Of a stretch of DNA of 64,000 bases, positions 1 through 64,000 are shown piece by piece. The position numbers and the translations under genes were made by a program. The notes under the pieces are model-generated. The model was not told the origin of the DNA. It did not search any database and worked only from the letters and a program-made list of their open reading frames with translations. The stretch is from an uncultured Anaeroplasmataceae bacterium (GTDB taxonomy: Bacteria > Bacillota_I > Bacilli_A > Acholeplasmatales > Anaeroplasmataceae): the NCBI GenBank assembly GCA_944325695.1, contig CALVBA010000004.1, forward strand, positions 1 through 64,000, given 5' to 3'. Position 1 is the first letter of the stretch. The number at the start of each line of letters is the position of its first letter.

Positions 1-3
1 TAT

Positions 4-32
4 AAAAAAAGACCTAGAAATTAATCTAAGTC
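4..32 (-). terminator. Intrinsic terminator of the tilS-hpt-ftsH-rqcP operon
   Basis: Read on the minus strand, GACTTAGA and TCTAGGTC form an 8-bp stem with one G-U pair around a 6-base loop, followed by seven T. The rqcP stop codon (complement of 21-23) lies in the loop, so terminator and coding sequence overlap. Confidence 0.85.
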
Positions 33-290
33 TTGTTTTACAGGTTCTTCGCTTATTAACTCATACATTTCTTTGGCATCATTTTTTTTCGTTGATTCAA
101 TAATTTCTACGATCTTGATAGTTACAATTTTATTTCCAAAAATAATTGATACAATATCGCCTACTTTAACATTGTAACTTGGTTTAACAACTTTATTATT
201 AACCATAATTCGAGAAGCATCAACGACATCTTTAGCTAAGCTGCGGCGTTTAATGATTCGACTAACTTTTAAAAATTTATCAATACGCAT
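21..290 (-). CDS. rqcP: S4-domain RNA-binding protein RqcP (YabO family)
   Basis: This 89-residue protein is an S4 RNA-binding domain, opening MRIDKFLKVSRIIKRRSLAK, the typical start of RqcP/YabO. Its length and the C-terminal TKKNDAKEMYELI match the family. RqcP proteins bind stalled 50S subunits and help RqcH add C-terminal alanine tails during ribosome-associated quality control in Firmicutes; that role is inferred from family. It is the last gene of the minus-strand operon, 3 bases after ftsH. In B. subtilis yabO lies in the same wider neighbourhood as spoIIE, tilS, hpt and ftsH. An Hsp15-like heat-shock S4 protein is the main alternative. Confidence 0.88.
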   Translation of the reverse strand: MRIDKFLKVSRIIKRRSLAKDVVDASRIMVNNKVVKPSYNVKVGDIVSIIFGNKIVTIKIVEIIESTKKNDAKEMYELISEEPVKQDLD

Positions 291-293
291 GAA

Positions 294-2240
294 TTATTCC
301 TGATTTACATCTTGATTTTCTTCGATGTTATTATCTGACAGATTTTGTGCTTTTTTAGCTTTTTCTTCCTCATACCAAGAAAGTTTTCCTGTTTTTTCGA
401 TTTCATCGATATCTGATTTTGTTAAAGTTTCGATTTCTAATAAGTAGTGCGCAATAACTTTTAATAAATCCATATTTTCTGTTAAAACTCTTTTAGCTCG
501 ATCATAACAATCTTCAATAATAGAACGTACTTCTTTATCAATATCATGAGCTAATGCATCTGAGAAGTTTTTATCTTTTAAGTAATCTCTTCCTAAGAAG
601 ACACTACCACTATTTTGTTCATATTGGACAGGTCCTAAACTTGACATCCCATATTCAGTAACCATTGCACGTGCAATACGTGTAGCTTGTTGGAAGTCAT
701 TATGTGCACCAGTTGACACTTCATTGAAGTTTAATTCTTCACTTGCACGACCACCTAAATATCCAGTAATGCGATCTAATAAAGATTGTTTTGTTTCTAA
801 ATAAGTTTCTTCTTCCGGAAGCATTAAAGCATATCCACCAGCTTGACCACGAGGAACGATAGTAACTTTTTGGACAATATTAGAGTTTTCTAATTTTAAT
901 CCAATAACAGCATGACCTGCTTCATGGTGAGCAATAGTGTTACGCTCTTTATCAGTCATTTTGCGTGATTTTTTAGCTGGTCCCATCATAACACGGTCAG
1001 TAGCTTCATCAATATCGTGAATGTTGATGACTTTACGATTATCACGGGCCGCTAATAAAGCCGCTTCATTTAATAAGTTTTCAATTTCTGCTCCACTAAA
1101 TCCTGGTGTACGGTGAGCTACTTCATCAAATTTAACTGATGAGTCAAATTTTTTGTTGCGAGCATGTACTCGTAAAATAGCTTCACGTCCTTTAACATCT
1201 GGATTAGCAATAGTAATTTGACGATCAAAACGTCCTGGACGTAATAATGCAGGGTCTAAGACATCTGGACGGTTAGTTGCTGCCATGATGATAATTCCTG
1301 AATTTGGTTTAAATCCATCCATTTCAACTAATAATTGGTTAAGTGTTTGTTCGCGTTCATCGTGACCTCCACCCATACCTGCTCCACGTTGACGACCTAC
1401 AGCGTCAATTTCATCGATGAAGATGATACATGGCGAATTTTCTTTGGCAGTTTTGAATAAATCACGAACACGACTTGCTCCTAATCCAACAAACATTTCT
1501 ACGAAATCAGATCCACTAATTGAATAAAACGGAACTGAAGCTTCTCCGGCTACCGCACGAGCGATTAATGTTTTACCAGTTCCTGGAGGCCCAGCAAGTA
1601 AAATTCCTTTTGGAATGCGAGCTCCTATTTCAACATATTTCACTGGATTTTTTAAGAAGTCAATAATTTCTTCTAATTCTTGTTTTTCTTCATCACATCC
1701 AGCTACATCTTTGAAAGTAACTGTTTTATCACGTGATAATTGGGCACGACTCTTTGTAAATTCAAAAGTTTTATTATTACCACCTAAATTAGCTCTAAAC
1801 ATGAAATAGAATCCAACAGCGATAATGACAAATGGTAAAAGTGACACCAAAATTTCTAAGAATAAATTCGAAGAAACAGGGTTGTATAAAATATTAACAT
1901 TAGGTTGGTTTTCAATAACGGAAATTTTAATTGAATCCAATGTCGTTTCATCTATGATAACTTTGTATTGACGAATCTCATTATTATCAACGTTAAAAAT
2001 ATATGATCCTTCAACTACATATAATCCGTCGTTAGAACTTACTCCACCAACGGGAGAAATATTCATCGATTTAAGACGTTTTTCATTTACAATCGTTGTA
2101 AATTCTTGCACTTGTAATTCATCTTGTCTTATTCCACTTAGATTTCTAAAAGTGAAAAACATCCCAATAATAAGAAGAACTAATACAAGAATAATACCCC
2201 AATCATTTCTTCTTGTCGGCGCTTTTTTATTTTGATTCAT
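294..2240 (-). CDS. ftsH: ATP-dependent zinc metalloprotease FtsH
   Basis: Membrane-anchored AAA+ protease (648 residues) that extracts and degrades membrane and short-lived cytosolic proteins as a hexamer. Transmembrane segments lie at about residues 14-31 and 128-148, with an extracytoplasmic domain between. The AAA module has Walker A GPPGTGKT (217-224), Walker B IIFIDEID (272-279) and the second region of homology [18 protein letters not shown]. The zinc motif HEAGH is at 439-443. The acidic C-terminal tail (EENQDVNQE) is variable in the family. A GGAGG ribosome-binding site precedes the ATG. It follows hpt after 10 bases, the conserved tilS-hpt-ftsH order of Bacilli. Confidence 0.98.
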
Positions 2241-2250
2241 AATAACCTCC

Positions 2251-2790
2251 TTATTTGTTATAAATTTCTTCTTTTAACACACCAATATATGGTAGGTTAC
2301 GATACAATTCATTGTAATCTAGCCCATATCCAACAACGAATTCTTTAGGAATTGTTGTTCCAACGTATTTAGGTTTAAAATCAACAACACGTCCCTCAGG
2401 TTTGTCAATTAAAGTAGCTACTTCAACACTGCGAGCTCCGCGATATTTTAGTAGTTCAGTGATTGTCTTTAAAGTTTGTCCTGTATCAACGATATCTTCA
2501 ACAATTAAAATATCTCGATCTTTAACCGAAATGTCTAAATCTTTTTTGATTTTTACATCACCGCTAGATGAGATATTACCGTGATAAGAAGAAACGCTCA
2601 TATATTCAACTTCCATGGGAATAGTAATTTTTTTACATAAATCACTCATAAATGGAACACAACCTTTTAAAAGCCCTACAACTAATAGCTGTTTTCCTTG
2701 ATAGTCTTTAGAAATTAATGCTCCCAATCGATTGTTAATTTCGTCGATTTTTTCTTCTGATACTAATACATATTTGATGTCGTTTTGCAT
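2251..2790 (-). CDS. hpt: Hypoxanthine phosphoribosyltransferase
   Basis: Purine salvage enzyme joining hypoxanthine or guanine to PRPP to make IMP or GMP. The PRPP loop EDIVDTGQT is at residues 98-106 of the 179-residue product, and the C-terminal VVGYGLDYNELYRNLPYIG is family-typical. The ATG at 2790 is chosen because GAGGAG stands 6-7 bases upstream; an in-frame TTG five codons earlier lies within that ribosome-binding site and is unlikely. The gene starts one base after the tilS stop, so translation is probably coupled. TilS and Hpt are fused in Listeria but separate here. Confidence 0.96.
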   Translation of the reverse strand: MQNDIKYVLVSEEKIDEINNRLGALISKDYQGKQLLVVGLLKGCVPFMSDLCKKITIPMEVEYMSVSSYHGNISSSGDVKIKKDLDISVKDRDILIVEDIVDTGQTLKTITELLKYRGARSVEVATLIDKPEGRVVDFKPKYVGTTIPKEFVVGYGLDYNELYRNLPYIGVLKEEIYNK

Positions 2791-2791
2791 T

Positions 2792-4081
2792 TTAAATCTC
2801 CTCAATTATTAATACTGTGTCATAGGTATCGCTTAAATTACGATATTCATAAACTCCCTCAACATAGATAATTTTATCATTTTTGTCAGCAATTAAAATT
2901 AATTCGTCACGTCTATTTTGAGGTATTTTTTTGTCAATTAATAAGTCTTTAAGTTTTTTTGTACCATATGACATATTAAGAACGTCACCATTTTTTCGTT
3001 TACGAACGGTAAATGGGAACGTAAATATATTATAGCATATTTTAATATTTTTTAAAGCGTTATAATTAACAATATTGTCAAAATAAATGTGTAAATTACG
3101 GTAAAAAATGTTATTTTTATCACAATCTAGTTGTAAAGATAATTCTTCATTAGCTTTTTTCTTTTCGATAATTATTTTTTCATAACTTTTTACTAACTGA
3201 TATTCATTATTAATATTATGTGTGACATTAGGTTTAGAAGTTTGAATAATTTTTAAAAGTTCATTAATTTTATTTTTCGATAAACGAATCTTTTTTTCTT
3301 CTAAAAGACAAGCAACAATGTCTTTTTGATATATTTTATCAAGTTTTATAAACGAAGTAGTATCTATTATATTATGGTTTGAAGTTAAATAATTAATACT
3401 TTTGTGCCGTATATAATCAAAATATTCAAGTAATGTATCGCGATATTGTGTGGACTTTTCATAAATATGTGGATATTTTTTTAATTCAGGAATGACATGA
3501 TGACGGATTTTATTTCGCAAATAAACATCTTCATCATTTGAGCTATCATTAAAATAGATGAATTGTTCTTGTTTATGATATGCTATGATATCATCTTTAG
3601 AAAATTCCATCAATGGACGATAGATTATGGTATCTAAATAAGGAGTGATTTCTTTTATTCCGGAATATCCTGATAAATTAGAACCAGTAATTAATTTCAT
3701 AATAATAGATTCTAGATGATCATCTAAGTGATGGGCTACGAAAATTCCTTGGGCTTGATATTTTACGACGACACTATATAAAAATTCATATCTTTTATGA
3801 TGTGCATAATCGTGAAAATTATGTTTATCACCCTCGTTTTTTAAATGAAAAATTTCTAAATTAATTTTTTTTTCTAAAGCCAAATTTTTTAAAAAATTTT
3901 CTTCTACAATTGATTGTTCACGTTTTCCATGGTTTATATGGGCTAACACAAATGAATATTTTAGTTTTTCTAAAATATGCATTAAGCAACTAGAATCAAT
4001 TCCCGTACTTATGGCTAAAATAATTGGTTTTTTAGGATCTATTTTGTATTCTTGTAGTTTTCTTTTAATAATACTTTCCAT
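2792..4081 (-). CDS. tilS: tRNA(Ile)-lysidine synthase TilS
   Basis: Converts C34 of the CAU-anticodon tRNA(Ile) to lysidine, so that the tRNA reads AUA. The 429-residue protein has the N-terminal PP-loop ATPase domain, with AHINHGKREQS, VAHHLDDHLES and the RNKIRHHVIPEL segment diagnostic of TilS, and the C-terminal TilS domain (KDLLIDKKIPQNRRDELILI). The PP-loop itself reads STGIDS (residues 25-30) instead of the usual SGGxDS. AGGTGA precedes the ATG and a good promoter lies just upstream, so this is the first gene of the operon. AUA codons are common in the window, so the enzyme should be essential. Confidence 0.95.
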   Translation of the reverse strand: MESIIKRKLQEYKIDPKKPIILAISTGIDSSCLMHILEKLKYSFVLAHINHGKREQSIVEENFLKNLALEKKINLEIFHLKNEGDKHNFHDYAHHKRYEFLYSVVVKYQAQGIFVAHHLDDHLESIIMKLITGSNLSGYSGIKEITPYLDTIIYRPLMEFSKDDIIAYHKQEQFIYFNDSSNDEDVYLRNKIRHHVIPELKKYPHIYEKSTQYRDTLLEYFDYIRHKSINYLTSNHNIIDTTSFIKLDKIYQKDIVACLLEEKKIRLSKNKINELLKIIQTSKPNVTHNINNEYQLVKSYEKIIIEKKKANEELSLQLDCDKNNIFYRNLHIYFDNIVNYNALKNIKICYNIFTFPFTVRKRKNGDVLNMSYGTKKLKDLLIDKKIPQNRRDELILIADKNDKIIYVEGVYEYRNLSDTYDTVLIIEEI

Positions 4082-4099
4082 ACTATCACCTTTCTATTA

Positions 4100-4128
4100 A
4101 GTATATCATAAAAGTAAATAAGATACAA
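4100..4128 (-). promoter_or_regulatory. Promoter of the tilS-hpt-ftsH-rqcP operon
   Basis: Minus strand: TTGTAT (4123-4128), 17-base spacer, TATACT (4100-4105), with TG one base before the -10 (extended). It sits directly downstream of the preceding terminator and 19 bases before the tilS ATG, consistent with a short leader. Confidence 0.72.
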
Positions 4129-4153
4129 AAAAAGTTACTTGTGTAACTTTTTT
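4128..4153. terminator. Bidirectional terminator after the Ca2+-ATPase gene
   Basis: GTTAC-TTGT-GTAAC stem flanked by six A on the left and six T on the right, so it can terminate in either direction. On the minus strand it ends the spoIIE/Ca2+-ATPase transcript. Confidence 0.75.
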
Positions 4154-4158
4154 AAAAA

Positions 4159-6699
4159 CTATTTTGCATAATATTTTTTGACCTCTCCATAAACTAGGAT
4201 AAATAAAGCACAAGATAAACTTATAAGAAACGGAATTAATGATAAAGTGGTTGTTTTGAAAATTTTAGCTAAGAAGGGATTATAAATAATGATGAAAAGT
4301 AGAAAATTTCCGATAATAAATGAAAGATTTAAAGATTTATTGTTTAAAGTTGTATTAGAAAAAATACTATCTTCAGATTTGACATTATAAGCGTGAATTA
4401 ATTGTTGCATAGATAAAGTAACAAAGGCCATTGTTTGTCTTAAAGATAAATTTAAAGGATCAATTATATAACCGATTAAAAAAGAAACTAATGTCAAACA
4501 TCCGATTAATAATCCTTCAAAAATAATTTTTTTCATTAAGTTGTTGCTGAAGAAGGAATCTGTTTTATTTCTAGGGTGTTGTTCCATAATCTTTTTTTCA
4601 CACGGTTCTAAGCCAAGGCTAAATGCTGGAAGTGAGTCAGTAATTAAATTAACCCATAGTAAATGGAGCGAAAGAAGAGGAACACCCAAATTAATTTTAA
4701 AAATAATGCTTAATAAAGATGCTAAGAAGATAATTAATACTTCTCCAATATTGCTACTTAATAAATATCTAACACATTTTTGAATATTGGCATAAATATT
4801 TCTTCCTACTTTAATTGCTTCTAAAATTGTCTCAAAATTATCATCTAATAAAATGACATCAGAAACACTTTTTGCTACTTCGCATCCACTTCCCATTGCA
4901 CAACCAATATCTGCTTTTTTTAGGCTTAACGAATCATTAACACCATCACCAGTCATAGCGATAATATGATTTTTACGTTTTAATGTTTCAACAATTCTTA
5001 ATTTATCCAGTGGTTCACAACGAGCATAAACGCTGATATTATCAACAATTTTTAAAAATTCTTCATCAGGTAATTTTTTTAAATCATAGGCCGATATTGC
5101 TTCATTATCATCTTTTAAGATATCTAGTCTTTTAGCTATAGCACAGGCTGTTTTTAGACTATCACCAGTAATCATAATTGTTTTAATATGAGCTTTTTTA
5201 GCCTCTAAAACGGCTTTTTTTGCTTCCAATCGTTCTTTATCTAAAAGACCCAAAATCATTCCAAACTCTAAATAATCATTAGTTTCGTCATTTGTGATAA
5301 ATTTATATCCCATTGCAATTACTCTAAGCGATTCATCCGCCATTAAACCGACTTCTAATTCTAATTCGTTCATTCTTTTTTTGTTCAGGCATTTTGTTTT
5401 TAAAACTTCAAATGCTCCTTTAACAATTAATATTTTTTTATTATTCCATTTGATAATTACTTGCATATATTTTTTAGAAGAATCAAAAGGGGTTATTTTA
5501 AGAACTTCAAATTCCGCTTTTTCTCCGTATTTATCTTGTATTTTTTTAATTGCCAAATCGGTTTTATCACCAGTTAATTCTCCATTAACAATCATTGTGT
5601 CAGTTGCCATATCTAAAAACATCAGCATTTTTTTCTCGTGAGAATTAAGTTTATTAAAATCAGTTATTTTCCGATCAACAAATATTTTTTCAACATTTAA
5701 CATGTTATATGTTAAAGTTCCTGTTTTATCACTACAAATAATATCACAACAACCCAATGTTTCTACAGATGTTAATTTTTTGATAATGGCTTTTTTCTTA
5801 CTCATTTTAGCTACACCAATTGATAAAACCACAGCTACAACAGTCGATAAACCTTCAGGTATAGCGGCTACAGCCAAGGAAATAGCAATTTTGAAGGATT
5901 GTGTAATCGACAAATTGGCATAAAGCTCTATAATAAAAATAATCAAGCATGCTAAAATACACATAATACTAATTGTTTTAGATATTTGTTTTAATTTGAT
6001 TTCTAATGGTGTTTTTTCGTTTTCATCTTTTAATAAAACATTGGCAATTCCTCCAATAACGGTGTTCATTCCTGTATTACAAATCAATGCAGTTCCATTG
6101 CCGGTTGTTACATAAGTTGAAGAAAAAACCATGTTAGATAATTCTCCTAGAGGTAGATTTTCATCAATTTTTTGTATTTGCTTAAAAACATTAATAGACT
6201 CTCCAGTTAAAGTTGATTCATCAGTTGATAAATTATTTGCTTCAATTAAGCGACTATCAGCGGGAATAAAGTCGCCTTTTTCTAAAAGAATAAGATCACC
6301 TTTTACTAAATCTTTAGTTGGAATAGATAATATTTTTTCATCTCTTTTAACTTTAGCATATTGTTCAGTTAATTTTTTAATTTCATTTAAAGCTTTGTCG
6401 GCTTTGAAAGATTCATAAACTTCAAAAGTAATGTTGATCATAATAACAACACTAATCACAACGGTTTCAATGATACTTTCGTCATCAAAAATGGCACTAA
6501 TGATGGAAGCAATGATTAAAATTAAGATTAATGGTTCACCCATAGTGTGGATTATTTTGCTAATTATAGAAGCTTTTTTTGGTTCTTTTAAAATGTTTTC
6601 GCCATCATTTTTTAAACGTTTTAAAGCTTCACTACTGGATAAACCGTCAATTGAAGTTTCTAATATTTTGAAACATTCTGTAATTTCTTTATTATGCAT
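4159..6699 (-). CDS. P-type Ca2+-transporting ATPase (type II, YloB/CaxP-like)
   Basis: An 846-residue cation pump that probably exports Ca2+. It has the TGES actuator loop (165-168), PEGL in transmembrane helix 4 (281-284), the phosphorylation motif DKTGTLT (D324), the hinge TGDGVNDSLSLKKADIG, and NLITDSLPAFSLG in helix 6, the asparagine/aspartate Ca2+-site pattern of SERCA-like pumps. About ten membrane helices can be seen. The start ATG has GGAGG upstream and overlaps the end of spoIIE by 8 bases, so the two are translationally coupled. B. subtilis YloB is reported as sporulation-linked, which fits. Substrate is inferred; Mn2+ transport is possible. Confidence 0.9.
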   Translation of the reverse strand: MHNKEITECFKILETSIDGLSSSEALKRLKNDGENILKEPKKASIISKIIHTMGEPLILILIIASIISAIFDDESIIETVVISVVIMINITFEVYESFKADKALNEIKKLTEQYAKVKRDEKILSIPTKDLVKGDLILLEKGDFIPADSRLIEANNLSTDESTLTGESINVFKQIQKIDENLPLGELSNMVFSSTYVTTGNGTALICNTGMNTVIGGIANVLLKDENEKTPLEIKLKQISKTISIMCILACLIIFIIELYANLSITQSFKIAISLAVAAIPEGLSTVVAVVLSIGVAKMSKKKAIIKKLTSVETLGCCDIICSDKTGTLTYNMLNVEKIFVDRKITDFNKLNSHEKKMLMFLDMATDTMIVNGELTGDKTDLAIKKIQDKYGEKAEFEVLKITPFDSSKKYMQVIIKWNNKKILIVKGAFEVLKTKCLNKKRMNELELEVGLMADESLRVIAMGYKFITNDETNDYLEFGMILGLLDKERLEAKKAVLEAKKAHIKTIMITGDSLKTACAIAKRLDILKDDNEAISAYDLKKLPDEEFLKIVDNISVYARCEPLDKLRIVETLKRKNHIIAMTGDGVNDSLSLKKADIGCAMGSGCEVAKSVSDVILLDDNFETILEAIKVGRNIYANIQKCVRYLLSSNIGEVLIIFLASLLSIIFKINLGVPLLSLHLLWVNLITDSLPAFSLGLEPCEKKIMEQHPRNKTDSFFSNNLMKKIIFEGLLIGCLTLVSFLIGYIIDPLNLSLRQTMAFVTLSMQQLIHAYNVKSEDSIFSNTTLNNKSLNLSFIIGNFLLFIIIYNPFLAKIFKTTTLSLIPFLISLSCALFILVYGEVKKYYAK

Positions 6700-8608
6700 T
6701 TCTTCCTCCTATTTTAATACATAGTAACGAAATATCATCATCAAATTTGTTGTTGTTTTCCTTTAATAAGACTTTTAAAGTATTAAAAATTAGTTTATTT
6801 AAGGTGCTTTCTTTATTTTCTAATAATGTTTTTTCTAGAAGACTTGAACTTAGATGTTCAGTTAGTCCGTCACTAGATAAAACGATTAAATCATCTTCGT
6901 GTAGATCAATTAAATAGTAACTTATATCATCATTTAATCCTACTGCTAAATATTTATTCTCATATGCTTTTAAATTATTATTTATAACATAACTTGTAGC
7001 ACTACCTAATTTATATAAATATCCCTTATGTTTTTCTTTATCGATAATTAGAAAATCTAAAGTTGAATAACTGTCAAAATTTTTATTGATACTTAACATA
7101 TTATTGATAAGAGGAATGATTTTTAAATGATCTATTTCTAGTTCAATTAAATTCGCAATCGTTTTTATTAATTGATAAGACTCATTATAGGCTTTAATAC
7201 CACTACCCATTCCATCAGCCAAAGCGATATATGTAAAACGACCTTTGTCAAAAACTTTGTAGTTATCACCTTTAATTAGATTATTTTCTTTAGCTAAGGA
7301 TGATGATTCATAACTAATTTTTAATGAGAAATTTTTAATTACTTCGATTTCATATTGTGTTTTATTTTTATTAATTTTAAGTAAGATATCATATTTCAAA
7401 TAAGTTTTTAAAATAGTTTCTAATTTTATTTTATCAATGGGTAAAAAACTTTTAAGAAACAATGTTAAGTGAAGATAATCGTAGTTATGGATAATGTATT
7501 TCTCTATATTATAATGATTAGTCACTAGATATATGATTAACTTTGAATAATTAATCAATCCTTTATCTTGTGAATAGGTTAATGTACTTAAATATAAGAG
7601 GTTTTTTTTGAAACTAACGGTTTGATTGTCATAATGTAGGGTATATTGTTTTAATTCTGTAAAATGAATACACTTGTTATTAGCTTTATTCTCTAAGATT
7701 GATGTTAGATATTGCAAGTAGTGATGTTTAGTATTTAAACACGTTTGATATTTAGAACAATTACTACAAACATCTTTTGTCATTAAGTTAATCATATCGC
7801 TAAAATTAGTACTACTACTAATGTTAAGCGCATATGTTTTAAGAGCTTGTTGAATATTTTTATCAGGATTATGAATTTTATATATATCAACTTTGTATAA
7901 AAAGGTAATGGTTACAAAAAGGATATAAATGAGGTATTTTATTAAATCATAATCTATGAAAAAATGATTAAAGCTAATTATAATTAGTGTTGTGATATAG
8001 GTTTTTTTATTTAAAGGGTTTAAAAAAAGTAGGATGAGGTAATATGAAGGTGTTTTAAAGTAAAACATGGTAATACTGGCTAAAATAGTGAAAATAAGTT
8101 TTAAATTGTCGTCGGTTTTGTGATAATAGTAAATTACTATTACTGCATAAATTAAAAAAATATGCTCATTATAACTTATTATCGCTCCTAAATAGGCATA
8201 GAATATGAAACTAGTCATATAAAATTGACTACTAAAATGCCATTTAAAAAAAACAAGCGATAAAATAAGGAAAATAGATGATGTGATTAATAAAATAATT
8301 AGATTAGTTTCTTGTTCTAAGTTTAAATAAATGAAATTTGCAAAAAAAGTGATAAAGTTATATATAATAATTTTATTTTCAAAATTAAAACGTCTTATTA
8401 TTAGATGCAATATAGAAAAAAATAGACTTATTATGAAGATATGATTGACATGTTGATTTAATAAAAAACTAATAATTAACACAAATAGATAGAAGTATTT
8501 TTCTTTTTCAAATAAAAAGAAGGTAATAATACCATAAAGAGTTAAATAAATTTTAGGTATAGTTAGGCATGTTAAAATAAACAATATGATGTATGTTAAT
8601 ATAGTCAT
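6692..8608 (-). CDS. spoIIE: Stage II sporulation protein E-like membrane phosphatase
   Basis: SpoIIE is the PP2C-type phosphatase that activates the first forespore sigma factor by dephosphorylating SpoIIAA at the polar septum. This 638-residue protein has about ten N-terminal membrane helices (1-240), a middle cysteine cluster CSNCSKYQTC (281-290) as in SpoIIE, and a C-terminal PP2C domain with ADGMGSG (464-470) and VLSSDGLTEH. It is shorter than B. subtilis SpoIIE (827 residues), mainly in the middle region. The next gene, a Ca2+-ATPase, overlaps its end. GGGGTGA precedes the ATG. I see no Spo0A box in the 98-base gap to maf. Confidence 0.9.
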   Translation of the reverse strand: MTILTYIILFILTCLTIPKIYLTLYGIITFFLFEKEKYFYLFVLIISFLLNQHVNHIFIISLFFSILHLIIRRFNFENKIIIYNFITFFANFIYLNLEQETNLIILLITSSIFLILSLVFFKWHFSSQFYMTSFIFYAYLGAIISYNEHIFLIYAVIVIYYYHKTDDNLKLIFTILASITMFYFKTPSYYLILLFLNPLNKKTYITTLIIISFNHFFIDYDLIKYLIYILFVTITFLYKVDIYKIHNPDKNIQQALKTYALNISSSTNFSDMINLMTKDVCSNCSKYQTCLNTKHHYLQYLTSILENKANNKCIHFTELKQYTLHYDNQTVSFKKNLLYLSTLTYSQDKGLINYSKLIIYLVTNHYNIEKYIIHNYDYLHLTLFLKSFLPIDKIKLETILKTYLKYDILLKINKNKTQYEIEVIKNFSLKISYESSSLAKENNLIKGDNYKVFDKGRFTYIALADGMGSGIKAYNESYQLIKTIANLIELEIDHLKIIPLINNMLSINKNFDSYSTLDFLIIDKEKHKGYLYKLGSATSYVINNNLKAYENKYLAVGLNDDISYYLIDLHEDDLIVLSSDGLTEHLSSSLLEKTLLENKESTLNKLIFNTLKVLLKENNNKFDDDISLLCIKIGGRNA

Positions 8609-8660
8609 TTTATCACCCCTTATTATGATATAAAAAAGTCTTCTAATAATTTGTTATAAA

Positions 8661-8689
8661 TTGTATTATCTTTTTTTTTATGTTAAAAT
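8661..8689 (+). promoter_or_regulatory. Promoter of maf
   Basis: TTGTAT (8661-8666), 17-base spacer, TAAAAT (8684-8689) with TG at 8681-8682 (extended -10). Transcription would start only about 10 bases before the ATG, at the ribosome-binding site. Confidence 0.6.
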
Positions 8690-8706
8690 TTTCTAGGGTG
8701 ATATAT

Positions 8707-9267
8707 ATGAAATTAATTTTAGCATCTAAATCTCCTCGACGTATTGAAATATTAAAACGTTGTGGTTATGATTTTGACATAATTCCATCAAATTATGAAG
8801 AAGTTATTGATGATAGTTTATCAATTGAAGAAAATGTGCTTAATTTAGCTTATCATAAAGGAGAAAGTGTTTTTAAAGACCATCGTGATGCAGTTGTTTT
8901 AGCTAGTGATACTGTTGTATGCTTTAACAATATTATTATTGGGAAACCCAAAAATGACGATGATGCTTTTAAAACGTTACGTATGTTAAGTGGACAAACC
9001 CATTATGTAAAAACAGGAGTAGTCCTTTTAAAAAAAGACGAGATTTACAAAACGATTGTTACAAGTGAAGTGACATTTAAAGAATTAACCGATCAAGATA
9101 TTTTAGATTATCTAGCAACAAACGAGCATCAAGATAAAGCCGGTAGCTACGCTATTCAAGGTATCGGTAAACGTTTAGTTAAATCATTTAAAGGTGATTT
9201 TGATAATATCGTTGGATTACCGATTAATAATTTTAAAGATAAACTTAATATGTTATTAAATAAATAA
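8707..9267 (+). CDS. maf: Maf family nucleoside-triphosphate pyrophosphatase
   Basis: A 186-residue house-cleaning enzyme that hydrolyses dTTP/UTP and modified nucleotides to monophosphates. The start LILASKSPRRIEILKRCG with the SxSPRR loop, the central VVLASDTVVCFNNIIIGKP, and AGSYAIQGIG are all Maf signatures. The ATG at 8707 is chosen because AGGGTGA lies six bases upstream; upstream in-frame codons precede that site. maf lies near spoIIE and tilS here, whereas in B. subtilis it is in the mreBCD region. The gene stands alone between a promoter and a bidirectional terminator. Confidence 0.93.
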   Translation: MKLILASKSPRRIEILKRCGYDFDIIPSNYEEVIDDSLSIEENVLNLAYHKGESVFKDHRDAVVLASDTVVCFNNIIIGKPKNDDDAFKTLRMLSGQTHYVKTGVVLLKKDEIYKTIVTSEVTFKELTDQDILDYLATNEHQDKAGSYAIQGIGKRLVKSFKGDFDNIVGLPINNFKDKLNMLLNK

Positions 9268-9270
9268 TAG

Positions 9271-9308
9271 AAAAAAAGTGTAACCAAAAAAATGGTTACA
9301 CTCTTTTT
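9271..9308. terminator. Bidirectional terminator between maf and the M42 peptidase gene
   Basis: A perfect 9-bp stem GTGTAACCA/TGGTTACAC (9278-9286 with 9293-9301), A6 loop, A-tract on the left and TCTTTTT on the right. It serves two convergent genes and touches the stop codon of the M42 gene. Confidence 0.92.
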
Positions 9309-10335
9309 ATTCTGTTAAATATGAATAAATTAATTTCATTGTATTATTTAAAGCATCAAAATGTGTTCTTTCCATTCCATGACTAGCATCAACACCAGGA
9401 CCAATTAAAGCTCCTTTTAAATCTTTACCAGAGCGATAAGCAGCCCCGATATCAGAACCATACATTGGAAAAATATCCACACAATAATTAACATTATTTT
9501 TCTTAGCTAGATTTATTAAACGCGTTGTTAGTTCATAATCGTATGGCCCAGATGAATCTTTAGCACAAATTGATGCTTCATATTCATTTCCTGCTAAATC
9601 TAATCCGATACATCCCATATCAATTGTCACAAATTCATCAATCTTATTATTGACAGTAGAAGCTCCATGTCCAACTTCTTCATAATTAACAAAATAAACA
9701 AAAGTATCATAAGATGGTTGAATATTGTTTTTTGACATGTATTCTAAGACAGTTAGTAATACGCATACAGAACCTTTATCATCGATGAAACGAGATTTTA
9801 AAAATCCTGATTCTGTAATTGTTGTTTTTGGATCGATGAAGATGTAATCACCGTTATTGATTCCAAGTTTTAAGACATCATTTTTAGAACTTACTACCTC
9901 ATCGATACGGACGATCATATTGTCTATTTTTCTTTCTTTGGAACCAGCATCAGGGAAAACGTGAGCTGATGGCGAATTAGCTAATATTGTTCCGTGATAA
10001 ACACGATTATCTCGTGTTATGATTTTGCAATATTCTCCGTCTAAAGTAGGAATTAATGGACCACCGACTGTAGTTACTTTTAATGTTCCATCGTTATTAA
10101 TTGAGCGAATCATTAATCCTAAAGTATCCACATGCGCACTTGTAGCAACAGTTTTATTAGATGATTTTCCTTTGATAAAAACTTCAACATTCCCTTTGTT
10201 TGTAACAGTTGATTGATATCCTAGTTCTTTTAAATAAGATTGTAGTAATTGATTGATATTTTTATGATATCCACTAGGCGAATCACAATTAAAAACACCA
10301 TTTATGACGTATTTTAAATATTCTTGATTAAACAT
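9307..10335 (-). CDS. M42 family metallopeptidase (glutamyl aminopeptidase/FrvX type)
   Basis: Cytosolic di-metal aminopeptidase of family M42, forming large tetrahedral assemblies that trim peptides. Metal-site segments can be seen: SAHVDTLGLM, SRFIDDKGSV, the glutamate pair NYEEVGHGAS, TIDMGC and ASHGMERTH. There is no signal peptide. The ATG at 10335 is preferred because GAGG lies nine bases upstream; another in-frame ATG three codons earlier abuts that GAGG and is too close. It overlaps the end of hslO by 8 bases, so the pair forms one operon. The exact substrate is not visible. Confidence 0.9.
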   Translation of the reverse strand: MFNQEYLKYVINGVFNCDSPSGYHKNINQLLQSYLKELGYQSTVTNKGNVEVFIKGKSSNKTVATSAHVDTLGLMIRSINNDGTLKVTTVGGPLIPTLDGEYCKIITRDNRVYHGTILANSPSAHVFPDAGSKERKIDNMIVRIDEVVSSKNDVLKLGINNGDYIFIDPKTTITESGFLKSRFIDDKGSVCVLLTVLEYMSKNNIQPSYDTFVYFVNYEEVGHGASTVNNKIDEFVTIDMGCIGLDLAGNEYEASICAKDSSGPYDYELTTRLINLAKKNNVNYCVDIFPMYGSDIGAAYRSGKDLKGALIGPGVDASHGMERTHFDALNNTMKLIYSYLTE

Positions 10336-11215
10336 TTTTTTCATCCTCGATTTCTGTAATGATTTCTTTTAAATCATTTTCACTAAAATCATAAACTTTA
10401 TGACAAAAGTGACATTGAGTTTCACATCCGTGATCCTCTTTAATAATTTTTTCGATTTCATTTATACCTAAAGTCTTAATTCCACGTCTAAAACGATCAT
10501 AACTACAGTCGCAGAAGTAGTTAATTTCTTTTGTTTCTAATATTTCATAATCCCCAAGGGTAATTTCACGAATCATATCTTCTGGAGTGTATCCTTCTTC
10601 AATCATTTGACTTGCCGGTTTTAAAGATCCTAATATAGTTTCTAACCTTGTTATTACTTCATCAGGACATCCAGGCATAATTTGTAAAATGAATCCTCCT
10701 GCTGCGATAACACTATTGTCAGTATCAACTTTTACTCCTAGTCCAACACTTGAAGGAACTTGTTCCGAAATAGCAAAGTAATAAGTAAAGTCTTCGGCAA
10801 TTTCTCCAGTTACTAAATTTGAGGAAGAAGTAAATGGTTCTTTTAAGTTTAAATCTTTTGTAACATGAATAAAACCATTTGACCCTACAGCATATCCTAC
10901 ATTTAATTTTCCGTTGTTGTATTGCATAAATACTTCAGGGTTTTTAACAAATCCACGTACATCGCCATTTCCATTAACTTCAACAATGATTGGCGAAGCT
11001 GGTCCATCACCTTCAACGCGAATAGATAGACGTTCATTTGATTTATACATCGCTCCCATTAAAGCTCCAACAGTTAAAGTACGTCCTAATGCTGCGGCAC
11101 TAGTAGGCCATAGTCCATGAATTTTTCTTGCATGTTCGCATGCTTCTGTTGTACGAGCTGCATAAACGCGTACCATTTTATTAAAACAATAAGCTTTTTG
11201 TAAATAATCCTTCAT
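10328..11215 (-). CDS. hslO: 33 kDa redox-regulated chaperonin Hsp33
   Basis: Hsp33 is a holdase chaperone switched on by oxidative disulfide formation at a zinc centre. This 295-residue protein has the N-terminal core (ARTTEACEHARKIHGLWPTS) and the C-terminal zinc switch CDC...CHFC (FCDCSYDRF near residue 232 and CHFCHKVY near 265), so all four cysteines are kept. In B. subtilis hslO follows ftsH and coaX, and dus lies nearby, so the locus is in a conserved setting. An extended -10 lies just upstream, and the M42 peptidase gene follows with an overlap. Confidence 0.96.
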   Translation of the reverse strand: MKDYLQKAYCFNKMVRVYAARTTEACEHARKIHGLWPTSAAALGRTLTVGALMGAMYKSNERLSIRVEGDGPASPIIVEVNGNGDVRGFVKNPEVFMQYNNGKLNVGYAVGSNGFIHVTKDLNLKEPFTSSSNLVTGEIAEDFTYYFAISEQVPSSVGLGVKVDTDNSVIAAGGFILQIMPGCPDEVITRLETILGSLKPASQMIEEGYTPEDMIREITLGDYEILETKEINYFCDCSYDRFRRGIKTLGINEIEKIIKEDHGCETQCHFCHKVYDFSENDLKEIITEIEDEKNV

Positions 11216-11230
11216 AATATCACCACGGTT

Positions 11231-11239
11231 ATTATATCA
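11231..11239 (-). promoter_or_regulatory. Extended -10 promoter of hslO
   Basis: Minus strand TGATATAAT. The hexamer 17 bases upstream (TAGCTT) is a poor -35, so activity would rest on the TGn extension. It lies 15 bases before the start codon. Confidence 0.55.
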
Positions 11240-11260
11240 AAAAAAAAGCAAATAAGCTAT

Positions 11261-11291
11261 AAAAAAACTACCGACGATTAGTCAGTAGTTT
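11261..11291 (-). terminator. Terminator of the NfeD-SPFH operon
   Basis: Minus strand: 11-bp stem AAACTACTGAC/GTCGGTAGTTT with one G-U pair and a TAATC loop, followed by a run of T. Confidence 0.85.
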
Positions 11292-11296
11292 CATTA

Positions 11297-12250
11297 TTAT
11301 TCAGATTTAACTATTTCAGCAATATTCGTAATAGTTGAAGCTAGATTTTGCATATCTGATGGTACAATAATTTTTGTTGCTTTACCATTAGCTACTTTTT
11401 CCATAGTTTCATAACTCATCATTGCTAAAACTTCTTTTGAAGCTTCCACACTCTTTAATAGACTAAGACCTTCAGCTTCAGCTTGACGTAGTAATTTAAT
11501 ACCTTCAGCTTCAGCTTCTTTTACGCGAAGAATTGATTCAGCTTCCCCTTCAGCTTTTTTAATCATAGCTAATTTTTCTGCTTCAGCACGTAGAATTTGT
11601 GATTCTTTTTCTCCTTCAGCTTGTAGGATTTGACTTTTCTTATCTCCTTCAGCTAATAAAATTTTTTCACGTCTTTCGCGTTCAGCACGCATTTGGCGTT
11701 CCATTGAATCACGGATATCTTGTGGTGGCAATATATTTTTAACTTCAACTCGGTTAACTTTAATTCCCCATGGATCTGTTGCTTCATCTAAGATTGAACG
11801 CATTTTACTATTAATAATATCGCGACTTGTTAAAGTAGCATCTAATTCTAGTTCCCCAATAATATTACGTAAAGTTGTAGCTGATAACTTTTCAATCGCA
11901 TATTCAGGATTTTCCACACCATAAGCATATAGTTTTGGATCTAAAATCGTATAGAATACCACTGTATCAATTTGCATTGTTACATTATCTTTAGTAATAA
12001 CAGGCTGTGGATCGAAATCACGTACTTGTTCCTTCATTGAAATAACTTTTACAATTCGATCGATAAATGGGCATAAGAAGTGAATTCCAACTGACCATGT
12101 AGCATGATAAGCACCTAAACGTTCAATGACATATTTATTTGTTTGAGTAACAATTCGTATGCGTGAAACTAAATAAATTAAAATAAAAAATAAAATTAAC
12201 GAAAAAACTACAATTCCTACAGCTCCTCCGACTGAAAAAATTAAATTCAT
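11297..12250 (-). CDS. SPFH/stomatin-like membrane protein (paraslipin/QmcA type)
   Basis: A 317-residue member of the stomatin/prohibitin/flotillin family. One N-terminal membrane segment (about residues 7-29) is followed by the band-7 domain (VIERLGAYHATWSVGIHFLCPFIDRI, then DPWGIKVNRVEVKNI) and a long coiled coil rich in AEAE/EGE repeats (about 185-265). Such proteins oligomerise into membrane rings and are usually partnered by NfeD, which lies 25 bases upstream in this operon. GGGAGG precedes the ATG. No protease domain is present, so an HflC-like role can only be inferred. Confidence 0.9.
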   Translation of the reverse strand: MNLIFSVGGAVGIVVFSLILFFILIYLVSRIRIVTQTNKYVIERLGAYHATWSVGIHFLCPFIDRIVKVISMKEQVRDFDPQPVITKDNVTMQIDTVVFYTILDPKLYAYGVENPEYAIEKLSATTLRNIIGELELDATLTSRDIINSKMRSILDEATDPWGIKVNRVEVKNILPPQDIRDSMERQMRAERERREKILLAEGDKKSQILQAEGEKESQILRAEAEKLAMIKKAEGEAESILRVKEAEAEGIKLLRQAEAEGLSLLKSVEASKEVLAMMSYETMEKVANGKATKIIVPSDMQNLASTITNIAEIVKSE

Positions 12251-12275
12251 ATTTAATAATCCTCCCTAATTATAG

Positions 12276-12713
12276 TTATTTTTTAACAACAACCTTATTT
12301 CCTTTCAATGCAATAATTTTTACTAAATCACCTTTTTTCAAATCACTTTCACCATTGGCAGAAACAGCAGTATATGTAATACCATTTATTTTAACTGCTC
12401 CAGCACTATCTAATGAAACGTCTTCAATTAATCGAACGGTAATTCCAATTAGACTATCGGCATTAGTTTTACGCTCTTGGTTTTTCATCAATTTTCTTAC
12501 TAATGGTCTTGTAGCAATTAATAATATCACTGCAAAAAGTAAAACAATTATAATTTCAATGTAAAATGGAATACCATCGAATATTGACAATAATAGTCCT
12601 AATAAAGATGATAAAGCAAACCAAATCGAAACTAAATCTAACGAAAAAATTTCGATTAAAAATGTAACTACGAATAACGCCAGCCAAATCCATATCATGT
12701 AATCTTCAATCAT
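12276..12713 (-). CDS. NfeD family membrane protein
   Basis: A 145-residue short-form NfeD protein with four hydrophobic segments in residues 1-70 (MIWIWLALFVVTFLIEIFSL opens the first) and a C-terminal OB-fold (about 85-145: LIGITVRLIEDV ... LKKGDLVKIIALKGNKVVVKK). It lacks the serine-protease domain of long NfeD. Such proteins are thought to assist SPFH partners, and the SPFH gene follows directly. Its start overlaps the stop of the upstream gene by ATGA, indicating translational coupling. Confidence 0.87.
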   Translation of the reverse strand: MIEDYMIWIWLALFVVTFLIEIFSLDLVSIWFALSSLLGLLLSIFDGIPFYIEIIIVLLFAVILLIATRPLVRKLMKNQERKTNADSLIGITVRLIEDVSLDSAGAVKINGITYTAVSANGESDLKKGDLVKIIALKGNKVVVKK

Positions 12714-13087
12714 TTTAACACCCCACTTTTCATATCGATGCTTAAAGCATCCTTTTCCTCATCAAAATTAGCGTCATAACGAATAAAACCTTTTTCAGGG
12801 GTATCGAAATTAAATTGTCGTTCTAAAAAACGAATTAAAGAACTATTGCAGATTCGTGCATATGTCTTAGTAACTGTTACTTTTAATAACGATTCAGGAT
12901 TAATTTCGCCACTTTCAGCTAAATCCTTATCAACTTTAAAAATGTAGATTTTGTTATCATCTTTTGATGAAGCTATTCGAACGCGATAACAATCATTTAA
13001 AAATGGCAACAATGTTTTATTAAAAGTAATGTATGATTTATACAAATTGGCGTTTCCAGACATTTTTAATTCTTCAAAAAACTCCAT
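12710..13087 (-). CDS. Uncharacterised 125-residue protein, first gene of the NfeD-SPFH operon
   Basis: I do not recognise this protein. It is soluble in appearance, with no signal peptide or membrane helix and a mixed alpha/beta pattern (YITFNKTLLPFLNDCYRVRI; LLKVTVTKTYARICNSSLIRFLERQF). Translation is well supported by GAGGTGA before the ATG, a near-consensus promoter, and a four-base ATGA overlap with nfeD. The conserved link suggests a role with the NfeD-SPFH membrane complex, but that is inference from position only. Confidence 0.75.
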   Translation of the reverse strand: MEFFEELKMSGNANLYKSYITFNKTLLPFLNDCYRVRIASSKDDNKIYIFKVDKDLAESGEINPESLLKVTVTKTYARICNSSLIRFLERQFNFDTPEKGFIRYDANFDEEKDALSIDMKSGVLK

Positions 13088-13104
13088 TTCATCACCTCAA
13101 TATT

Positions 13105-13133
13105 ATTATACAAAAAAATACAATAAAATACAA
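13105..13133 (-). promoter_or_regulatory. Promoter of the 125-residue protein-NfeD-SPFH operon
   Basis: Minus strand TTGTAT (13128-13133), 17-base spacer, TATAAT (13105-13110), 17 bases before the ATG. Confidence 0.75.
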
Positions 13134-13197
13134 TGCGTTTTATTAAAAATTCAAATAAAACAAAAAACATTTAAAAAAACCTCACTTAACAAATAAT

Positions 13198-13226
13198 TTG
13201 AATTATTGTTTATAATAATATATAAT
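13198..13226 (+). promoter_or_regulatory. Promoter of dus
   Basis: TTGAAT (13198-13203), 17-base spacer, TATAAT (13221-13226), 16 bases before the ATG. Divergent from the promoter at 13105-13133. Confidence 0.72.
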
Positions 13227-13242
13227 AGGAAAAGGTGATTTT

Positions 13243-14223
13243 ATGAAATGGAAAATTGGCGATATAGAAATTCCTAACCAAGTTATTTTAGCTCCAATGG
13301 CAGGAGTTACAAATGAAGCTTTCAGATTAATTTGTAAAGAATTTAATGCAGGGTTAATATATGCAGAAATGGTTAGCGATAAAGCGTTAAATTATCAGAA
13401 TGAAAAAACAAAAAAGATGATTAAAGTAAATCCTAAAGAACGACCTCTTTCAATGCAAGTTTTTGGTTCTGATGTTGATTCAATTACAAAAGCAGCTATT
13501 TATATTGATCAAAATAGTGATTGCGATATTATTGATATTAATATGGGATGTCCAGTTAACAAAGTAGCTAAGAAAGCACAAGCTGGAGCAGCATTGATGC
13601 GTGATTTAGATAAATTATATGCCATAGTTAAAAGTGTATGCGAAAATGTATCTAAACCGGTTACTGTAAAAATCCGTGCTGGTTGGGATGACTCATCGAT
13701 TAATGCAGTAGAAGCAGCTATTTTAGCTGAAAAAGCAGGAGCAAAGGCGATTGCTGTCCATGGTAGAACAAGAGCGCAAATGTACTCAGGAAATGCTTGT
13801 TGGGATATTATTAAAAAGGTTAAAGAAAATGTATCTATTCCTGTTATTGGTAATGGTGATGTTAGAAGTAAAGAAGATTTCATTAAAATGCTTGAATATA
13901 CTAAATGTGATGCGGTGATGATTGGACGAGCATCGCTAGGTAATCCTTGGTTATTCGATGAATGTATTAAATATCAAGAAGGTATTAAAGATATTTCTAG
14001 GCCTACTTATAAAGAGATATATGAAGTTATTTTACGTCATCTACAATATTTATCAGAGTTAAAAAATGAACATATTGCTGTTTTAGAAATGCGAAGTCAT
14101 ATTGCATGGTATTTAAAGGGATTACCAAAAGCTAAAGAAATTAAAAATGAATTATATACTTGTAAAACAATAGTTGATTTAAAAAAATTATTGGAAGAAT
14201 ATTTTAATTCAATTATTTTTTAA
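13243..14223 (+). CDS. dus: tRNA-dihydrouridine synthase (DusB-like)
   Basis: FMN-dependent reduction of uridines to dihydrouridine in tRNA. The 326-residue protein shows the FMN-barrel start APMAGVTNEAFRLICKEF, the catalytic cysteine in INMGCPVNKVAKKAQAGAAL, AVHGRTRAQMYSG, and IPVIGNGDVRSKEDF with the phosphate-binding MIGRASLGNPW. AAAGGTGA precedes the ATG. In B. subtilis the dusB relative yacF lies downstream of hslO and ftsH, so the location is conserved. Which uridine is modified cannot be told. Confidence 0.94.
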   Translation: MKWKIGDIEIPNQVILAPMAGVTNEAFRLICKEFNAGLIYAEMVSDKALNYQNEKTKKMIKVNPKERPLSMQVFGSDVDSITKAAIYIDQNSDCDIIDINMGCPVNKVAKKAQAGAALMRDLDKLYAIVKSVCENVSKPVTVKIRAGWDDSSINAVEAAILAEKAGAKAIAVHGRTRAQMYSGNACWDIIKKVKENVSIPVIGNGDVRSKEDFIKMLEYTKCDAVMIGRASLGNPWLFDECIKYQEGIKDISRPTYKEIYEVILRHLQYLSELKNEHIAVLEMRSHIAWYLKGLPKAKEIKNELYTCKTIVDLKKLLEEYFNSIIF

Positions 14224-14224
14224 T

Positions 14225-14289
14225 AAAAACGATTATTTTAAACAAACTATTAATGGTGATATATTGTTTAAAAAAATAATCGTTTTTTT
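14225..14289 (+). terminator. Long hairpin ending dus and enclosing the start of the next gene
   Basis: The left arm (14225-14245) is complementary to 14264-14289 with a 3-base A bulge, about 18-20 bp in all. The 18-base loop (14246-14263) holds the GGTGAT ribosome-binding site, and the TTG start of the deacetylase gene is the first codon of the right arm. Seven T (14283-14289) follow GC-containing pairs, so the structure can act as a dus terminator located inside the 5' end of the next gene. Confidence 0.7.
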
Positions 14290-14974
14290 ATTTATTATTA
14301 TTTTTTTATTTTATAATGCATTGTATTTTCAAAAAAAAGATTCTAATGTCTTTTATATGCATCAAAGTATTCATTATTCAAAAGAGACTGATGAAAAAGT
14401 TTGTTATTTGACATTTGATGACGGATATCCTTATTATAATACAAATAAAATGTGTGATATATTAGTAGAAAATAGCGTAACTGCGACATTTTTTTTAACA
14501 GGAGATTTTATTGATGAAGCTAGTTCAACAACAAAAAAGCTAGTTGATAGTAATATGATTGTCGCTAATCACACGTGGAGTCATAAACAATTAAAGAAAT
14601 TATCGAAAAAAGATATTTTAAATGAATTTACTGCTTTTGAACAAAAGTATGAAAAAATAACAAATAAAAAGTTAGTTAAGTATTTCCGTCCACCTGGAGG
14701 AATTTATACAAAAGATAAACTAGATTATATTATTAGTTTAGGTTATGAAGTATTTTTTTGGACTATTGATTATTATGATTATGATCGACAAAATGATATG
14801 GGAGTAACCTATGCTTATGATAGTATTATGGATAATATAAAAAATGGAGATATTATCTTAATGCACACTTTAACAGAATCAAATGTTTTAGTTTTACCTA
14901 GAATTATTAACGATTTACAAGCTAAAGGTTTTCGATTTGGAAGCTTAGAAGAATTTACTAAAAATAATGTATAA
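14264..14974 (+). CDS. Polysaccharide deacetylase, PdaA-like (spore cortex muramic delta-lactam)
   Basis: A 236-residue NodB-type deacetylase. An N-terminal signal/anchor (MFKKIIVFLFIIIFLF) leads into the catalytic domain with TFDDGY (50-55), the zinc histidines in NHTWSH (102-107), RPPGG (142-146) and the C-terminal FGSLEEF. The pattern YAYDSIMDNIKNGDIILMH followed by a late FGSLE resembles PdaA, which acts after CwlD to make muramic delta-lactam in spore cortex; a cwlD gene is at 28447. The TTG start is set by GGTGAT four bases upstream and by the complete signal sequence it gives. A vegetative peptidoglycan deacetylase is the alternative. Confidence 0.85.
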   Translation: MFKKIIVFLFIIIFLFYNALYFQKKDSNVFYMHQSIHYSKETDEKVCYLTFDDGYPYYNTNKMCDILVENSVTATFFLTGDFIDEASSTTKKLVDSNMIVANHTWSHKQLKKLSKKDILNEFTAFEQKYEKITNKKLVKYFRPPGGIYTKDKLDYIISLGYEVFFWTIDYYDYDRQNDMGVTYAYDSIMDNIKNGDIILMHTLTESNVLVLPRIINDLQAKGFRFGSLEEFTKNNV

Positions 14975-14999
14975 AGTAAAATCATTTTAAATATTATTA

Positions 15000-15008
15000 T
15001 GTTATAAT
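15000..15008 (+). promoter_or_regulatory. Extended -10 promoter of the ECF S-component gene
   Basis: TGTTATAAT with only AATCAT in the -35 place. It is 25 bases before the ATG, with no room for a riboswitch. Confidence 0.55.
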
Positions 15009-15033
15009 ACTCTTCAAAGGAAAGGAAGTTATT

Positions 15034-15792
15034 ATGACAAATAATTCGAAAAAAATTTACTATATGGTAATTACTGCTTTATTCACAGCATTATCTTTTG
15101 CTGGAACACATATTAAAATAAACTTACCGACAGGAGATTTTATTCATTTAGGAAACTTTGTTTGTATTTTATCATCTTTTTTATTTGGTCCGACAATTGG
15201 AGCTATAACTGGTGGTTTAGGAATGGGGCTTGCTGATATAAGCATGGGATTTATGCCATCTATTATAATACGTACATTTATAGTAAAATCGCTTATGGGA
15301 GCGATGACTGGTTTTCTATTTAGTTGGTTAGTTAAAAAAGAAAAAAACATTAAATTATTAATGATTATTCAAGGGAGTTTTTTCATTTTATTAGGAATTA
15401 TTTTTACAATTCCGTATTTTCTAGAAAATAATGGATTTAATATTAGCATTGATGGACTAGAAAAGTTTATACCAATTAATGCAGTTTTACCGATTTTATT
15501 ATTCATATCTGGAATATCACTTTTTTTAATAGCTGTTATTTTTAAAGGATTAAAGTATTTGGATAAAGTGGTATTATATACAGCATCAGTAGCCATATTT
15601 ATAAATATTAGTTTAGAATTTATTGGTAAAGTATTCTTACCTTACTTTTTAGAACGAATTCCTATTACTACTAATTTGGTTAGTGCTATTTCTAAGATTC
15701 CTGGTTCAATTGTAACAGGATTTATAACAATTACATTAGTCGTTTTAGTATATGAGCCTGTTATTAAGGCTCTTAATAAAGAAAAAGTTTAA
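15034..15792 (+). CDS. ECF transporter S component (substrate-binding membrane subunit)
   Basis: A 252-residue integral membrane protein. The start YYMVITALFTALSFAGTHIKI, then GDFIHLGNFVCILSSFLFGPTIGAITGGLGMGLAD, is the usual vitamin-transporter S-component pattern (ECF/DUF1393-like), with about six helices in total. S components bind a vitamin or cofactor precursor and dock on a shared EcfAA'T module, which is not encoded here. No riboswitch fits in the 59-base gap upstream, so the substrate is unknown. AAAGGAAAGGA precedes the ATG. The extra 60 or so residues in the middle (about 105-180) form two further helices. Confidence 0.82.
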   Translation: MTNNSKKIYYMVITALFTALSFAGTHIKINLPTGDFIHLGNFVCILSSFLFGPTIGAITGGLGMGLADISMGFMPSIIIRTFIVKSLMGAMTGFLFSWLVKKEKNIKLLMIIQGSFFILLGIIFTIPYFLENNGFNISIDGLEKFIPINAVLPILLFISGISLFLIAVIFKGLKYLDKVVLYTASVAIFINISLEFIGKVFLPYFLERIPITTNLVSAISKIPGSIVTGFITITLVVLVYEPVIKALNKEKV

Positions 15793-15862
15793 TGAATTTA
15801 TAAGTAACTTTTTCAAAGATAAATCATATAATTAATTTTTATAACAACAAATTTTAATAAAT

Positions 15863-15891
15863 AAAAAGGCACTTTTAAAAGTGCCTTTTTT
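15863..15891. terminator. Bidirectional terminator between the ECF gene and hflX
   Basis: A perfect palindrome, AAAAAGGCACTTTT/AAAAGTGCCTTTTT (15863-15890), works on both strands for the two convergent genes. Confidence 0.92.
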
Positions 15892-15914
15892 ATTAGATTT
15901 GATATAAATTATAG

Positions 15915-17171
15915 TTATGATTTTTCAATGTATTGATTGATATGATGGAAATATCGCTTTTCAATTTCAATTTTATAATAAGTTCCTGTACTGTGGAAAA
16001 GTTTTTGCATAATAATTGCTTTTTCTTCAACGAAATTAGCGCTTTTTCCATCAGTGTAAGGAATATTTAATTCACAAATAATTGTTTTATTTTTTATGGA
16101 TTTTTTTATGAAGTTAATTAATTCATCAAAGTTATGTCCAGTTTTATTAGAATAAAAAAGGCTGTTGTGCTCTTTAAAATAAACTGTTTCTGTGATCATA
16201 TCGCATTTGTTTAATAAATATAGTGTTTTTTTAGGCATGATATCTAAGCTCTTTAAGACAGTGTTTGTGACAAGCATTTGTCTTTCTAAGTAAGGACTGC
16301 TTGCATCAAGAACGTGAATTAAGATATCAGCATATTTTACAGTTGCTAAAGTTTGATAAAATGATCCAACTAAATGATGTGGTAATTTAGAAACAAAACC
16401 AACAGTATCCATTAAAATAAATTCTTGATTATTATCTAATTTAATATAACGTGAGCTTGCTTCTAAAGTAGCGAAAAGCATATCTTTAGCGTAAACATTT
16501 TTATCATTTGAAAATCCATATTCGCTAATAATTTTATTCATTGTTGATGATTTACCGGCATTTGTATAACCAACTAAAGCTACAATAGGGATATTTGAAT
16601 TAAGTCGTTTCTTATTTTCGATTTCTTTTTGACTGTTTTGTTTTAAGGATTCTTTTTTTAATAGTTCAAGTTGTTTTAAAATTCTTCTACGATCTAAATC
16701 AATTTGTTTTTCCCCGGGCCCCTTTGCGTTAAAAGATGATCCACCTTGTCTAGAAAGACTTTGCGTAACTTCATTTAGACGTGGTAATAAATAGCGTAAT
16801 TGAGCCATTTTAACTTCAATAACAGCTTGTTTTGTTTTAGCTCTTTTGGCAAAGATATCTAAAATTAGCATTGAACGATCAATGATTTTACATTCTAAAA
16901 TATCTTCAATATTACGCATTTGTGAAGGTGTTAACTCGTCATCAAAAATAACTAATGTAATATCCATACTTTGAATAATAATTTTAATTTCTTCAAGTTT
17001 TCCCTGGCCAACATAAGTTTTATTATTTGGTTTTTCTAAAGTTTGATAAATTCTTTCACATACTTCAATATCATTGGCTTGAGCTAGACTTTTTAATTCA
17101 TCTAAGTAGTAATCGATATCATAATCACTATTTTTAAGATTAAGTCCAACAAGTAGTGCTTTTTCTTTCAT
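15915..17171 (-). CDS. hflX: Ribosome-associated GTPase HflX
   Basis: A 418-residue GTPase that splits stalled or hibernating 70S ribosomes. The N-terminal HflX domain (VFDDELTPSQMRNIEDIL, near residues 75-92) is followed by the glycine-rich linker RQGGSSFNAKGPGEKQIDLDRR and the GTPase domain with G1 GYTNAGKS (201-208), G3 DTVGF and G4 NKCD. The length is normal. AAGGTGA precedes the ATG. It is the only gene on the minus strand here and is divergent from the Clp-like gene. Confidence 0.96.
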   Translation of the reverse strand: MKEKALLVGLNLKNSDYDIDYYLDELKSLAQANDIEVCERIYQTLEKPNNKTYVGQGKLEEIKIIIQSMDITLVIFDDELTPSQMRNIEDILECKIIDRSMLILDIFAKRAKTKQAVIEVKMAQLRYLLPRLNEVTQSLSRQGGSSFNAKGPGEKQIDLDRRRILKQLELLKKESLKQNSQKEIENKKRLNSNIPIVALVGYTNAGKSSTMNKIISEYGFSNDKNVYAKDMLFATLEASSRYIKLDNNQEFILMDTVGFVSKLPHHLVGSFYQTLATVKYADILIHVLDASSPYLERQMLVTNTVLKSLDIMPKKTLYLLNKCDMITETVYFKEHNSLFYSNKTGHNFDELINFIKKSIKNKTIICELNIPYTDGKSANFVEEKAIIMQKLFHSTGTYYKIEIEKRYFHHINQYIEKS

Positions 17172-17188
17172 ATAATCACCTTAAATTG

Positions 17189-17197
17189 ATTATATCA
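17189..17197 (-). promoter_or_regulatory. Extended -10 promoter of hflX
   Basis: Minus strand TGATATAAT, 17 bases before the ATG; no convincing -35 (TAACTA at 17-base spacing). Confidence 0.5.
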
Positions 17198-17207
17198 TAA
17201 AATACAT

Positions 17208-17236
17208 TTAATAGTTATACGATTTAATCATATACT
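17208..17236 (+). promoter_or_regulatory. Promoter of the Clp-like gene
   Basis: TTAATA (17208-17213), 17-base spacer, TATACT (17231-17236). Divergent from and closely spaced with the hflX promoter. Confidence 0.5.
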
Positions 17237-17266
17237 TAATTAGTTCGATGGATAGGGGGATTAAGT

Positions 17267-19144
17267 ATGTATGATTTAGAATTTATTTTAAATAAAATTG
17301 ATGAAAACTCAGTTGATAAAAAAGTTTTGGGTTCGGAAGATTTATTTTTAGTTATGTATGAACTAGAAGATAGTATTTTAAAAGAAGTATTAGATATTTA
17401 TGATATTGATGAGGATTTTGTTTATGCGATGTATAACGATTTATTAATCTTTCGAAAATTTTATGCCAAATATACAAAAGAGTTATTATATATAATTGAT
17501 GATGCGAAAAAGATTGCAAAATCTAAAGGTGAAGAGGTTTTAGAAATTCATTTGATTTATAGTATTATTCAATCACCTGATACTATTGCTTGTCATTTTT
17601 TAAAGAGAATGTATCTTGACTTAGAAGACTTATTAGATGTTTTATATGAAATTAAATTTGATGAAAATAATGATTTAGTTAATTTAACAAAATTAGCAAA
17701 GAAAAATGAGTTAGCTAAATACATTGATTTTAATAATTATTTAGAGCGAATTAAAGTAACATTAAATAAGAAGATAAAAAATAATCCCCTTTTAATTGGG
17801 GATGCTGGGGTTGGGAAAACGGCTATAGTTGAAGGTTTAGCAATGCTTTTTAGTTTAGAAGATGATAAAGAAGAAATCTATGCTTTGGAATTAGCTAAAT
17901 TAGTTGCTAATACAAAATATCGTGGTGATTTTGAAGCTAAAGTGTTAGATATTGTCGAATTTATCAAAAATGATCGAAATAGGATATTATTTATTGATGA
18001 AATCCATAATCTTTTAGGTTGCGGAAAAACAGATGGGTCACTTGATGCGGCTAATATTTTAAAGCCAATGCTAGCACGCGATGGTTTTAAATGTATTGGA
18101 GCCACTACAATTGAAGAATACTTAACATATATTAAAAAAGATAAAGCACTCATGCGACGGTTTGAAGTTATTTATATTATTGAACCAACAGAAACGCAAA
18201 CATTACAAATTCTAACGGGAATTAAAGATGATTTTGAAACTTTCTATAATATCTCAATTAATGATGAGATTTTAGAATATATTGTTAGTCAAGCAACCTT
18301 TTTAAACCATGATTTACGTTTTCCAGATAAGGCAATAGATTTATTAGATGAGAGTTTAAGTTTAGCCAAAAGAAATGGATATTTAGCTAAAAATCATGTT
18401 GATTTAGCAATAGACTATATTCAAGGTACTAAAAAGGGGTTAGTTTTTAATGATCTTTTTTATAAATATGTATTGAATTATGAATTTCAAATTAAGCGAA
18501 AAACACTTTTAAATATTTTATATCAAGGTGATAAACCTAATAATTTAATTGTTGATTTAGAACATAGTTTTGGAATTAATCACTCACATGTTTTGGTAAT
18601 TGATTTAAATGATTATACTAATCAAGATTTATCCAGTTTAATTGGAAGTGCTAAGGGATATGTCGGATATGATGATGGTGGTTTAGTTACGAAACATTTA
18701 GCAAAATATAATAAAGGAATTATATGTTTTCGTAATTATGATTTGGCTTGTTTTACAATTAAAAATTTTGTTGATAAATTATTAAGCGGAATATCTTTTT
18801 ATGATAACTTAGGAAATTATATTAATCCAGAAAATTACATTTTTATCTGTGGCATAAAAAATAGTTATGAAACTAGTAGTGTTGGATTTGTAAATAAGTT
18901 AAAAAAGGTAGAAAAAACAATTTTTGATGAGATTATAACAGACTACAACGAAGAACTTGAAAATCCTTATTTAAAGCGATTAAAAGACTTAGGTTTTGAA
19001 ATTATTACAACGCTAACAGATGAAATTATAGAAAAATATAGTGTCGAAATTCTATCCTATTTTAAAACATCTTGTAAAGGCAAATATGAAATTAGATTAG
19101 ACGAGTTAGAAAATGTAGTGGTTATTAATTTAAAAAGCTATTAA
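17267..19144 (+). CDS. Clp/Hsp100-like AAA+ ATPase with a degenerate second ATPase module
   Basis: A 625-residue relative of ClpC/ClpB (usually 810-860). A Clp_N-like helical domain (about 70-130) precedes a complete first AAA+ module: Walker A GDAGVGKT (178-185), the pore-loop region TKYRGDFEAKV, Walker B ILFIDE (240-245), GATTIEEY and the arginine-finger segment MRRFE. The second half aligns by eye with D2, keeping LIGSAKGYVGYDDGG (458-472) and the final N (531), but Walker A is missing and Walker B has become GIICFRNYDLA (484-494). D2 should therefore be unable to bind or hydrolyse ATP. No M-domain is visible. GGGGG precedes the ATG. Confidence 0.85.
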   Translation: MYDLEFILNKIDENSVDKKVLGSEDLFLVMYELEDSILKEVLDIYDIDEDFVYAMYNDLLIFRKFYAKYTKELLYIIDDAKKIAKSKGEEVLEIHLIYSIIQSPDTIACHFLKRMYLDLEDLLDVLYEIKFDENNDLVNLTKLAKKNELAKYIDFNNYLERIKVTLNKKIKNNPLLIGDAGVGKTAIVEGLAMLFSLEDDKEEIYALELAKLVANTKYRGDFEAKVLDIVEFIKNDRNRILFIDEIHNLLGCGKTDGSLDAANILKPMLARDGFKCIGATTIEEYLTYIKKDKALMRRFEVIYIIEPTETQTLQILTGIKDDFETFYNISINDEILEYIVSQATFLNHDLRFPDKAIDLLDESLSLAKRNGYLAKNHVDLAIDYIQGTKKGLVFNDLFYKYVLNYEFQIKRKTLLNILYQGDKPNNLIVDLEHSFGINHSHVLVIDLNDYTNQDLSSLIGSAKGYVGYDDGGLVTKHLAKYNKGIICFRNYDLACFTIKNFVDKLLSGISFYDNLGNYINPENYIFICGIKNSYETSSVGFVNKLKKVEKTIFDEIITDYNEELENPYLKRLKDLGFEIITTLTDEIIEKYSVEILSYFKTSCKGKYEIRLDELENVVVINLKSY

Positions 19145-19201
19145 TTTATGTTTTTTTGTTATATAATAAAGTATGACAATAATTAACATAGGAGTGATGG
19201 T

Positions 19202-19975
19202 ATGTTCGAACAAATCGTGAATTTTTTAGAGCAAAACGAAATTGTCAAAATGCTTTTAGACGGGTATTTTGTCTTATTAATCGTTATTGTATTCTTAAGA
19301 TTTGTCTTCAAAAATAAAAAAATTGTTACAATATCTTTATCAGTGATTATTTTTCTTTTACTAACTTTTTTTGTTAATAAAATTGGATTAGTTGCCTCTA
19401 GTTTTCTTTATAATGTGGTTATTAGATATCTACCAATTACTTTAATTATTATTTTTGCTCCAGAAATGCGTGATTCGATTATGAGTATTTATCGTCATGA
19501 GTCACAGACTAAAGCTAAAAATTTAAACCCATCTCAAGCAGCTAAAAATGCTATTGCTGATGCTTGTTTTGAATTATCAATGAAACGTGAAGGGGCATTG
19601 ATTACTATTGAATATCACAACTCTTTAGATCAATATGCAGAACATGCGGTTATTTTAAATAGTGAAATTACGAAAGAACTTTTAATGACTATTTTCTTTC
19701 CACCTTCACCATTACATGATGGGGCAGTTATTATTAAAGGTAATAAAATTCGTTGTGCCGGAGCTTATTACCGTTTATCAAGTAGTATTGCTGAAAAAGA
19801 TAAAACGATGGGGTCACGTCATCGCGCTGCGAAAGGAATTAGTGAAATTACCGACTCAGTAACAATTGTAGTAAGTGAAGAGACGGGAAATATTAATATT
19901 GCCGAAGGTGGCGGATTAATCCCGATTGCCGATAAGCAACATTTATTAGATTATTTAGATATTTTAATAAAATAG
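19202..19975 (+). CDS. cdaA: Diadenylate cyclase CdaA
   Basis: Makes c-di-AMP from two ATP at the membrane. Three transmembrane helices (about 21-36, 42-57 and 64-86) precede the DAC domain, with DGA (173-175, in PLHDGAVIIKG) and RHR (206-208, in GSRHRAAKGISE). Its length of 257 residues is close to the 273 of B. subtilis CdaA. GGAGTGATG precedes the ATG, and a TATAAT at 19162-19167 is a possible -10. In most Firmicutes cdaR and glmM follow; here they are replaced by a 57-residue membrane peptide and a degenerate-GGDEF protein, then ispD and ispF. Confidence 0.97.
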   Translation: MFEQIVNFLEQNEIVKMLLDGYFVLLIVIVFLRFVFKNKKIVTISLSVIIFLLLTFFVNKIGLVASSFLYNVVIRYLPITLIIIFAPEMRDSIMSIYRHESQTKAKNLNPSQAAKNAIADACFELSMKREGALITIEYHNSLDQYAEHAVILNSEITKELLMTIFFPPSPLHDGAVIIKGNKIRCAGAYYRLSSSIAEKDKTMGSRHRAAKGISEITDSVTIVVSEETGNINIAEGGGLIPIADKQHLLDYLDILIK

Positions 19976-19985
19976 GAGTGATACT

Positions 19986-20159
19986 ATGAAGATACTTAAA
20001 GGAATAATTAGTTTTTTATTTGATCCATTTCGTTTTTTTTGCGTTAATACACAATCGAAATCAGTATCCCAAATTTGTAGGCCTCTTTTTTATTATTTAC
20101 TAAGTTTAGTAGTTGCCTGTTTGATTATTTATTTTTTCTATCATATAAGGGTTGCTTAA
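19986..20159 (+). CDS. Small membrane protein of 57 residues between cdaA and the GGDEF-like gene
   Basis: A short frame starting MKILKGIISFLFDPFRFF and ending with one membrane helix (about residues 34-52, FYYLLSLVVACLIIYFF) and HIRVA. Translation is supported by GGAGTGAT five bases before the ATG, a 10-base gap after cdaA and a 1-base gap before the next gene. The N-terminal part could be an amphipathic membrane-surface helix. I do not recognise it. It occupies the place of cdaR, so a role in setting CdaA activity is a guess from position alone. Confidence 0.7.
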   Translation: MKILKGIISFLFDPFRFFCVNTQSKSVSQICRPLFYYLLSLVVACLIIYFFYHIRVA

Positions 20160-20160
20160 T

Positions 20161-21588
20161 ATGAATTATTTATTTTTTATCTGGACGATTATCGTTTTAT
20201 TAAACATTTTTAATATTAGGAAAGATCATTTTATTTTTAAAATGATTTTTTCCATTTTTAATTTATTACTTGCATTTATCTTTTATCTTTTGCAATATAA
20301 TTTTCATATTTTATTAGTTTATTTAATTGTCACAGCTTGCTTATTTTGCTTATCTTTTGTGAAATCATATTTTTTATTTCATAAAATTATTCATTCACAG
20401 TCGTATCAAAAAAATCAATGTGTTTATATTGTAAATCATTTTAAAAAAATCGTGATGTATCAAGATAATGGTATTTTTAAACATCAGAAAAATAATAAAT
20501 CGTTTTGGGATTTATTTCACCAAAACTATAAAATTTTAAGTTTAGATAATAATAGTTGTGAAATGACACATTTTAAACGTTTAATTACTAATTTATTTAG
20601 CGTTGATTATAGTAAGGAGCATCTTATTGTTGTCGAAGATAGTCGCCTAAATATAAAAACTTTAGTCTTAAATATTACTCCTATTAAAATATTTAATAAA
20701 AATGTATATCAAATGTTAATATTAAGAGAAATGAATAAAAAAAATACTAATGATTTTAGTAATGAGTTTTTTTATCTTTTAAATAATAATAAACAAGGTA
20801 TTTTTGTTATGAATTTAGAAGAAAAAGAAGTTTTTTTAAATCCTGCTTTAAAAACTATATTACATGAATATAAGGATACAATTAGTTTAGATGATTTTTA
20901 TTACAAATTTGAAAGTAATGATAGTTTAGTTTTAAAGAAACAAATTAATTTATTAAATGTTAAAAATCCAAATTTTAATATGACATGTCGAATTAAGGTA
21001 TTAGAAAATTATTCTTTTTTTGATATAACAGGAACTCGTCTTTTTAATGATGAATATAATTTTAATGTTATATGTTATATAGATTATAAAGATGGTTTTT
21101 TCTATCCTAAAACAACATATCAAATATTAAATAATTTGCAAGGGTTAGATGCTTTTATTAATTATGTTGAATATTTAAAAGTTAAGAAGTCCTTTTTTAT
21201 GGTATGTCTATTCAGACTTCATAAAATTGATCAAATTAATGAAACATATTCATATGAAGTAGGAAATATGGTTATCGCTGATTTCCTAAAGCGAATGAAT
21301 GATAATTTAGAAAGTCAAAATTCTAAGATGTTTCGTCTTCGCGGACTTGATTTTATTTATGTTGTTACAGATTTGCGTAAAACAGAAGTTTTAAAACAAA
21401 TGTTATTGCAACAAATTATCAATAAAGATATTGTTTATGCGAGTATGAAATTAAATGTTTATCCACGATTTGCGATTACAGATGGAATTTATAAGAATGC
21501 TCAAACAATTTTAGAAGAATGTTATGAGGCTTTAAATCAAGCTCTTTTTAAAGGTATATTATATCAATATTATAATGATTGTAGGTGA
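20161..21588 (+). CDS. Membrane protein with PAS-like and degenerate GGDEF domains
   Basis: A 475-residue protein with three membrane helices (about 3-18, 27-45 and 48-70), a middle region that may be PAS-like (about 200-290) and a C-terminal GGDEF-like domain (about 344-470). The GGDEF landmarks can be traced (FRLHKIDQINETYSYEVGNMVIADFLKRM) but the signature reads RGLDF (394-398), so cyclase activity is unlikely. The order membrane-PAS-degenerate GGDEF resembles GdpP, the c-di-AMP phosphodiesterase, but the DHH/DHHA1 catalytic part is absent. It lies in the cdaA operon. The ATG at 20161 is chosen for AAGGG upstream. Confidence 0.75.
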   Translation: MNYLFFIWTIIVLLNIFNIRKDHFIFKMIFSIFNLLLAFIFYLLQYNFHILLVYLIVTACLFCLSFVKSYFLFHKIIHSQSYQKNQCVYIVNHFKKIVMYQDNGIFKHQKNNKSFWDLFHQNYKILSLDNNSCEMTHFKRLITNLFSVDYSKEHLIVVEDSRLNIKTLVLNITPIKIFNKNVYQMLILREMNKKNTNDFSNEFFYLLNNNKQGIFVMNLEEKEVFLNPALKTILHEYKDTISLDDFYYKFESNDSLVLKKQINLLNVKNPNFNMTCRIKVLENYSFFDITGTRLFNDEYNFNVICYIDYKDGFFYPKTTYQILNNLQGLDAFINYVEYLKVKKSFFMVCLFRLHKIDQINETYSYEVGNMVIADFLKRMNDNLESQNSKMFRLRGLDFIYVVTDLRKTEVLKQMLLQQIINKDIVYASMKLNVYPRFAITDGIYKNAQTILEECYEALNQALFKGILYQYYNDCR

Positions 21589-21592
21589 AAAG

Positions 21593-22240
21593 ATGGTTAG
21601 TGCGGTTATTGTTGCTGCAGGAAAAGGAAGTCGTATGCAACTTTCTTATAATAAAATGTTTATTAAATTAGAGGAAAAAGCAATTTTATTACATACAATT
21701 GAAAAATTTCAAGGATTAGTTGACGAAATTATCGTCGTATGTCATAAAGATGAGATGAATGATGTTAAAAAATTAGTTTCTAATGATATTGTTTTAGTAT
21801 CTGGTGGAGATACTCGCATGGAAAGTGTTTATAATGGTCTACAAAAAGCTCGTTATAATGATGTTTTAGTTCATGACGGAGCTAGATGTAACATTAAACA
21901 AGAAGATATAAATAAAGTAATTAATGGCATTAAAACGTCGGAAGCATGTGTTTTGGCGACAAAAGTTAAAGATACCATTAAAATATATGAAAATGGCTTT
22001 TTAAAGACTTTACCTCGTGATAATTTAATTGCTGTACAAACGCCACAAGCAGTTAAAAAGAATCTTTTTATCCCGCTTATTAAAAAAGCCATCTTAGATA
22101 AATTAAATGCATTTGATGAGATGCAGATTATTGAAAAATACAGCAATTTAAAAATTGAAGTTATTCTTGGTAGTGACACTAATATAAAAGTAACAACATT
22201 AGAAGATTTAGACTATTTATCTTTTTTAAGGAGGAAATAA
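21593..22240 (+). CDS. ispD: 2-C-methyl-D-erythritol 4-phosphate cytidylyltransferase IspD
   Basis: Third step of the MEP isoprenoid pathway, adding CMP to MEP. The nucleotide-binding start VIVAAGKGSRM, VLVHDGARCNI and AVQTPQA are IspD signatures, and 215 residues is somewhat short of the usual 230. The ATG at 21593 follows AGGTGA by four bases; upstream in-frame codons overlap the previous gene and that ribosome-binding site. It is followed by ispF after one base, and is co-transcribed with cdaA. Confidence 0.95.
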   Translation: MVSAVIVAAGKGSRMQLSYNKMFIKLEEKAILLHTIEKFQGLVDEIIVVCHKDEMNDVKKLVSNDIVLVSGGDTRMESVYNGLQKARYNDVLVHDGARCNIKQEDINKVINGIKTSEACVLATKVKDTIKIYENGFLKTLPRDNLIAVQTPQAVKKNLFIPLIKKAILDKLNAFDEMQIIEKYSNLKIEVILGSDTNIKVTTLEDLDYLSFLRRK

Positions 22241-22241
22241 A

Positions 22242-22733
22242 ATGCGAATTGGACATTCATGGGATATTCATCGTTTAGTAGAAGGACGAAAACTTATTTT
22301 GGGTGGGGTAGAGATTCCACATGAAGTTGGTCTTTTGGGTCATAGTGATGCAGATTGTTTGTTACATTCGATTGCTGAAGCATTGTTGGGGAGCTTAGCA
22401 TTGGGTGATTTAGGCGCAATTTTTCCTGATACAGATATGGCAAATAAAGATTTAGATTCAAGCTTTATTTTAAGAAAATGCTATCAAATGGTTTTGGAAA
22501 AAGGATATTATATTTGTAATATTGATTCAACTATTTACGCTGAAAAACCTAAAATGCGTCCTTTTGTTGATTATATTAGAAAAAGCATTAGTGAAATTTT
22601 ACAACTAGATATTGACAAGATTTCAGTTAAAGCGACAACGCATGAGAAATTAGGCCCTATCGGCGAAAAAAAGGCTATTGCTTGTGAAACGGTCGTTTTA
22701 GTTGATAAAAAGTCAAATTTGGTTCTTTTATAG
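22242..22733 (+). CDS. ispF: 2-C-methyl-D-erythritol 2,4-cyclodiphosphate synthase IspF
   Basis: Cyclises CDP-ME 2-phosphate to MEcPP with release of CMP, using Zn2+ in a trimer. The opening GHSWDIHRL carries the zinc aspartate and histidine of the DxH motif, followed by GHSDADCLLHSIAEALLGSLALGDLGAIFPDTD and the C-terminal KATTHEKLGPIGEKKAI. The length is normal (163 residues). AAGGAGGAAATAAA precedes the ATG. It is the last gene of the cdaA operon, ending at the terminator near 22.85 kb. Confidence 0.97.
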   Translation: MRIGHSWDIHRLVEGRKLILGGVEIPHEVGLLGHSDADCLLHSIAEALLGSLALGDLGAIFPDTDMANKDLDSSFILRKCYQMVLEKGYYICNIDSTIYAEKPKMRPFVDYIRKSISEILQLDIDKISVKATTHEKLGPIGEKKAIACETVVLVDKKSNLVLL

Positions 22734-22824
22734 CTTAAACATATTCATAAAAACTGATTTACTATTTTTGATTAATCATATTCAAAAAAATAAAAAGCAT
22801 ATCTTTATTTGAATATTATAAAAA

Positions 22825-22858
22825 AAATAAGGCTTAAAATAGCCTTATTTCTTTTTTT
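22825..22858. terminator. Terminator after ispF, shared with the CBS gene
   Basis: A perfect 10-bp stem AAATAAGGCT/AGCCTTATTT with loop TAAAAT, then CTTTTTTT. A-tracts upstream also let it work for the opposing CBS gene. The rest of the 188-base gap shows no small gene or RNA that I can support. Confidence 0.88.
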
Positions 22859-22921
22859 GCAATCTTTTTTACTTTTTTTGACAAAACCTAATTTATTTCT
22901 TAGTTTAGTATAAATGTCGAA

Positions 22922-23335
22922 TTATACAAAATGGTAGCTTATCTCCATTAAAGCTTCTAAAGCATTTTCCTCAGTTTCATAATTTCTCGAAATATCCGAT
23001 AATGATAGAATTCCACTTACCTCATCTTTATCATTTAGAATTACAATTCTTTTAATTTGATAATTTCCCATTTTATCACTTGCATCACTAACATCGTCTG
23101 TTTCATAACAAGTAATAATGTGCTTTTTGAGATTGTATTTGACGCTGTCATTAACATCATTTCCATTCGCAATTCCTAATACGATATCACGATCGGTAAT
23201 AACTCCTTCTAATTTCTCATCATGAACAACTAAAAATCCGATATCATATTTTTTCATCACTTTTGCAGCTTCTTTTAATGTGGCACTACTTGGAATACTC
23301 ACAACATTACGACTCATAATTTCATTGATAATCAT
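22922..23335 (-). CDS. CBS-domain pair protein
   Basis: A 137-residue protein made of two CBS motifs (about 1-58 and 65-125: IMSRNVVSIPSSATLKEAAK with ITDRDIVLGI, then IITCYETDDVSDASDKM with LSLSDISRNY). Such stand-alone Bateman modules bind adenine nucleotides such as AMP, ATP, SAM or c-di-AMP; the YhcV/YlbB type of Bacillus is similar. No other domain is present, so its target is unknown. The nearby cdaA operon makes c-di-AMP a possible ligand, but that is speculation. AGGAG lies ten bases before the ATG. Confidence 0.88.
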   Translation of the reverse strand: MIINEIMSRNVVSIPSSATLKEAAKVMKKYDIGFLVVHDEKLEGVITDRDIVLGIANGNDVNDSVKYNLKKHIITCYETDDVSDASDKMGNYQIKRIVILNDKDEVSGILSLSDISRNYETEENALEALMEISYHFV

Positions 23336-23357
23336 TTTATCTCAGCTCCTTTTTTGT

Positions 23358-23387
23358 ATTATGTGTTTTTCTCATAATAATATGCAA
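23358..23387 (-). promoter_or_regulatory. Promoter of the CBS gene
   Basis: Minus strand TTGCAT (23382-23387), 18-base spacer, CATAAT (23358-23363). Confidence 0.5.
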
Positions 23388-23416
23388 TACATCATATAAT
23401 TATTTGAGGTGAGAAG

Positions 23417-23722
23417 ATGATTATTCAAGATGAGATAATAATTAAAGATAAAGCATTTTATACGATCACAGTAAAATTACCTAAAACTACCTTTTTAATT
23501 GTTGGCAACGATATTGGTTTTTTTATGTGCGGAGCTTTAGATGTTGCAGTCTATGACACACCTAAATTAAAAGAGCGTAAGGTTATATGTGGAAAAACAT
23601 TAGGGGTTAAAACAATTGATGATTTATTAAATGCTAAACTTGTCGAAGTATCTAATGAATGTTTGTGTTATCATATTAGTGAAGGAATGCTTGTAAAAGA
23701 TGCATTATTACTTATTTCCTAA
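23417..23722 (+). CDS. yunC: DUF1805 protein YunC
   Basis: A 101-residue protein matching B. subtilis YunC in length and pattern (TVKLPKTTFLIVGNDIGFFMCGALDV, KVICGKTLGVKTIDDLLNA). The family has a solved fold but no firmly established function. GAGGTGA precedes the ATG and a TATAAT (23395-23400) lies just upstream. It is followed by yunB, as neighbours in B. subtilis, with a short overlap. Confidence 0.9.
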   Translation: MIIQDEIIIKDKAFYTITVKLPKTTFLIVGNDIGFFMCGALDVAVYDTPKLKERKVICGKTLGVKTIDDLLNAKLVEVSNECLCYHISEGMLVKDALLLIS

Positions 23723-24353
23723 GAGAAAAATGCTTATTTTAGCGTTTTTTTCTTTATTACTTAGTTTATTAGTTGGAAGTAATTATTATGGAGAAGCAGT
23801 TAATATTTATGTTGAAAATGAGGTTAAAAGTTATGCCAATAATCTTATTTTAGAAATTATTACCACTAGTATTAAGGATATGCAATACGATAATCTTTTT
23901 ATCGTGGAATTTAAAGAAAACAATGATTTATCATATGCTTATTTAGATACAACGAAGGTAAACTCATTACTTTTAAAAGTGAAATCTAGCCTACCCGAAA
24001 TAAAAAAGAAATTAAACAATCATGAAAAATTTAATACTTTAATGATTCCTTTAGGCTATTTTTTTACGAAGAATTTAGTGTTATCAAATGGAATTAAAAT
24101 TCCAATTAAGATTAATACAGCATCTAGTATAGAAGCGCAATTAGATTCAAATGTGACAAGCTATGGAATTAATTCTTCACTTTTAAAGCTTTTTTTAAAT
24201 ATTACTGTTAATTTAGATGTGATTTTACCTTTACAAAATAAAAAAATAAACTATCAATCTCATGTTCCGTTATCTTTACAAATTATTAATGGTGAAGTTC
24301 CAGAGTTTTATTTTCCAGCATTAAGTGATGGAAATGTTATCATTCCTAATTGA
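23700..24353 (+). CDS. yunB: Sporulation protein YunB
   Basis: A 217-residue protein with a basic N-terminus (FPKRK) and one membrane anchor (LILAFFSLLLSLLVG), followed by an extracytoplasmic domain: NEVKSYANNLILEIITTSI, KVNSLLLKV, LMIPLGYFFTKNLVLSNGIKIPIKI and the QSHVPLSLQIINGEVPEFY ending, all YunB-like. YunB is a SigmaE-dependent mother-cell protein of sporulation. The start is uncertain: the ATG at 23700 overlaps yunC by 23 bases and has AAGGA 13 bases upstream; an internal ATG at 23730 has only a weak site. It stops with TGA, showing that TGA is a stop here. Confidence 0.85.
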   Translation: MHYYLFPKRKMLILAFFSLLLSLLVGSNYYGEAVNIYVENEVKSYANNLILEIITTSIKDMQYDNLFIVEFKENNDLSYAYLDTTKVNSLLLKVKSSLPEIKKKLNNHEKFNTLMIPLGYFFTKNLVLSNGIKIPIKINTASSIEAQLDSNVTSYGINSSLLKLFLNITVNLDVILPLQNKKINYQSHVPLSLQIINGEVPEFYFPALSDGNVIIPN

Positions 24354-24358
24354 TTTAC

Positions 24359-24387
24359 TTTTCATTTTATTAATAATATTGTATAAT
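24359..24387 (+). promoter_or_regulatory. Promoter of yutD
   Basis: TTTTCA (24359-24364), 17-base spacer, TATAAT (24382-24387), only 15 bases before the ATG. Confidence 0.6.
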
Positions 24388-24402
24388 TAATTTGGTGAGA
24401 AT

Positions 24403-24669
24403 ATGATTGAAACAAAATTTGGAAATTATGAAATCGTTAAAGATTATCGCAACGCCTTTGATTTAGAGAAGTTTGAAGCTCGCTATATAGAGGAATGCTT
24501 TGATAAATATACTTATTTAGTTGGCGATATTTCATCTGATGTATTACGAATTAAGGGGTTTTCTTTAGAACCAAAAAGTAAAAATTTTTATAAATTTATT
24601 CCTGATTATATTACGGAATCTTGTTTATATAATGCCCCTTATTTTATTCTTAAAAAGATTAGAAGGTAG
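24403..24669 (+). CDS. yutD: YutD family protein (DUF1027)
   Basis: An 88-residue protein with the family pattern IVKDYRNAFDLEKFEARYIE, DKYTYLVGDISSDVLRIKGF and PDYITESCLYNAPYFILKK. Its function is not established. TTGGTGAG precedes the ATG. It is followed after eight bases by a NifU-like gene, part of a block of genes that are also near neighbours in B. subtilis. Confidence 0.88.
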   Translation: MIETKFGNYEIVKDYRNAFDLEKFEARYIEECFDKYTYLVGDISSDVLRIKGFSLEPKSKNFYKFIPDYITESCLYNAPYFILKKIRR

Positions 24670-24677
24670 ATGTATTT

Positions 24678-24932
24678 ATGGAGAAAATAGTTAAAGAAAT
24701 TAAAGATTTATTACAAAAAGTTCGTCCTTATTTAAATCGTGATGGTGGCGATGTGGAATTTGTTCGTTTTGAAGATGGGATTGTTTATGTAAGAATGCTT
24801 GGAGCATGTGCTGGTTGTATGGGATTAGATTCAACTTTGAAAGATGGAATTGAAATGATGTTAATTGATAATGTCGATGGGGTTTTAGAAGTTCGTAATG
24901 TTGATGGTGATGATGCAGATGATGATTTTTAG
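24678..24932 (+). CDS. yutI: NifU C-terminal-domain Fe-S scaffold protein (YutI/Nfu type)
   Basis: An 84-residue Nfu-type protein. LLQKVRPYLNRDGGDVEFV and the CAGC pair in LGACAGCMGLDSTLKDGIE are the hallmarks; the two cysteines hold a bridging 4Fe-4S cluster in a dimer for delivery to apoproteins. Length is normal for the Firmicutes single-domain form. The end is strongly acidic (DGDDADDDF). It overlaps the start of the next gene by 14 bases. Confidence 0.94.
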   Translation: MEKIVKEIKDLLQKVRPYLNRDGGDVEFVRFEDGIVYVRMLGACAGCMGLDSTLKDGIEMMLIDNVDGVLEVRNVDGDDADDDF

Positions 24933-25389
24933 TAACTATGTTAATACCACAACATTTAAAATAGTTATTATATCGTTAATTTCAATGATCATAGCACAAG
25001 TTTTAAAGTTTTTAATCAATTTCGTTATCACGAAGGAAGTTAATGTTGAAAAGTTAATTTCAACTGGAGGAATGCCTTCAAGCCATTCTAGTTTTGTTGC
25101 TGCATTGGTATGTTCAATTTTATTTTATGAGGGTGCTGATTCAGTAGCATTTGCAGTTGCTTTAGTATTTGCTTTAGTAACTATTCATGATGCGATGGGA
25201 GTACGTTTAGAAGCTTCTAAACATGCTAAAATTTTAAACAAAATTATTAATGATTTACCAGCTGATAAAAAAGCTCATTATGGGATTGTCAAAGATTTAA
25301 AAGAACCTTTAGGCCATGTTCCTGCTGAAGTATTTGCAGGAGTTATACTAGGGATTATAATTGCATTAATTAGTTTTTATATATGGTAA
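24919..25389 (+). CDS. yuiD: Divergent PAP2 family membrane protein (DUF212, YuiD)
   Basis: A 156-residue integral membrane protein with the family motif STGGMPSSHSSFVAAL (near residues 46-61), FALVTIHDAMGVRLEASKHA and the C-terminal LGHVPAEVFAGVILGI. It is related to acid phosphatase/vanadium haloperoxidase enzymes but its substrate is unknown. The start lies within the repetitive GATGATG end of the Nfu gene; ATG 24919 is preferred because GGTGA is eight bases upstream and it gives the expected N-terminus, but earlier in-frame ATGs exist. Confidence 0.88.
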   Translation: MMIFSNYVNTTTFKIVIISLISMIIAQVLKFLINFVITKEVNVEKLISTGGMPSSHSSFVAALVCSILFYEGADSVAFAVALVFALVTIHDAMGVRLEASKHAKILNKIINDLPADKKAHYGIVKDLKEPLGHVPAEVFAGVILGIIIALISFYIW

Positions 25390-25391
25390 AC

Positions 25392-25417
25392 GCAGAACTT
25401 TTTTAGTTCTGCTTTTT
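25392..25417 (+). terminator. Terminator after yuiD
   Basis: Stem GCAGAAC/GTTCTGC (7 bp) with a 7-base loop and TTTTT. Confidence 0.82.
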
Positions 25418-25434
25418 CTTTTTAAAAAAATAAA

Positions 25435-25463
25435 TTGAGAAATGTTAGATGTTTTGATATAAT
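25435..25463 (+). promoter_or_regulatory. Promoter of the S1-domain gene
   Basis: TTGAGA (25435-25440), 17-base spacer, TATAAT (25458-25463) with a TGA extension; about 23 bases before the ATG. Confidence 0.75.
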
Positions 25464-25486
25464 AATCGTGATAGAAGGTGTTTTTA

Positions 25487-25825
25487 ATGCAAAAAGGAGA
25501 TATCGTATATGGTATCGTTACTGGTATTAAAGACTATGGTGCATTTATAAAGATCGATGACTATAATGGGTTAATTCATATTTCTGAGTTTTCCGATGGC
25601 TTTGTCAAAGATATTAAAAAAATTGTAGAATTAGGTGATATTGTCTGTTGCAAAGTTTTAGAAATTGACGATAAAACGAAGCATGTCAAATTAAGCTATA
25701 AGGACGTTAATCTTTTAGCATCAAAAGTTTACCGGTACGTCAAAATTAAAAAAGGCTTTAATAGTTTAGCGATTAATTTAGATAAATGGATTGATTGTCG
25801 GTACAATGAATTAAAGTTGAAATGA
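25487..25825 (+). CDS. yugI: S1 RNA-binding domain protein (YugI/GSP13 type)
   Basis: A 112-residue protein with one S1 domain in residues 1-70 (GDIVYGIVTGIKDYGAFIKI, GLIHISEFSDGFVKD, GDIVCCKVLEID) and a short basic tail. General stress protein 13 and CvfD of Bacilli have this build and associate with ribosomes. The ATG at 25487 follows GAAGGTG by six bases; a GTG three codons earlier falls inside that site. In B. subtilis yugI is close to pgi, which follows here. Confidence 0.9.
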   Translation: MQKGDIVYGIVTGIKDYGAFIKIDDYNGLIHISEFSDGFVKDIKKIVELGDIVCCKVLEIDDKTKHVKLSYKDVNLLASKVYRYVKIKKGFNSLAINLDKWIDCRYNELKLK

Positions 25826-25847
25826 GGCATTTTTGATGCCTTTTTTT
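25825..25847 (+). terminator. Terminator after the S1-domain gene
   Basis: Stem AGGCAT/ATGCCT, loop TTTTG, six T. It begins in the last base of the stop codon. Confidence 0.8.
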
Positions 25848-25877
25848 CATAAATTAATGCAACAATTTCAATATCAA

Positions 25878-25906
25878 TTGAAAATGCTTTCTAAAGATGA
25901 TATAAT
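25878..25906 (+). promoter_or_regulatory. Promoter of pgi
   Basis: TTGAAA (25878-25883), 17-base spacer, TATAAT (25901-25906) with TGA extension: one of the best promoters in the window, as expected for a glycolytic gene. Confidence 0.8.
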
Positions 25907-25929
25907 TAATTAAAAAAGGAGGTATGAGT

Positions 25930-27261
25930 GTGGAAAAATATTTAAATTTAGATCTAACGCATTCAAAAAAATTTTATACTGAAGAAGAGTATAATAAAAT
26001 TGCTTTAGAAATATTAGAAAGTTATGATAAATTAGTATCAAAAAGCGGATTAGGTAATGATTTTTTAGGTTGGTATGATTTACCTTTAACATACGATAAA
26101 GAAGAATTTTTACGTATTAAAAAAGCTGCTTTAAAAATTAGAGAAGACTCAGATGTTTTATTAGTAATTGGTATTGGTGGATCATATCTTGGATCTAAAA
26201 GTGCGATTGAAATGTTAAAAAAATATTTCCATAAGGATCGGTTAGAAATTATTTTCGTAGGAAATCACATTAGTGGAAGTTATGTAGCAGAATTAACTAG
26301 TTACTTACAAGATAAAAAATTCTCAATTAATGTTATTTCTAAATCTGGAACGACGACTGAACCGGCAATTGCCTTCCGTATTTTTAAAGATTTATTAATT
26401 CAAAAAGTAGGTAAACAAGAGGCTAAAAAACGTATTTATGCGACAACGGATAAGAAAAAAGGAGCGTTAAAAACGTTATCTCTTGAGGAAGGATACGAAA
26501 CGTTTGTCGTACCTGATTCTGTTGGTGGAAGATTTAGCGTTTTAACAGCTGTAGGTTTACTTCCAATAGCGTGCAGCGGAGTTGACATAGATGAGATGAT
26601 GAATGGCGCTTTAGCTGCGTATAAAATGTATGATAACCGTAATATTGAAGAAAATGATGCTTTAAAATATGCTTTAGTTCGTAATTTATTATATCGTAAT
26701 GGTAAAGATATTGAGATTTTAGTTAATTATGAACCTTGTTTACAATATTTTTCTGAGTGGTGGAAGCAATTATTTGGAGAATCAGAAGGAAAAGACCATA
26801 AAGGATTATATGTAGCAAGTGCAAGTTTCTCAACTGACTTACACTCATTAGGACAAATGATTCAAGATGGAAAAAGAAATATTATCGAGACGGTTATTAA
26901 AGTTGAACAATTAAAAGAAGATACTGTTATTCCATATGATAAAGATAATTTAGATGGACTTAATTTTTTAAGTGGTAAAACAATGTCATATGTTAATAAT
27001 AAAGCTTTTTTAGGGACATTATTAGCTCATGAAGATGGTGGTGTGCCAAATATTGTGATTAGTATTCCTAACATTAGTGCTTATACATATGGTTATTTAG
27101 TTTATTTCTTTGAATTAGCATGTGGGGTTAGTGCTTATACTTTAGGTGTTAATCCATTTGATCAACCTGGTGTTGAAGCATATAAGAAAAATATGTTTGC
27201 TTTATTAGGAAAACCAGGATATGAAGATTTAGCACTAGAGTTAGAAAAGAAATTAAAATAG
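25930..27261 (+). CDS. pgi: Glucose-6-phosphate isomerase
   Basis: Interconverts glucose 6-phosphate and fructose 6-phosphate. The 443-residue protein has the sugar-phosphate sites [13 protein letters not shown] and [18 protein letters not shown], the Firmicutes-type [30 protein letters not shown] and the catalytic-lysine region [16 protein letters not shown]. The start is taken as GTG 25930, seven bases after GGAGG; an ATG two codons earlier is only one base from that site. It is followed by an unknown gene with a 9-base gap. Confidence 0.96.
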
Positions 27262-27270
27262 GTGAGTAAT

Positions 27271-27807
27271 GTGAATGATTTAATATATAACACTATTTCC
27301 AGTAATCTTAAATTAGGGGAAATGATTTTTAGTATCCAAGTACGAGCAGATCAAAAAGCTTTACCAGATGATATTTTGTGTAAATATAGTCCAGAGGATA
27401 ATTTAATATGGATTAATAACTCTAAAACATGTCGTCAAGCTGAAGCTTTAGAATATGCTAGTTGGATTTTACGTGAATTACGTTATGCATATCAATATGC
27501 AGCAATCCGTCATGATAAAGATTTAATTTATAAAGAAAAAGAAGAAGTCTTAACAAAATGGCAACAGGAACTAGTCGCAAAAAAAGAGCTTGAAGAATCC
27601 GGTTTGTATGCAACATCGATTCAAACTTCTAGTGAAATTGATGCGATTAGTTTTGCGACATACGCGATGTATGTTTTTTATAAAATTAAAATGAATGTTC
27701 CATTTATTATTGCACCTCAAATTGATAAACGCATGCAAGAATTACATCAACAATTAAACCTACATAAGTTAAAATTACAAATGGAACAACATTATTCTAA
27801 AAAGTAA
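27271..27807 (+). CDS. Uncharacterised 178-residue protein co-transcribed with pgi
   Basis: I do not recognise this protein. It is soluble and mostly helical, with a short beta region at the front (MIFSIQVRADQKAL ... NLIWINNSKT), a helix AEALEYASWILRELRYAYQYAAI and a Gln/His-rich C-terminus. The helix recalls the HExxH helix of small metallopeptidases with the histidines replaced, but this is weak. GTG 27271 follows AGGTGA by five bases; another GTG three codons earlier overlaps that site. It belongs to the pgi transcript and ends at a strong terminator. Confidence 0.75.
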   Translation: MNDLIYNTISSNLKLGEMIFSIQVRADQKALPDDILCKYSPEDNLIWINNSKTCRQAEALEYASWILRELRYAYQYAAIRHDKDLIYKEKEEVLTKWQQELVAKKELEESGLYATSIQTSSEIDAISFATYAMYVFYKIKMNVPFIIAPQIDKRMQELHQQLNLHKLKLQMEQHYSKK

Positions 27808-27818
27808 TGTAAAATAAT

Positions 27819-27866
27819 AAACCAGTTAAAATATTTCTAGTGAAATCTATTTTTAAACTGGTTTTT
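27819..27866 (+). terminator. Terminator of the pgi operon
   Basis: Outer stem AAACCAGTT/AACTGGTTT (27819-27827 with 27856-27864) with an imperfect inner stem (AAAATATTTC with GAAATCTATTTT), then T-rich sequence. Confidence 0.82.
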
Positions 27867-27896
27867 ATAATATATATCTTTATTTGTGTAAAATAT

Positions 27897-27916
27897 GTTG
27901 TATTTTTTGATGCAAC
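27897..27916 (+). promoter_or_regulatory. Inverted repeat upstream of the peroxiredoxin gene
   Basis: GTTGTAT-N6-ATGCAAC, near-perfect (one T-G pair), 22 bases before the ATG. It could be an operator or a small mRNA hairpin. It does not match the PerR box. Confidence 0.4.
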
Positions 27917-27937
27917 AATAAGAAAGGTTGTGTTTTA

Positions 27938-28393
27938 ATGTTACAAGAAGGACAAAAAGCTCCTGATTTTAGTTTGTATGATCAAAATGGAGTGATGCAT
28001 CATTTAAGTGATTATTTAGGAAAGAAAGTAGTACTATATTTTTATCCGAAAGACAATACTCCAGGTTGTAGCTTACAAGCTCGTGGTTTTAATGAATTAC
28101 TATTAGAATTTAAAAAAGCGAATGCTGTTGTATTAGGAGTTAGTAAAGATTCTTTAAAATCGCATGAGAAATTTTCATCAAAATATGATTTACAATTTCC
28201 TATTTTATCAGATGAAACATTAGAAGTGTGTAATTTATATGATGTTTATAAAGAAAAGAAAAACTATGGAAAAGTATATATGGGGGTTGTACGAACAACT
28301 TATATTATCGACGAAAATGGTATTATTGTAAAAGTATATGAAAAAGTAAGTACCAAAACCAATCCACAAGATGCTTTAAACGATTTAAAATAA
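27938..28393 (+). CDS. bcp: Thioredoxin-dependent thiol peroxidase (Bcp/PrxQ family)
   Basis: A 151-residue atypical peroxiredoxin that reduces hydroperoxides. The opening APDFSLYDQNG and VVLYFYPKDNTPGCSLQARGF carry the peroxidatic Cys44. The resolving cysteine common in this family five residues later (TPGCxxxxC) is Arg49 here; Cys98 (LEVCNLY) might serve instead. RTTYIIDENGIIVKVYEKV is typical. AGAAAGG precedes the ATG. It stands alone after the pgi terminator, with an inverted repeat in its upstream region. Confidence 0.93.
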   Translation: MLQEGQKAPDFSLYDQNGVMHHLSDYLGKKVVLYFYPKDNTPGCSLQARGFNELLLEFKKANAVVLGVSKDSLKSHEKFSSKYDLQFPILSDETLEVCNLYDVYKEKKNYGKVYMGVVRTTYIIDENGIIVKVYEKVSTKTNPQDALNDLK

Positions 28394-28424
28394 GAATTAT
28401 TGTGGTCTAATTTACTTGTTTTAA

Positions 28425-28432
28425 CATACAAT
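28425..28432 (+). promoter_or_regulatory. Possible SigmaE-type -10 element upstream of cwlD
   Basis: CATACAAT fits the remembered mother-cell SigmaE -10 pattern (CATACAnT), and cwlD is a known SigmaE/SigmaG gene in Bacillus. No matching -35 element is visible at the right distance, so support is weak. Confidence 0.3.
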
Positions 28433-28446
28433 TAATTGGTGATTTT

Positions 28447-29091
28447 ATCAAAAAATTAACGATTTATATTAGTTTATTAATTATATTTTTAATTTGTTTT
28501 ACCCCGCAAGTTAAAACACATAACCAAAATCCGATTATTGTGATTGATCCAGGTCATGGTGGTATTGATGGTGGGGCGTATTTTAATAATGTCAAAGAAA
28601 GTACGATAAATCTACAACTTAGCATGTTTTTAAAAGCTGATTTGGAAAAAAAAGGATATACGGTAATTTTAACTCGTGATGGGGACTATGATTTATCAAG
28701 TGACAATTCTAATCGAAAACGAACGGATGCTTTAAAAAGAATTGAGATTATTGAAAAAAGTAATTGTGATTTATTTGTTTCAATTCATCAAAATTCATTT
28801 CAAAATAAAATTTATCGGGGGAGTCAAACTTTTTATTCATCTAATAATATACACAATGAACGCTTAGCTAAAACAGTTTTAGAAAGCATCAAATCTACTT
28901 TAAATAATACTACGAGAAAAGCAAAGAAAATTGATAATATTTTTATTTTAGATAATGTTAAGACTTGTGGTATTTTAATTGAAGGTGGTTTTTTATCTAA
29001 TCCAATTGATTTTCATAATTTATTAGATGATGCTTATTTAGAAAAATTAGCTTTTGCTATTTCTTATGGAATAACCAGCTTTTTAACCTAG
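28447..29091 (+). CDS. cwlD: N-acetylmuramoyl-L-alanine amidase CwlD (germination-specific)
   Basis: Zinc amidase that removes the peptide from muramic acid, the first step to muramic delta-lactam in spore cortex. The Amidase_3 domain has IDPGHGGIDGG, SNCDLFVSIHQNSF and GILIEGGFLSN. A signal/anchor (KKLTIYISLLIIFLICF) lies upstream of the first ordinary start codon, the GTG at 28540, which falls inside the domain. The frame is open back to 28411 with no ATG, GTG or TTG. An ATC at 28447 sits exactly where GGTGATTTT would place the start, giving 214 residues. I take ATC as the start; a sequence error or mutation of ATG is the alternative. Confidence 0.85.
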   Translation: MKKLTIYISLLIIFLICFTPQVKTHNQNPIIVIDPGHGGIDGGAYFNNVKESTINLQLSMFLKADLEKKGYTVILTRDGDYDLSSDNSNRKRTDALKRIEIIEKSNCDLFVSIHQNSFQNKIYRGSQTFYSSNNIHNERLAKTVLESIKSTLNNTTRKAKKIDNIFILDNVKTCGILIEGGFLSNPIDFHNLLDDAYLEKLAFAISYGITSFLT

Positions 29092-29146
29092 TAATTACAT
29101 ATTACATAGTGTATAATAAGATAAAATATATTTTTGTGAGGTTATT

Positions 29147-30562
29147 ATGAAAGATTTTACAGTTTTAGTTCCCAAATTTTTGGATGTTAATTATAATATT
29201 TTAGATTTTGATGCTAAAGAAGGTGGATTAGAATCTAATACTAAAGCCATTCAAAATGCTATTGATAAAGCTCATTTAAATGGTGGTGGAAAAGTTATTA
29301 TTCCTAAAGGATTATGGCTTACTGGACCAATTAAATTGAAATCTAATGTCAATTTACACTTAGAAAAAAGTGCTTTTTTATTGTTTGATAAAAATGAAGA
29401 AGAATATCCACTTATTATTACTGAATGGGAAGGAGAAAAACGAGTTCGTACTGTTTCTCCGATTAGCGCATTTGATGCCGAAAATATCGCTATTACTGGT
29501 TTAGGAACGATTGATGGTAATGGTGATTTATGGCGTCCAATTAAAAAATGGAAATTAACAGATAAACATTTTGAGGAAAAATTGCGTATAAGCAGTTATA
29601 CAACAGGTAGTGGTGATAAAACAATTTGGTATCCTAATAAATCTATTTATGAAGGATATTTAGAAGGAGAAGTTTTGGCAAATGAGGATAATGCTTTAGC
29701 TAAAGCTCAAAAACATTACGATTTGTATCGTCCTTCTTTGGTAAATATTGTAAGATGTGATAAAGTATTAATTGAAGGAGTAATTATTCAAAATAGCCCT
29801 GCTTGGAATGTTCATCCTTTATATACTACTAATCTAACACTTCGAAACGTTTCTATTAAAAATGATTATTCTGCCCAAAATGGTGATGGATTAGATATTG
29901 AATCATGTAAAAATGTTGAGATTGATAATTGTATTTTTAATGTTGGTGATGATGGAATTTGTGTTAAAGCTGGAAAAGGACGTGAAGCACGTCAATTAAT
30001 TTTCCCAACAGAAAATGTTTATATTCACGATTGCATTGTTCATCAAGCCCATGGTGGATTTGTTGTTGGTAGTGAAACATCACGAGGAATTAAAAATGTT
30101 TATGTTAAAGATTGTAATTTTATTGGAACAGACATTGGAATTCGATTTAAAAGTGCATTAGGACGTGGTGGAGTAATTGAGGATATTACGTTAGAAAATA
30201 TTAAGATGTTTAATATTAAAGAAGAAGCAATTATTTTTACAATGGGGTATGTTTTATTTAATTATGATAAGAAAAGTGAAGCTGATTTAAAAGAAGTTTT
30301 ACAAGATGATATCCCTGAATTTAAAAATATTAAGATTTTAAATTCTACATGCATTAATGCTAAAAAGGCTTTAGAAGTTAATGGATTAGATGTCTTACCA
30401 ATTAATAATATTACATTAGAAAATGTAACGATTGTATCTGAGGAAAAAACTAGTGTTAAAAATGGACATAATATTATCATGAAAAATGTTCGTTTAATTA
30501 ATCAAAACGATCGTTGTGATGAATTTTATTATGCTTTAGAAAACATTGGTGATGTTAAATAA
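29147..30562 (+). CDS. Glycoside hydrolase family 28 (polygalacturonase-like), cytosolic
   Basis: A 471-residue right-handed beta-helix enzyme acting on galacturonides. It begins with SNTKAIQNAIDKAHLNGGGKVIIPKG and contains the GH28 catalytic aspartates in NGDGLDIES (about 245-253) and GDDGIC (about 266-271), the histidine segment HGGFVVGSE (near 301) and GIRFKS (331-336). There is no signal peptide, so it probably trims imported pectin oligosaccharides. It has its own weak -10 (TATAAT 29112-29117) without a visible cre site and ends at a terminator, separate from the secreted pectinases 5.8 kb downstream. Rhamnogalacturonan-type substrates are possible. Confidence 0.9.
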   Translation: MKDFTVLVPKFLDVNYNILDFDAKEGGLESNTKAIQNAIDKAHLNGGGKVIIPKGLWLTGPIKLKSNVNLHLEKSAFLLFDKNEEEYPLIITEWEGEKRVRTVSPISAFDAENIAITGLGTIDGNGDLWRPIKKWKLTDKHFEEKLRISSYTTGSGDKTIWYPNKSIYEGYLEGEVLANEDNALAKAQKHYDLYRPSLVNIVRCDKVLIEGVIIQNSPAWNVHPLYTTNLTLRNVSIKNDYSAQNGDGLDIESCKNVEIDNCIFNVGDDGICVKAGKGREARQLIFPTENVYIHDCIVHQAHGGFVVGSETSRGIKNVYVKDCNFIGTDIGIRFKSALGRGGVIEDITLENIKMFNIKEEAIIFTMGYVLFNYDKKSEADLKEVLQDDIPEFKNIKILNSTCINAKKALEVNGLDVLPINNITLENVTIVSEEKTSVKNGHNIIMKNVRLINQNDRCDEFYYALENIGDVK

Positions 30563-30586
30563 AAATCCTGATTTTCAGGATTTTTT
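30561..30586 (+). terminator. Terminator after the GH28 gene
   Basis: Stem AAAATCCTGA/TCAGGATTTT with a 3-base T loop, followed by T. It starts within the stop codon. Confidence 0.88.
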
Positions 30587-30616
30587 ATGCTATTATTTTC
30601 GCAAAATTAAAAATTA

Positions 30617-30625
30617 TGATATAAT
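30617..30625 (+). promoter_or_regulatory. Extended -10 promoter of the tsaE operon
   Basis: TGATATAAT, 15 bases before the ATG, with only TTTCGC in the -35 place. Confidence 0.6.
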
Positions 30626-30640
30626 GGAATTGGTGATTTT

Positions 30641-31087
30641 ATGAAAGAATTTATAGCAAGTAATGCAAATGAAACAGTAGAAATCGGTTATCAACTAGGA
30701 CTTCTTTTAAAACCAGGTGATACCATTTTATTAGAAGGAAATTTAAGTGGTGGTAAGACGACTTTTACTAAAGGGATTGGAAAAGCATTAAATATTAAAC
30801 GAATAATCAATAGCCCAACTTTTACCATTTTAAAAGAATATCAAGGAAAATATCCACTTTATCATATGGATTTATATCGACTTGATGAAAACTCACATGA
30901 TTATGATTTAGAAAATTATATTAATGGTGATGGAATTGCGGTTATTGAATGGCCTTTTCAAGCGCCTATGTTATTACCTGATGAATATTTGTTGATTTCT
31001 TTTTCTATTTTAGAAAATGGATCGCGTAAGATAACATTAGAAGCTAAAGGAAATCATTATGAAGAATTGTTAGGTGAGTTAAAATGA
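30641..31087 (+). CDS. tsaE: tRNA t6A37 biosynthesis ATPase TsaE
   Basis: ATPase partner of TsaB-TsaD in making N6-threonylcarbamoyladenosine at position 37 of ANN-reading tRNAs. The P-loop reads EGNLSGGKTTFTKGIGKAL (usual form GDLGAGKTT), followed by the family segments SPTFTILKEY and HMDLYRLD, and VIEWP. It is 148 residues, normal. The stop overlaps the tsaB start by four bases. The order tsaE-tsaB-rimI-tsaD is that of ydiB-ydiC-ydiD-ydiE in B. subtilis. Confidence 0.95.
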   Translation: MKEFIASNANETVEIGYQLGLLLKPGDTILLEGNLSGGKTTFTKGIGKALNIKRIINSPTFTILKEYQGKYPLYHMDLYRLDENSHDYDLENYINGDGIAVIEWPFQAPMLLPDEYLLISFSILENGSRKITLEAKGNHYEELLGELK

Positions 31088-31647
31088 ATTATTTAATAAT
31101 TGATACAGCGACTAAAAATTTATATATCGCTTTAGTAAAAGATAAAGAAGTGGTTGAAGAGCTATTATTAGAAGGAAAAAATATGCATTCTAAAAATGCT
31201 TTGTATTATATCGATCAATTAACAAAGAAACACGCATTTGATGTTGAAGCGGTTGTTTGTGGAAAAGGTCCTGGAAGTTATACTGGGGTTCGTATCGCAG
31301 TAACAATTGCGAAAATGCTTGCCGTTTTTAAAAATATTCCTCTTTACTCTACATCGACGCTTTATTTAATGTCAAGTGGCTATGATGGTAAAAAACTTGC
31401 TTATATTGATGCTCGTCGAGGAAATAGTTTTTTAGCTGTTTATGAAGATGATATAAATATTTTAGAAGAAGGATTATATAATACAACAGAAAAGATAAGT
31501 TTATATCAAAACTATTTAATAATAGATGAGGATAATATGAAAATAAATCCTCTAAAGGTTATTTGTAATGCATTATTAGAACATGAGCCACATGCATTTA
31601 CTCCAAATTATTTACGTGATACGGAAGCAGAACGAAATTTACGATAA
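31084..31647 (+). CDS. tsaB: tRNA t6A37 threonylcarbamoyladenosine biosynthesis protein TsaB
   Basis: Non-catalytic ASKHA-fold partner of TsaD. The opening YLIIDTATKNLYIALV, MHSKNALYYIDQL and GKGPGSYTGVRIAVTIAKMLA are TsaB signatures. At 187 residues it is on the short side (usually 210-230), with a reduced C-terminal half. It overlaps tsaE by ATGA and is followed by rimI after one base. Confidence 0.94.
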   Translation: MNYLIIDTATKNLYIALVKDKEVVEELLLEGKNMHSKNALYYIDQLTKKHAFDVEAVVCGKGPGSYTGVRIAVTIAKMLAVFKNIPLYSTSTLYLMSSGYDGKKLAYIDARRGNSFLAVYEDDINILEEGLYNTTEKISLYQNYLIIDEDNMKINPLKVICNALLEHEPHAFTPNYLRDTEAERNLR

Positions 31648-31648
31648 T

Positions 31649-32080
31649 ATGAAGATAAGAAAAATGACTGTAACCGACATTGAGCAGGTTGTTGCATTAG
31701 AATTAATAACTTTTGGACATAGTTTAGGAAAAGCGATGTTTGAACAGGAAATAAAAAATAACGATGCTGCTTATTATTATGTTTTAGAAGATCAAGAAAT
31801 TATTGGATATCTTTCGTCATGGATTTATGAGCCACGAGCTGAGATTATTAATTTTTTAATTAAAAAAGAATATCGTGGGCAGGGGTTAGGCAAAAAATTA
31901 TTTGAATATATGATCAATTTATTTCAAAGTAAAGGTGTTTTAGAAGTATCATTAGATGTTCGTAGCACTAATAATGCGGTATATTTTTATGAAAGATTTG
32001 GTTTTAAAACGGTGTACGTTCGGAAAAATTATTATCAAAATGATGATGCTTATTTAATGATAAAGAAGATAGGTGATTAA
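31649..32080 (+). CDS. rimI: GNAT acetyltransferase, RimI type (ribosomal protein N-acetyltransferase)
   Basis: A 143-residue GNAT protein: MKIRKMTVTDIEQVVALELI, the acetyl-CoA loop EYRGQGLGKKLFEYMI, and SLDVRSTNNAVYFYERFGFKTV. RimI acetylates the N-terminus of ribosomal protein S18 in E. coli; in Firmicutes it sits in the tsa operon, as here. The ribosome-binding site is weak, so translation probably depends on coupling to tsaB one base upstream. It ends directly at the tsaD start. Confidence 0.92.
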   Translation: MKIRKMTVTDIEQVVALELITFGHSLGKAMFEQEIKNNDAAYYYVLEDQEIIGYLSSWIYEPRAEIINFLIKKEYRGQGLGKKLFEYMINLFQSKGVLEVSLDVRSTNNAVYFYERFGFKTVYVRKNYYQNDDAYLMIKKIGD

Positions 32081-33079
32081 ATGTTAGTATTAGGTGTTGA
32101 ATCAAGTTGTGATGAGACAAGTGTAGCGATTGTAAGAGACGGAAAAGAAGTCCTATCAAACGTTATTTTGACACAAATTGATATTCATAAAAAGTTTGGT
32201 GGCGTTGTACCTGAGGTTGCAAGTCGTCATCACGTTTATAATGTTTCAATGGTTTTTAAAGAGGCTTTTGCTAAGGCTAATGTCAAAGAAGAAGATATTG
32301 ATTTAGTTGCGGTAACGGAAGGTCCGGGATTAATTGGAAGTTTATTAGTAGGGATTAATGCAGCAAAGACTTTTGCATATATATATAATAAACCAATTAT
32401 TGGGGTAAATCATTTAGCTGGACATATTTATGCTAACCAGATTGAACATGAAATGGAATTTCCTTTAATTGCATTATTAGTCAGCGGTGGTAATACGGAA
32501 TTAGTATATATGAAAGACCATTTTGATTTTGAAATTATTGGTGAAACGCTAGATGATGCAGTTGGTGAAGCTTATGATAAAGTAGCCCGCGTTTTAAATT
32601 TATCATATCCTGGAGGACCAGAAGTTGATAAACGTGCAGCGCTTGGGAAAGATACTTATAAATTACCGCGCGTTATGTTAAATCACGATGATTATAATTT
32701 TTCTTTCTCGGGTTTAAAAAGTGCAGTTATCAATTTGGTTCACAATCTTCATCAACGTAATGAAGAAGTTGATGTCAATAATATGTGCGCTAGTTTTCAA
32801 AGTAGTGTTATTGATGTTTTAGTTAATAAAACACTAAAAGCTGTCAACGAATATAATGCGAAAATGTTAGTTGTAGCTGGTGGAGTTAGTGCTAATAAGG
32901 GTTTAAAAAATGCATTAGAAAAGGTAGTACCATGTAAATTATCGATTCCATCAATTAAGTATTGTACAGATAATGCGGCGATGATTGCGGCATGTGGATA
33001 TTACCAGTATAAAAAAACGCATCAAACACGTGCGTTAGATATTAATGGAAGTTCGACGATGGAATTAAAATCTTTATAA
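32081..33079 (+). CDS. tsaD: tRNA N6-adenosine threonylcarbamoyltransferase TsaD
   Basis: Catalytic subunit transferring threonylcarbamoyl from TC-AMP to A37 of tRNA. The ASKHA fold opens LVLGVESSCDETSVAIV; the iron-binding histidines are in NHLAGHIYAN; the GEAYDKVARVLNLSYPGG and VVAGGVSANKGL segments are diagnostic. The length is 332 residues, as usual. AGGTGA precedes the ATG inside the end of rimI. glnS follows after 13 bases and may be co-transcribed. Confidence 0.97.
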   Translation: MLVLGVESSCDETSVAIVRDGKEVLSNVILTQIDIHKKFGGVVPEVASRHHVYNVSMVFKEAFAKANVKEEDIDLVAVTEGPGLIGSLLVGINAAKTFAYIYNKPIIGVNHLAGHIYANQIEHEMEFPLIALLVSGGNTELVYMKDHFDFEIIGETLDDAVGEAYDKVARVLNLSYPGGPEVDKRAALGKDTYKLPRVMLNHDDYNFSFSGLKSAVINLVHNLHQRNEEVDVNNMCASFQSSVIDVLVNKTLKAVNEYNAKMLVVAGGVSANKGLKNALEKVVPCKLSIPSIKYCTDNAAMIAACGYYQYKKTHQTRALDINGSSTMELKSL

Positions 33080-33092
33080 AAAGGAGAATACT

Positions 33093-34733
33093 ATGAAAGA
33101 AATTTCAAACTTTATTAAAACGATAATGGAAAAAGATTTAAAAGATGGAAAAGTAAACGAAATTATTACACGTTTTCCACCAGAACCAAATGCATATTTA
33201 CATATTGGTCATGCAAGAGCGATTATTACGAATTTTGAACTAGCTAAATGTTTCAATGGGAAAACAAATTTACGTTTCGATGATACAAATCCAGTAAAAG
33301 AAGACCAAGAATTTGTTGATGCAATTGTTGAAGATTTAAAGTGGCTTGGATATACACCAAATAATGTTTTTTATGGTTCAGATTACTTTGAAGAAACATA
33401 TGAAAAAGCTGTTTTATTGATTAAAAAAGGGTTAGCGTTTGTTTGTGATTTATCACAAGAAGAAATGACAAAATATCGTGGAACATTAACTGAACCTGGA
33501 ACACCTTCACCTTACCGTAATCGTAGTATTGAAGAAAATTTACAATTATTTGCTGAAATGCGTGCTGGAAAATATAAAGATGGTGAAAAAGTTTTACGCG
33601 CTAAGATTGATATGGCAAGTCCAAATATTAACATGCGTGATCCTGTTTTATATCGTATTATTCACACTCATCACCACCGTCAAGGTGATAAATGGTGTAT
33701 TTTCCCAATGTATGATTTTGCTCACCCACTACAAGATGCTTTTGAAGGTATTACGCATTCTTTATGTTCGATTGAATATGATAATCACCGTCCACTTTAT
33801 GATTGGGTAGTTGATAATACTGAGTGTGAACATATTCCACATCAATATGAATTTGGTCGCTTGAATATTACAAATACTATTATGTCAAAACGATATTTAA
33901 AACAGTTAGTAGACACTAAAAGTGTTATCGGATATGATGATCCACGTATGCCAACTTTAGTTGGATTAAAACGTCGCGGATTTACTCCTGAAGCTATTAA
34001 GAATTTTATTTTAGAAACGGGGTTATCTCGCGTTAATTCTACGACAAATAGCGAAATGTTAGAACATTTTTTAAGAGAAGATTTAAAACTTAAGACAGTG
34101 CGTCCACATGCTATTTTAGATCCATTAAAGGTTGTTGTTACAAATTATCCAGAAGGGCAAATTGAATATTTGCCATGTATCAATAACAGTGAAAATGAAG
34201 AGTTAGGGACACGTCAAATTGCATTTTCTAAATACTTATATATTGAACGTGAAGATTTCTTAGAAGAAAAACCGAATAAAAAATGGAAACGTTTATCAAA
34301 AGATTTAGAAGTTCGTTTAATGCATGCATACTTTGTAAAATGTAATGAAGTTATCAAAGATGAAAATGGTAATATTATTGAAATTCATGTTACATATGAT
34401 CCGAATACTAAAAGTGGTAGTGGATTTAATGAAAGAAAACCAAATGGAAATATTCACTTTGTGGAAGCAACAACAGCTAAAAAAGCGACATTTAATGTTT
34501 TTGAGCCGTTAATTTTAGATGAAACTGAAGAAACAAAGGAATTATCTTTTATGGAACGATTAAATAAAGATTCATGGAAGGTATTTGAAGGATATGTTGA
34601 ATCATTTTTACAAGATACTAAACCTTTTGATAAATATCAATTTGTTCGTAATGGGTATTATCAAACAGATAAAGATTCAACACCTGAACATTTAATTTTC
34701 AACAAAACATGTGGTTTAAAATCATCATTTTAA
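33093..34733 (+). CDS. glnS: Glutaminyl-tRNA synthetase
   Basis: Class I synthetase charging tRNA(Gln) directly. The HIGH motif is in PPEPNAYLHIGHAR (about 30-43), the KMSKS-like loop reads IMSKRYL (264 onward), and FDDTNPVKEDQEFV, RDPVLYRIIHTHHH and the C-terminal anticodon-binding beta-barrels are GlnRS-like. It is 546 residues, like the E. coli enzyme. Direct GlnRS is uncommon in Bacilli, most of which use GatCAB with a non-discriminating GluRS, so this gene may be of foreign origin or mark a lineage without that route. AAAGGAG precedes the ATG. Confidence 0.95.
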   Translation: MKEISNFIKTIMEKDLKDGKVNEIITRFPPEPNAYLHIGHARAIITNFELAKCFNGKTNLRFDDTNPVKEDQEFVDAIVEDLKWLGYTPNNVFYGSDYFEETYEKAVLLIKKGLAFVCDLSQEEMTKYRGTLTEPGTPSPYRNRSIEENLQLFAEMRAGKYKDGEKVLRAKIDMASPNINMRDPVLYRIIHTHHHRQGDKWCIFPMYDFAHPLQDAFEGITHSLCSIEYDNHRPLYDWVVDNTECEHIPHQYEFGRLNITNTIMSKRYLKQLVDTKSVIGYDDPRMPTLVGLKRRGFTPEAIKNFILETGLSRVNSTTNSEMLEHFLREDLKLKTVRPHAILDPLKVVVTNYPEGQIEYLPCINNSENEELGTRQIAFSKYLYIEREDFLEEKPNKKWKRLSKDLEVRLMHAYFVKCNEVIKDENGNIIEIHVTYDPNTKSGSGFNERKPNGNIHFVEATTAKKATFNVFEPLILDETEETKELSFMERLNKDSWKVFEGYVESFLQDTKPFDKYQFVRNGYYQTDKDSTPEHLIFNKTCGLKSSF

Positions 34734-34741
34734 TTTATAAG

Positions 34742-34771
34742 ACCAAGGTCAATTATGATCTTGGTTTTTTT
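34742..34771 (+). terminator. Terminator after glnS
   Basis: 9-bp stem ACCAAGGTC/GATCTTGGT with one G-U pair, loop AATTAT, then T6-7. Confidence 0.87.
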
Positions 34772-34869
34772 ATTTTTTACAGGATATTTAAAATATATAT
34801 TTTTTTTTTTAAAATTAACTTATTAATCATTATAAATATAATAAAAAAAATAAAAATTTATAAAATATA

Positions 34870-34884
34870 TTGAAAACGCATTCA
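34870..34884 (+). promoter_or_regulatory. Catabolite-response element (cre) 1
   Basis: TTGAAAACGCATTCA matches every position of the Bacillus cre consensus WTGNAANCGNWWNCW. It covers the -35 of the following promoter, so bound CcpA would repress. Confidence 0.75.
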
Positions 34885-34898
34885 TATAATGGTATTAT
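34870..34898 (+). promoter_or_regulatory. Promoter of the 241-residue lipoprotein and pectin methylesterase genes
   Basis: TTGAAA (34870-34875), 17-base spacer, TATTAT (34893-34898). A second candidate -10, TATAAT, is at 34885-34890. The preceding 100 bases (34771-34870) are almost pure A/T with long A and T runs, like an UP element. Confidence 0.65.
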
Positions 34899-34932
34899 AA
34901 AAGTAATTTAAGAATGAAAGCGAGGCAATATA

Positions 34933-35658
34933 ATGAGTTTATTTAAAAAAGTTATGTATTTAATAGGAGCAGGGATGGTTTGCATTGGTCTTGCAGCTTG
35001 TGAACAAACACAACAATCATCATCAACACCTTCAAATAGCTCTAGTAATTTAACTTCTTCAAGTACATCAAGTAGTTCTTCTTCATCAAGTAGTTCAAGC
35101 TCTTCAAGCAGTTCTTCTTCAAGTAGTTCAACACTTCCAGATATAACTAGTTCTACTGAAGATAATTCAAGTACTACAGATAGTAATCCAGGGGAAGTAA
35201 CTGAAGAGGCTACAGTAATCGAATATACATTTACAGAAACTGATGTTGCATCAATTGAAGCAACTACACAATTTGGAGAATTTACAGTTTATGCGGCATC
35301 ATCAGGAACAGCTGTTACTATTGATTTAAATAAGAAAACACTAGATGATCTTTCTTTTACCACAAGATGTAAATTAGGTGGAGCTGCCAAAGTCGGTGAA
35401 ACTAAAGAACGCGTTATATCATTTACCGCAACAGGTGCCGGTCAAATTACTGTTTATTGTATGGCATCAAGCAGTACTGCAACTAGAATTTTAAATTTAT
35501 ATAACGAACAAGGGGAAGTAATTTCATTTAATGATCAAGTTTTAGGAGATCGTTTATATGCGATAACACTAACATTTGATACAGCTGGTACTTATTATTT
35601 TGGTTGTCAGGAAAGTGGACTTAATGTTTATGGAATGACGGCTAGTTTTAAAGCATAA
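34933..35658 (+). CDS. Serine-linker lipoprotein with a carbohydrate-binding-like domain
   Basis: A 241-residue exported lipoprotein. The signal peptide ends in the lipobox LAAC (Cys23), followed by a linker of almost pure serine (about 28-70), a Thr/Ser/Asp stretch, and one beta-rich domain (about 95-241: AGQITVYCMASSSTATRILNLYN and TFDTAGTYYFGCQESGLNVYG). Such domains accompany pectate lyases and pectinesterases and probably bind polysaccharide. No catalytic domain is present. It is the first gene of the cre-controlled unit, with the pectin methylesterase gene 41 bases on. Function is inferred from fold pattern and context. Confidence 0.8.
   Translation: MSLFKKVMYLIGAGMVCIGLAACEQTQQSSSTPSNSSSNLTSSSTSSSSSSSSSSSSSSSSSSSSSTLPDITSSTEDNSSTTDSNPGEVTEEATVIEYTFTETDVASIEATTQFGEFTVYAASSGTAVTIDLNKKTLDDLSFTTRCKLGGAAKVGETKERVISFTATGAGQITVYCMASSSTATRILNLYNEQGEVISFNDQVLGDRLYAITLTFDTAGTYYFGCQESGLNVYGMTASFKA
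35086..35112 (+). repeat. Copy A of a 27-base exact repeat in serine-linker DNA
   Basis: This 27-base piece of the poly-serine coding stretch recurs exactly at 35832-35858 in the next gene, 746 bases downstream in the same orientation. Surrounding DNA (35041-35135) is low-complexity TCA/AGT/TCT/AGC codons. Confidence 0.85.
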
Positions 35659-35699
35659 AACTAATTTTAAATTAAAGAAAATAGAGGTAGAAAATAAAA

Positions 35700-38600
35700 A
35701 TGGGAAAATTTAAAAAAATTATTTATTCATTAGGGTTAGCAATAACTTGTGTTTCTTTAGTAGGATGTGAAGAAAAACAACCATCATCTAGTGAAACACC
35801 ATCAAGCGAAATTTCAAGCAGTTCTAATAGTTCAAGTAGTTCAAGCTCTTCAAGCAGTACAGATGTGGAAAATCCAGATGTAGAACTTGAAGAAGTAACA
35901 GTAAAAGCTGATTTACTTGGTTGTGCAGAACAATTAGGAGAAAAAGTTAAACCGACAGAAGATTTTGTATGGGGAAGATTCACTTTCTCTCCAGGAGTTT
36001 ATTTTGAAAGTAACAGTTCTAGCAATGGACCATGTATTAATACGCAAAATAAAGAACATGCGATTAAATTTACTTTAGCTGGTCCTGGTAGTGTTAGTTT
36101 CGACTTTAAAAATGCGGGAGCTAAAAACTTTAAATTAGTCTTAACAAAAGACGGAGAAATTTGTCAAGAAACAGAAGAATTTACAAAAGAAGAAACAACA
36201 GCTATCGCTCCTTTTGAATTTAAAGATTTAGAAGCAGGAACATATACTTTATATTCATCAGGACAATCAATTAGAATTTGGAATTTACAATTTACTGAAA
36301 AAGTTGCTAAAGGTGAAGTAACGGGAATTGAAATTCAAACAGAAGGAACAAAGGAATTCTTACAAGGACAAGAATTTAATAATAATGGTTTAAATGTATT
36401 TAAAGTTTATAGTAATGGACGTAAAGATGCCCTTACTTTAAGTGATTTAGAAATTGATTCAACAGCATTTAATCCTAATGAAGCTGGTGAATATGAAATT
36501 ATCGTTCGTCTAAAAGACACTGAATTTGAAGCTTATTATAAAGTTTCAGTATTCCAAGCGGAATCAATTGTTATGTATGATTACACATTAAGTTCAAGTC
36601 GAATTACACAACCATTACAACGTGTATTCTTAAAAGATAGTGAATTTAATGCGAATAACTTAGTTGTTAAGGCCTTAGCTAAATCAAAAGATGGAACAAA
36701 ACAAAGAGAATTTGTTTTAGATAGCTCAGCATACACTTTAAGTACAGTTGACTTAACAACAACAGGAACTAAAACAGTTGAAATTAGTTATAATAATTTA
36801 AAAACTAGTTATGATATTCATGTAGTTGAAAATGTTTTAACTGATGAAAATGCTATTATTCGTGTTGATGCAAATGCAACTGAAGTAGGAGTAATTAATC
36901 ATGAATCATATGGTCAAATTGCTCAATTTAAGTCAATTAATGATGCTGTTAAATATTTAGAGTTATCAAATGTTAAAAATAGTACACGTAAGACAATTTA
37001 TCTAGCTGATGGAACATATGAAGAAAAAGTTGAAATTAATATTCCAAATATTTCATTACTTGGAGAAAGTCAAGATAAATCAAAAGTTATTATTACTTAT
37101 GATGCTTTAGCAGGTATTACTGATGCTACTGGAAAAATGGGACACAGTACTGATGGAAGTGCTACTATGTCAGTTCGTAGCTCAGCTTCAGGATTCATCG
37201 GTAAAGATTTTACTGTAATGAATTATTATAATACACATGAACGTTATTTAGAATCATTAAAGATTACTTCTGATTCTCAAGCTGTAGCATGTTTAGTGCA
37301 AGCAGATAAATCAATCTTTGAAAATGTTAAATTCTCATCATATCATGATACTTTATATGCGCAAATTAATCGTCAATACTATTTAAATTGTGAAATTGAA
37401 GGTCGTACTGATTATATCTTCGGATACAATGCTACTGCATATTTCAAAGGATGTACAATTCGCTCTATCGGGGCTGGTGTAACAGAGAAAAATGGAGGAT
37501 ATATTGTAGCTACTAAAGGATATAGTTCATCAATTAATGAAGATGGAATTAATTATGGATATATTTTTGATGAATGTATCTTAACAGGGGATGAAAATGT
37601 TCAAGCTGGTAGTGTATCAATCGCTCGTGGTTGGGGAGACAATATGTCAGTGATGGTAATGAACTCTACAATTGGAGCTCAATTCTCTAAAAAAGCATTT
37701 AAAGATGATTCAACTGATTTAAATTATCGCTATTCACAAATGAACTCAAAACCATTTGCTAGTTTATTATTAGAATATAATAATACAGGTGAAGGAGCTA
37801 TTTTAGCAGAGGAAACAGAATTAATTGAAAAATTAAAAACTGAAACATGTACTATTGTAACTGATGCAACATTAGCTAGTAAATACAATGACTTTAGCGA
37901 AATTTTTGGTAAAACAAACGGTAAAGTAACATACTTAGAAGATTGGGTACCTTTTGCCGATGCTGAAGTTGAAACTTATGTTTGGGGATTAATGTTTGAT
38001 GGCGGAACGCATGAATCTGATTACGTTGAAACATGGAAAGCTGAAGATGCAAGTGGTAAAGATACATATAGCAATAAATTGTTAAATGGAGCTTTATTAA
38101 ATGGAACTTTTAGAAATAATGGTTCTTCAGTACAATTGGCACAAAATAGTACAATTAGCTTTAAAGTTAAAAAAGGAGCATTAGTATCTATTAAAGGACA
38201 TGATGCTTCATATGGTATTTTCGATGTTAATGGTGTTGAAATGGCTGGAAGCTATGAATTTACAGCTGAAGAAGATATGGTTGTTGTAATTACTGCAAAT
38301 ACTGCTTCTAATTCATACATTACACAAATTATTGTTTCACAAGATTCAATAGTAGAACCAATGGAAACAACTACAACTACTAGTTGGTATTTTGATGGAA
38401 CAGGAGCAAGTAGTGAAACTGACTTCACAACAACTGAAGAAATTAAAAATGCTGTTCAAGAATTTGGTGCATTAAAAATTGATGCGACTAACGGAAGAGT
38501 TTCTTACTCAGGATCATATTATAGTCGTTTTGAAGGAGAAATTATTATTACAATTAATGTCTTAGCTGGCGATGAGTTGTTAATTAATGCATTCAGTACA

Positions 38601-38747
38601 GGATATAACTATACTGTAAATGGTATTAAAGCTGATAGTGAATCATTTAGTTACAAAGTTGAACAAGATGGAGTATTAACAATTAAAGTTGAAGCTTCAA
38701 CTACAGCTAACATTCGTAATATTAAATTAATTTCACCACTTCGATAA
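35700..38747 (+). CDS. Modular pectin methylesterase lipoprotein (CE8)
   Basis: A 1015-residue surface enzyme that removes methyl esters from pectin. After the lipobox LVGC (Cys23) come a serine linker (28-53), a beta-sandwich domain (about 65-200), two Ig-like domains (about 208-285 and 287-376), the pectinesterase beta-helix (about 388-720) and two C-terminal carbohydrate-binding-like domains (about 735-885 and 895-1015). CE8 active-site elements are present: Q527 (DSQAVA), D550 (SYHDTLYA), D571 (RTDYIFG) and R643/W645 (ARGW). It is co-transcribed with the small lipoprotein and ends at a terminator. No LPXTG or S-layer domain, so anchoring is by lipid. Confidence 0.92.
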   Translation: MGKFKKIIYSLGLAITCVSLVGCEEKQPSSSETPSSEISSSSNSSSSSSSSSSTDVENPDVELEEVTVKADLLGCAEQLGEKVKPTEDFVWGRFTFSPGVYFESNSSSNGPCINTQNKEHAIKFTLAGPGSVSFDFKNAGAKNFKLVLTKDGEICQETEEFTKEETTAIAPFEFKDLEAGTYTLYSSGQSIRIWNLQFTEKVAKGEVTGIEIQTEGTKEFLQGQEFNNNGLNVFKVYSNGRKDALTLSDLEIDSTAFNPNEAGEYEIIVRLKDTEFEAYYKVSVFQAESIVMYDYTLSSSRITQPLQRVFLKDSEFNANNLVVKALAKSKDGTKQREFVLDSSAYTLSTVDLTTTGTKTVEISYNNLKTSYDIHVVENVLTDENAIIRVDANATEVGVINHESYGQIAQFKSINDAVKYLELSNVKNSTRKTIYLADGTYEEKVEINIPNISLLGESQDKSKVIITYDALAGITDATGKMGHSTDGSATMSVRSSASGFIGKDFTVMNYYNTHERYLESLKITSDSQAVACLVQADKSIFENVKFSSYHDTLYAQINRQYYLNCEIEGRTDYIFGYNATAYFKGCTIRSIGAGVTEKNGGYIVATKGYSSSINEDGINYGYIFDECILTGDENVQAGSVSIARGWGDNMSVMVMNSTIGAQFSKKAFKDDSTDLNYRYSQMNSKPFASLLLEYNNTGEGAILAEETELIEKLKTETCTIVTDATLASKYNDFSEIFGKTNGKVTYLEDWVPFADAEVETYVWGLMFDGGTHESDYVETWKAEDASGKDTYSNKLLNGALLNGTFRNNGSSVQLAQNSTISFKVKKGALVSIKGHDASYGIFDVNGVEMAGSYEFTAEEDMVVVITANTASNSYITQIIVSQDSIVEPMETTTTTSWYFDGTGASSETDFTTTEEIKNAVQEFGALKIDATNGRVSYSGSYYSRFEGEIIITINVLAGDELLINAFSTGYNYTVNGIKADSESFSYKVEQDGVLTIKVEASTTANIRNIKLISPLR
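35832..35858 (+). repeat. Copy B of the 27-base exact repeat in serine-linker DNA
   Basis: Identical to 35086-35112; encodes part of the serine linker of the pectin methylesterase. Confidence 0.85.
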
Positions 38748-38753
38748 TTAATG

Positions 38754-38783
38754 ATAGACTCACAATAAGTGAGTCTATTTTTT
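38754..38783 (+). terminator. Terminator after the pectin methylesterase gene
   Basis: Perfect 10-bp stem ATAGACTCAC/GTGAGTCTAT, loop AATAA, T5-6. Confidence 0.93.
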
Positions 38784-38805
38784 ATAATACGGAATAAAAA
38801 ACCTT

Positions 38806-38820
38806 ATGAAAACGCTTGCG
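38806..38820 (+). promoter_or_regulatory. Catabolite-response element (cre) 2
   Basis: ATGAAAACGCTTGCG fits the cre consensus except the last base. It overlaps the -35 of the pectate lyase promoter. Confidence 0.68.
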
Positions 38821-38844
38821 ATAAGTGGAAAATAATGTTATGAT
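38816..38844 (+). promoter_or_regulatory. Promoter of the PL1 pectate lyase gene
   Basis: TTGCGA (38816-38821), 17-base spacer, TATGAT (38839-38844) with a TGT extension, lying between and overlapping two cre sites. Confidence 0.68.
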
Positions 38845-38857
38845 GTAAGCGCTTATA
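38843..38857 (+). promoter_or_regulatory. Catabolite-response element (cre) 3
   Basis: ATGTAAGCGCTTATA, one base from the classic TGTAAGCGCTTACA, with a perfect TAAGCGCTTA palindrome. It covers the end of the -10 and the expected transcription start; its centre is 37 bases from that of cre 2. Confidence 0.75.
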
Positions 38858-38882
38858 AAATTAGTGTGTGAGGAGAGAAAAA

Positions 38883-40520
38883 ATGAAAAAGAAATTTTTA
38901 AGTGTTTTAGCCACAACCGCTGTTTTAGCGAGTCTTGCTGGTTGTCAAAATCAAGAACTATCATCAAGCAATTCTTCAAGTAGTGATTTTATTGGAAGTA
39001 GCAGTAGTAGTCAAAATGAAGAAGGTATCGGTATTATTAATATGACTAGATATAATGCTGATGGATTTGCATCAGGTAAAATTAGTAATCGTTTAATTTC
39101 TGAAACGGATACAAAACAGTATGTCAAAGTTAGTACACCGATGGAATTTTTAGATGCATTAAAACAAACAAATGCTGATGGTGAATACGAAGTTAAAGTA
39201 ATCGAAGTTATGAATGATTTAGAGTTAGGCTATAATGAAATTGGTCAGGATGTTATTGATAAATATAACAATAATGGATTAACTAATTTTGTTAAAAATA
39301 GAGTATATGTAGGTTCTAGTTTATTTAATGAAGTAGGAGTTTCACAAATTGAGATATCTAATCGTGAAAATTTAACTATTTATAGTAAAAACGGGGCTAA
39401 GATTAAACATGCTGGGTTTAAAATTACGCGTTGTAAAGATGTATCTATTCGTAATTTACAATTTGATGAATTATGGGAATGGGAAGATACAGCGACAAAT
39501 GCATCTGGTAAAATTGGGGATTATGACCGCCATGGATGGTCTTATTTTAAGATTAATTTTTCTGAAAATATTTGGTTTGACCACTGCACATTTGGAAAAG
39601 CTTATGACGGTTTAATCGATTCTGAAAATGAATCAAAAGGAATTCATATTTCATGGTGTCAATTTTTAGGAGGCGATGTTTCTGAAGGAAGTTACATTTA
39701 TGAGATGATGGATGAAGTAAAAGCTCATTATAATCTAAGAAAACAAATTGAAGCAGGAGAAATTACTGCACCAGAAGATTATGATTTAGAAAAAAATAAA
39801 TATTATGCTTTTTTAAGAGACAGCGGTATTTCCCATGAAGTTATATTAAATGCTATTTGTGCTCCACAAAAGAAAGGTTTCTTAATTGGTGGTGGGGATA
39901 CTCCAGATGATGATCAATGGAAGAGTAATAAAACGATGAGTTTTTCTATTGCTAACTCATATTTTAAAAATTTACAAGATCGTCTTCCACGTGTTCGTGG
40001 TGCAAATGCTTATGTTTACAATACTATTTTAGATTGTGAAAGCTTCTATGAAGCTCGTATGAGTATTAAAAATATGGATAATTATGATGAAATTATGGCT
40101 ACTGTTAGTGCTAATTCATGGAAGCTAGCCTTAGTAAGTCAAGGTATGGTAACGACAAATGAAGCAGCAGTAAAATATGAAAATGTAATTTTTAAAGGTG
40201 TTTCTGAAGCGATTAAAGCAAATAACAAAGATAATTCTAATACAAGATTTACAGGTAAATATTGTGTTGAAAATTCACGATATATTTTAGGTGATTATGT
40301 TTATACTGGAAACAGTGGAGAATTAAATACTCCATGGGTTAATGTTAGACATACACCAACAATTGATTTTAGATGGAATACAGAAGGTGGAATTGAACCA
40401 TTTAATGTTGAAAAAATTGATCTTGATAATTTAGAAAAAGATTTATTAGACCCTCTATATGGTTCAGGAAGTGGAGTTTTAACTTTCGGGGATTCATTCT
40501 GGTTAAAAGCAAAATATTAA
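38883..40520 (+). CDS. Pectate lyase lipoprotein, polysaccharide lyase family 1-like
   Basis: A 545-residue surface enzyme cleaving de-esterified polygalacturonate by beta-elimination. The signal peptide ends LAGC (Cys21), then a short serine linker (27-43). PL1 landmarks are IWFDHCTF (230-237), YDGLID (241-246) and the catalytic-arginine segment DRLPRVRGANAYVYN (366-380). A helical insertion (about 270-315) interrupts the beta-helix between the calcium region and the arginine segment. The ATG at 38883 follows AGGAGA by five bases; an in-frame GTG five codons earlier precedes that site. It has its own promoter with two cre sites. Confidence 0.9.
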   Translation: MKKKFLSVLATTAVLASLAGCQNQELSSSNSSSSDFIGSSSSSQNEEGIGIINMTRYNADGFASGKISNRLISETDTKQYVKVSTPMEFLDALKQTNADGEYEVKVIEVMNDLELGYNEIGQDVIDKYNNNGLTNFVKNRVYVGSSLFNEVGVSQIEISNRENLTIYSKNGAKIKHAGFKITRCKDVSIRNLQFDELWEWEDTATNASGKIGDYDRHGWSYFKINFSENIWFDHCTFGKAYDGLIDSENESKGIHISWCQFLGGDVSEGSYIYEMMDEVKAHYNLRKQIEAGEITAPEDYDLEKNKYYAFLRDSGISHEVILNAICAPQKKGFLIGGGDTPDDDQWKSNKTMSFSIANSYFKNLQDRLPRVRGANAYVYNTILDCESFYEARMSIKNMDNYDEIMATVSANSWKLALVSQGMVTTNEAAVKYENVIFKGVSEAIKANNKDNSNTRFTGKYCVENSRYILGDYVYTGNSGELNTPWVNVRHTPTIDFRWNTEGGIEPFNVEKIDLDNLEKDLLDPLYGSGSGVLTFGDSFWLKAKY

Positions 40521-40541
40521 TTAATTTTAGATAATAAAATA

Positions 40542-40586
40542 CCTCCAAACTAGACTAATACCTATTAAGTCTATTTTGGGGGTTTT
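40542..40586 (+). terminator. Terminator after the PL1 gene
   Basis: A 15-position stem (40542-40556 with 40568-40582, one C-T mismatch and one T-G pair), 11-base loop, followed by TTTT. Confidence 0.85.
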
Positions 40587-40621
40587 ATTTTGTTGTAACA
40601 GTAGAAATTAAACTAAAAAAA

Positions 40622-40630
40622 TGTTATGAT
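40622..40630 (+). promoter_or_regulatory. Extended -10 promoter of the MATE gene
   Basis: TGTTATGAT, the same form as at the PL1 gene; TAGAAA at 17-base spacing is a poor -35. No cre site is visible. Confidence 0.5.
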
Positions 40631-40661
40631 AATAATTGAAGTCTTTTTTTTGGAGGGTTTT

Positions 40662-41993
40662 ATGGATATCTTAAATACAAAGGTAAAAAAGCTTTATAAT
40701 AGTTATTTATTTCCATCTTTAATAGCAGGAATGGTTATTTCAATATATGCTTTTGTTGATACAATTGCGGTTGGACAATCTGAAGGTCCAAATGGGGCAG
40801 CAGCTTTAGCTATTATTAATCCACTTTTTAGTATTTCCAGTTTAATTGGAATGCTTTTTGGTGTCGGTGGATCGGTTTTATATGCTCAAGCTAAAGGTGA
40901 GAAAGATGATAAAAAAGGTCGACTTTATTTTACTGCATCACTTTGGCTATTTATCGGTGTTATGGCTATCTGTTGGCTTTTTGTCATTCTTTTTTATCGT
41001 GAAATTCTTTATTTTTTTGGTGGAGATGAAAATCTGATGCCATTAATTTTAGAATATGGAATATGGATTGTTTATAGTTTTCCATCTTTTGCCTTATCAA
41101 TTTATTTATCAAGTCTTATTCGAGCTGATGGAAATCCTAAATTGGTTATGCGGGCAGTCGTATTTGGTGGGTTAGTTAATATTTTTGGCGATTGGTTTTT
41201 TGTTTTTCCTCTTAAAATGGGTATTGAAGGGGCTGCAATTGCTACAGTATTGGGAAGTTTAGTTCAAGTGCTAATTTTAATATCATATTTTTTTCATAAA
41301 AACTGTCATTTGCGACTAACAAAATTGCTTAATCCATTAAAAGATTTATCCAAAACGACAATAATTGGATTTAGTGCAAGTATTATTGAACTTGCATTCA
41401 TTGTTTTATCAATTATGCTAAACAAACAAGTTATGCTTTATGGTGATGCCACTACATTAGCTGTTTTTGGTGTAGCTTGTACGTGTTCGATGATGTTTCA
41501 GAAATTGTTTACAGGAGCATCACAAGCCATGCAACCGATTGTGGCAGCTAATTTTTCTGCTTCTAATCAAAGTCGTGTAAAAGAAACATTTAAATTATCG
41601 ATGCAAACAGTAATTATTATGGGAATTATTTGTACATTATTAGGAATTTTATTCCCAGAAGCAATTATTAAATTATTTATTGATGTTACTCAAGATGTTT
41701 TAAATGTAGGACCTTCCATTATAAGAATTTATTTTTTATCTTTTTTATTTATGGGAGTAAATATTCTAGCAACCTTTTATCTTCAATCTATTATGTTTAC
41801 GAGGTTATCGAATATCTTAGCTTTATTGCGTGGACTTTTTATCAGTTGTTTATTATTATTGATACTACCACACTTTATTGGTGTCAGTGGTGTTTGGTGG
41901 GCAGTTGTTTTAACAGAAGTTATTACTGTTTTTATTACTGTTGCGGTATTATTTGGGGTTATGCGCACAAGAAAGACTGTTTATGGCGGTTAA
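40662..41993 (+). CDS. MATE family multidrug/cation efflux transporter
   Basis: A 443-residue membrane protein with about twelve helices and the MATE pattern: PSLIAGMVISIYAFVDTIAVGQSEGPNGAAALAIINPLF, then LSSLIRADGNPKLVMRAVVFGGLVNIFGDWFFVF, with the second half repeating the first. It resembles MepA-type Na+/H+ antiporters of Firmicutes. The ATG at 40662 is set by GGAGGG four bases upstream. It lies among the pectinase genes but has its own promoter; its substrate cannot be deduced. Confidence 0.92.
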   Translation: MDILNTKVKKLYNSYLFPSLIAGMVISIYAFVDTIAVGQSEGPNGAAALAIINPLFSISSLIGMLFGVGGSVLYAQAKGEKDDKKGRLYFTASLWLFIGVMAICWLFVILFYREILYFFGGDENLMPLILEYGIWIVYSFPSFALSIYLSSLIRADGNPKLVMRAVVFGGLVNIFGDWFFVFPLKMGIEGAAIATVLGSLVQVLILISYFFHKNCHLRLTKLLNPLKDLSKTTIIGFSASIIELAFIVLSIMLNKQVMLYGDATTLAVFGVACTCSMMFQKLFTGASQAMQPIVAANFSASNQSRVKETFKLSMQTVIIMGIICTLLGILFPEAIIKLFIDVTQDVLNVGPSIIRIYFLSFLFMGVNILATFYLQSIMFTRLSNILALLRGLFISCLLLLILPHFIGVSGVWWAVVLTEVITVFITVAVLFGVMRTRKTVYGG

Positions 41994-42018
41994 AATTAGT
42001 GCAATATATATAATTTTT

Positions 42019-42027
42019 TGATATAAT
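42019..42027 (+). promoter_or_regulatory. Extended -10 promoter of the ABC-F and pcrA genes
   Basis: TGATATAAT, 31 bases before the ATG; no good -35. Confidence 0.5.
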
Positions 42028-42055
42028 ATTAATGTTTGCAATGAAAGGATGATAA

Positions 42056-43636
<1,581 letters not shown>

Positions 43637-43650
43637 GAAGGAGGGTTTCT

Positions 43651-45780
43651 ATGCATTTACTTGATGGATTAAATGAAATGCAACAACAGGCTGTTTCAAC
43701 AACAGAAGGTCCTGTAATGGTTATGGCTGGTGCTGGAAGTGGTAAAACACGAGTATTAACGCATAGAATAGCTTATTTAATTGAAGAATTAGGAATACCT
43801 AGTAATCAAATTTTAGCTGTAACTTTTACTAATAAAGCAGCTATGGAAATGAAAGAACGTGTATCTAAACTTCTTGATCGTGATGTGCGTAATATGTGGA
43901 TTTCAACGTTTCATGCCTGTTGCGTTCGCATATTACGAAAAGATATTTTATATTTAAATAAACATACTCGAGATTTTGTGATTATTGATGAAGAAGATGC
44001 TCTTCGTTTAATTCGTGATATTTTAAAATCTTTAGAAATTGATAAAAAAGAATTTAATCCTAAAGTATTAAAAGATGCTATATCAAAAATTAAGAATAAA
44101 GTTTATATTCCTTCTAATAATCCTTATACAGAAGAGATTGTTGATAAAGTTTATTTAAACTATCAAAAAGTTTTACAAGATGAAAATTTATTGGATTTTG
44201 ATGATTTAATTATCATGACAATTGAAATTTTTGAAAAATTTCCACATGTTTTAGAGTATTATCAAAATTTATTTCAATACATTATGATTGATGAGTTTCA
44301 GGATACAAATAGTATTCAATATCATTTAATTAATTTATTAGCCCAAAAAAGTAAAAACATTTTTGTTGTAGGAGATCAAGATCAATCGATTTATTCGTTT
44401 CGTGGGGCTAGAATAGAAAATATTGATCTTTTTCAAAAAGATTATTCTAATACAAAAATTATTTTATTAGAACAAAATTATCGCTCAGTAAAAAATATTT
44501 TAAATTTAGCTAATAGCTTAATTGAAAAAAATCAAAAACGAATTAAGAAAAACTTATTTACAGTAAAAACTTTCGATAACTTACCAGTTTATTATCGTGC
44601 TGAATCAGGATATGCTGAAGCAATTTATGTTAAAGAAAAAATTGAACAAATGTTAAATGAAGGCTACAACTATTCTGATATAGCGATTTTATATCGTGCA
44701 AATGCTATTTCGCGATTATTTGAAGATATTTTTATTAAATATAAAATTCCATATCGCATTTATGGAGGGGTTTCTTTTTATCGTCGTAAAGAAATTAAAG
44801 ATATTATTTGTTATTTGCGTTTGATTACAAACCTTGATTGTGATTTTGCCTTTAAAAGAATTATTAATGAACCAAAACGTAAAATTGGTGATAGTGTAGT
44901 TGAAAAACTTACTGCAATTAAAGACCAATATCACGTTTCATTATTTGCAGCAATTGATTATGCTGAAGGTATTGTTTCTAAACAACAACTTAATGCTTTA
45001 TTGGATTTTAAATTCATGATTTTAGAGCTTCAAGAACGTATTGAAGATTGTTCTATTGATGATTTTATCGACTTGGTTTTACAACGTACAACATACTTAG
45101 AAATGTTGCAAGCACAAAACGAAGAAGGACTAGATCGTTTAGCTAATATTTATGAACTTAAATCTATTTTATCTGATGTTAATGAAGATATTACAGGATC
45201 AAATTATGAGAAATTAAATGTCTTTTTAAGTGATGTTGCATTAAAAACTGATGCCGATGAAATCGATGATAAAGAAGATTTTGTTAAGATGATGACATTC
45301 CATCAAGCTAAAGGATTAGAGTTCAAAGTTGTCTTTATGGTTGTTATGGAACAAGGTATTTTTCCAAATCAATTAATTAGAGATCATAATGACTTAGAAG
45401 AAGAAAGACGTATTTGTTATGTAGGGATTACACGAGCAATGGAACGATTATTTTTAACAAATGCTATTAATAGACGTTATCAAGGAATGATTACTTCAAA
45501 TAATCCATCACAGTTTATTAAAGAAATGGATGCGAAGTATTTAGAAGCTTACGGTCATTTAAATGGTAGCTTTGAAAACAATTACACGCGAAGAATTAAA
45601 ATTGTAGCTGATGATAAGCCAATTAATAAAGATTACAAAGTTGGTGATAAAATTAATCACGCTACTTTTGGTGATGGTTTAGTCGTTGGAGTTGATAGTA
45701 AAAATATTACTGTTGCCTTTAGCGTTCAATATGGTATAAAGAAACTAGTAGCTAATCATCCATCAATTAGAAAAATATAA
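43651..45780 (+). CDS. pcrA: ATP-dependent DNA helicase PcrA/UvrD
   Basis: A 709-residue superfamily 1A 3'-5' helicase for repair and replication. The motifs are complete: LNEMQQQAV (Q-motif), AGAGSGKTR (26-34), AVTFTNKAAMEMKERV, IDEFQDTN, GDQDQSIYSFRGA, LEQNYRS, TFHQAKGLEFKVVFM and EEERRICYVGITRA. The C-terminal tail ends in the PcrA tudor-like domain (YKVGDKINHATFGDGLVVGVD). AAGGAGGG precedes the ATG. ligA and the pcrB relatives that accompany it in Bacillus are absent. Confidence 0.97.
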   Translation: MHLLDGLNEMQQQAVSTTEGPVMVMAGAGSGKTRVLTHRIAYLIEELGIPSNQILAVTFTNKAAMEMKERVSKLLDRDVRNMWISTFHACCVRILRKDILYLNKHTRDFVIIDEEDALRLIRDILKSLEIDKKEFNPKVLKDAISKIKNKVYIPSNNPYTEEIVDKVYLNYQKVLQDENLLDFDDLIIMTIEIFEKFPHVLEYYQNLFQYIMIDEFQDTNSIQYHLINLLAQKSKNIFVVGDQDQSIYSFRGARIENIDLFQKDYSNTKIILLEQNYRSVKNILNLANSLIEKNQKRIKKNLFTVKTFDNLPVYYRAESGYAEAIYVKEKIEQMLNEGYNYSDIAILYRANAISRLFEDIFIKYKIPYRIYGGVSFYRRKEIKDIICYLRLITNLDCDFAFKRIINEPKRKIGDSVVEKLTAIKDQYHVSLFAAIDYAEGIVSKQQLNALLDFKFMILELQERIEDCSIDDFIDLVLQRTTYLEMLQAQNEEGLDRLANIYELKSILSDVNEDITGSNYEKLNVFLSDVALKTDADEIDDKEDFVKMMTFHQAKGLEFKVVFMVVMEQGIFPNQLIRDHNDLEEERRICYVGITRAMERLFLTNAINRRYQGMITSNNPSQFIKEMDAKYLEAYGHLNGSFENNYTRRIKIVADDKPINKDYKVGDKINHATFGDGLVVGVDSKNITVAFSVQYGIKKLVANHPSIRKI

Positions 45781-45786
45781 TTATCT

Positions 45787-45816
45787 GACAAAGCGTAAAA
45801 CCTTTGTCTTTTTTTT
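45787..45816 (+). terminator. Terminator after pcrA
   Basis: Stem GACAAAG/CTTTGTC, 8-base loop, then T8. Confidence 0.9.
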
Positions 45817-45841
45817 GTTTTTTACAAAATAACGTTTTCTA

Positions 45842-45870
45842 TTTACAAGAAATCGTTTACATGTTATAAT
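45842..45870 (+). promoter_or_regulatory. Promoter of the PL9 pectate lyase gene
   Basis: TTTACA (45842-45847), 17-base spacer, TATAAT (45865-45870) with a TGT extension; 25 bases before the ATG. Confidence 0.78.
45848..45861 (+). promoter_or_regulatory. Catabolite-response element (cre) 4
   Basis: AGAAATCGTTTACA matches 13 of 14 positions of TGNAANCGNWWNCA and lies exactly in the spacer between -35 and -10, where bound CcpA would block RNA polymerase. Confidence 0.68.
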
Positions 45871-45894
45871 GGTTTCGATATAAGGAGTGATAAT

Positions 45895-48800
45895 ATGGGA
45901 AAAATAAAAAAAGCTATTTTAGCAACGATTGTTGCAACATGCATCTTGGGATCAACAGGCTGTAAAAATACAGACCCATCAGATTCAAGTAGTACAAGTA
46001 ATCCAAGTTCTTCGGCTACTGTTACTGGGGTAACTTATTATGTATCTAATAATGGAACAGGTGATGGGAAATCAATTACAGCACCTACAACTGTTTATAA
46101 AGCAGTTGCCAATGCGCAACCAGGGGATGTAATCTATCTGTTAGAAGGTACTTATAAATTAGATCAAAAAGTCACTATTTCAGATTATAATAGTGGTAAA
46201 CCAGGAAAAATGATTTTAATGCAACCATATAGCGGACATGTTGCATTTGACTTTAGTTCAATGACAGAAGAATCAACAAACCGCGGAATTCAATTAGATG
46301 CTTCATATTGGCATATGAAAAATATTGAAGTATATGGTGCTGGAGATAATGGGGTATACATTGGAGGAAACTATAATATCATTGAAGGATTTGATATTCA
46401 TGATAACCGTGATACAGGGTTACAATTAGGTCGTTCTTTTTCTTCTAATGCTACAATTGATACATGGCCACATGATAACTTAATCTTAAACTGTTCATCA
46501 TATAACAACTGTGATATTACAGGAGAAAATGCCGACGGTTTTGCTTGTAAATTAACGACAGGGCATAACAATGTCTTTGATGGATGTATGGCATATAACA
46601 ACTCAGATGATGGTTGGGATTTATATACTAAAGGAGATACTGGAAAAATTGGTTCAGTTACAATTAGAAACTCTTTAGCTTTCTATAATGGACTTTTAAC
46701 AGATATGAAAACAGTAAAACCAGGTTCAGATGGGAATGGATTTAAATTAGGAGGAACATCAATTGCAGTAAACCACTATGTGGAAAACTGTATTGCTTTT
46801 AATAACCTTACAACTGGATTTACAGATAATTCAAATCCAGGAATTATCACTATGAAAAACTGTACAGCATATAACAATGGTGAAATGTCTAAATATTTAG
46901 AGGTTAATGAAGAAGAGGCTAGTCCTAACTTTGCAATGGCTCGTACGGCAGATTGTCAAGGAGCTTATGATGGTTTATTATCGATTGCAACAAACAATTT
47001 AGCTGGAAATGATACATTTAAAGGGGACACTAAAAATAGTATTTTCCATACTAATAATGGGACATATAAAATTGATAAACCAATTGTTGCTAATAGCCGT
47101 GATCAATCTAAAATCGGATTACCTTATTTAGGAAGTTTAGATGTTTTCCTTGCTGATGCTATTAGTACAAAACAAGCTGATTTAGAAAACTTACATCAAA
47201 CTTTACGTGATGAAAAGGGATATTTAAAATTAGGAGATTTATTTAAAACAAATGATACTGTAAAAAATTTAGGTGCTGATTTTAGTAATTTAGGTACTGC
47301 AGATACATCATTTACACAAATTGGAATGGGAGAAAGTGGCGATCAACTTGCCGTTTCACAAGCATTAAATGAAGTGTTAATTCCAGGATTAAATGATACT
47401 GTAATGTCAAATTTAAATTTACCGACTTCTACAGCTAATGGATGCAGTATTACATGGAAATCAAGTAATGAAAATGTCTTATCAAGTGCAGGGGTAGTTG
47501 GAAAACCAAACTCAACTACAGAAGTAATTATGACAGCAACTGTAAGTTATGGTTCATATAAAACAGAAAAAGAATTTAGATTAAGCGTTTATGTTGAATC
47601 AGGAGTTGCTAAGGTTGAACACTTTAAAGAAACATTCCACTATGGAAATAATGCGTTCTTAGGTTCAAGTGAATATTGGGATTACAGTGGTTCTGTAACA
47701 AATGCTAATATTTTAGATCATATTAAAGAACAATCTATTCCAGAAAATTATGGAGTATTAGAATTAAAAGGAAATAGTAAAGTTTCATTTACTACTAAAG
47801 CAATTACTTTCTCAACAACTAATAAAACAGTTATGGAGTTTGCTTTCTTACAATATGGGGCAACTGACGGTTTAACTTTAAGTTTAGTTAGTGGTGCTAA
47901 TAATGTTTTAGAAATTAAAGTAGATGATCATGCGTTATTATCTAAAAAAGGATTACTTGACGGAGTATGGTATACGGCACGTGTTGTAGTTGATCCAACA
48001 ACTAAAGAAGCTAAAGTTTATTTATATAATTTAGAAACAGGAAAAGCTGAATTAGTTGAAACTGTTCAAACTGGTGATTTCACAAGCGATATGACACTAT
48101 CAATCACAAATAATGTTAATGCTACGAAGAGTGGATTAACTTATTTCACAGGATTAGAAGTAGGTAGTGAAGATGTTGTAAAAGAAGAAAATTATCAAAA
48201 CTTTAATATCTCTAAAGCCATCTCTAAAGTAGAAGGTATTGAATCACAAAAAATAATCAACGTAAATGAAAACTTTACAAGTGATGAAGCTAATATTAAG
48301 GTTTATAGTCGTTTTAATCCAGAGGAATTATTAGTTAAAGATCAAGATTATAAAGTTGAAATTTTAGATATTCCAGCAAATGATAAAGTTGGTAAATTTA
48401 CGGTTACTTATCGTATTACTTTAACTAGTGAAGATGGATATTCATATGATGTTAAACAAAATATTTTCTATGTTGAAGAAGGTGCAACAGTTATTGAATC
48501 ACTAAAATCAACAACAATTTCTAATGGTTCAATCACTTTAAATATTAAAACAAATCGCCCTGATGGACATTATTACTATGCATTAGTTAAAGCTGGAAGT
48601 ACTAAACCAACAGCTTCAGATCTTAAAGCACAAACTGTTACTGGATCTTTAGTTTCAGGTGTTGTTGAAGTTAATGATTTTGAAATGTCATTTAAGATTA
48701 ATGCCGCAAGTCTTGACTTAAGCGAAGAATACGATGTATACGTAGTTGCTGACAACACATCAACTACAGAATTAAGTGATGTTGCTGAATGTTTAGGTAT

Positions 48801-49860
48801 TAGTACTGCACTTAAACTTTCAACATTTGAAGATTTAGAAGCTTTAGTTGATTCAGCTAACGAATCAGAATTCAAATCAGCTACAATTCGTCTTGTAAAT
48901 GATATTGATTGTGAAAATAAAGTTTTAAATATTGTTGATAACTACATTTTTAGTGGATTATTAGATGGAAATGGATATAAGATTTCTAATTTAGTAATGA
49001 ATGGTACATGTGATAATGTTGGATTATTTGAAAAGATTCGTGAAGGAAAAGTTCAAGACTTAACATTTGAAAATGTTACAGTTACTAATACTAATAAATA
49101 TACAGCTATTTTAGCTGGTAAGTCTGATGTTGGTGTTACAGTATCGAATGTTAAATTTATTAATTGTAATGTTGATACACAAACTCAATATTCAGGATTA
49201 TTATTCTCACGTCTTGATGCTAAAAAGGATGTATTACTAGAAAATATTTCTGCTGAAGATTGTACAGTTTCTGGAGATCAATATGTAGGTATGTTATTTG
49301 GTGGAGATCAAGCAAAAGATATTATTATGAATAATATTTCTGTTTCAGGAAAAGTTAATTCACGTGGTAAAAATGTCGGAGGAATTGTTGGACGTAATAC
49401 TACAGGAATAATGAAAATTACTAACTTATACTTAGATGTTATTGTTCGTAGTGAAACACAAAATATTGCTGAATTAGGAGCTATCATTGGTAATAAGACA
49501 GGAACTCAATCAACTTTTGTTACTAATGCTGTTTTACGCGGATCATTTATTCGTCAAGCACTTGATACAGGGGCTAAAGATGATTTAGGAAATCCAATCT
49601 ATTCTTATACTGCTATTGCTGGTCGTACTGTTGCAGTAAGTGATACAAATAAAGAAACTAACTTTGTTAAAACAACTAATGTATATTTAGCTGATATGAG
49701 TGAAGCTACTTATATGGAAGGTGTAGAAGGAGTAAGCCGTTTTGATATCAATCAAACTTGGCTAGAACAAACATTATACTTTGACTTCACAGAAAATGGA
49801 GCATGGAAAGTAAGTGGGTATGGATTTAGCTTAAAAGATCCAAAAGAATTAATGAAATAA
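45895..49860 (+). CDS. Modular pectate lyase lipoprotein, polysaccharide lyase family 9
   Basis: A 1321-residue surface enzyme. The signal peptide ends STGC (Cys23), with a short Ser/Asp linker (28-42). The PL9 beta-helix (about 44-430) has the calcium aspartates D214 (NADGFACKL), D238, D239 and D242 (NNSDDGWDLY), whose spacing agrees with that recalled for Dickeya Pel9A, and a candidate catalytic lysine K284 (NGFKLGG). Then follow an Ig-like domain (about 490-570), a LamG/CBM-like beta-sandwich (about 575-760), further beta domains and a GLUG-like repeat helix (about 1010-1180). GGAGTGAT precedes the ATG; the promoter holds a cre site. Confidence 0.9.
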   Translation: MGKIKKAILATIVATCILGSTGCKNTDPSDSSSTSNPSSSATVTGVTYYVSNNGTGDGKSITAPTTVYKAVANAQPGDVIYLLEGTYKLDQKVTISDYNSGKPGKMILMQPYSGHVAFDFSSMTEESTNRGIQLDASYWHMKNIEVYGAGDNGVYIGGNYNIIEGFDIHDNRDTGLQLGRSFSSNATIDTWPHDNLILNCSSYNNCDITGENADGFACKLTTGHNNVFDGCMAYNNSDDGWDLYTKGDTGKIGSVTIRNSLAFYNGLLTDMKTVKPGSDGNGFKLGGTSIAVNHYVENCIAFNNLTTGFTDNSNPGIITMKNCTAYNNGEMSKYLEVNEEEASPNFAMARTADCQGAYDGLLSIATNNLAGNDTFKGDTKNSIFHTNNGTYKIDKPIVANSRDQSKIGLPYLGSLDVFLADAISTKQADLENLHQTLRDEKGYLKLGDLFKTNDTVKNLGADFSNLGTADTSFTQIGMGESGDQLAVSQALNEVLIPGLNDTVMSNLNLPTSTANGCSITWKSSNENVLSSAGVVGKPNSTTEVIMTATVSYGSYKTEKEFRLSVYVESGVAKVEHFKETFHYGNNAFLGSSEYWDYSGSVTNANILDHIKEQSIPENYGVLELKGNSKVSFTTKAITFSTTNKTVMEFAFLQYGATDGLTLSLVSGANNVLEIKVDDHALLSKKGLLDGVWYTARVVVDPTTKEAKVYLYNLETGKAELVETVQTGDFTSDMTLSITNNVNATKSGLTYFTGLEVGSEDVVKEENYQNFNISKAISKVEGIESQKIINVNENFTSDEANIKVYSRFNPEELLVKDQDYKVEILDIPANDKVGKFTVTYRITLTSEDGYSYDVKQNIFYVEEGATVIESLKSTTISNGSITLNIKTNRPDGHYYYALVKAGSTKPTASDLKAQTVTGSLVSGVVEVNDFEMSFKINAASLDLSEEYDVYVVADNTSTTELSDVAECLGISTALKLSTFEDLEALVDSANESEFKSATIRLVNDIDCENKVLNIVDNYIFSGLLDGNGYKISNLVMNGTCDNVGLFEKIREGKVQDLTFENVTVTNTNKYTAILAGKSDVGVTVSNVKFINCNVDTQTQYSGLLFSRLDAKKDVLLENISAEDCTVSGDQYVGMLFGGDQAKDIIMNNISVSGKVNSRGKNVGGIVGRNTTGIMKITNLYLDVIVRSETQNIAELGAIIGNKTGTQSTFVTNAVLRGSFIRQALDTGAKDDLGNPIYSYTAIAGRTVAVSDTNKETNFVKTTNVYLADMSEATYMEGVEGVSRFDINQTWLEQTLYFDFTENGAWKVSGYGFSLKDPKELMK

Positions 49861-49869
49861 TAAGTTTAT

Positions 49870-49904
49870 AAAGTGTACCATTATTTTAAAGTGGTACACT
49901 TTTT
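49870..49904 (+). terminator. Terminator after the PL9 gene
   Basis: Perfect 11-bp stem AAAGTGTACCA/TGGTACACTTT with an 11-base loop, then T. Confidence 0.9.
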
Positions 49905-49965
49905 GTCTTGTTTTATAAATTCAAGCTTAAATTGTTTTATTGATTATGATTTTAATAATTAGATG

Positions 49966-49974
49966 TGATATAAT
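49966..49974 (+). promoter_or_regulatory. Extended -10 promoter of the M28 peptidase gene
   Basis: TGATATAAT, 25 bases before the ATG; weak -35. Confidence 0.55.
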
Positions 49975-49999
49975 AAAACAAAAGAAAGAAGGATTAAAG

Positions 50000-51241
50000 A
50001 TGAATAACTATGAATTATTAAAAAAAATGAGTTTTGAACGTCTTGGTGGGTCTAAAGAAGAATTAGCTTGTGCTAATTTACTTTTAGATGAACTACAAAC
50101 AGTAGGGATTAAAGGAGAACTTGAAAGTTTTCAAGTAGATTACAGTGAAGTTCAAGAAGTAAGTTTTGAAGTTTTAGAACCATATTATAAAAAGTATAAT
50201 GTAACTGCCTATAAAATGAGTGGAAATACAGAAATAAATGGCTTAGAAGCACCATTTTTATATGTCGAAAATGGCTTAGATGTTAATTTAAAAGAAGCTA
50301 AAGATAAAATAGTTTTATTAAATGGAGCTGTTGGGTATAAAACATATAAAAAATTAGTGGAAGCAAAAGCACTAGGGTTTGTGGCACTTAGTGGTTCAAT
50401 ATACGATCGTGAAGATGAAACAGATTTAGAAGAGCGTCAATTACGTGAAAGACATTATAAAAATGGAAAAATTCCAGGAGTATCAATGCGTGCGAAAGAT
50501 GTTGAAGAATTAATTTTGCAAAAAGCATCTAAGGTTCGTTTGAAGTTAACCCAAAACGAATCAACTAAAGATAGTCACAATGTTATTGCGACAATTGATG
50601 GAAGTACTTTTAGTGATGAAATTATTTGCTTTACAGCTCATTATGACTCAGTCCGCTTTTCTAAGGGATCTTATGATAATGCAACTGGATCAGTTATTAT
50701 CATGGATTTATTAAAATATTTTATTAAAAATAAACCTCTTCGTACACTAAAATTTATTTGGTGTGGAAGTGAAGAAATGGGATTACTTGGATCAAAAGCA
50801 TATACTAAAAAACACGAAGATGAATTAAAAAATTATCTATTATGTATTAACGTTGATATGGCAGGAAATACAATTGGTTATGAACAAGCTGTTTCAACAG
50901 CTGAAATTGCTTTAGTTAATTATATCGATTATCTTGGAAAAGAAATTGGTTTTCCAATTATTTCAAAACAAGGTGTTTATCCGTCTGATTCTACACCATT
51001 TGCTAATGCCAGTGTTCCAGCAGTATCTTTTGCTAGATTATGCGATCGCAATGGTGCGCAAATTCATAGTCGCAAAGACAATATAAAACATTTAGATGAA
51101 GAAACCTTAAATAAAACATCACAATTTGTTTTAGAATTTGCTAGAAGAATGGTTTTTAGTTATGTAGTTCCTGTTAGTAAAGAAATACCAGAAAATATGC
51201 GTAAAGAATTAGATATTTATTTAGGAGTTAAAGAGGATTAA
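50000..51241 (+). CDS. M28 family zinc aminopeptidase, cytosolic
   Basis: A 413-residue di-zinc peptidase. Metal-site segments are FTAHYDSVRF, YDNATGSVI, the glutamate pair CGSEEMGLLGS, NVDMAGN and QIHSRKDNIKHLDEE. A PA-like insertion (about 85-190) precedes the catalytic part. There is no signal peptide, unlike many M28 enzymes, so it should act on internal peptides. The ATG at 50000 is fixed by GAAGGA upstream. Its stop codon overlaps that of the convergent aminotransferase gene (TTAA at 51238-51241), with no terminator between. Confidence 0.88.
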   Translation: MNNYELLKKMSFERLGGSKEELACANLLLDELQTVGIKGELESFQVDYSEVQEVSFEVLEPYYKKYNVTAYKMSGNTEINGLEAPFLYVENGLDVNLKEAKDKIVLLNGAVGYKTYKKLVEAKALGFVALSGSIYDREDETDLEERQLRERHYKNGKIPGVSMRAKDVEELILQKASKVRLKLTQNESTKDSHNVIATIDGSTFSDEIICFTAHYDSVRFSKGSYDNATGSVIIMDLLKYFIKNKPLRTLKFIWCGSEEMGLLGSKAYTKKHEDELKNYLLCINVDMAGNTIGYEQAVSTAEIALVNYIDYLGKEIGFPIISKQGVYPSDSTPFANASVPAVSFARLCDRNGAQIHSRKDNIKHLDEETLNKTSQFVLEFARRMVFSYVVPVSKEIPENMRKELDIYLGVKED

Positions 51242-52341
51242 TATCCTCTTTTTTCGTTGATAAATGATTCTAGTAAATCGAGTGCTTTAATTAAAGTATC
51301 AATCGCTACTGTAAATGTTAGACGAACATAATCATCTTCATTAAAAAAGATTCCAGGAACTAATCCTACTTTTTTTAATTGAGCTAATTGTTCACAAAAA
51401 TCTACGCTTTTAATATTAAATGGTTTGATATTGATAAAAAAATAAAAACCACCTTGTGGCATTATTGGGTTAAGTTGCATTTTTGTTAAGCGGTTAAAAG
51501 TATATCTACGCTTTAAATCAAACTGTTTTAAAAATGACAAGTTACTATTAAAAGCCTCTAATGCGCCATATTGTACAAAACTATTACAACTGGCAATTGT
51601 AATTTTTTGTAATTCTCTTAATGGTTCAATCAAATTATTGGAAGCTAGAATATAACCCAATCGCCAACCAGTCATTTGATAAGTTTTTGAAAAACTATGA
51701 CACATGATTAATTTGTCTTTAATGGGGTTTAATGCTTTAAAATGATTTTGGTTATCGAAAATTATTTCCTCATAGCATGCATCAACAATAAGATAAATAT
51801 TGTATTTTAAAATTATTGTTTTGATAACCATCCAATCATCGTCATTTAAAATATAACCTAAAGGATTATTAGGAGAATTAATAATGATGGCTTTAGTTTT
51901 ATTGGTAATTAATTTTTCAATATTTTCAATAGAAATTTTATTTTCTAGATAAAAAAAGTAGATAGGATTAATATTTTTATTTTGTAAAATGTTTTTATAA
52001 AGTGGATAAGCGGGACTAAATAAAATAATTTCATCATCTTTTTTAGCAATAGCATTTATTGCAATATAAAGAGCATGAGTAGAGCTATTAGTAATGATTA
52101 TTTCTTCATTAGAATATGCAATCTGATATTTGGCATATGTTTTATTTTTTATTTTAGATCTTAAATGTGGTAATCCTTGCAAATCAGTATAAAAAGTTTT
52201 ATTCAATAGTAATGCTTTAATGCAAGCTTTTTTTATTTTATCAGGTGTGTTAATTACTGGTTCTCCCAGTGTAAGATAATATTTACACCCCCATTTTTTT
52301 AATACTTCATTATTTTTTTGAATACTATTATTTAGTATCAT
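51238..52341 (-). CDS. PLP-dependent aminotransferase, probably N-acetyl-L,L-diaminopimelate aminotransferase (PatA-like)
   Basis: A 367-residue class I/II aminotransferase: YLTLGEPVINTP, the NSPNNPLGY segment, IVDACYEEI, the PLP lysine in CHSFSKTYQMTGWRLGY, and the C-terminal YVRLTFTVA carrying the substrate arginine. It is divergent from dapF-dapH-deacetylase with 55 bases between, so the four genes together cover the acetyl branch of diaminopimelate synthesis. PatA has this role in B. subtilis. An aspartate aminotransferase function is the alternative. GAGGTGA precedes the ATG. Confidence 0.82.
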   Translation of the reverse strand: MILNNSIQKNNEVLKKWGCKYYLTLGEPVINTPDKIKKACIKALLLNKTFYTDLQGLPHLRSKIKNKTYAKYQIAYSNEEIIITNSSTHALYIAINAIAKKDDEIILFSPAYPLYKNILQNKNINPIYFFYLENKISIENIEKLITNKTKAIIINSPNNPLGYILNDDDWMVIKTIILKYNIYLIVDACYEEIIFDNQNHFKALNPIKDKLIMCHSFSKTYQMTGWRLGYILASNNLIEPLRELQKITIASCNSFVQYGALEAFNSNLSFLKQFDLKRRYTFNRLTKMQLNPIMPQGGFYFFINIKPFNIKSVDFCEQLAQLKKVGLVPGIFFNEDDYVRLTFTVAIDTLIKALDLLESFINEKRGY

Positions 52342-52396
52342 AATTCACCTCTAATATTAATATATTATTAGTAAGAATAAAAAAGAAGGTGAAAAA

Positions 52397-53197
52397 GTGA
52401 TTTTGTATAAATATCACGGTTGTGGTAATGATTTTTTAATAACAAGCTTTGATGAAAATATTGATTATAGTCTATATGCTAAAAAAATTTGTCATCGAAA
52501 GTTAGGAATAGGTGCTGATGGTTTAATAGTTGATGAATATCCTAAAATGCACTTTTATAATCAAGACGGTAGTAAAGCTTCTATGTGTGGAAATGGGATT
52601 AGGTGTTATGTAAGATATCTTTATGAGGTTTTACATATAGAAGAAGAACAGTATGTAATTAACGTTAAAGATTGTAAATATCTTTGTAAAATTTTAGATT
52701 ATACAACTTTTAATATGTCGGTAAATTTAAATCAGCCTAAATTTAGTAAAAATGTAATGCAAACCGTAAATGAGGACTTTGAAAAAAATTTTTATTACCA
52801 AAATAAGAAAATAACTTTATATAATATCTTTCTAAGTACAATGCATGTGGTCATTTTTGTAACAACTTTTCATCATTTGGATGAAAACTTAGCCCGATTT
52901 ATTAGTAATAATCCATATTATCAAAATGGTTGTAATGTCAATTTTGTAAAGATAATTAATGATAAAGAATTACAAGTTGTTACATATGAAAAAGGAGTCG
53001 GTTTTACAAAAGCATGTGGTAGTGGAGTGGCATCATCCTTTGTGGTTTGTCAAAAATTAGGATTATGTGGAAAACATATTACTTGTCATTTAGAATTGGG
53101 TGTGTTAGAAGTGTATGAAAATAATGATATTTACTTAATAGGAAATAGTCATTTTTTATATCAGATGAAAGTTGAGGAACAAGATGGATTATGCTAA
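52397..53197 (+). CDS. dapF: Diaminopimelate epimerase
   Basis: Converts L,L- to meso-diaminopimelate without cofactor, using two cysteines. Both are present: Cys64 in MCGNGIRC and the second in ACGSGVASS near the C-terminus. The opening YKYHGCGNDFLI is diagnostic. At 266 residues it is slightly short of the usual 275-285. It starts with GTG four bases after AAGGTGA. The stop overlaps the dapH start by 14 bases. Confidence 0.95.
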   Translation: MILYKYHGCGNDFLITSFDENIDYSLYAKKICHRKLGIGADGLIVDEYPKMHFYNQDGSKASMCGNGIRCYVRYLYEVLHIEEEQYVINVKDCKYLCKILDYTTFNMSVNLNQPKFSKNVMQTVNEDFEKNFYYQNKKITLYNIFLSTMHVVIFVTTFHHLDENLARFISNNPYYQNGCNVNFVKIINDKELQVVTYEKGVGFTKACGSGVASSFVVCQKLGLCGKHITCHLELGVLEVYENNDIYLIGNSHFLYQMKVEEQDGLC

Positions 53198-53864
53198 TTA
53201 TATTGCCTTACAATCGAGTAAAACGTTGGTAAAATGTTATTTAAATAGTTGTAAAGATTTAACTTTTGATGATTGTAAAGTATTTAAAAGTGATACTTTT
53301 TATATTGTTATTGGAGATTTAAATAAAATTAAAAAAATATTACACGAACAAGAAATCGAAGATTATTATTTAGAAGTAAATTATAAAAACAGTAAAGTTG
53401 ATTTATTAGATATTCAAGATGTCAATGCCCGAATTGAACCCGGAGCGATTATTAGAAAATTTGTAGAAATTGGCGATAATGCTGTAGTTATGATGGGCGC
53501 AGTGATTAATATTGGGGCGAAGATTGGCGAATTGTCAATGATAGATATGAATGCAGTAATAGGAAGTAAAGTTATTATTGGAAAAAGATGTCATATTGGT
53601 GCGGGGGCTGTTTTAGCTGGTGTTTTAGAACCACCATCGGCTAAACCGGTTGTTGTTTTAGATGATGTGGTTATCGGAGCTAATGCAGTAATATTAGAAG
53701 GTGTTACAATTGAATCAAATGCTGTTGTCGCGGCAGGAGCTGTTGTTACGAAAGATGTTTTAAGTAATACTGTAGTTGGAGGAATACCAGCTAAAGTGTT
53801 AAAAATAAAAGACAATAAAACAAATGAAAGTACAGGATTAGATTTATCCTTGCGTAACTTGTAA
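53184..53864 (+). CDS. dapH: 2,3,4,5-Tetrahydropyridine-2,6-dicarboxylate N-acetyltransferase
   Basis: Acetylates tetrahydrodipicolinate, committing it to the acetyl branch. The 226-residue protein has an N-terminal helical cap and a left-handed beta-helix of hexapeptide repeats (about 85-205: MGAVINIGAKIGELSMIDMN, HIGAGAVLAGVLEPPSAKPV, VTIESNAVVAAGAVVTKDV). LEPPSAKPV is a DapH signature. The ATG at 53184 follows GAGGAAC; upstream in-frame codons lie before that site. Its stop overlaps the deacetylase start (TAATG). Confidence 0.95.
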   Translation: MDYANYIALQSSKTLVKCYLNSCKDLTFDDCKVFKSDTFYIVIGDLNKIKKILHEQEIEDYYLEVNYKNSKVDLLDIQDVNARIEPGAIIRKFVEIGDNAVVMMGAVINIGAKIGELSMIDMNAVIGSKVIIGKRCHIGAGAVLAGVLEPPSAKPVVVLDDVVIGANAVILEGVTIESNAVVAAGAVVTKDVLSNTVVGGIPAKVLKIKDNKTNESTGLDLSLRNL

Positions 53865-54919
53865 TGTATCAATTTCGTGATGATCTTCATCAAATTCCTG
53901 AGTTAGGATTTAAAGAATTTAAAACCCATAATTACATTATAAATATTCTTCAAAATTTAAACGGTCAAATTTTCTCGCTTAAACCAACTGGAATTATTTG
54001 GTATTTAGATTGTAAAAAGACAAACACCATCGCATTTAGAGCGGATATGGATGCTTTAGCTATTTTAGAAGAAACATCTATTGATAAGATATCGTTACAT
54101 CATGGATTGATGCATGCTTGCGGTCATGATGGTCATATGGCCCTAGCGTTAGCACTGGCCGTATATGCAAGTAATAATGTAGATAAGTTAACTAATAATA
54201 TTTGCGTTATTTTTCAACCATCAGAAGAGATTTGTGGCGGAGCTAAGATGGTCGTTGAAAGTGGAATTTTAGAACTGTTAAACATCAAATGTTTTATTGC
54301 TTTGCATGTTTGGCCTAAGCTAGAAAAAGGTAAACTGTTTACAAAAAAAGGATCATTAATGGCTTCATCAACAGAAATTGACATTACTATTGATGGCGAA
54401 TCTTCCCACATTGCTAGTTTTCGATATGATTGTTTAGAAGTAGCATGTCGTTATTTAACTACTATTTATGATCTTAAAGATAGGGATTATCTATTTAAGT
54501 GCGGTATTTTTAATAGTGGTAAGGCGCGAAATGTAATTAGTAATAAAACGATTATAAAAGGTTCATTAAGATCTTTTTTACCCGAATCTATTACTAAATT
54601 TATTAATTTATTGCATCAAATAGCAGATGGTTATACAAACGATGGGATTAGAATTGAGATAAAATATGATACTATATATCCTGGGGTTTATAATGATTTT
54701 TCATTAATTGATCAATTGTGTAGCTTACATGATATTAATTTTTTTGATGATGAAATATGGCAATCCGAAGACTTTGGTTTTTACAATCAAATTGCGCCAA
54801 CAGCGATGCTTTTTTTAGGTTTAGGTGAAACGAGTTTTTTACATACATCAACATTTTATTTTCCAAACCATTATTTAGATTTTGCTTTAGAAGCGTGGAT
54901 TAAATTTCTGTTTCTTTAA
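53864..54919 (+). CDS. N-acetyldiaminopimelate deacetylase (M20 family)
   Basis: A 351-residue M20D metallohydrolase that removes acetate from N-acetyl-L,L-diaminopimelate. It shows RDDLHQIPELGFKEFKTHNYI, AFRADMDALAI, MHACGHDGHMALAL, QPSEEICGGAKMV and the C-terminal histidine segment SFLHTSTFYFPN. Placement directly behind dapH, with a one-base stop-start overlap, supports the DAP role over a general amidohydrolase. No clear ribosome-binding site is seen, so translation is probably coupled. Confidence 0.92.
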   Translation: MYQFRDDLHQIPELGFKEFKTHNYIINILQNLNGQIFSLKPTGIIWYLDCKKTNTIAFRADMDALAILEETSIDKISLHHGLMHACGHDGHMALALALAVYASNNVDKLTNNICVIFQPSEEICGGAKMVVESGILELLNIKCFIALHVWPKLEKGKLFTKKGSLMASSTEIDITIDGESSHIASFRYDCLEVACRYLTTIYDLKDRDYLFKCGIFNSGKARNVISNKTIIKGSLRSFLPESITKFINLLHQIADGYTNDGIRIEIKYDTIYPGVYNDFSLIDQLCSLHDINFFDDEIWQSEDFGFYNQIAPTAMLFLGLGETSFLHTSTFYFPNHYLDFALEAWIKFLFL

Positions 54920-54933
54920 ATTAATAAAGAGGC

Positions 54934-54962
54934 TTGCATTTTATGTTAATATTCGTTATAAT
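54934..54962 (+). promoter_or_regulatory. Promoter of the pyr operon
   Basis: TTGCAT (54934-54939), 17-base spacer, TATAAT (54957-54962). Transcription would begin near 54969, leaving a leader of about 130 bases, by far the longest in the window. Confidence 0.8.
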
Positions 54963-54974
54963 GATAAAGAAGAT

Positions 54975-55002
54975 TTTAAGATAGCCCAGAGAGACTATTA
55001 AA
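54975..55002 (+). promoter_or_regulatory. PyrR-binding hairpin (anti-antiterminator) of the pyr leader
   Basis: AGCCCAGAGAGACT (54983-54996) matches 12 of 14 positions of the PyrR-binding consensus ARUCCNGNGAGGYU. TTTA-AG-ATAG (54975-54984) pairs with CTAT-TAAA (54995-55002), leaving a 2-base AG bulge as expected for this element. Confidence 0.72.
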
Positions 55003-55049
55003 TGCAATCCAATATCATATTTTTTGTCGCAATTCTTTTGGAATGTATT

Positions 55050-55083
55050 AATACTGTACTTTTTTGGGTATGGTATTTTTTTT
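55050..55083 (+). terminator. Attenuator terminator of the pyr leader
   Basis: ATACTGTAC (55051-55059) pairs with GTATGGTAT (55068-55076), including two G-U pairs, followed by about seven T. It stands 18 bases before the pyrB ATG, so readthrough is needed for expression. A competing antiterminator can be drawn from 54997-55012 with 55038-55052. Confidence 0.75.
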
Positions 55084-55100
55084 ATATCTAGGAGGACGCT

Positions 55101-55970
55101 ATGAAGAACTTATTTAGATTACAAGATTTAACTAATGAAGAAATTATGCAATTAATTTATGATGCGAAAGATTTTAAAGAGGGAAAATCTAATTTTAATT
55201 TAAATGGAAAAATTATCGCTAATTTATTTTTTGAAAATTCGACTCGAACTCAGTATTCATTTAATGTTGCCGAAGAGAAACTTGGTATGAAAGTTATTAC
55301 TTTTAATGCGCAATCATCATCTCTTAATAAAGGAGAAACATTTTATGATACGATTAAAGTTTTCGAGTCTTTTTTAATAGATGGACTAGTAATTAGACAT
55401 TCGCAAGATGAATATTATAAAGAGTTAACAGGTTTAAATATCCCAATAATTAACGCTGGAGATGGTAAAAAAGATCATCCTAGTCAATGCTTATTAGATC
55501 TTTATACAATATATGAAGAATTTGGATATTTTGAAGGTTTAAAAGTTTGCATCATTGGTGATATTAAGCATTCTCGTGTTGCACATTCAAATATTGAGGT
55601 AATGACGCGTTTAGGAATGAAATGTTATACTTCAGGTCCACTTGAATATAAAGAAGATATTTATGAGTACATCGATTTTGAAGAATGTTTAAGTCAAATG
55701 GACATTATTATGTTATTACGTGTGCAAAATGAACGTCATTCATCAAAAATGACTTTATCAAATGATGAATATTTTGCTCGATATGGTTTAACAAAAAAAC
55801 GTGTTGAAAAAATGAAGGATCATGCCATTATTATGCATCCAGCCCCTTTTAATCGTGGTGTAGAAATTGCTTCAGATGTCGTTGAATGTGATAAATCGCG
55901 TATTTTTAAACAAATGACAAATGGTGTTTTCTGCCGTCAAGCAATCTTGAAAAGGAGTTTTGAAGAATGA
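55101..55970 (+). CDS. pyrB: Aspartate carbamoyltransferase catalytic subunit
   Basis: Joins carbamoyl phosphate and aspartate. The carbamoyl-phosphate loop ENSTRTQYSFNVAEEKLGM, SSLNKGETFYDT, the GDGKKDHPSQCLLDLYTI segment and MHPAPFNRGVEI are all present. At 289 residues it is a little shorter than the 304 of B. subtilis. No regulatory subunit gene follows, consistent with an unregulated Firmicutes trimer. GGAGG precedes the ATG. It is the first gene of the operon, behind the attenuator, and overlaps pyrC by four bases. Confidence 0.96.
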   Translation: MKNLFRLQDLTNEEIMQLIYDAKDFKEGKSNFNLNGKIIANLFFENSTRTQYSFNVAEEKLGMKVITFNAQSSSLNKGETFYDTIKVFESFLIDGLVIRHSQDEYYKELTGLNIPIINAGDGKKDHPSQCLLDLYTIYEEFGYFEGLKVCIIGDIKHSRVAHSNIEVMTRLGMKCYTSGPLEYKEDIYEYIDFEECLSQMDIIMLLRVQNERHSSKMTLSNDEYFARYGLTKKRVEKMKDHAIIMHPAPFNRGVEIASDVVECDKSRIFKQMTNGVFCRQAILKRSFEE

Positions 55971-57226
55971 TATTACTAAAAAATGGAATCGTATTTGATG
56001 GAAAAGATTTTAATAGACAAGATGTATTAATCGATAAAGAAGAAATTATTGAAGTAAGAGAAAATATTAGTGGAGATTATGAAGTAATTGATTGTGAAGG
56101 AAAAATAATAGCACCTTCATTTATCGACCCACATGTTCATTTAAGAGAACCAGGAATATCGTATAAAGAAACCATAAAAACAGGAACTAAAGCGGCAGCT
56201 CATGGTGGATTTACACATGTTTTTGCAATGCCTAATGTTAATCCTGTACCTTCTAATAAAAAGGCTATTTCACAACAACAAACAATTATTGATCGCGATT
56301 CTTGTATCGATGTATCTATTATTGGAAGTATTACTGTTAATCAAACAGGAGAAGGGCAAATTACTGATATTTCTGAAACACATAATTTAGTTATCGGTTA
56401 CTCTGATGATGGACGTGGTATTAAAGATTCATATACGATGTATCAAGCGATGGTAAATGCTAAAAAATACAATAAACCGATTATTTCACATTGTGAGGAT
56501 ATTTCATTAGTTAACGGGGGATGCATTACGGAGTGTGATTTTGCTAAAGAGCATAATTTAAAAGAAATTATGCCTGAAAGTGAAACTGTCGAGTTAGCTA
56601 GAAATTTAATTTTAGCTAATAAAACAGGATGTCATTTACATGTTTGTCATATTTCATGTAAAGAATCAGTAGATTTAGTACGTTATTATAAAGCTAAGGG
56701 ATGTCATGTAACAGCTGAGGTTTGTCCACATCACCTAATTTTATCGGATAAAGATTTAAAACTGGATGGAAATTATAAAATGAATCCACCGCTTATGACA
56801 CAAGAACATATTGAAGCATTAATTGCCGGTTTAAAAGATGGTACAATTGATTGTTTGGCAACTGATCATGCACCACACGCTGTTGATGAAAAAAATTGTG
56901 GTTTAGAAAAATCAGCATTTGGAATTGTTGGATTAGAAACAGCATTCCCTTTAATGTATACACACTTTGTTAAGAAAAATATTATTTCATTAAAAACGTT
57001 ATTAAATTTAATGAGTGATAATGTTGCGCAAGTTTTTAACTTAAAAGAACATAAAATAGCCAAAGGATATCAAGCTAATTTATGTGTTATTGATTTGGAT
57101 GCCAAATCTATAATCAGTTCTAAAGATTTTTTATCATTAGGAAGTAATTCACCTTTTATTGGAAAAAAAGTTGATGGAAAAATCATTTACACGATGTATA
57201 AAGGAGCATTTGTTTATGGAAAATAA
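55967..57226 (+). CDS. pyrC: Dihydroorotase (class I)
   Basis: Cyclises carbamoyl aspartate to dihydroorotate. The 419-residue amidohydrolase shows the zinc motif DPHVHLREPG, GGFTHVFAMPNVNP, HVCHISCKESVDLVRYYK, the histidine-rich EVCPHHL and TDHAPH. It is a normal length for the Firmicutes class I enzyme. It overlaps pyrB by ATGA at its start and carA by 11 bases at its end. Confidence 0.96.
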   Translation: MILLKNGIVFDGKDFNRQDVLIDKEEIIEVRENISGDYEVIDCEGKIIAPSFIDPHVHLREPGISYKETIKTGTKAAAHGGFTHVFAMPNVNPVPSNKKAISQQQTIIDRDSCIDVSIIGSITVNQTGEGQITDISETHNLVIGYSDDGRGIKDSYTMYQAMVNAKKYNKPIISHCEDISLVNGGCITECDFAKEHNLKEIMPESETVELARNLILANKTGCHLHVCHISCKESVDLVRYYKAKGCHVTAEVCPHHLILSDKDLKLDGNYKMNPPLMTQEHIEALIAGLKDGTIDCLATDHAPHAVDEKNCGLEKSAFGIVGLETAFPLMYTHFVKKNIISLKTLLNLMSDNVAQVFNLKEHKIAKGYQANLCVIDLDAKSIISSKDFLSLGSNSPFIGKKVDGKIIYTMYKGAFVYGK

Positions 57227-58307
57227 ATTTAAGTTAGTTTTAAAAGATGGAAGACAGTTATATGGAACTTGTTTTGGTTATCCTAAAAAGACGATAGCTG
57301 AATTAGTATTTAATACTTCGATGGTTGGATACCAAGAAATTGCGACTGATCCTTCTTATAAAGACCAAATTGTAGTTATGACATATCCGATTATTGGCTC
57401 TTATGGAATTAATGAAGAAGATAATGAGTCTAAAGCTGTTCGTCTAAGTGGAATTATTTGTAAAGAGTATAATGATATGCCATCAAATTATCGCTTTACT
57501 AAGACCTTAAATGAATTATTGGAGGAATCAAATGTTCCGCTTTTACAAGGGATTGATACCCGTTATTTAACAAGAATTATTCGCGATGAAGGATCACAAA
57601 TTGCGATGATTTGTGAAGCAACATATTCATTAGAAAAAGCTTTAGAAGAGTTAAATAATTATGAACTACCGACAAATCAAGTGGAAATGGTATCGACAAA
57701 AAAGAAATGGATTAGTCGTACTAAAAATCCTAAATTTAATGTTGTAGCGATAGATTTTGGGACTAAGTTAAATATTATTCGTTGTTTAAATAAATCTGGA
57801 TGTAATGTTATTGTATTACCACATACAGCTACTGTAGAAGAAATTTTAAGTTATAATCCTGATGGTTTATTCTTATCAAATGGTCCAGGAAATCCAGAGG
57901 TTAATATAAATGCGATTGATGTAGTTAAAAAATTAAAAGGGAAATTACCGATTATGGGGATTTGTTTAGGACATCAAATTATTTGTTTAGCATCGGGTGC
58001 GAAAACATATAAAATGAAGTTTGGTCATCGTGGAGGAAATCATCCGGTTAAAAATCTTCTTACAGATAAAATTGAAATTACAAGTCAAAATCACTCTTAT
58101 GCGGTTTTAGAAGAATCAATTAAAAATACGTCATTAGAAGTGACACATATTAATATTTTAGATAATACAATTGAAGGAGTTCGTGATGATAAAGCGAAGT
58201 TATTTTCGGTTCAATATCATCCGGAATCTGCAGCGGGACCAGAGGATTCAAAATACCTATTTGAGACATTTACAAAATATATGAATGACTTTAAGAAAGG
58301 ACAATAA
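57216..58307 (+). CDS. carA: Carbamoyl-phosphate synthase small (glutaminase) subunit
   Basis: Releases ammonia from glutamine for CarB. The 363-residue protein has the small-subunit N-domain (FKLVLKDGRQLYGTCFGYP, NTSMVGYQEIATDPSYKDQI) and the class I glutaminase triad: the cysteine in GICLGHQII and the histidine and glutamate in VQYHPESAAGPEDS. The ATG at 57216 follows AAAGGAG by nine bases; in-frame upstream codons lie deep inside pyrC. It is followed by carB after two bases. Confidence 0.95.
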   Translation: MENKFKLVLKDGRQLYGTCFGYPKKTIAELVFNTSMVGYQEIATDPSYKDQIVVMTYPIIGSYGINEEDNESKAVRLSGIICKEYNDMPSNYRFTKTLNELLEESNVPLLQGIDTRYLTRIIRDEGSQIAMICEATYSLEKALEELNNYELPTNQVEMVSTKKKWISRTKNPKFNVVAIDFGTKLNIIRCLNKSGCNVIVLPHTATVEEILSYNPDGLFLSNGPGNPEVNINAIDVVKKLKGKLPIMGICLGHQIICLASGAKTYKMKFGHRGGNHPVKNLLTDKIEITSQNHSYAVLEESIKNTSLEVTHINILDNTIEGVRDDKAKLFSVQYHPESAAGPEDSKYLFETFTKYMNDFKKGQ

Positions 58308-58309
58308 AT

Positions 58310-61300
58310 ATGCCTAAAAGATTAGATATTAAAAAGATTTTAGTAATTGGTAGTGGACCTATCGTCATCGGACAAGCTGCCGAATTTGATTATGCGGGAA
58401 CACAAGCGTGTCTTGCATTAAAAGAAGAAGGTTATGAAGTTGTTTTATTAAACTCTAACCCTGCTACGATTATGACAGATAAATTAATCGCGGACAAAAT
58501 TTATATGGAACCATTAGATTTAGAATTTGTAAGTCGCGTTATTCGTCGCGAACGTCCTGATGCGATTTTATGTAGTTTAGGTGGACAAACAGGGTTAAAT
58601 TTAGCTGTTCAATTAGGTAAAAAAGGAATTCTTGAAGAATGTCAATGTGAAGTTTTAGGTACTTCTTTTGAAAATATTGAACGTGCAGAAGATCGTGAAT
58701 TATTTAAAGAATTATGTTTGAAAATTGGGGAACCAGTTTTAGAATCTTATATTGCAAATGATATTGAAGAAAGTATTAAAGTAGCTAATAAAATAGGATA
58801 TCCGATTATTGTTCGTCCGGCTTTTACTCTTGGGGGAACAGGAGGAGGATTTGCCTATAATGATGAGGAAATGTTTGAATTAGCTAAACATGCATTAAAA
58901 CTTTCACCAGTTCATCAAATTTTAGTTGAAAAATCAATTAAAGGTTATAAAGAAATTGAATATGAAGTAATGCGTGATGCTAATGGAACAGCGATTGCAA
59001 TTTGTAATATGGAAAACATTGATCCTGTTGGGGTTCATACTGGTGATTCGATGGTTGTTTGTCCAAGCCAAACATTAACGAATAAAGAGTATCAGATGTT
59101 ACGTAATTCAGCTTTAAACATCATTAAAGAATTAGATATCAAAGGTGGATGCAATGTACAATTTGCATTAGATCCTTATTCATTTGATTATTATGTAATT
59201 GAAGTTAATCCCCGTGTATCACGTTCTTCAGCTTTAGCAAGTAAGGCCTCAGGATATCCGATTGCGCGCGTAAGTGCTAAAATTGCCATTGGAATGCGTC
59301 TAGATGAAATTGATATTGCTAATACTAAGGCGTCATTTGAACCGACACTAGATTACGTTGTTACTAAAATTGCTCGTTTTCCATTTGATAAATTTAATAA
59401 GGCTAATCGTAGCTTATCGACTCAAATGAAAGCAACAGGAGAAGTTATGAGTTTAGGTCGTAACTTTGAGGAATCATTTTTAAAAGGAATTCGTAGTTTA
59501 GAAATAAAAGTTGATCATATTTATTTACAAAAATGTGAAGATATGGATGTTCAAGAGTTAATGGAACGTATTAAAAAGCCAACCGATGAGCGGATTTTTG
59601 AAATTGCTAGTTTGCTTCGCAAAGGGGTAAGTGTTGAAGTTATTTATGATGCGACGATGATTGATTTATTCTTCTTAAATAAGTTTAATAATATCATTGA
59701 AATGGAAAAAGAATTAACATTTACTGAAGAATCTATTTTAAAGGCTAAAAAGTTAGGATTTAGTGATTCATATTTAGCTTCTAGATTTAATATTGATGAA
59801 TTAGAAATGTTTAAATATCGTAAAGAAAAAAATATCATGCCAGTTTATAAGATGATTGATACATGTGCTTCGGAATTTGATAGCTATATTCCATATTTTT
59901 ATTCGACTTATGAAACAGAAAATGAATCGATTGTTTCCGATAAAAAGAAAATTATTGTTTTAGGTAGCGGTCCAATTAGAATTGGACAAGGTGTAGAATT
60001 TGATTTTTCAACAGTTCATGCTATTTGGGGAATTCGAGAAATGGGATATGAAGCGATAGTTATCAACAATAATCCAGAAACAGTTTCTACAGACTATTTG
60101 GTTACAGATAAGTTGTATTTTGAGCCACTAACAATTGAAGATGTAATGAATATTATAACATTGGAAAATCCATTAGGTGTTATTGTTGAATTAGGAGGTC
60201 AAACTGCTATTAACTTAGCAGATCGCTTAGATAAATTAAATGTTCCGATTATTGGAACACAAAATGAAGCTATTCGTAATGCTGAAGATCGTCGTTGTTT
60301 TGAAGAGATTTTAACAGAATTAAATATTCCTCGTGCTAAAGGGACAACCGTTCGCAATATTAATGACGGATTAAAGGCAGCTAATGTGATTGGATATCCG
60401 GTGTTAGTGCGTCCAAGTTATGTCTTAGGTGGACGTGCTATGCAAATTGTGCATTCTGATGCAAGTTTAGTAACATATTTAGAGAATGCTTTTGAAGTTG
60501 ATAATAATCAACCGGTTTTAATCGATAAATACATTCAAGGGCGTGAAGTCGAAGTGGATGCTATTTGTGATGGGAAAGATGTTTTTATTCCAGGAATTAT
60601 GGAATTAATTGAACGTACTGGAGTTCATTCAGGAGATTCAATTAGTGTTTATCCACCGATTAGTTTAAATAAAGATGTTATTGATAAAATTTGTGAGTAT
60701 ACAATCAAATTAGGGCTAAGAATAGGGATTATTGGATTGTTTAATATTCAGTTTATTGTCGATGATAACAATAATGTTTTTATTATTGAAGTTAATCCAC
60801 GCTCAAGTCGTTCTGTACCATTTATGTCAAAATCTAGTAAGTGTAATTTAGCTAATATTGCTACAAAAGTAATTTTAGGTAAATCGTTAAAAGAACAGGG
60901 TTATAAAACGATGCTTTTAGAAAATCAAAATATGTATTATGTAAAAGCCCCAACATTTAGTTTTTCAAAGATTCGTGGTCTAGATACTGTTTTATCCCCT
61001 GAGATGAAATCAACAGGAGAAGCAATTGGATATGATTATTCTTTAAATCGAGCGTTATATAAAGCTTTAAAAGCATCAAATATGAAGGTAAGTAATTATG
61101 GAACAGTTTTTGTAACGTTATCTGATGAAACAAAAAAAGAGGCTTTACCTTTAATAAAACGTTTCTATGATTTAGGATTTAATATTGAAGCAACAAGCGG
61201 TACAGCTCAATTTCTAAAAATGCATCATGTTAAAACACGTGTTCGTAAGAAAATTAGTGAAGGTAGTGACGAAATTTTAGAGTTATTACGTAAAGGTCAT

Positions 61301-61473
61301 GTTTCTTATGTTGTTAATACGACAAGTAATGAAAATGATGAGACTTCACATGATGGATTTATGATTCGTCGTGTTGCAACAGAAAATGATGTAACAATTT
61401 TTACTAGTTTAGATACGGTTAAAGTATTATTAGATGTATTAGAAGATATTACTGTGAAAGTAGGGACTATTTA

Positions 61474-61474
<1 letters not shown>
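58310..61474 (+). CDS. carB: Carbamoyl-phosphate synthase large subunit
   Basis: Makes carbamoyl phosphate from bicarbonate, ammonia and two ATP. The 1054-residue protein is an internal duplication: the first half opens KILVIGSGPIVIGQAAEFDYAG and the second KIIVLGSGPIRIGQGVEFDF (about 545). Each half has an ATP-grasp core (RPAFTLGGTGGG and RPSYVLGGRAM). The C-terminal MGS-like allosteric domain (about 925-1054) is somewhat divergent. AAAGGAC precedes the ATG. The stop overlaps the pyrK start by one base. Confidence 0.98.
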
Positions 61475-63139
<1,665 letters not shown>

Positions 63140-63141
63140 GT

Positions 63142-63837
63142 ATGGTTATTGTTGCATTAGATTTTGAGAATAAGGATAAAACTTTAGCGTTTTTACGTCA
63201 ATTTAAAAAACCGATGTATGTTAAGGTTGGAATGGAATTATTTTATGGTTCAGGAATTGAAATAATTAAAGAAATTAAGGCTTTAAATCACAAAATATTT
63301 TTGGATTTAAAATGTCATGACATTCCTAATACAGTTAAAAAAGCGATGTATAATTTAGCAAAATTAGATGTCGATATTGTTAATTTACATGCTTCTGGTG
63401 GTATTAAAATGATGACATCAGCGATGGAAGGATTAATTGAAGGGTCAAATGGAAAAAAACGCCCATTGTTAATTGCAGTTACACAATTGACTTCGACTTC
63501 TAAACAGATGATGAATGATGAATTAAAAATTGATGGAGAAGTGATTGATTCAGTTGTTAATTTAGCATTAAATGCAAAAAAAGCGGGATTAGATGGTGTT
63601 GTATGTTCACCATTAGAAGTTCTTAAAGTTAAAGAAGCTTGCGGAGATGACTTTATTACTGTTACACCAGGTATTCGTCTTGAATCTGATTCAAAAGATG
63701 ATCAAGTACGTATCACAACACCGAAGAAAGCACGTGAATTAGGTTGTGATTATATTGTTGTTGGACGTCCAATAACTAAAGCTTTAGACCCGGTTTTAGC
63801 TTATGAAAATATTAGTAAAGATTTTTTAGGAGAATAA
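63142..63837 (+). CDS. pyrF: Orotidine 5'-phosphate decarboxylase
   Basis: Final step to UMP. The 231-residue barrel has [14 protein letters not shown], the catalytic charge network [41 protein letters not shown] and the phosphate site [10 protein letters not shown]. The ATG at 63142 starts two bases after the pyrD stop; in-frame upstream codons lie inside pyrD. AAGGA lies in the pyrD end. Confidence 0.96.
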
Positions 63838-63839
63838 TT

Positions 63840-64000
63840 ATGGAAAGATTGATTGCAAAAGATTTATTAAAAATTAAAGCTGTTTTCTTACGTCCTCAAG
63901 AACCATTTACATGGGCAAGCGGTATTAAATCACCAATTTATTGTGATAATCGTTTAACATTATCATATCCAGAAGTTCGTAAAGATGTAGAACAAGGATT
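63840..64000 (+). CDS. pyrE: Orotate phosphoribosyltransferase, 5' part only
   Basis: The window ends 53 codons into this gene. The visible part, [20 protein letters not shown] then [17 protein letters not shown], is the standard PyrE N-terminus, including the SGxxSPxYxDNR segment. AGGAG lies eight bases before the ATG. It completes the B. subtilis-like order B-C-AA-AB-K-D-F-E. Confidence 0.93.

Follow-up and report, generated by a model that had tools for sequence, protein, structure and literature searches.

What stands behind cdaA where cdaR and glmM are missing, and could it still control the cyclase that cdaA encodes? In the cdaA-cdaR-glmM operon of Firmicutes, the gene right behind cdaA encodes a single-pass membrane protein, CdaR, which is reported to contact CdaA through the latter's N-terminal transmembrane (TM) region; the same paper calls the way in which CdaR regulates CdaA unclear (PMC8573169). 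The locus studied here lies in a 64,000-nucleotide stretch of contig CALVBA010000004.1 from an uncultured Anaeroplasmataceae bacterium (the window), in which a cdaA of the same type is followed by a gene for a 57-residue membrane peptide, then by one for a protein with a degenerate GGDEF domain (GG) and by ispD and ispF. We propose that the peptide is a membrane partner of CdaA and, with less confidence, that it is derived from CdaR's membrane anchor, an explanation that we regard as the best available and as evenly balanced between right and wrong.

Results

The locus consists of five open reading frames on the + strand, and the earlier note placed them correctly, with gaps of 10, 1, 4 and 1 nt linking cdaA to the four genes that follow.

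19202..19975, + strand: cdaA, membrane diadenylate cyclase, three TM helices and a DAC domain, DGA and RHR motifs intact (Pfam DAC, 125 bits)
19974..19979, + strand: AGGAGT, Shine-Dalgarno-like site for the peptide gene, sharing bases with the stop codon of cdaA (sequence)
19986..20159, + strand: 57-residue membrane peptide, candidate CdaA partner (conservation beside cdaA, dN/dS, comparison with CdaR N-termini)
20161..21588, + strand: GG, three TM helices, two PAS domains, degenerate GGDEF (Pfam GGDEF, 30 bits; PAS in relatives; order-wide conservation)
21593..22240, + strand: ispD (IspD, 173 bits; TIGR00453, 188 bits, above cut-off)
22242..22733, + strand: ispF (YgbB/IspF, 206 bits; TIGR00151, 199 bits, above cut-off)
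22825..22850, + strand: intrinsic terminator-like hairpin, 10-bp stem and T tail, 3′ of ispF (terminator scan)

An upstream TTG at 20152 is an alternative start for GG. The hairpin at 22825..22850 would end the operon and is placed where its end is expected; one such hairpin was found against 0.9 expected by chance. Neither a c-di-AMP riboswitch nor any other RNA was found in the window, and promoter-like sites did not rise above the chance level.

The cdaA product, encoded by the sole DAC gene of this genome, combines a DAC domain and its DGA and RHR motifs with three hydrophobic segments that we read as N-terminal TM helices. It scores 184 bits with TIGR00159, the NCBIfam model for CdaA, just below the cut-off of 188.8. 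CdaM- and CdaS-type diadenylate cyclases share the DAC domain, but the window protein falls far below both of their NCBIfam cut-offs and its three TM helices are CdaA-like.

In comparison with the Firmicutes operon, the order lacks YbbR domains altogether. The YbbR model (PF07949) that marks CdaR matched in none of the 160 genomes of the order, and the same model matched in 117 of the 395 genomes of the class; families f6 and f13 gave a single weak YbbR match each. In all control loci that we read, cdaR directly follows cdaA. Relocation of cdaR was considered and rejected, since YbbR is absent from 160/160 genomes. GlmM was not found in the window genome either, where the best phosphohexomutase reaches 95 bits, with the cut-off at 447.55. 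The earlier note had described cdaR and glmM as replaced: cdaR is indeed absent throughout the order and glmM was not found in the window genome, but glmM appears to have been lost rather than exchanged for another gene, and the peptide may itself be a reduced cdaR.

The gene order recurs in related genomes; neither of the two things that the earlier note named as refuting it, a cdaR elsewhere and loci of close relatives without the two genes, was seen. The peptide gene lies directly 3′ of cdaA, in the position of cdaR, in 112/112 genomes of the order, phytoplasmas apart, in which cdaA was detected (108 from a genome-wide profile search, the remaining four read directly), within about 110 nt and typically at 7-15 nt. 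The peptide adjoins cdaA wherever both were detected (108/108), and GG does so in 107 of 110 genomes of the order, proportions that chance comes nowhere near explaining; this is how the cdaA operon is normally built in Acholeplasmatales. The genome-wide search returned no comparable full-length peptide match elsewhere in any genome, and where the peptide seemed to be missing from G025 (locus L089), the cause was a break in the reading frame of cdaA in the assembly, with the peptide present. In family f3 the peptide is still found behind cdaA, with GG, 5-FCL and ispDF on another contig. Genus g18, which we take to be the phytoplasmas, has kept cdaA and lost both peptide and GG, showing that CdaA can exist without the peptide.

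The peptide gene is a genuine gene under purifying selection at the amino-acid level, as its dN/dS values, mostly 0.03-0.38 in finite pairwise comparisons, demonstrate. Its product measures 50-70 residues across the order, matches no Pfam or NCBIfam family, and is poorly conserved in sequence except for a proline and the hydrophobic pattern. An N-terminal hydrophobic helix containing the invariant proline is followed by a basic linker and one TM segment (residues 34-52). At about 57 residues against the 380-480 of Firmicutes CdaR, it has no YbbR domain, and what it has in common with CdaR, apart from position, is a predicted N-in topology with a single TM helix.

Comparison with the N-termini of CdaR is only suggestive of common origin. 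In families f14 and f15, CdaR begins with a proline 25-28 residues ahead of the TM segment, then a basic stretch and the TM itself; the invariant proline of the peptide lies 19-26 residues ahead of its TM, and CdaR of the other families lacks the proline. When peptides of the Acholeplasmataceae type were compared by profile with f14 and f15 CdaR N-termini, the match had 68% probability over 52 columns and stood above 30/30 membrane controls. The match is a weak one, with E about 5e-5 when taken as one comparison; one of the 30 controls scores equally high when all peptides are used, and with the Acholeplasmataceae set a profile of the CdaA TM region comes near the CdaR match (25.0 vs 26.8). 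An hmmsearch of all ORFs with the peptide profile placed one CdaR second among the weak matches (those with E > 0.001), at E 0.02, and the other CdaRs deep in the noise.

GG differs from what the earlier note had made of it, a GdpP-like protein lacking the DHH/DHHA1 part. It shares with GdpP, a c-di-AMP phosphodiesterase of TM-PAS-GGDEF-DHH/DHHA1 layout, the general sequence of TM, PAS and degenerate GGDEF. However, it has two PAS domains and no match to DHH/DHHA1 or to GGDEF_GdpP (PF24898); in the window genome (G000) DHH genes and GGDEF_GdpP matches occur only at other loci, and the GdpP-type PAS (PF21370) matched in just one of 28 GG relatives, at E 0.05. Since a complete GdpP of 815 aa, with GGDEF_GdpP and DHH, is encoded elsewhere in this genome, we reject derivation of GG from GdpP by loss of DHH and describe it as TM-PAS-PAS-degenerate GGDEF. 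By profile it has the GGDEF fold of PAS-sensor diguanylate cyclases: PF00990 (GGDEF) matched in 27/28 relatives, profiles reach GGDEF structures in the PDB (3icl, DosC, PleD) down to E 1.5e-11, and an asparagine aligned with that of FKxIN is kept in 28/28. In contrast to these enzymes, GG reads SG[L/I]xF instead of GG[D/E]EF, the third motif residue is never acidic (L, I, S, V, P or T in 28/28 relatives), and acidic residues are mostly missing from the DxD region, with most of the metal-binding aspartates lost. Judged by these motifs, the GGDEF domain is catalytically dead. An AlphaFold model of GG from single sequence reached a pLDDT of 39.5, too low to be of use.

Discussion

Acholeplasma-type bacteria are wall-less and have given up peptidoglycan. 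We propose that, with peptidoglycan, GlmM was lost together with CdaR's extracytoplasmic YbbR domains, and that what was left behind cdaA would be a single-pass peptide with a membrane-associated N-terminal helix, a basic cytoplasmic linker and one TM segment. Like CdaR, this peptide would bind the N-terminal TM region of CdaA, and it may set the oligomeric state or the activity of the cyclase. Binding to CdaA, an effect on activity and the membrane topology are all features that we infer. The earlier note named both proteins as candidate CdaA regulators; on present sequence evidence the peptide is a strong candidate for a CdaA partner, and GG is a weaker one.

The most durable alternative concerns GG, which would belong to a MEP/one-carbon cluster (5-FCL, ispD, ispF) or be a free-standing sensor, its proximity to cdaA reflecting the clustering of housekeeping genes. 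Families f3, f5 and f23 and a single f19 genome have GG beside ispDF without cdaA, which weakens the link of GG to CdaA; the order GG-(5-FCL)-ispD-ispF persists where cdaA is elsewhere, and the surrounding gene order runs on into YutD-like and NifU-like housekeeping genes. Against this, proximity of cdaA and GG survives in several families despite different inserted genes, and we place the probability of the cluster explanation somewhat short of even. GG is probably a signal- or nucleotide-sensing module, and it may act on CdaA or on the adjacent isoprenoid/folate genes; a role as c-di-AMP sensor or CdaA regulator is a weaker possibility.

Two accounts of the peptide's origin seem to us equally plausible, each appreciably below an even chance. 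In one, CdaR has been reduced across the order to a membrane anchor of 50-70 residues that would still control CdaA by TM-TM contact. In the other, Acholeplasmatales evolved a small membrane protein of unrelated descent that serves in the assembly or stability of CdaA and is no relic of CdaR. The peptide's lack of any database family, a likeness to CdaR that is no more than suggestive, and the absence of such a peptide from the lineages closest to the order by gene content and from related lineages with GG but without CdaR agree with independent origin; its placement exactly at the cdaR position, and a predicted topology and proline-linker-TM layout that match the f14 and f15 anchors, are harder to accommodate.

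We consider it unlikely that GG has taken over the function of CdaR, as a PAS-PAS-degenerate GGDEF sensor that regulates CdaA through membrane contacts, and that the peptide is an accessory. GG adjoins cdaA in nearly all genomes of the order, the related peptide-free families f7, f9, f16, f19 and f24 still have a GG relative behind cdaA, separated from it by no more than two genes, and among the 395 genomes of the class GG (in 115) and YbbR (in 117) never occur together. This exclusivity is statistically weak because the CdaA tree allows it to be explained by one evolutionary switch, and GG follows ispDF rather than cdaA in the families named above. Moreover, the N-terminal TM part is missing from the f16 and f24 relatives and the GGDEF part from those of f9, so that no single GG module is constant.

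It is very improbable that the peptide ORF serves in translational coupling or as a leader and has no function as a protein: the ORF is short and tightly spaced, and its stop adjoins the GG start in the window, but it has its own Shine-Dalgarno-like site, shows amino-acid-level purifying selection and a constant TM, and persists in f3 with GG no longer behind it.

If the peptide is a reduced CdaR that still controls CdaA by TM-TM contact, the YbbR ectodomains would be input domains that can be dispensed with, and a single helix with a membrane-bound arm would be the smallest regulator that CdaA needs. An order-wide partner of fewer than 75 residues, present beside all cdaA genes outside the phytoplasmas, would set the membrane contact of CdaR apart from its ectodomains, and the peptide-CdaA pair would provide a minimal system for structure determination. 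Our literature search found no paper joining Acholeplasma with c-di-AMP and CdaA. The group includes Acholeplasma laidlawii, which is amenable to experiment. A candidate regulator of this size can be tested directly, at a locus that displays the layout of c-di-AMP control after loss of the peptidoglycan branch (GlmM, YbbR).

Results

The five-gene locus that the earlier note had described is present in the window, with spacings of 10, 1, 4 and 1 nt as claimed, in an assembly of 1.34 Mb that is 97% complete. Domain searches of the window's open reading frames named CdaA (DAC), IspD and IspF, gave nothing stronger than a weak GGDEF match for the 478-codon frame of the protein that we call GG, and returned no match for the 57-residue membrane peptide, whose gene is preceded by its own AGGAGT site, which overlaps the stop codon of cdaA. 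No Rfam element was found within the window.

19986-20159, + strand, membrane peptide gene
20161-21588, + strand, GG gene
22825-22850, hairpin with T tail, 3′ of ispF

Between cdaA and the divergent hflX the window also encodes a ClpC-like protein (17267-19144; 625 aa, two AAA modules); in the majority of relatives read, cdaA and hflX are adjacent and divergently oriented.

All seven genera of the window's family keep the gene arrangement cdaA, peptide, GG, ispD, ispF. Across the Acholeplasmatales, 139 of 160 genomes have a single DAC gene and 117 of 160 have GG. In an order-wide profile search the peptide adjoins cdaA in all 108 genomes with both matches, and it is also at cdaA in the four other non-phytoplasma genomes with cdaA (G012, G013, G018 and G021), a total of 112/112; away from cdaA, the profile gave only marginal matches to hydrophobic stretches, mostly within longer proteins. 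In family f3 the peptide remains with cdaA, and GG and ispDF lie on another contig. Most relatives carry a 5-formyltetrahydrofolate cyclo-ligase-like gene, identified from sequence, between GG and ispD (loci L099-L118); it is absent there in the window (21588-21593). In genus g18 (genomes of 0.3-0.9 Mb), which we take to be Phytoplasma, peptide and GG are both absent at 13/13 cdaA loci read, and a profile search found no full-length peptide elsewhere in any of these genomes. Phytoplasma cdaA often sits between P-type-ATPase-like and DegV-like genes (L184-L193).

The peptide is clearly under purifying selection (dN/dS 0.03-0.38 among close relatives, where computable), with constraint generally weaker than on CdaA. 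Members of its family have an N-terminal hydrophobic helix with an invariant proline, a basic linker and one C-terminal transmembrane (TM) segment; positive charges ahead of the TM segment suggest that the N-terminus lies inside.

The YbbR domain of CdaR was found in 0/160 genomes of the order, and the same model was positive in 117/395 genomes of the class, bearing out the claim that cdaR is missing. For glmM, the window genome yields only a distant phosphohexomutase. GG had been labelled a GdpP lacking its DHH part, wrongly, as it fails every GdpP-defining feature tested. On contig C2 the window genome encodes a complete, 815-aa GdpP, and GdpP is present in 53/55 members of the family; the phosphodiesterase has therefore been neither lost nor split. 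GdpP frames in the family span ∼770-854 codons (G000:C2:65522-66475); Bacillus GdpP, at about 660 aa, is shorter.

GG relatives have three TM helices, two PAS domains and one GGDEF domain. In 28/28 GG sequences L, I, S, V, P or T takes the third place of the GGDEF motif, where cyclases have D or E, and the FKxIN asparagine is retained; the DxD region is mostly non-acidic. Judged by these motifs the domain is degenerate, and it could still bind nucleotide.

In the class-wide sample GG relatives occur in other families, many likewise near cdaA and ispDF. A methylglyoxal-synthase-like gene separates cdaA from GG in f7 and f19, and in f16 and f24 an FAD-type protein of ∼780 aa with an N-terminal FAD/NAD-binding motif intervenes (L149-L155). 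The GG relative of f16 and f24 is a PAS-GGDEF protein without TM helices (L149-L155). That of f9 has kept its TM and PAS parts and lost the GGDEF domain (L158-L160), so the TM-PAS part is able to stand alone behind cdaA. GG accompanies ispDF without cdaA in f23 and in a single f19 genome. The peptide is absent from the GG loci of all six families. GG-positive (115/395) and YbbR-positive (117/395) genomes show zero overlap, which we count as one event because the CdaA tree permits a single switch.

The cdaA genes of f7, f9 and f19 share another conserved neighbourhood (L147, L148, L158-L163): upstream lies an ankyrin-repeat protein gene and, further upstream, a gene for a protein of ∼1000 aa, whose DEAD-helicase match is weak at best.

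Discussion

The observation of the locus is thus confirmed, its interpretation is supported in part, and the GdpP label is corrected. The most attractive origin of the peptide is a CdaR reduced to its membrane anchor, given its profile likeness, position and topology. Families of the class that have CdaR carry its gene directly 3′ of cdaA. CdaR N-termini of f14 and f15 carry a proline motif 25-28 residues ahead of the TM segment, a distance of 19-26 residues in the peptide; the motif was not found in those of f17, f22, f10 and f20. In profile comparisons with the f14 and f15 anchors, Acholeplasmataceae-type peptides scored 26.8 over 52 columns, above all 30 controls, and all peptides together scored 22.5 over 43 columns, with one of 30 controls higher; no control aligned over at least 40 columns at comparable scores. 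In a separate comparison a CdaA TM profile came near the score of the Acholeplasmataceae-type peptides (25.0 over 28 columns). We regard the likeness as suggestive.

CdaA is regulated by CdaR and GlmM; CdaR is reported to bind it via the N-terminal TM region of CdaA, and the manner of its regulation by CdaR is still open (PMC8573169). What we observe is a peptide encoded behind cdaA and under selection. Beyond this, we infer that the peptide may retain a TM contact with CdaA and could modulate its oligomerisation, and that wall-related inputs to CdaA may have vanished. GG stands apart as a candidate sensor less tightly linked to CdaA. The cdaA operon described here is a new arrangement, and it offers a testable minimal candidate partner of CdaA.
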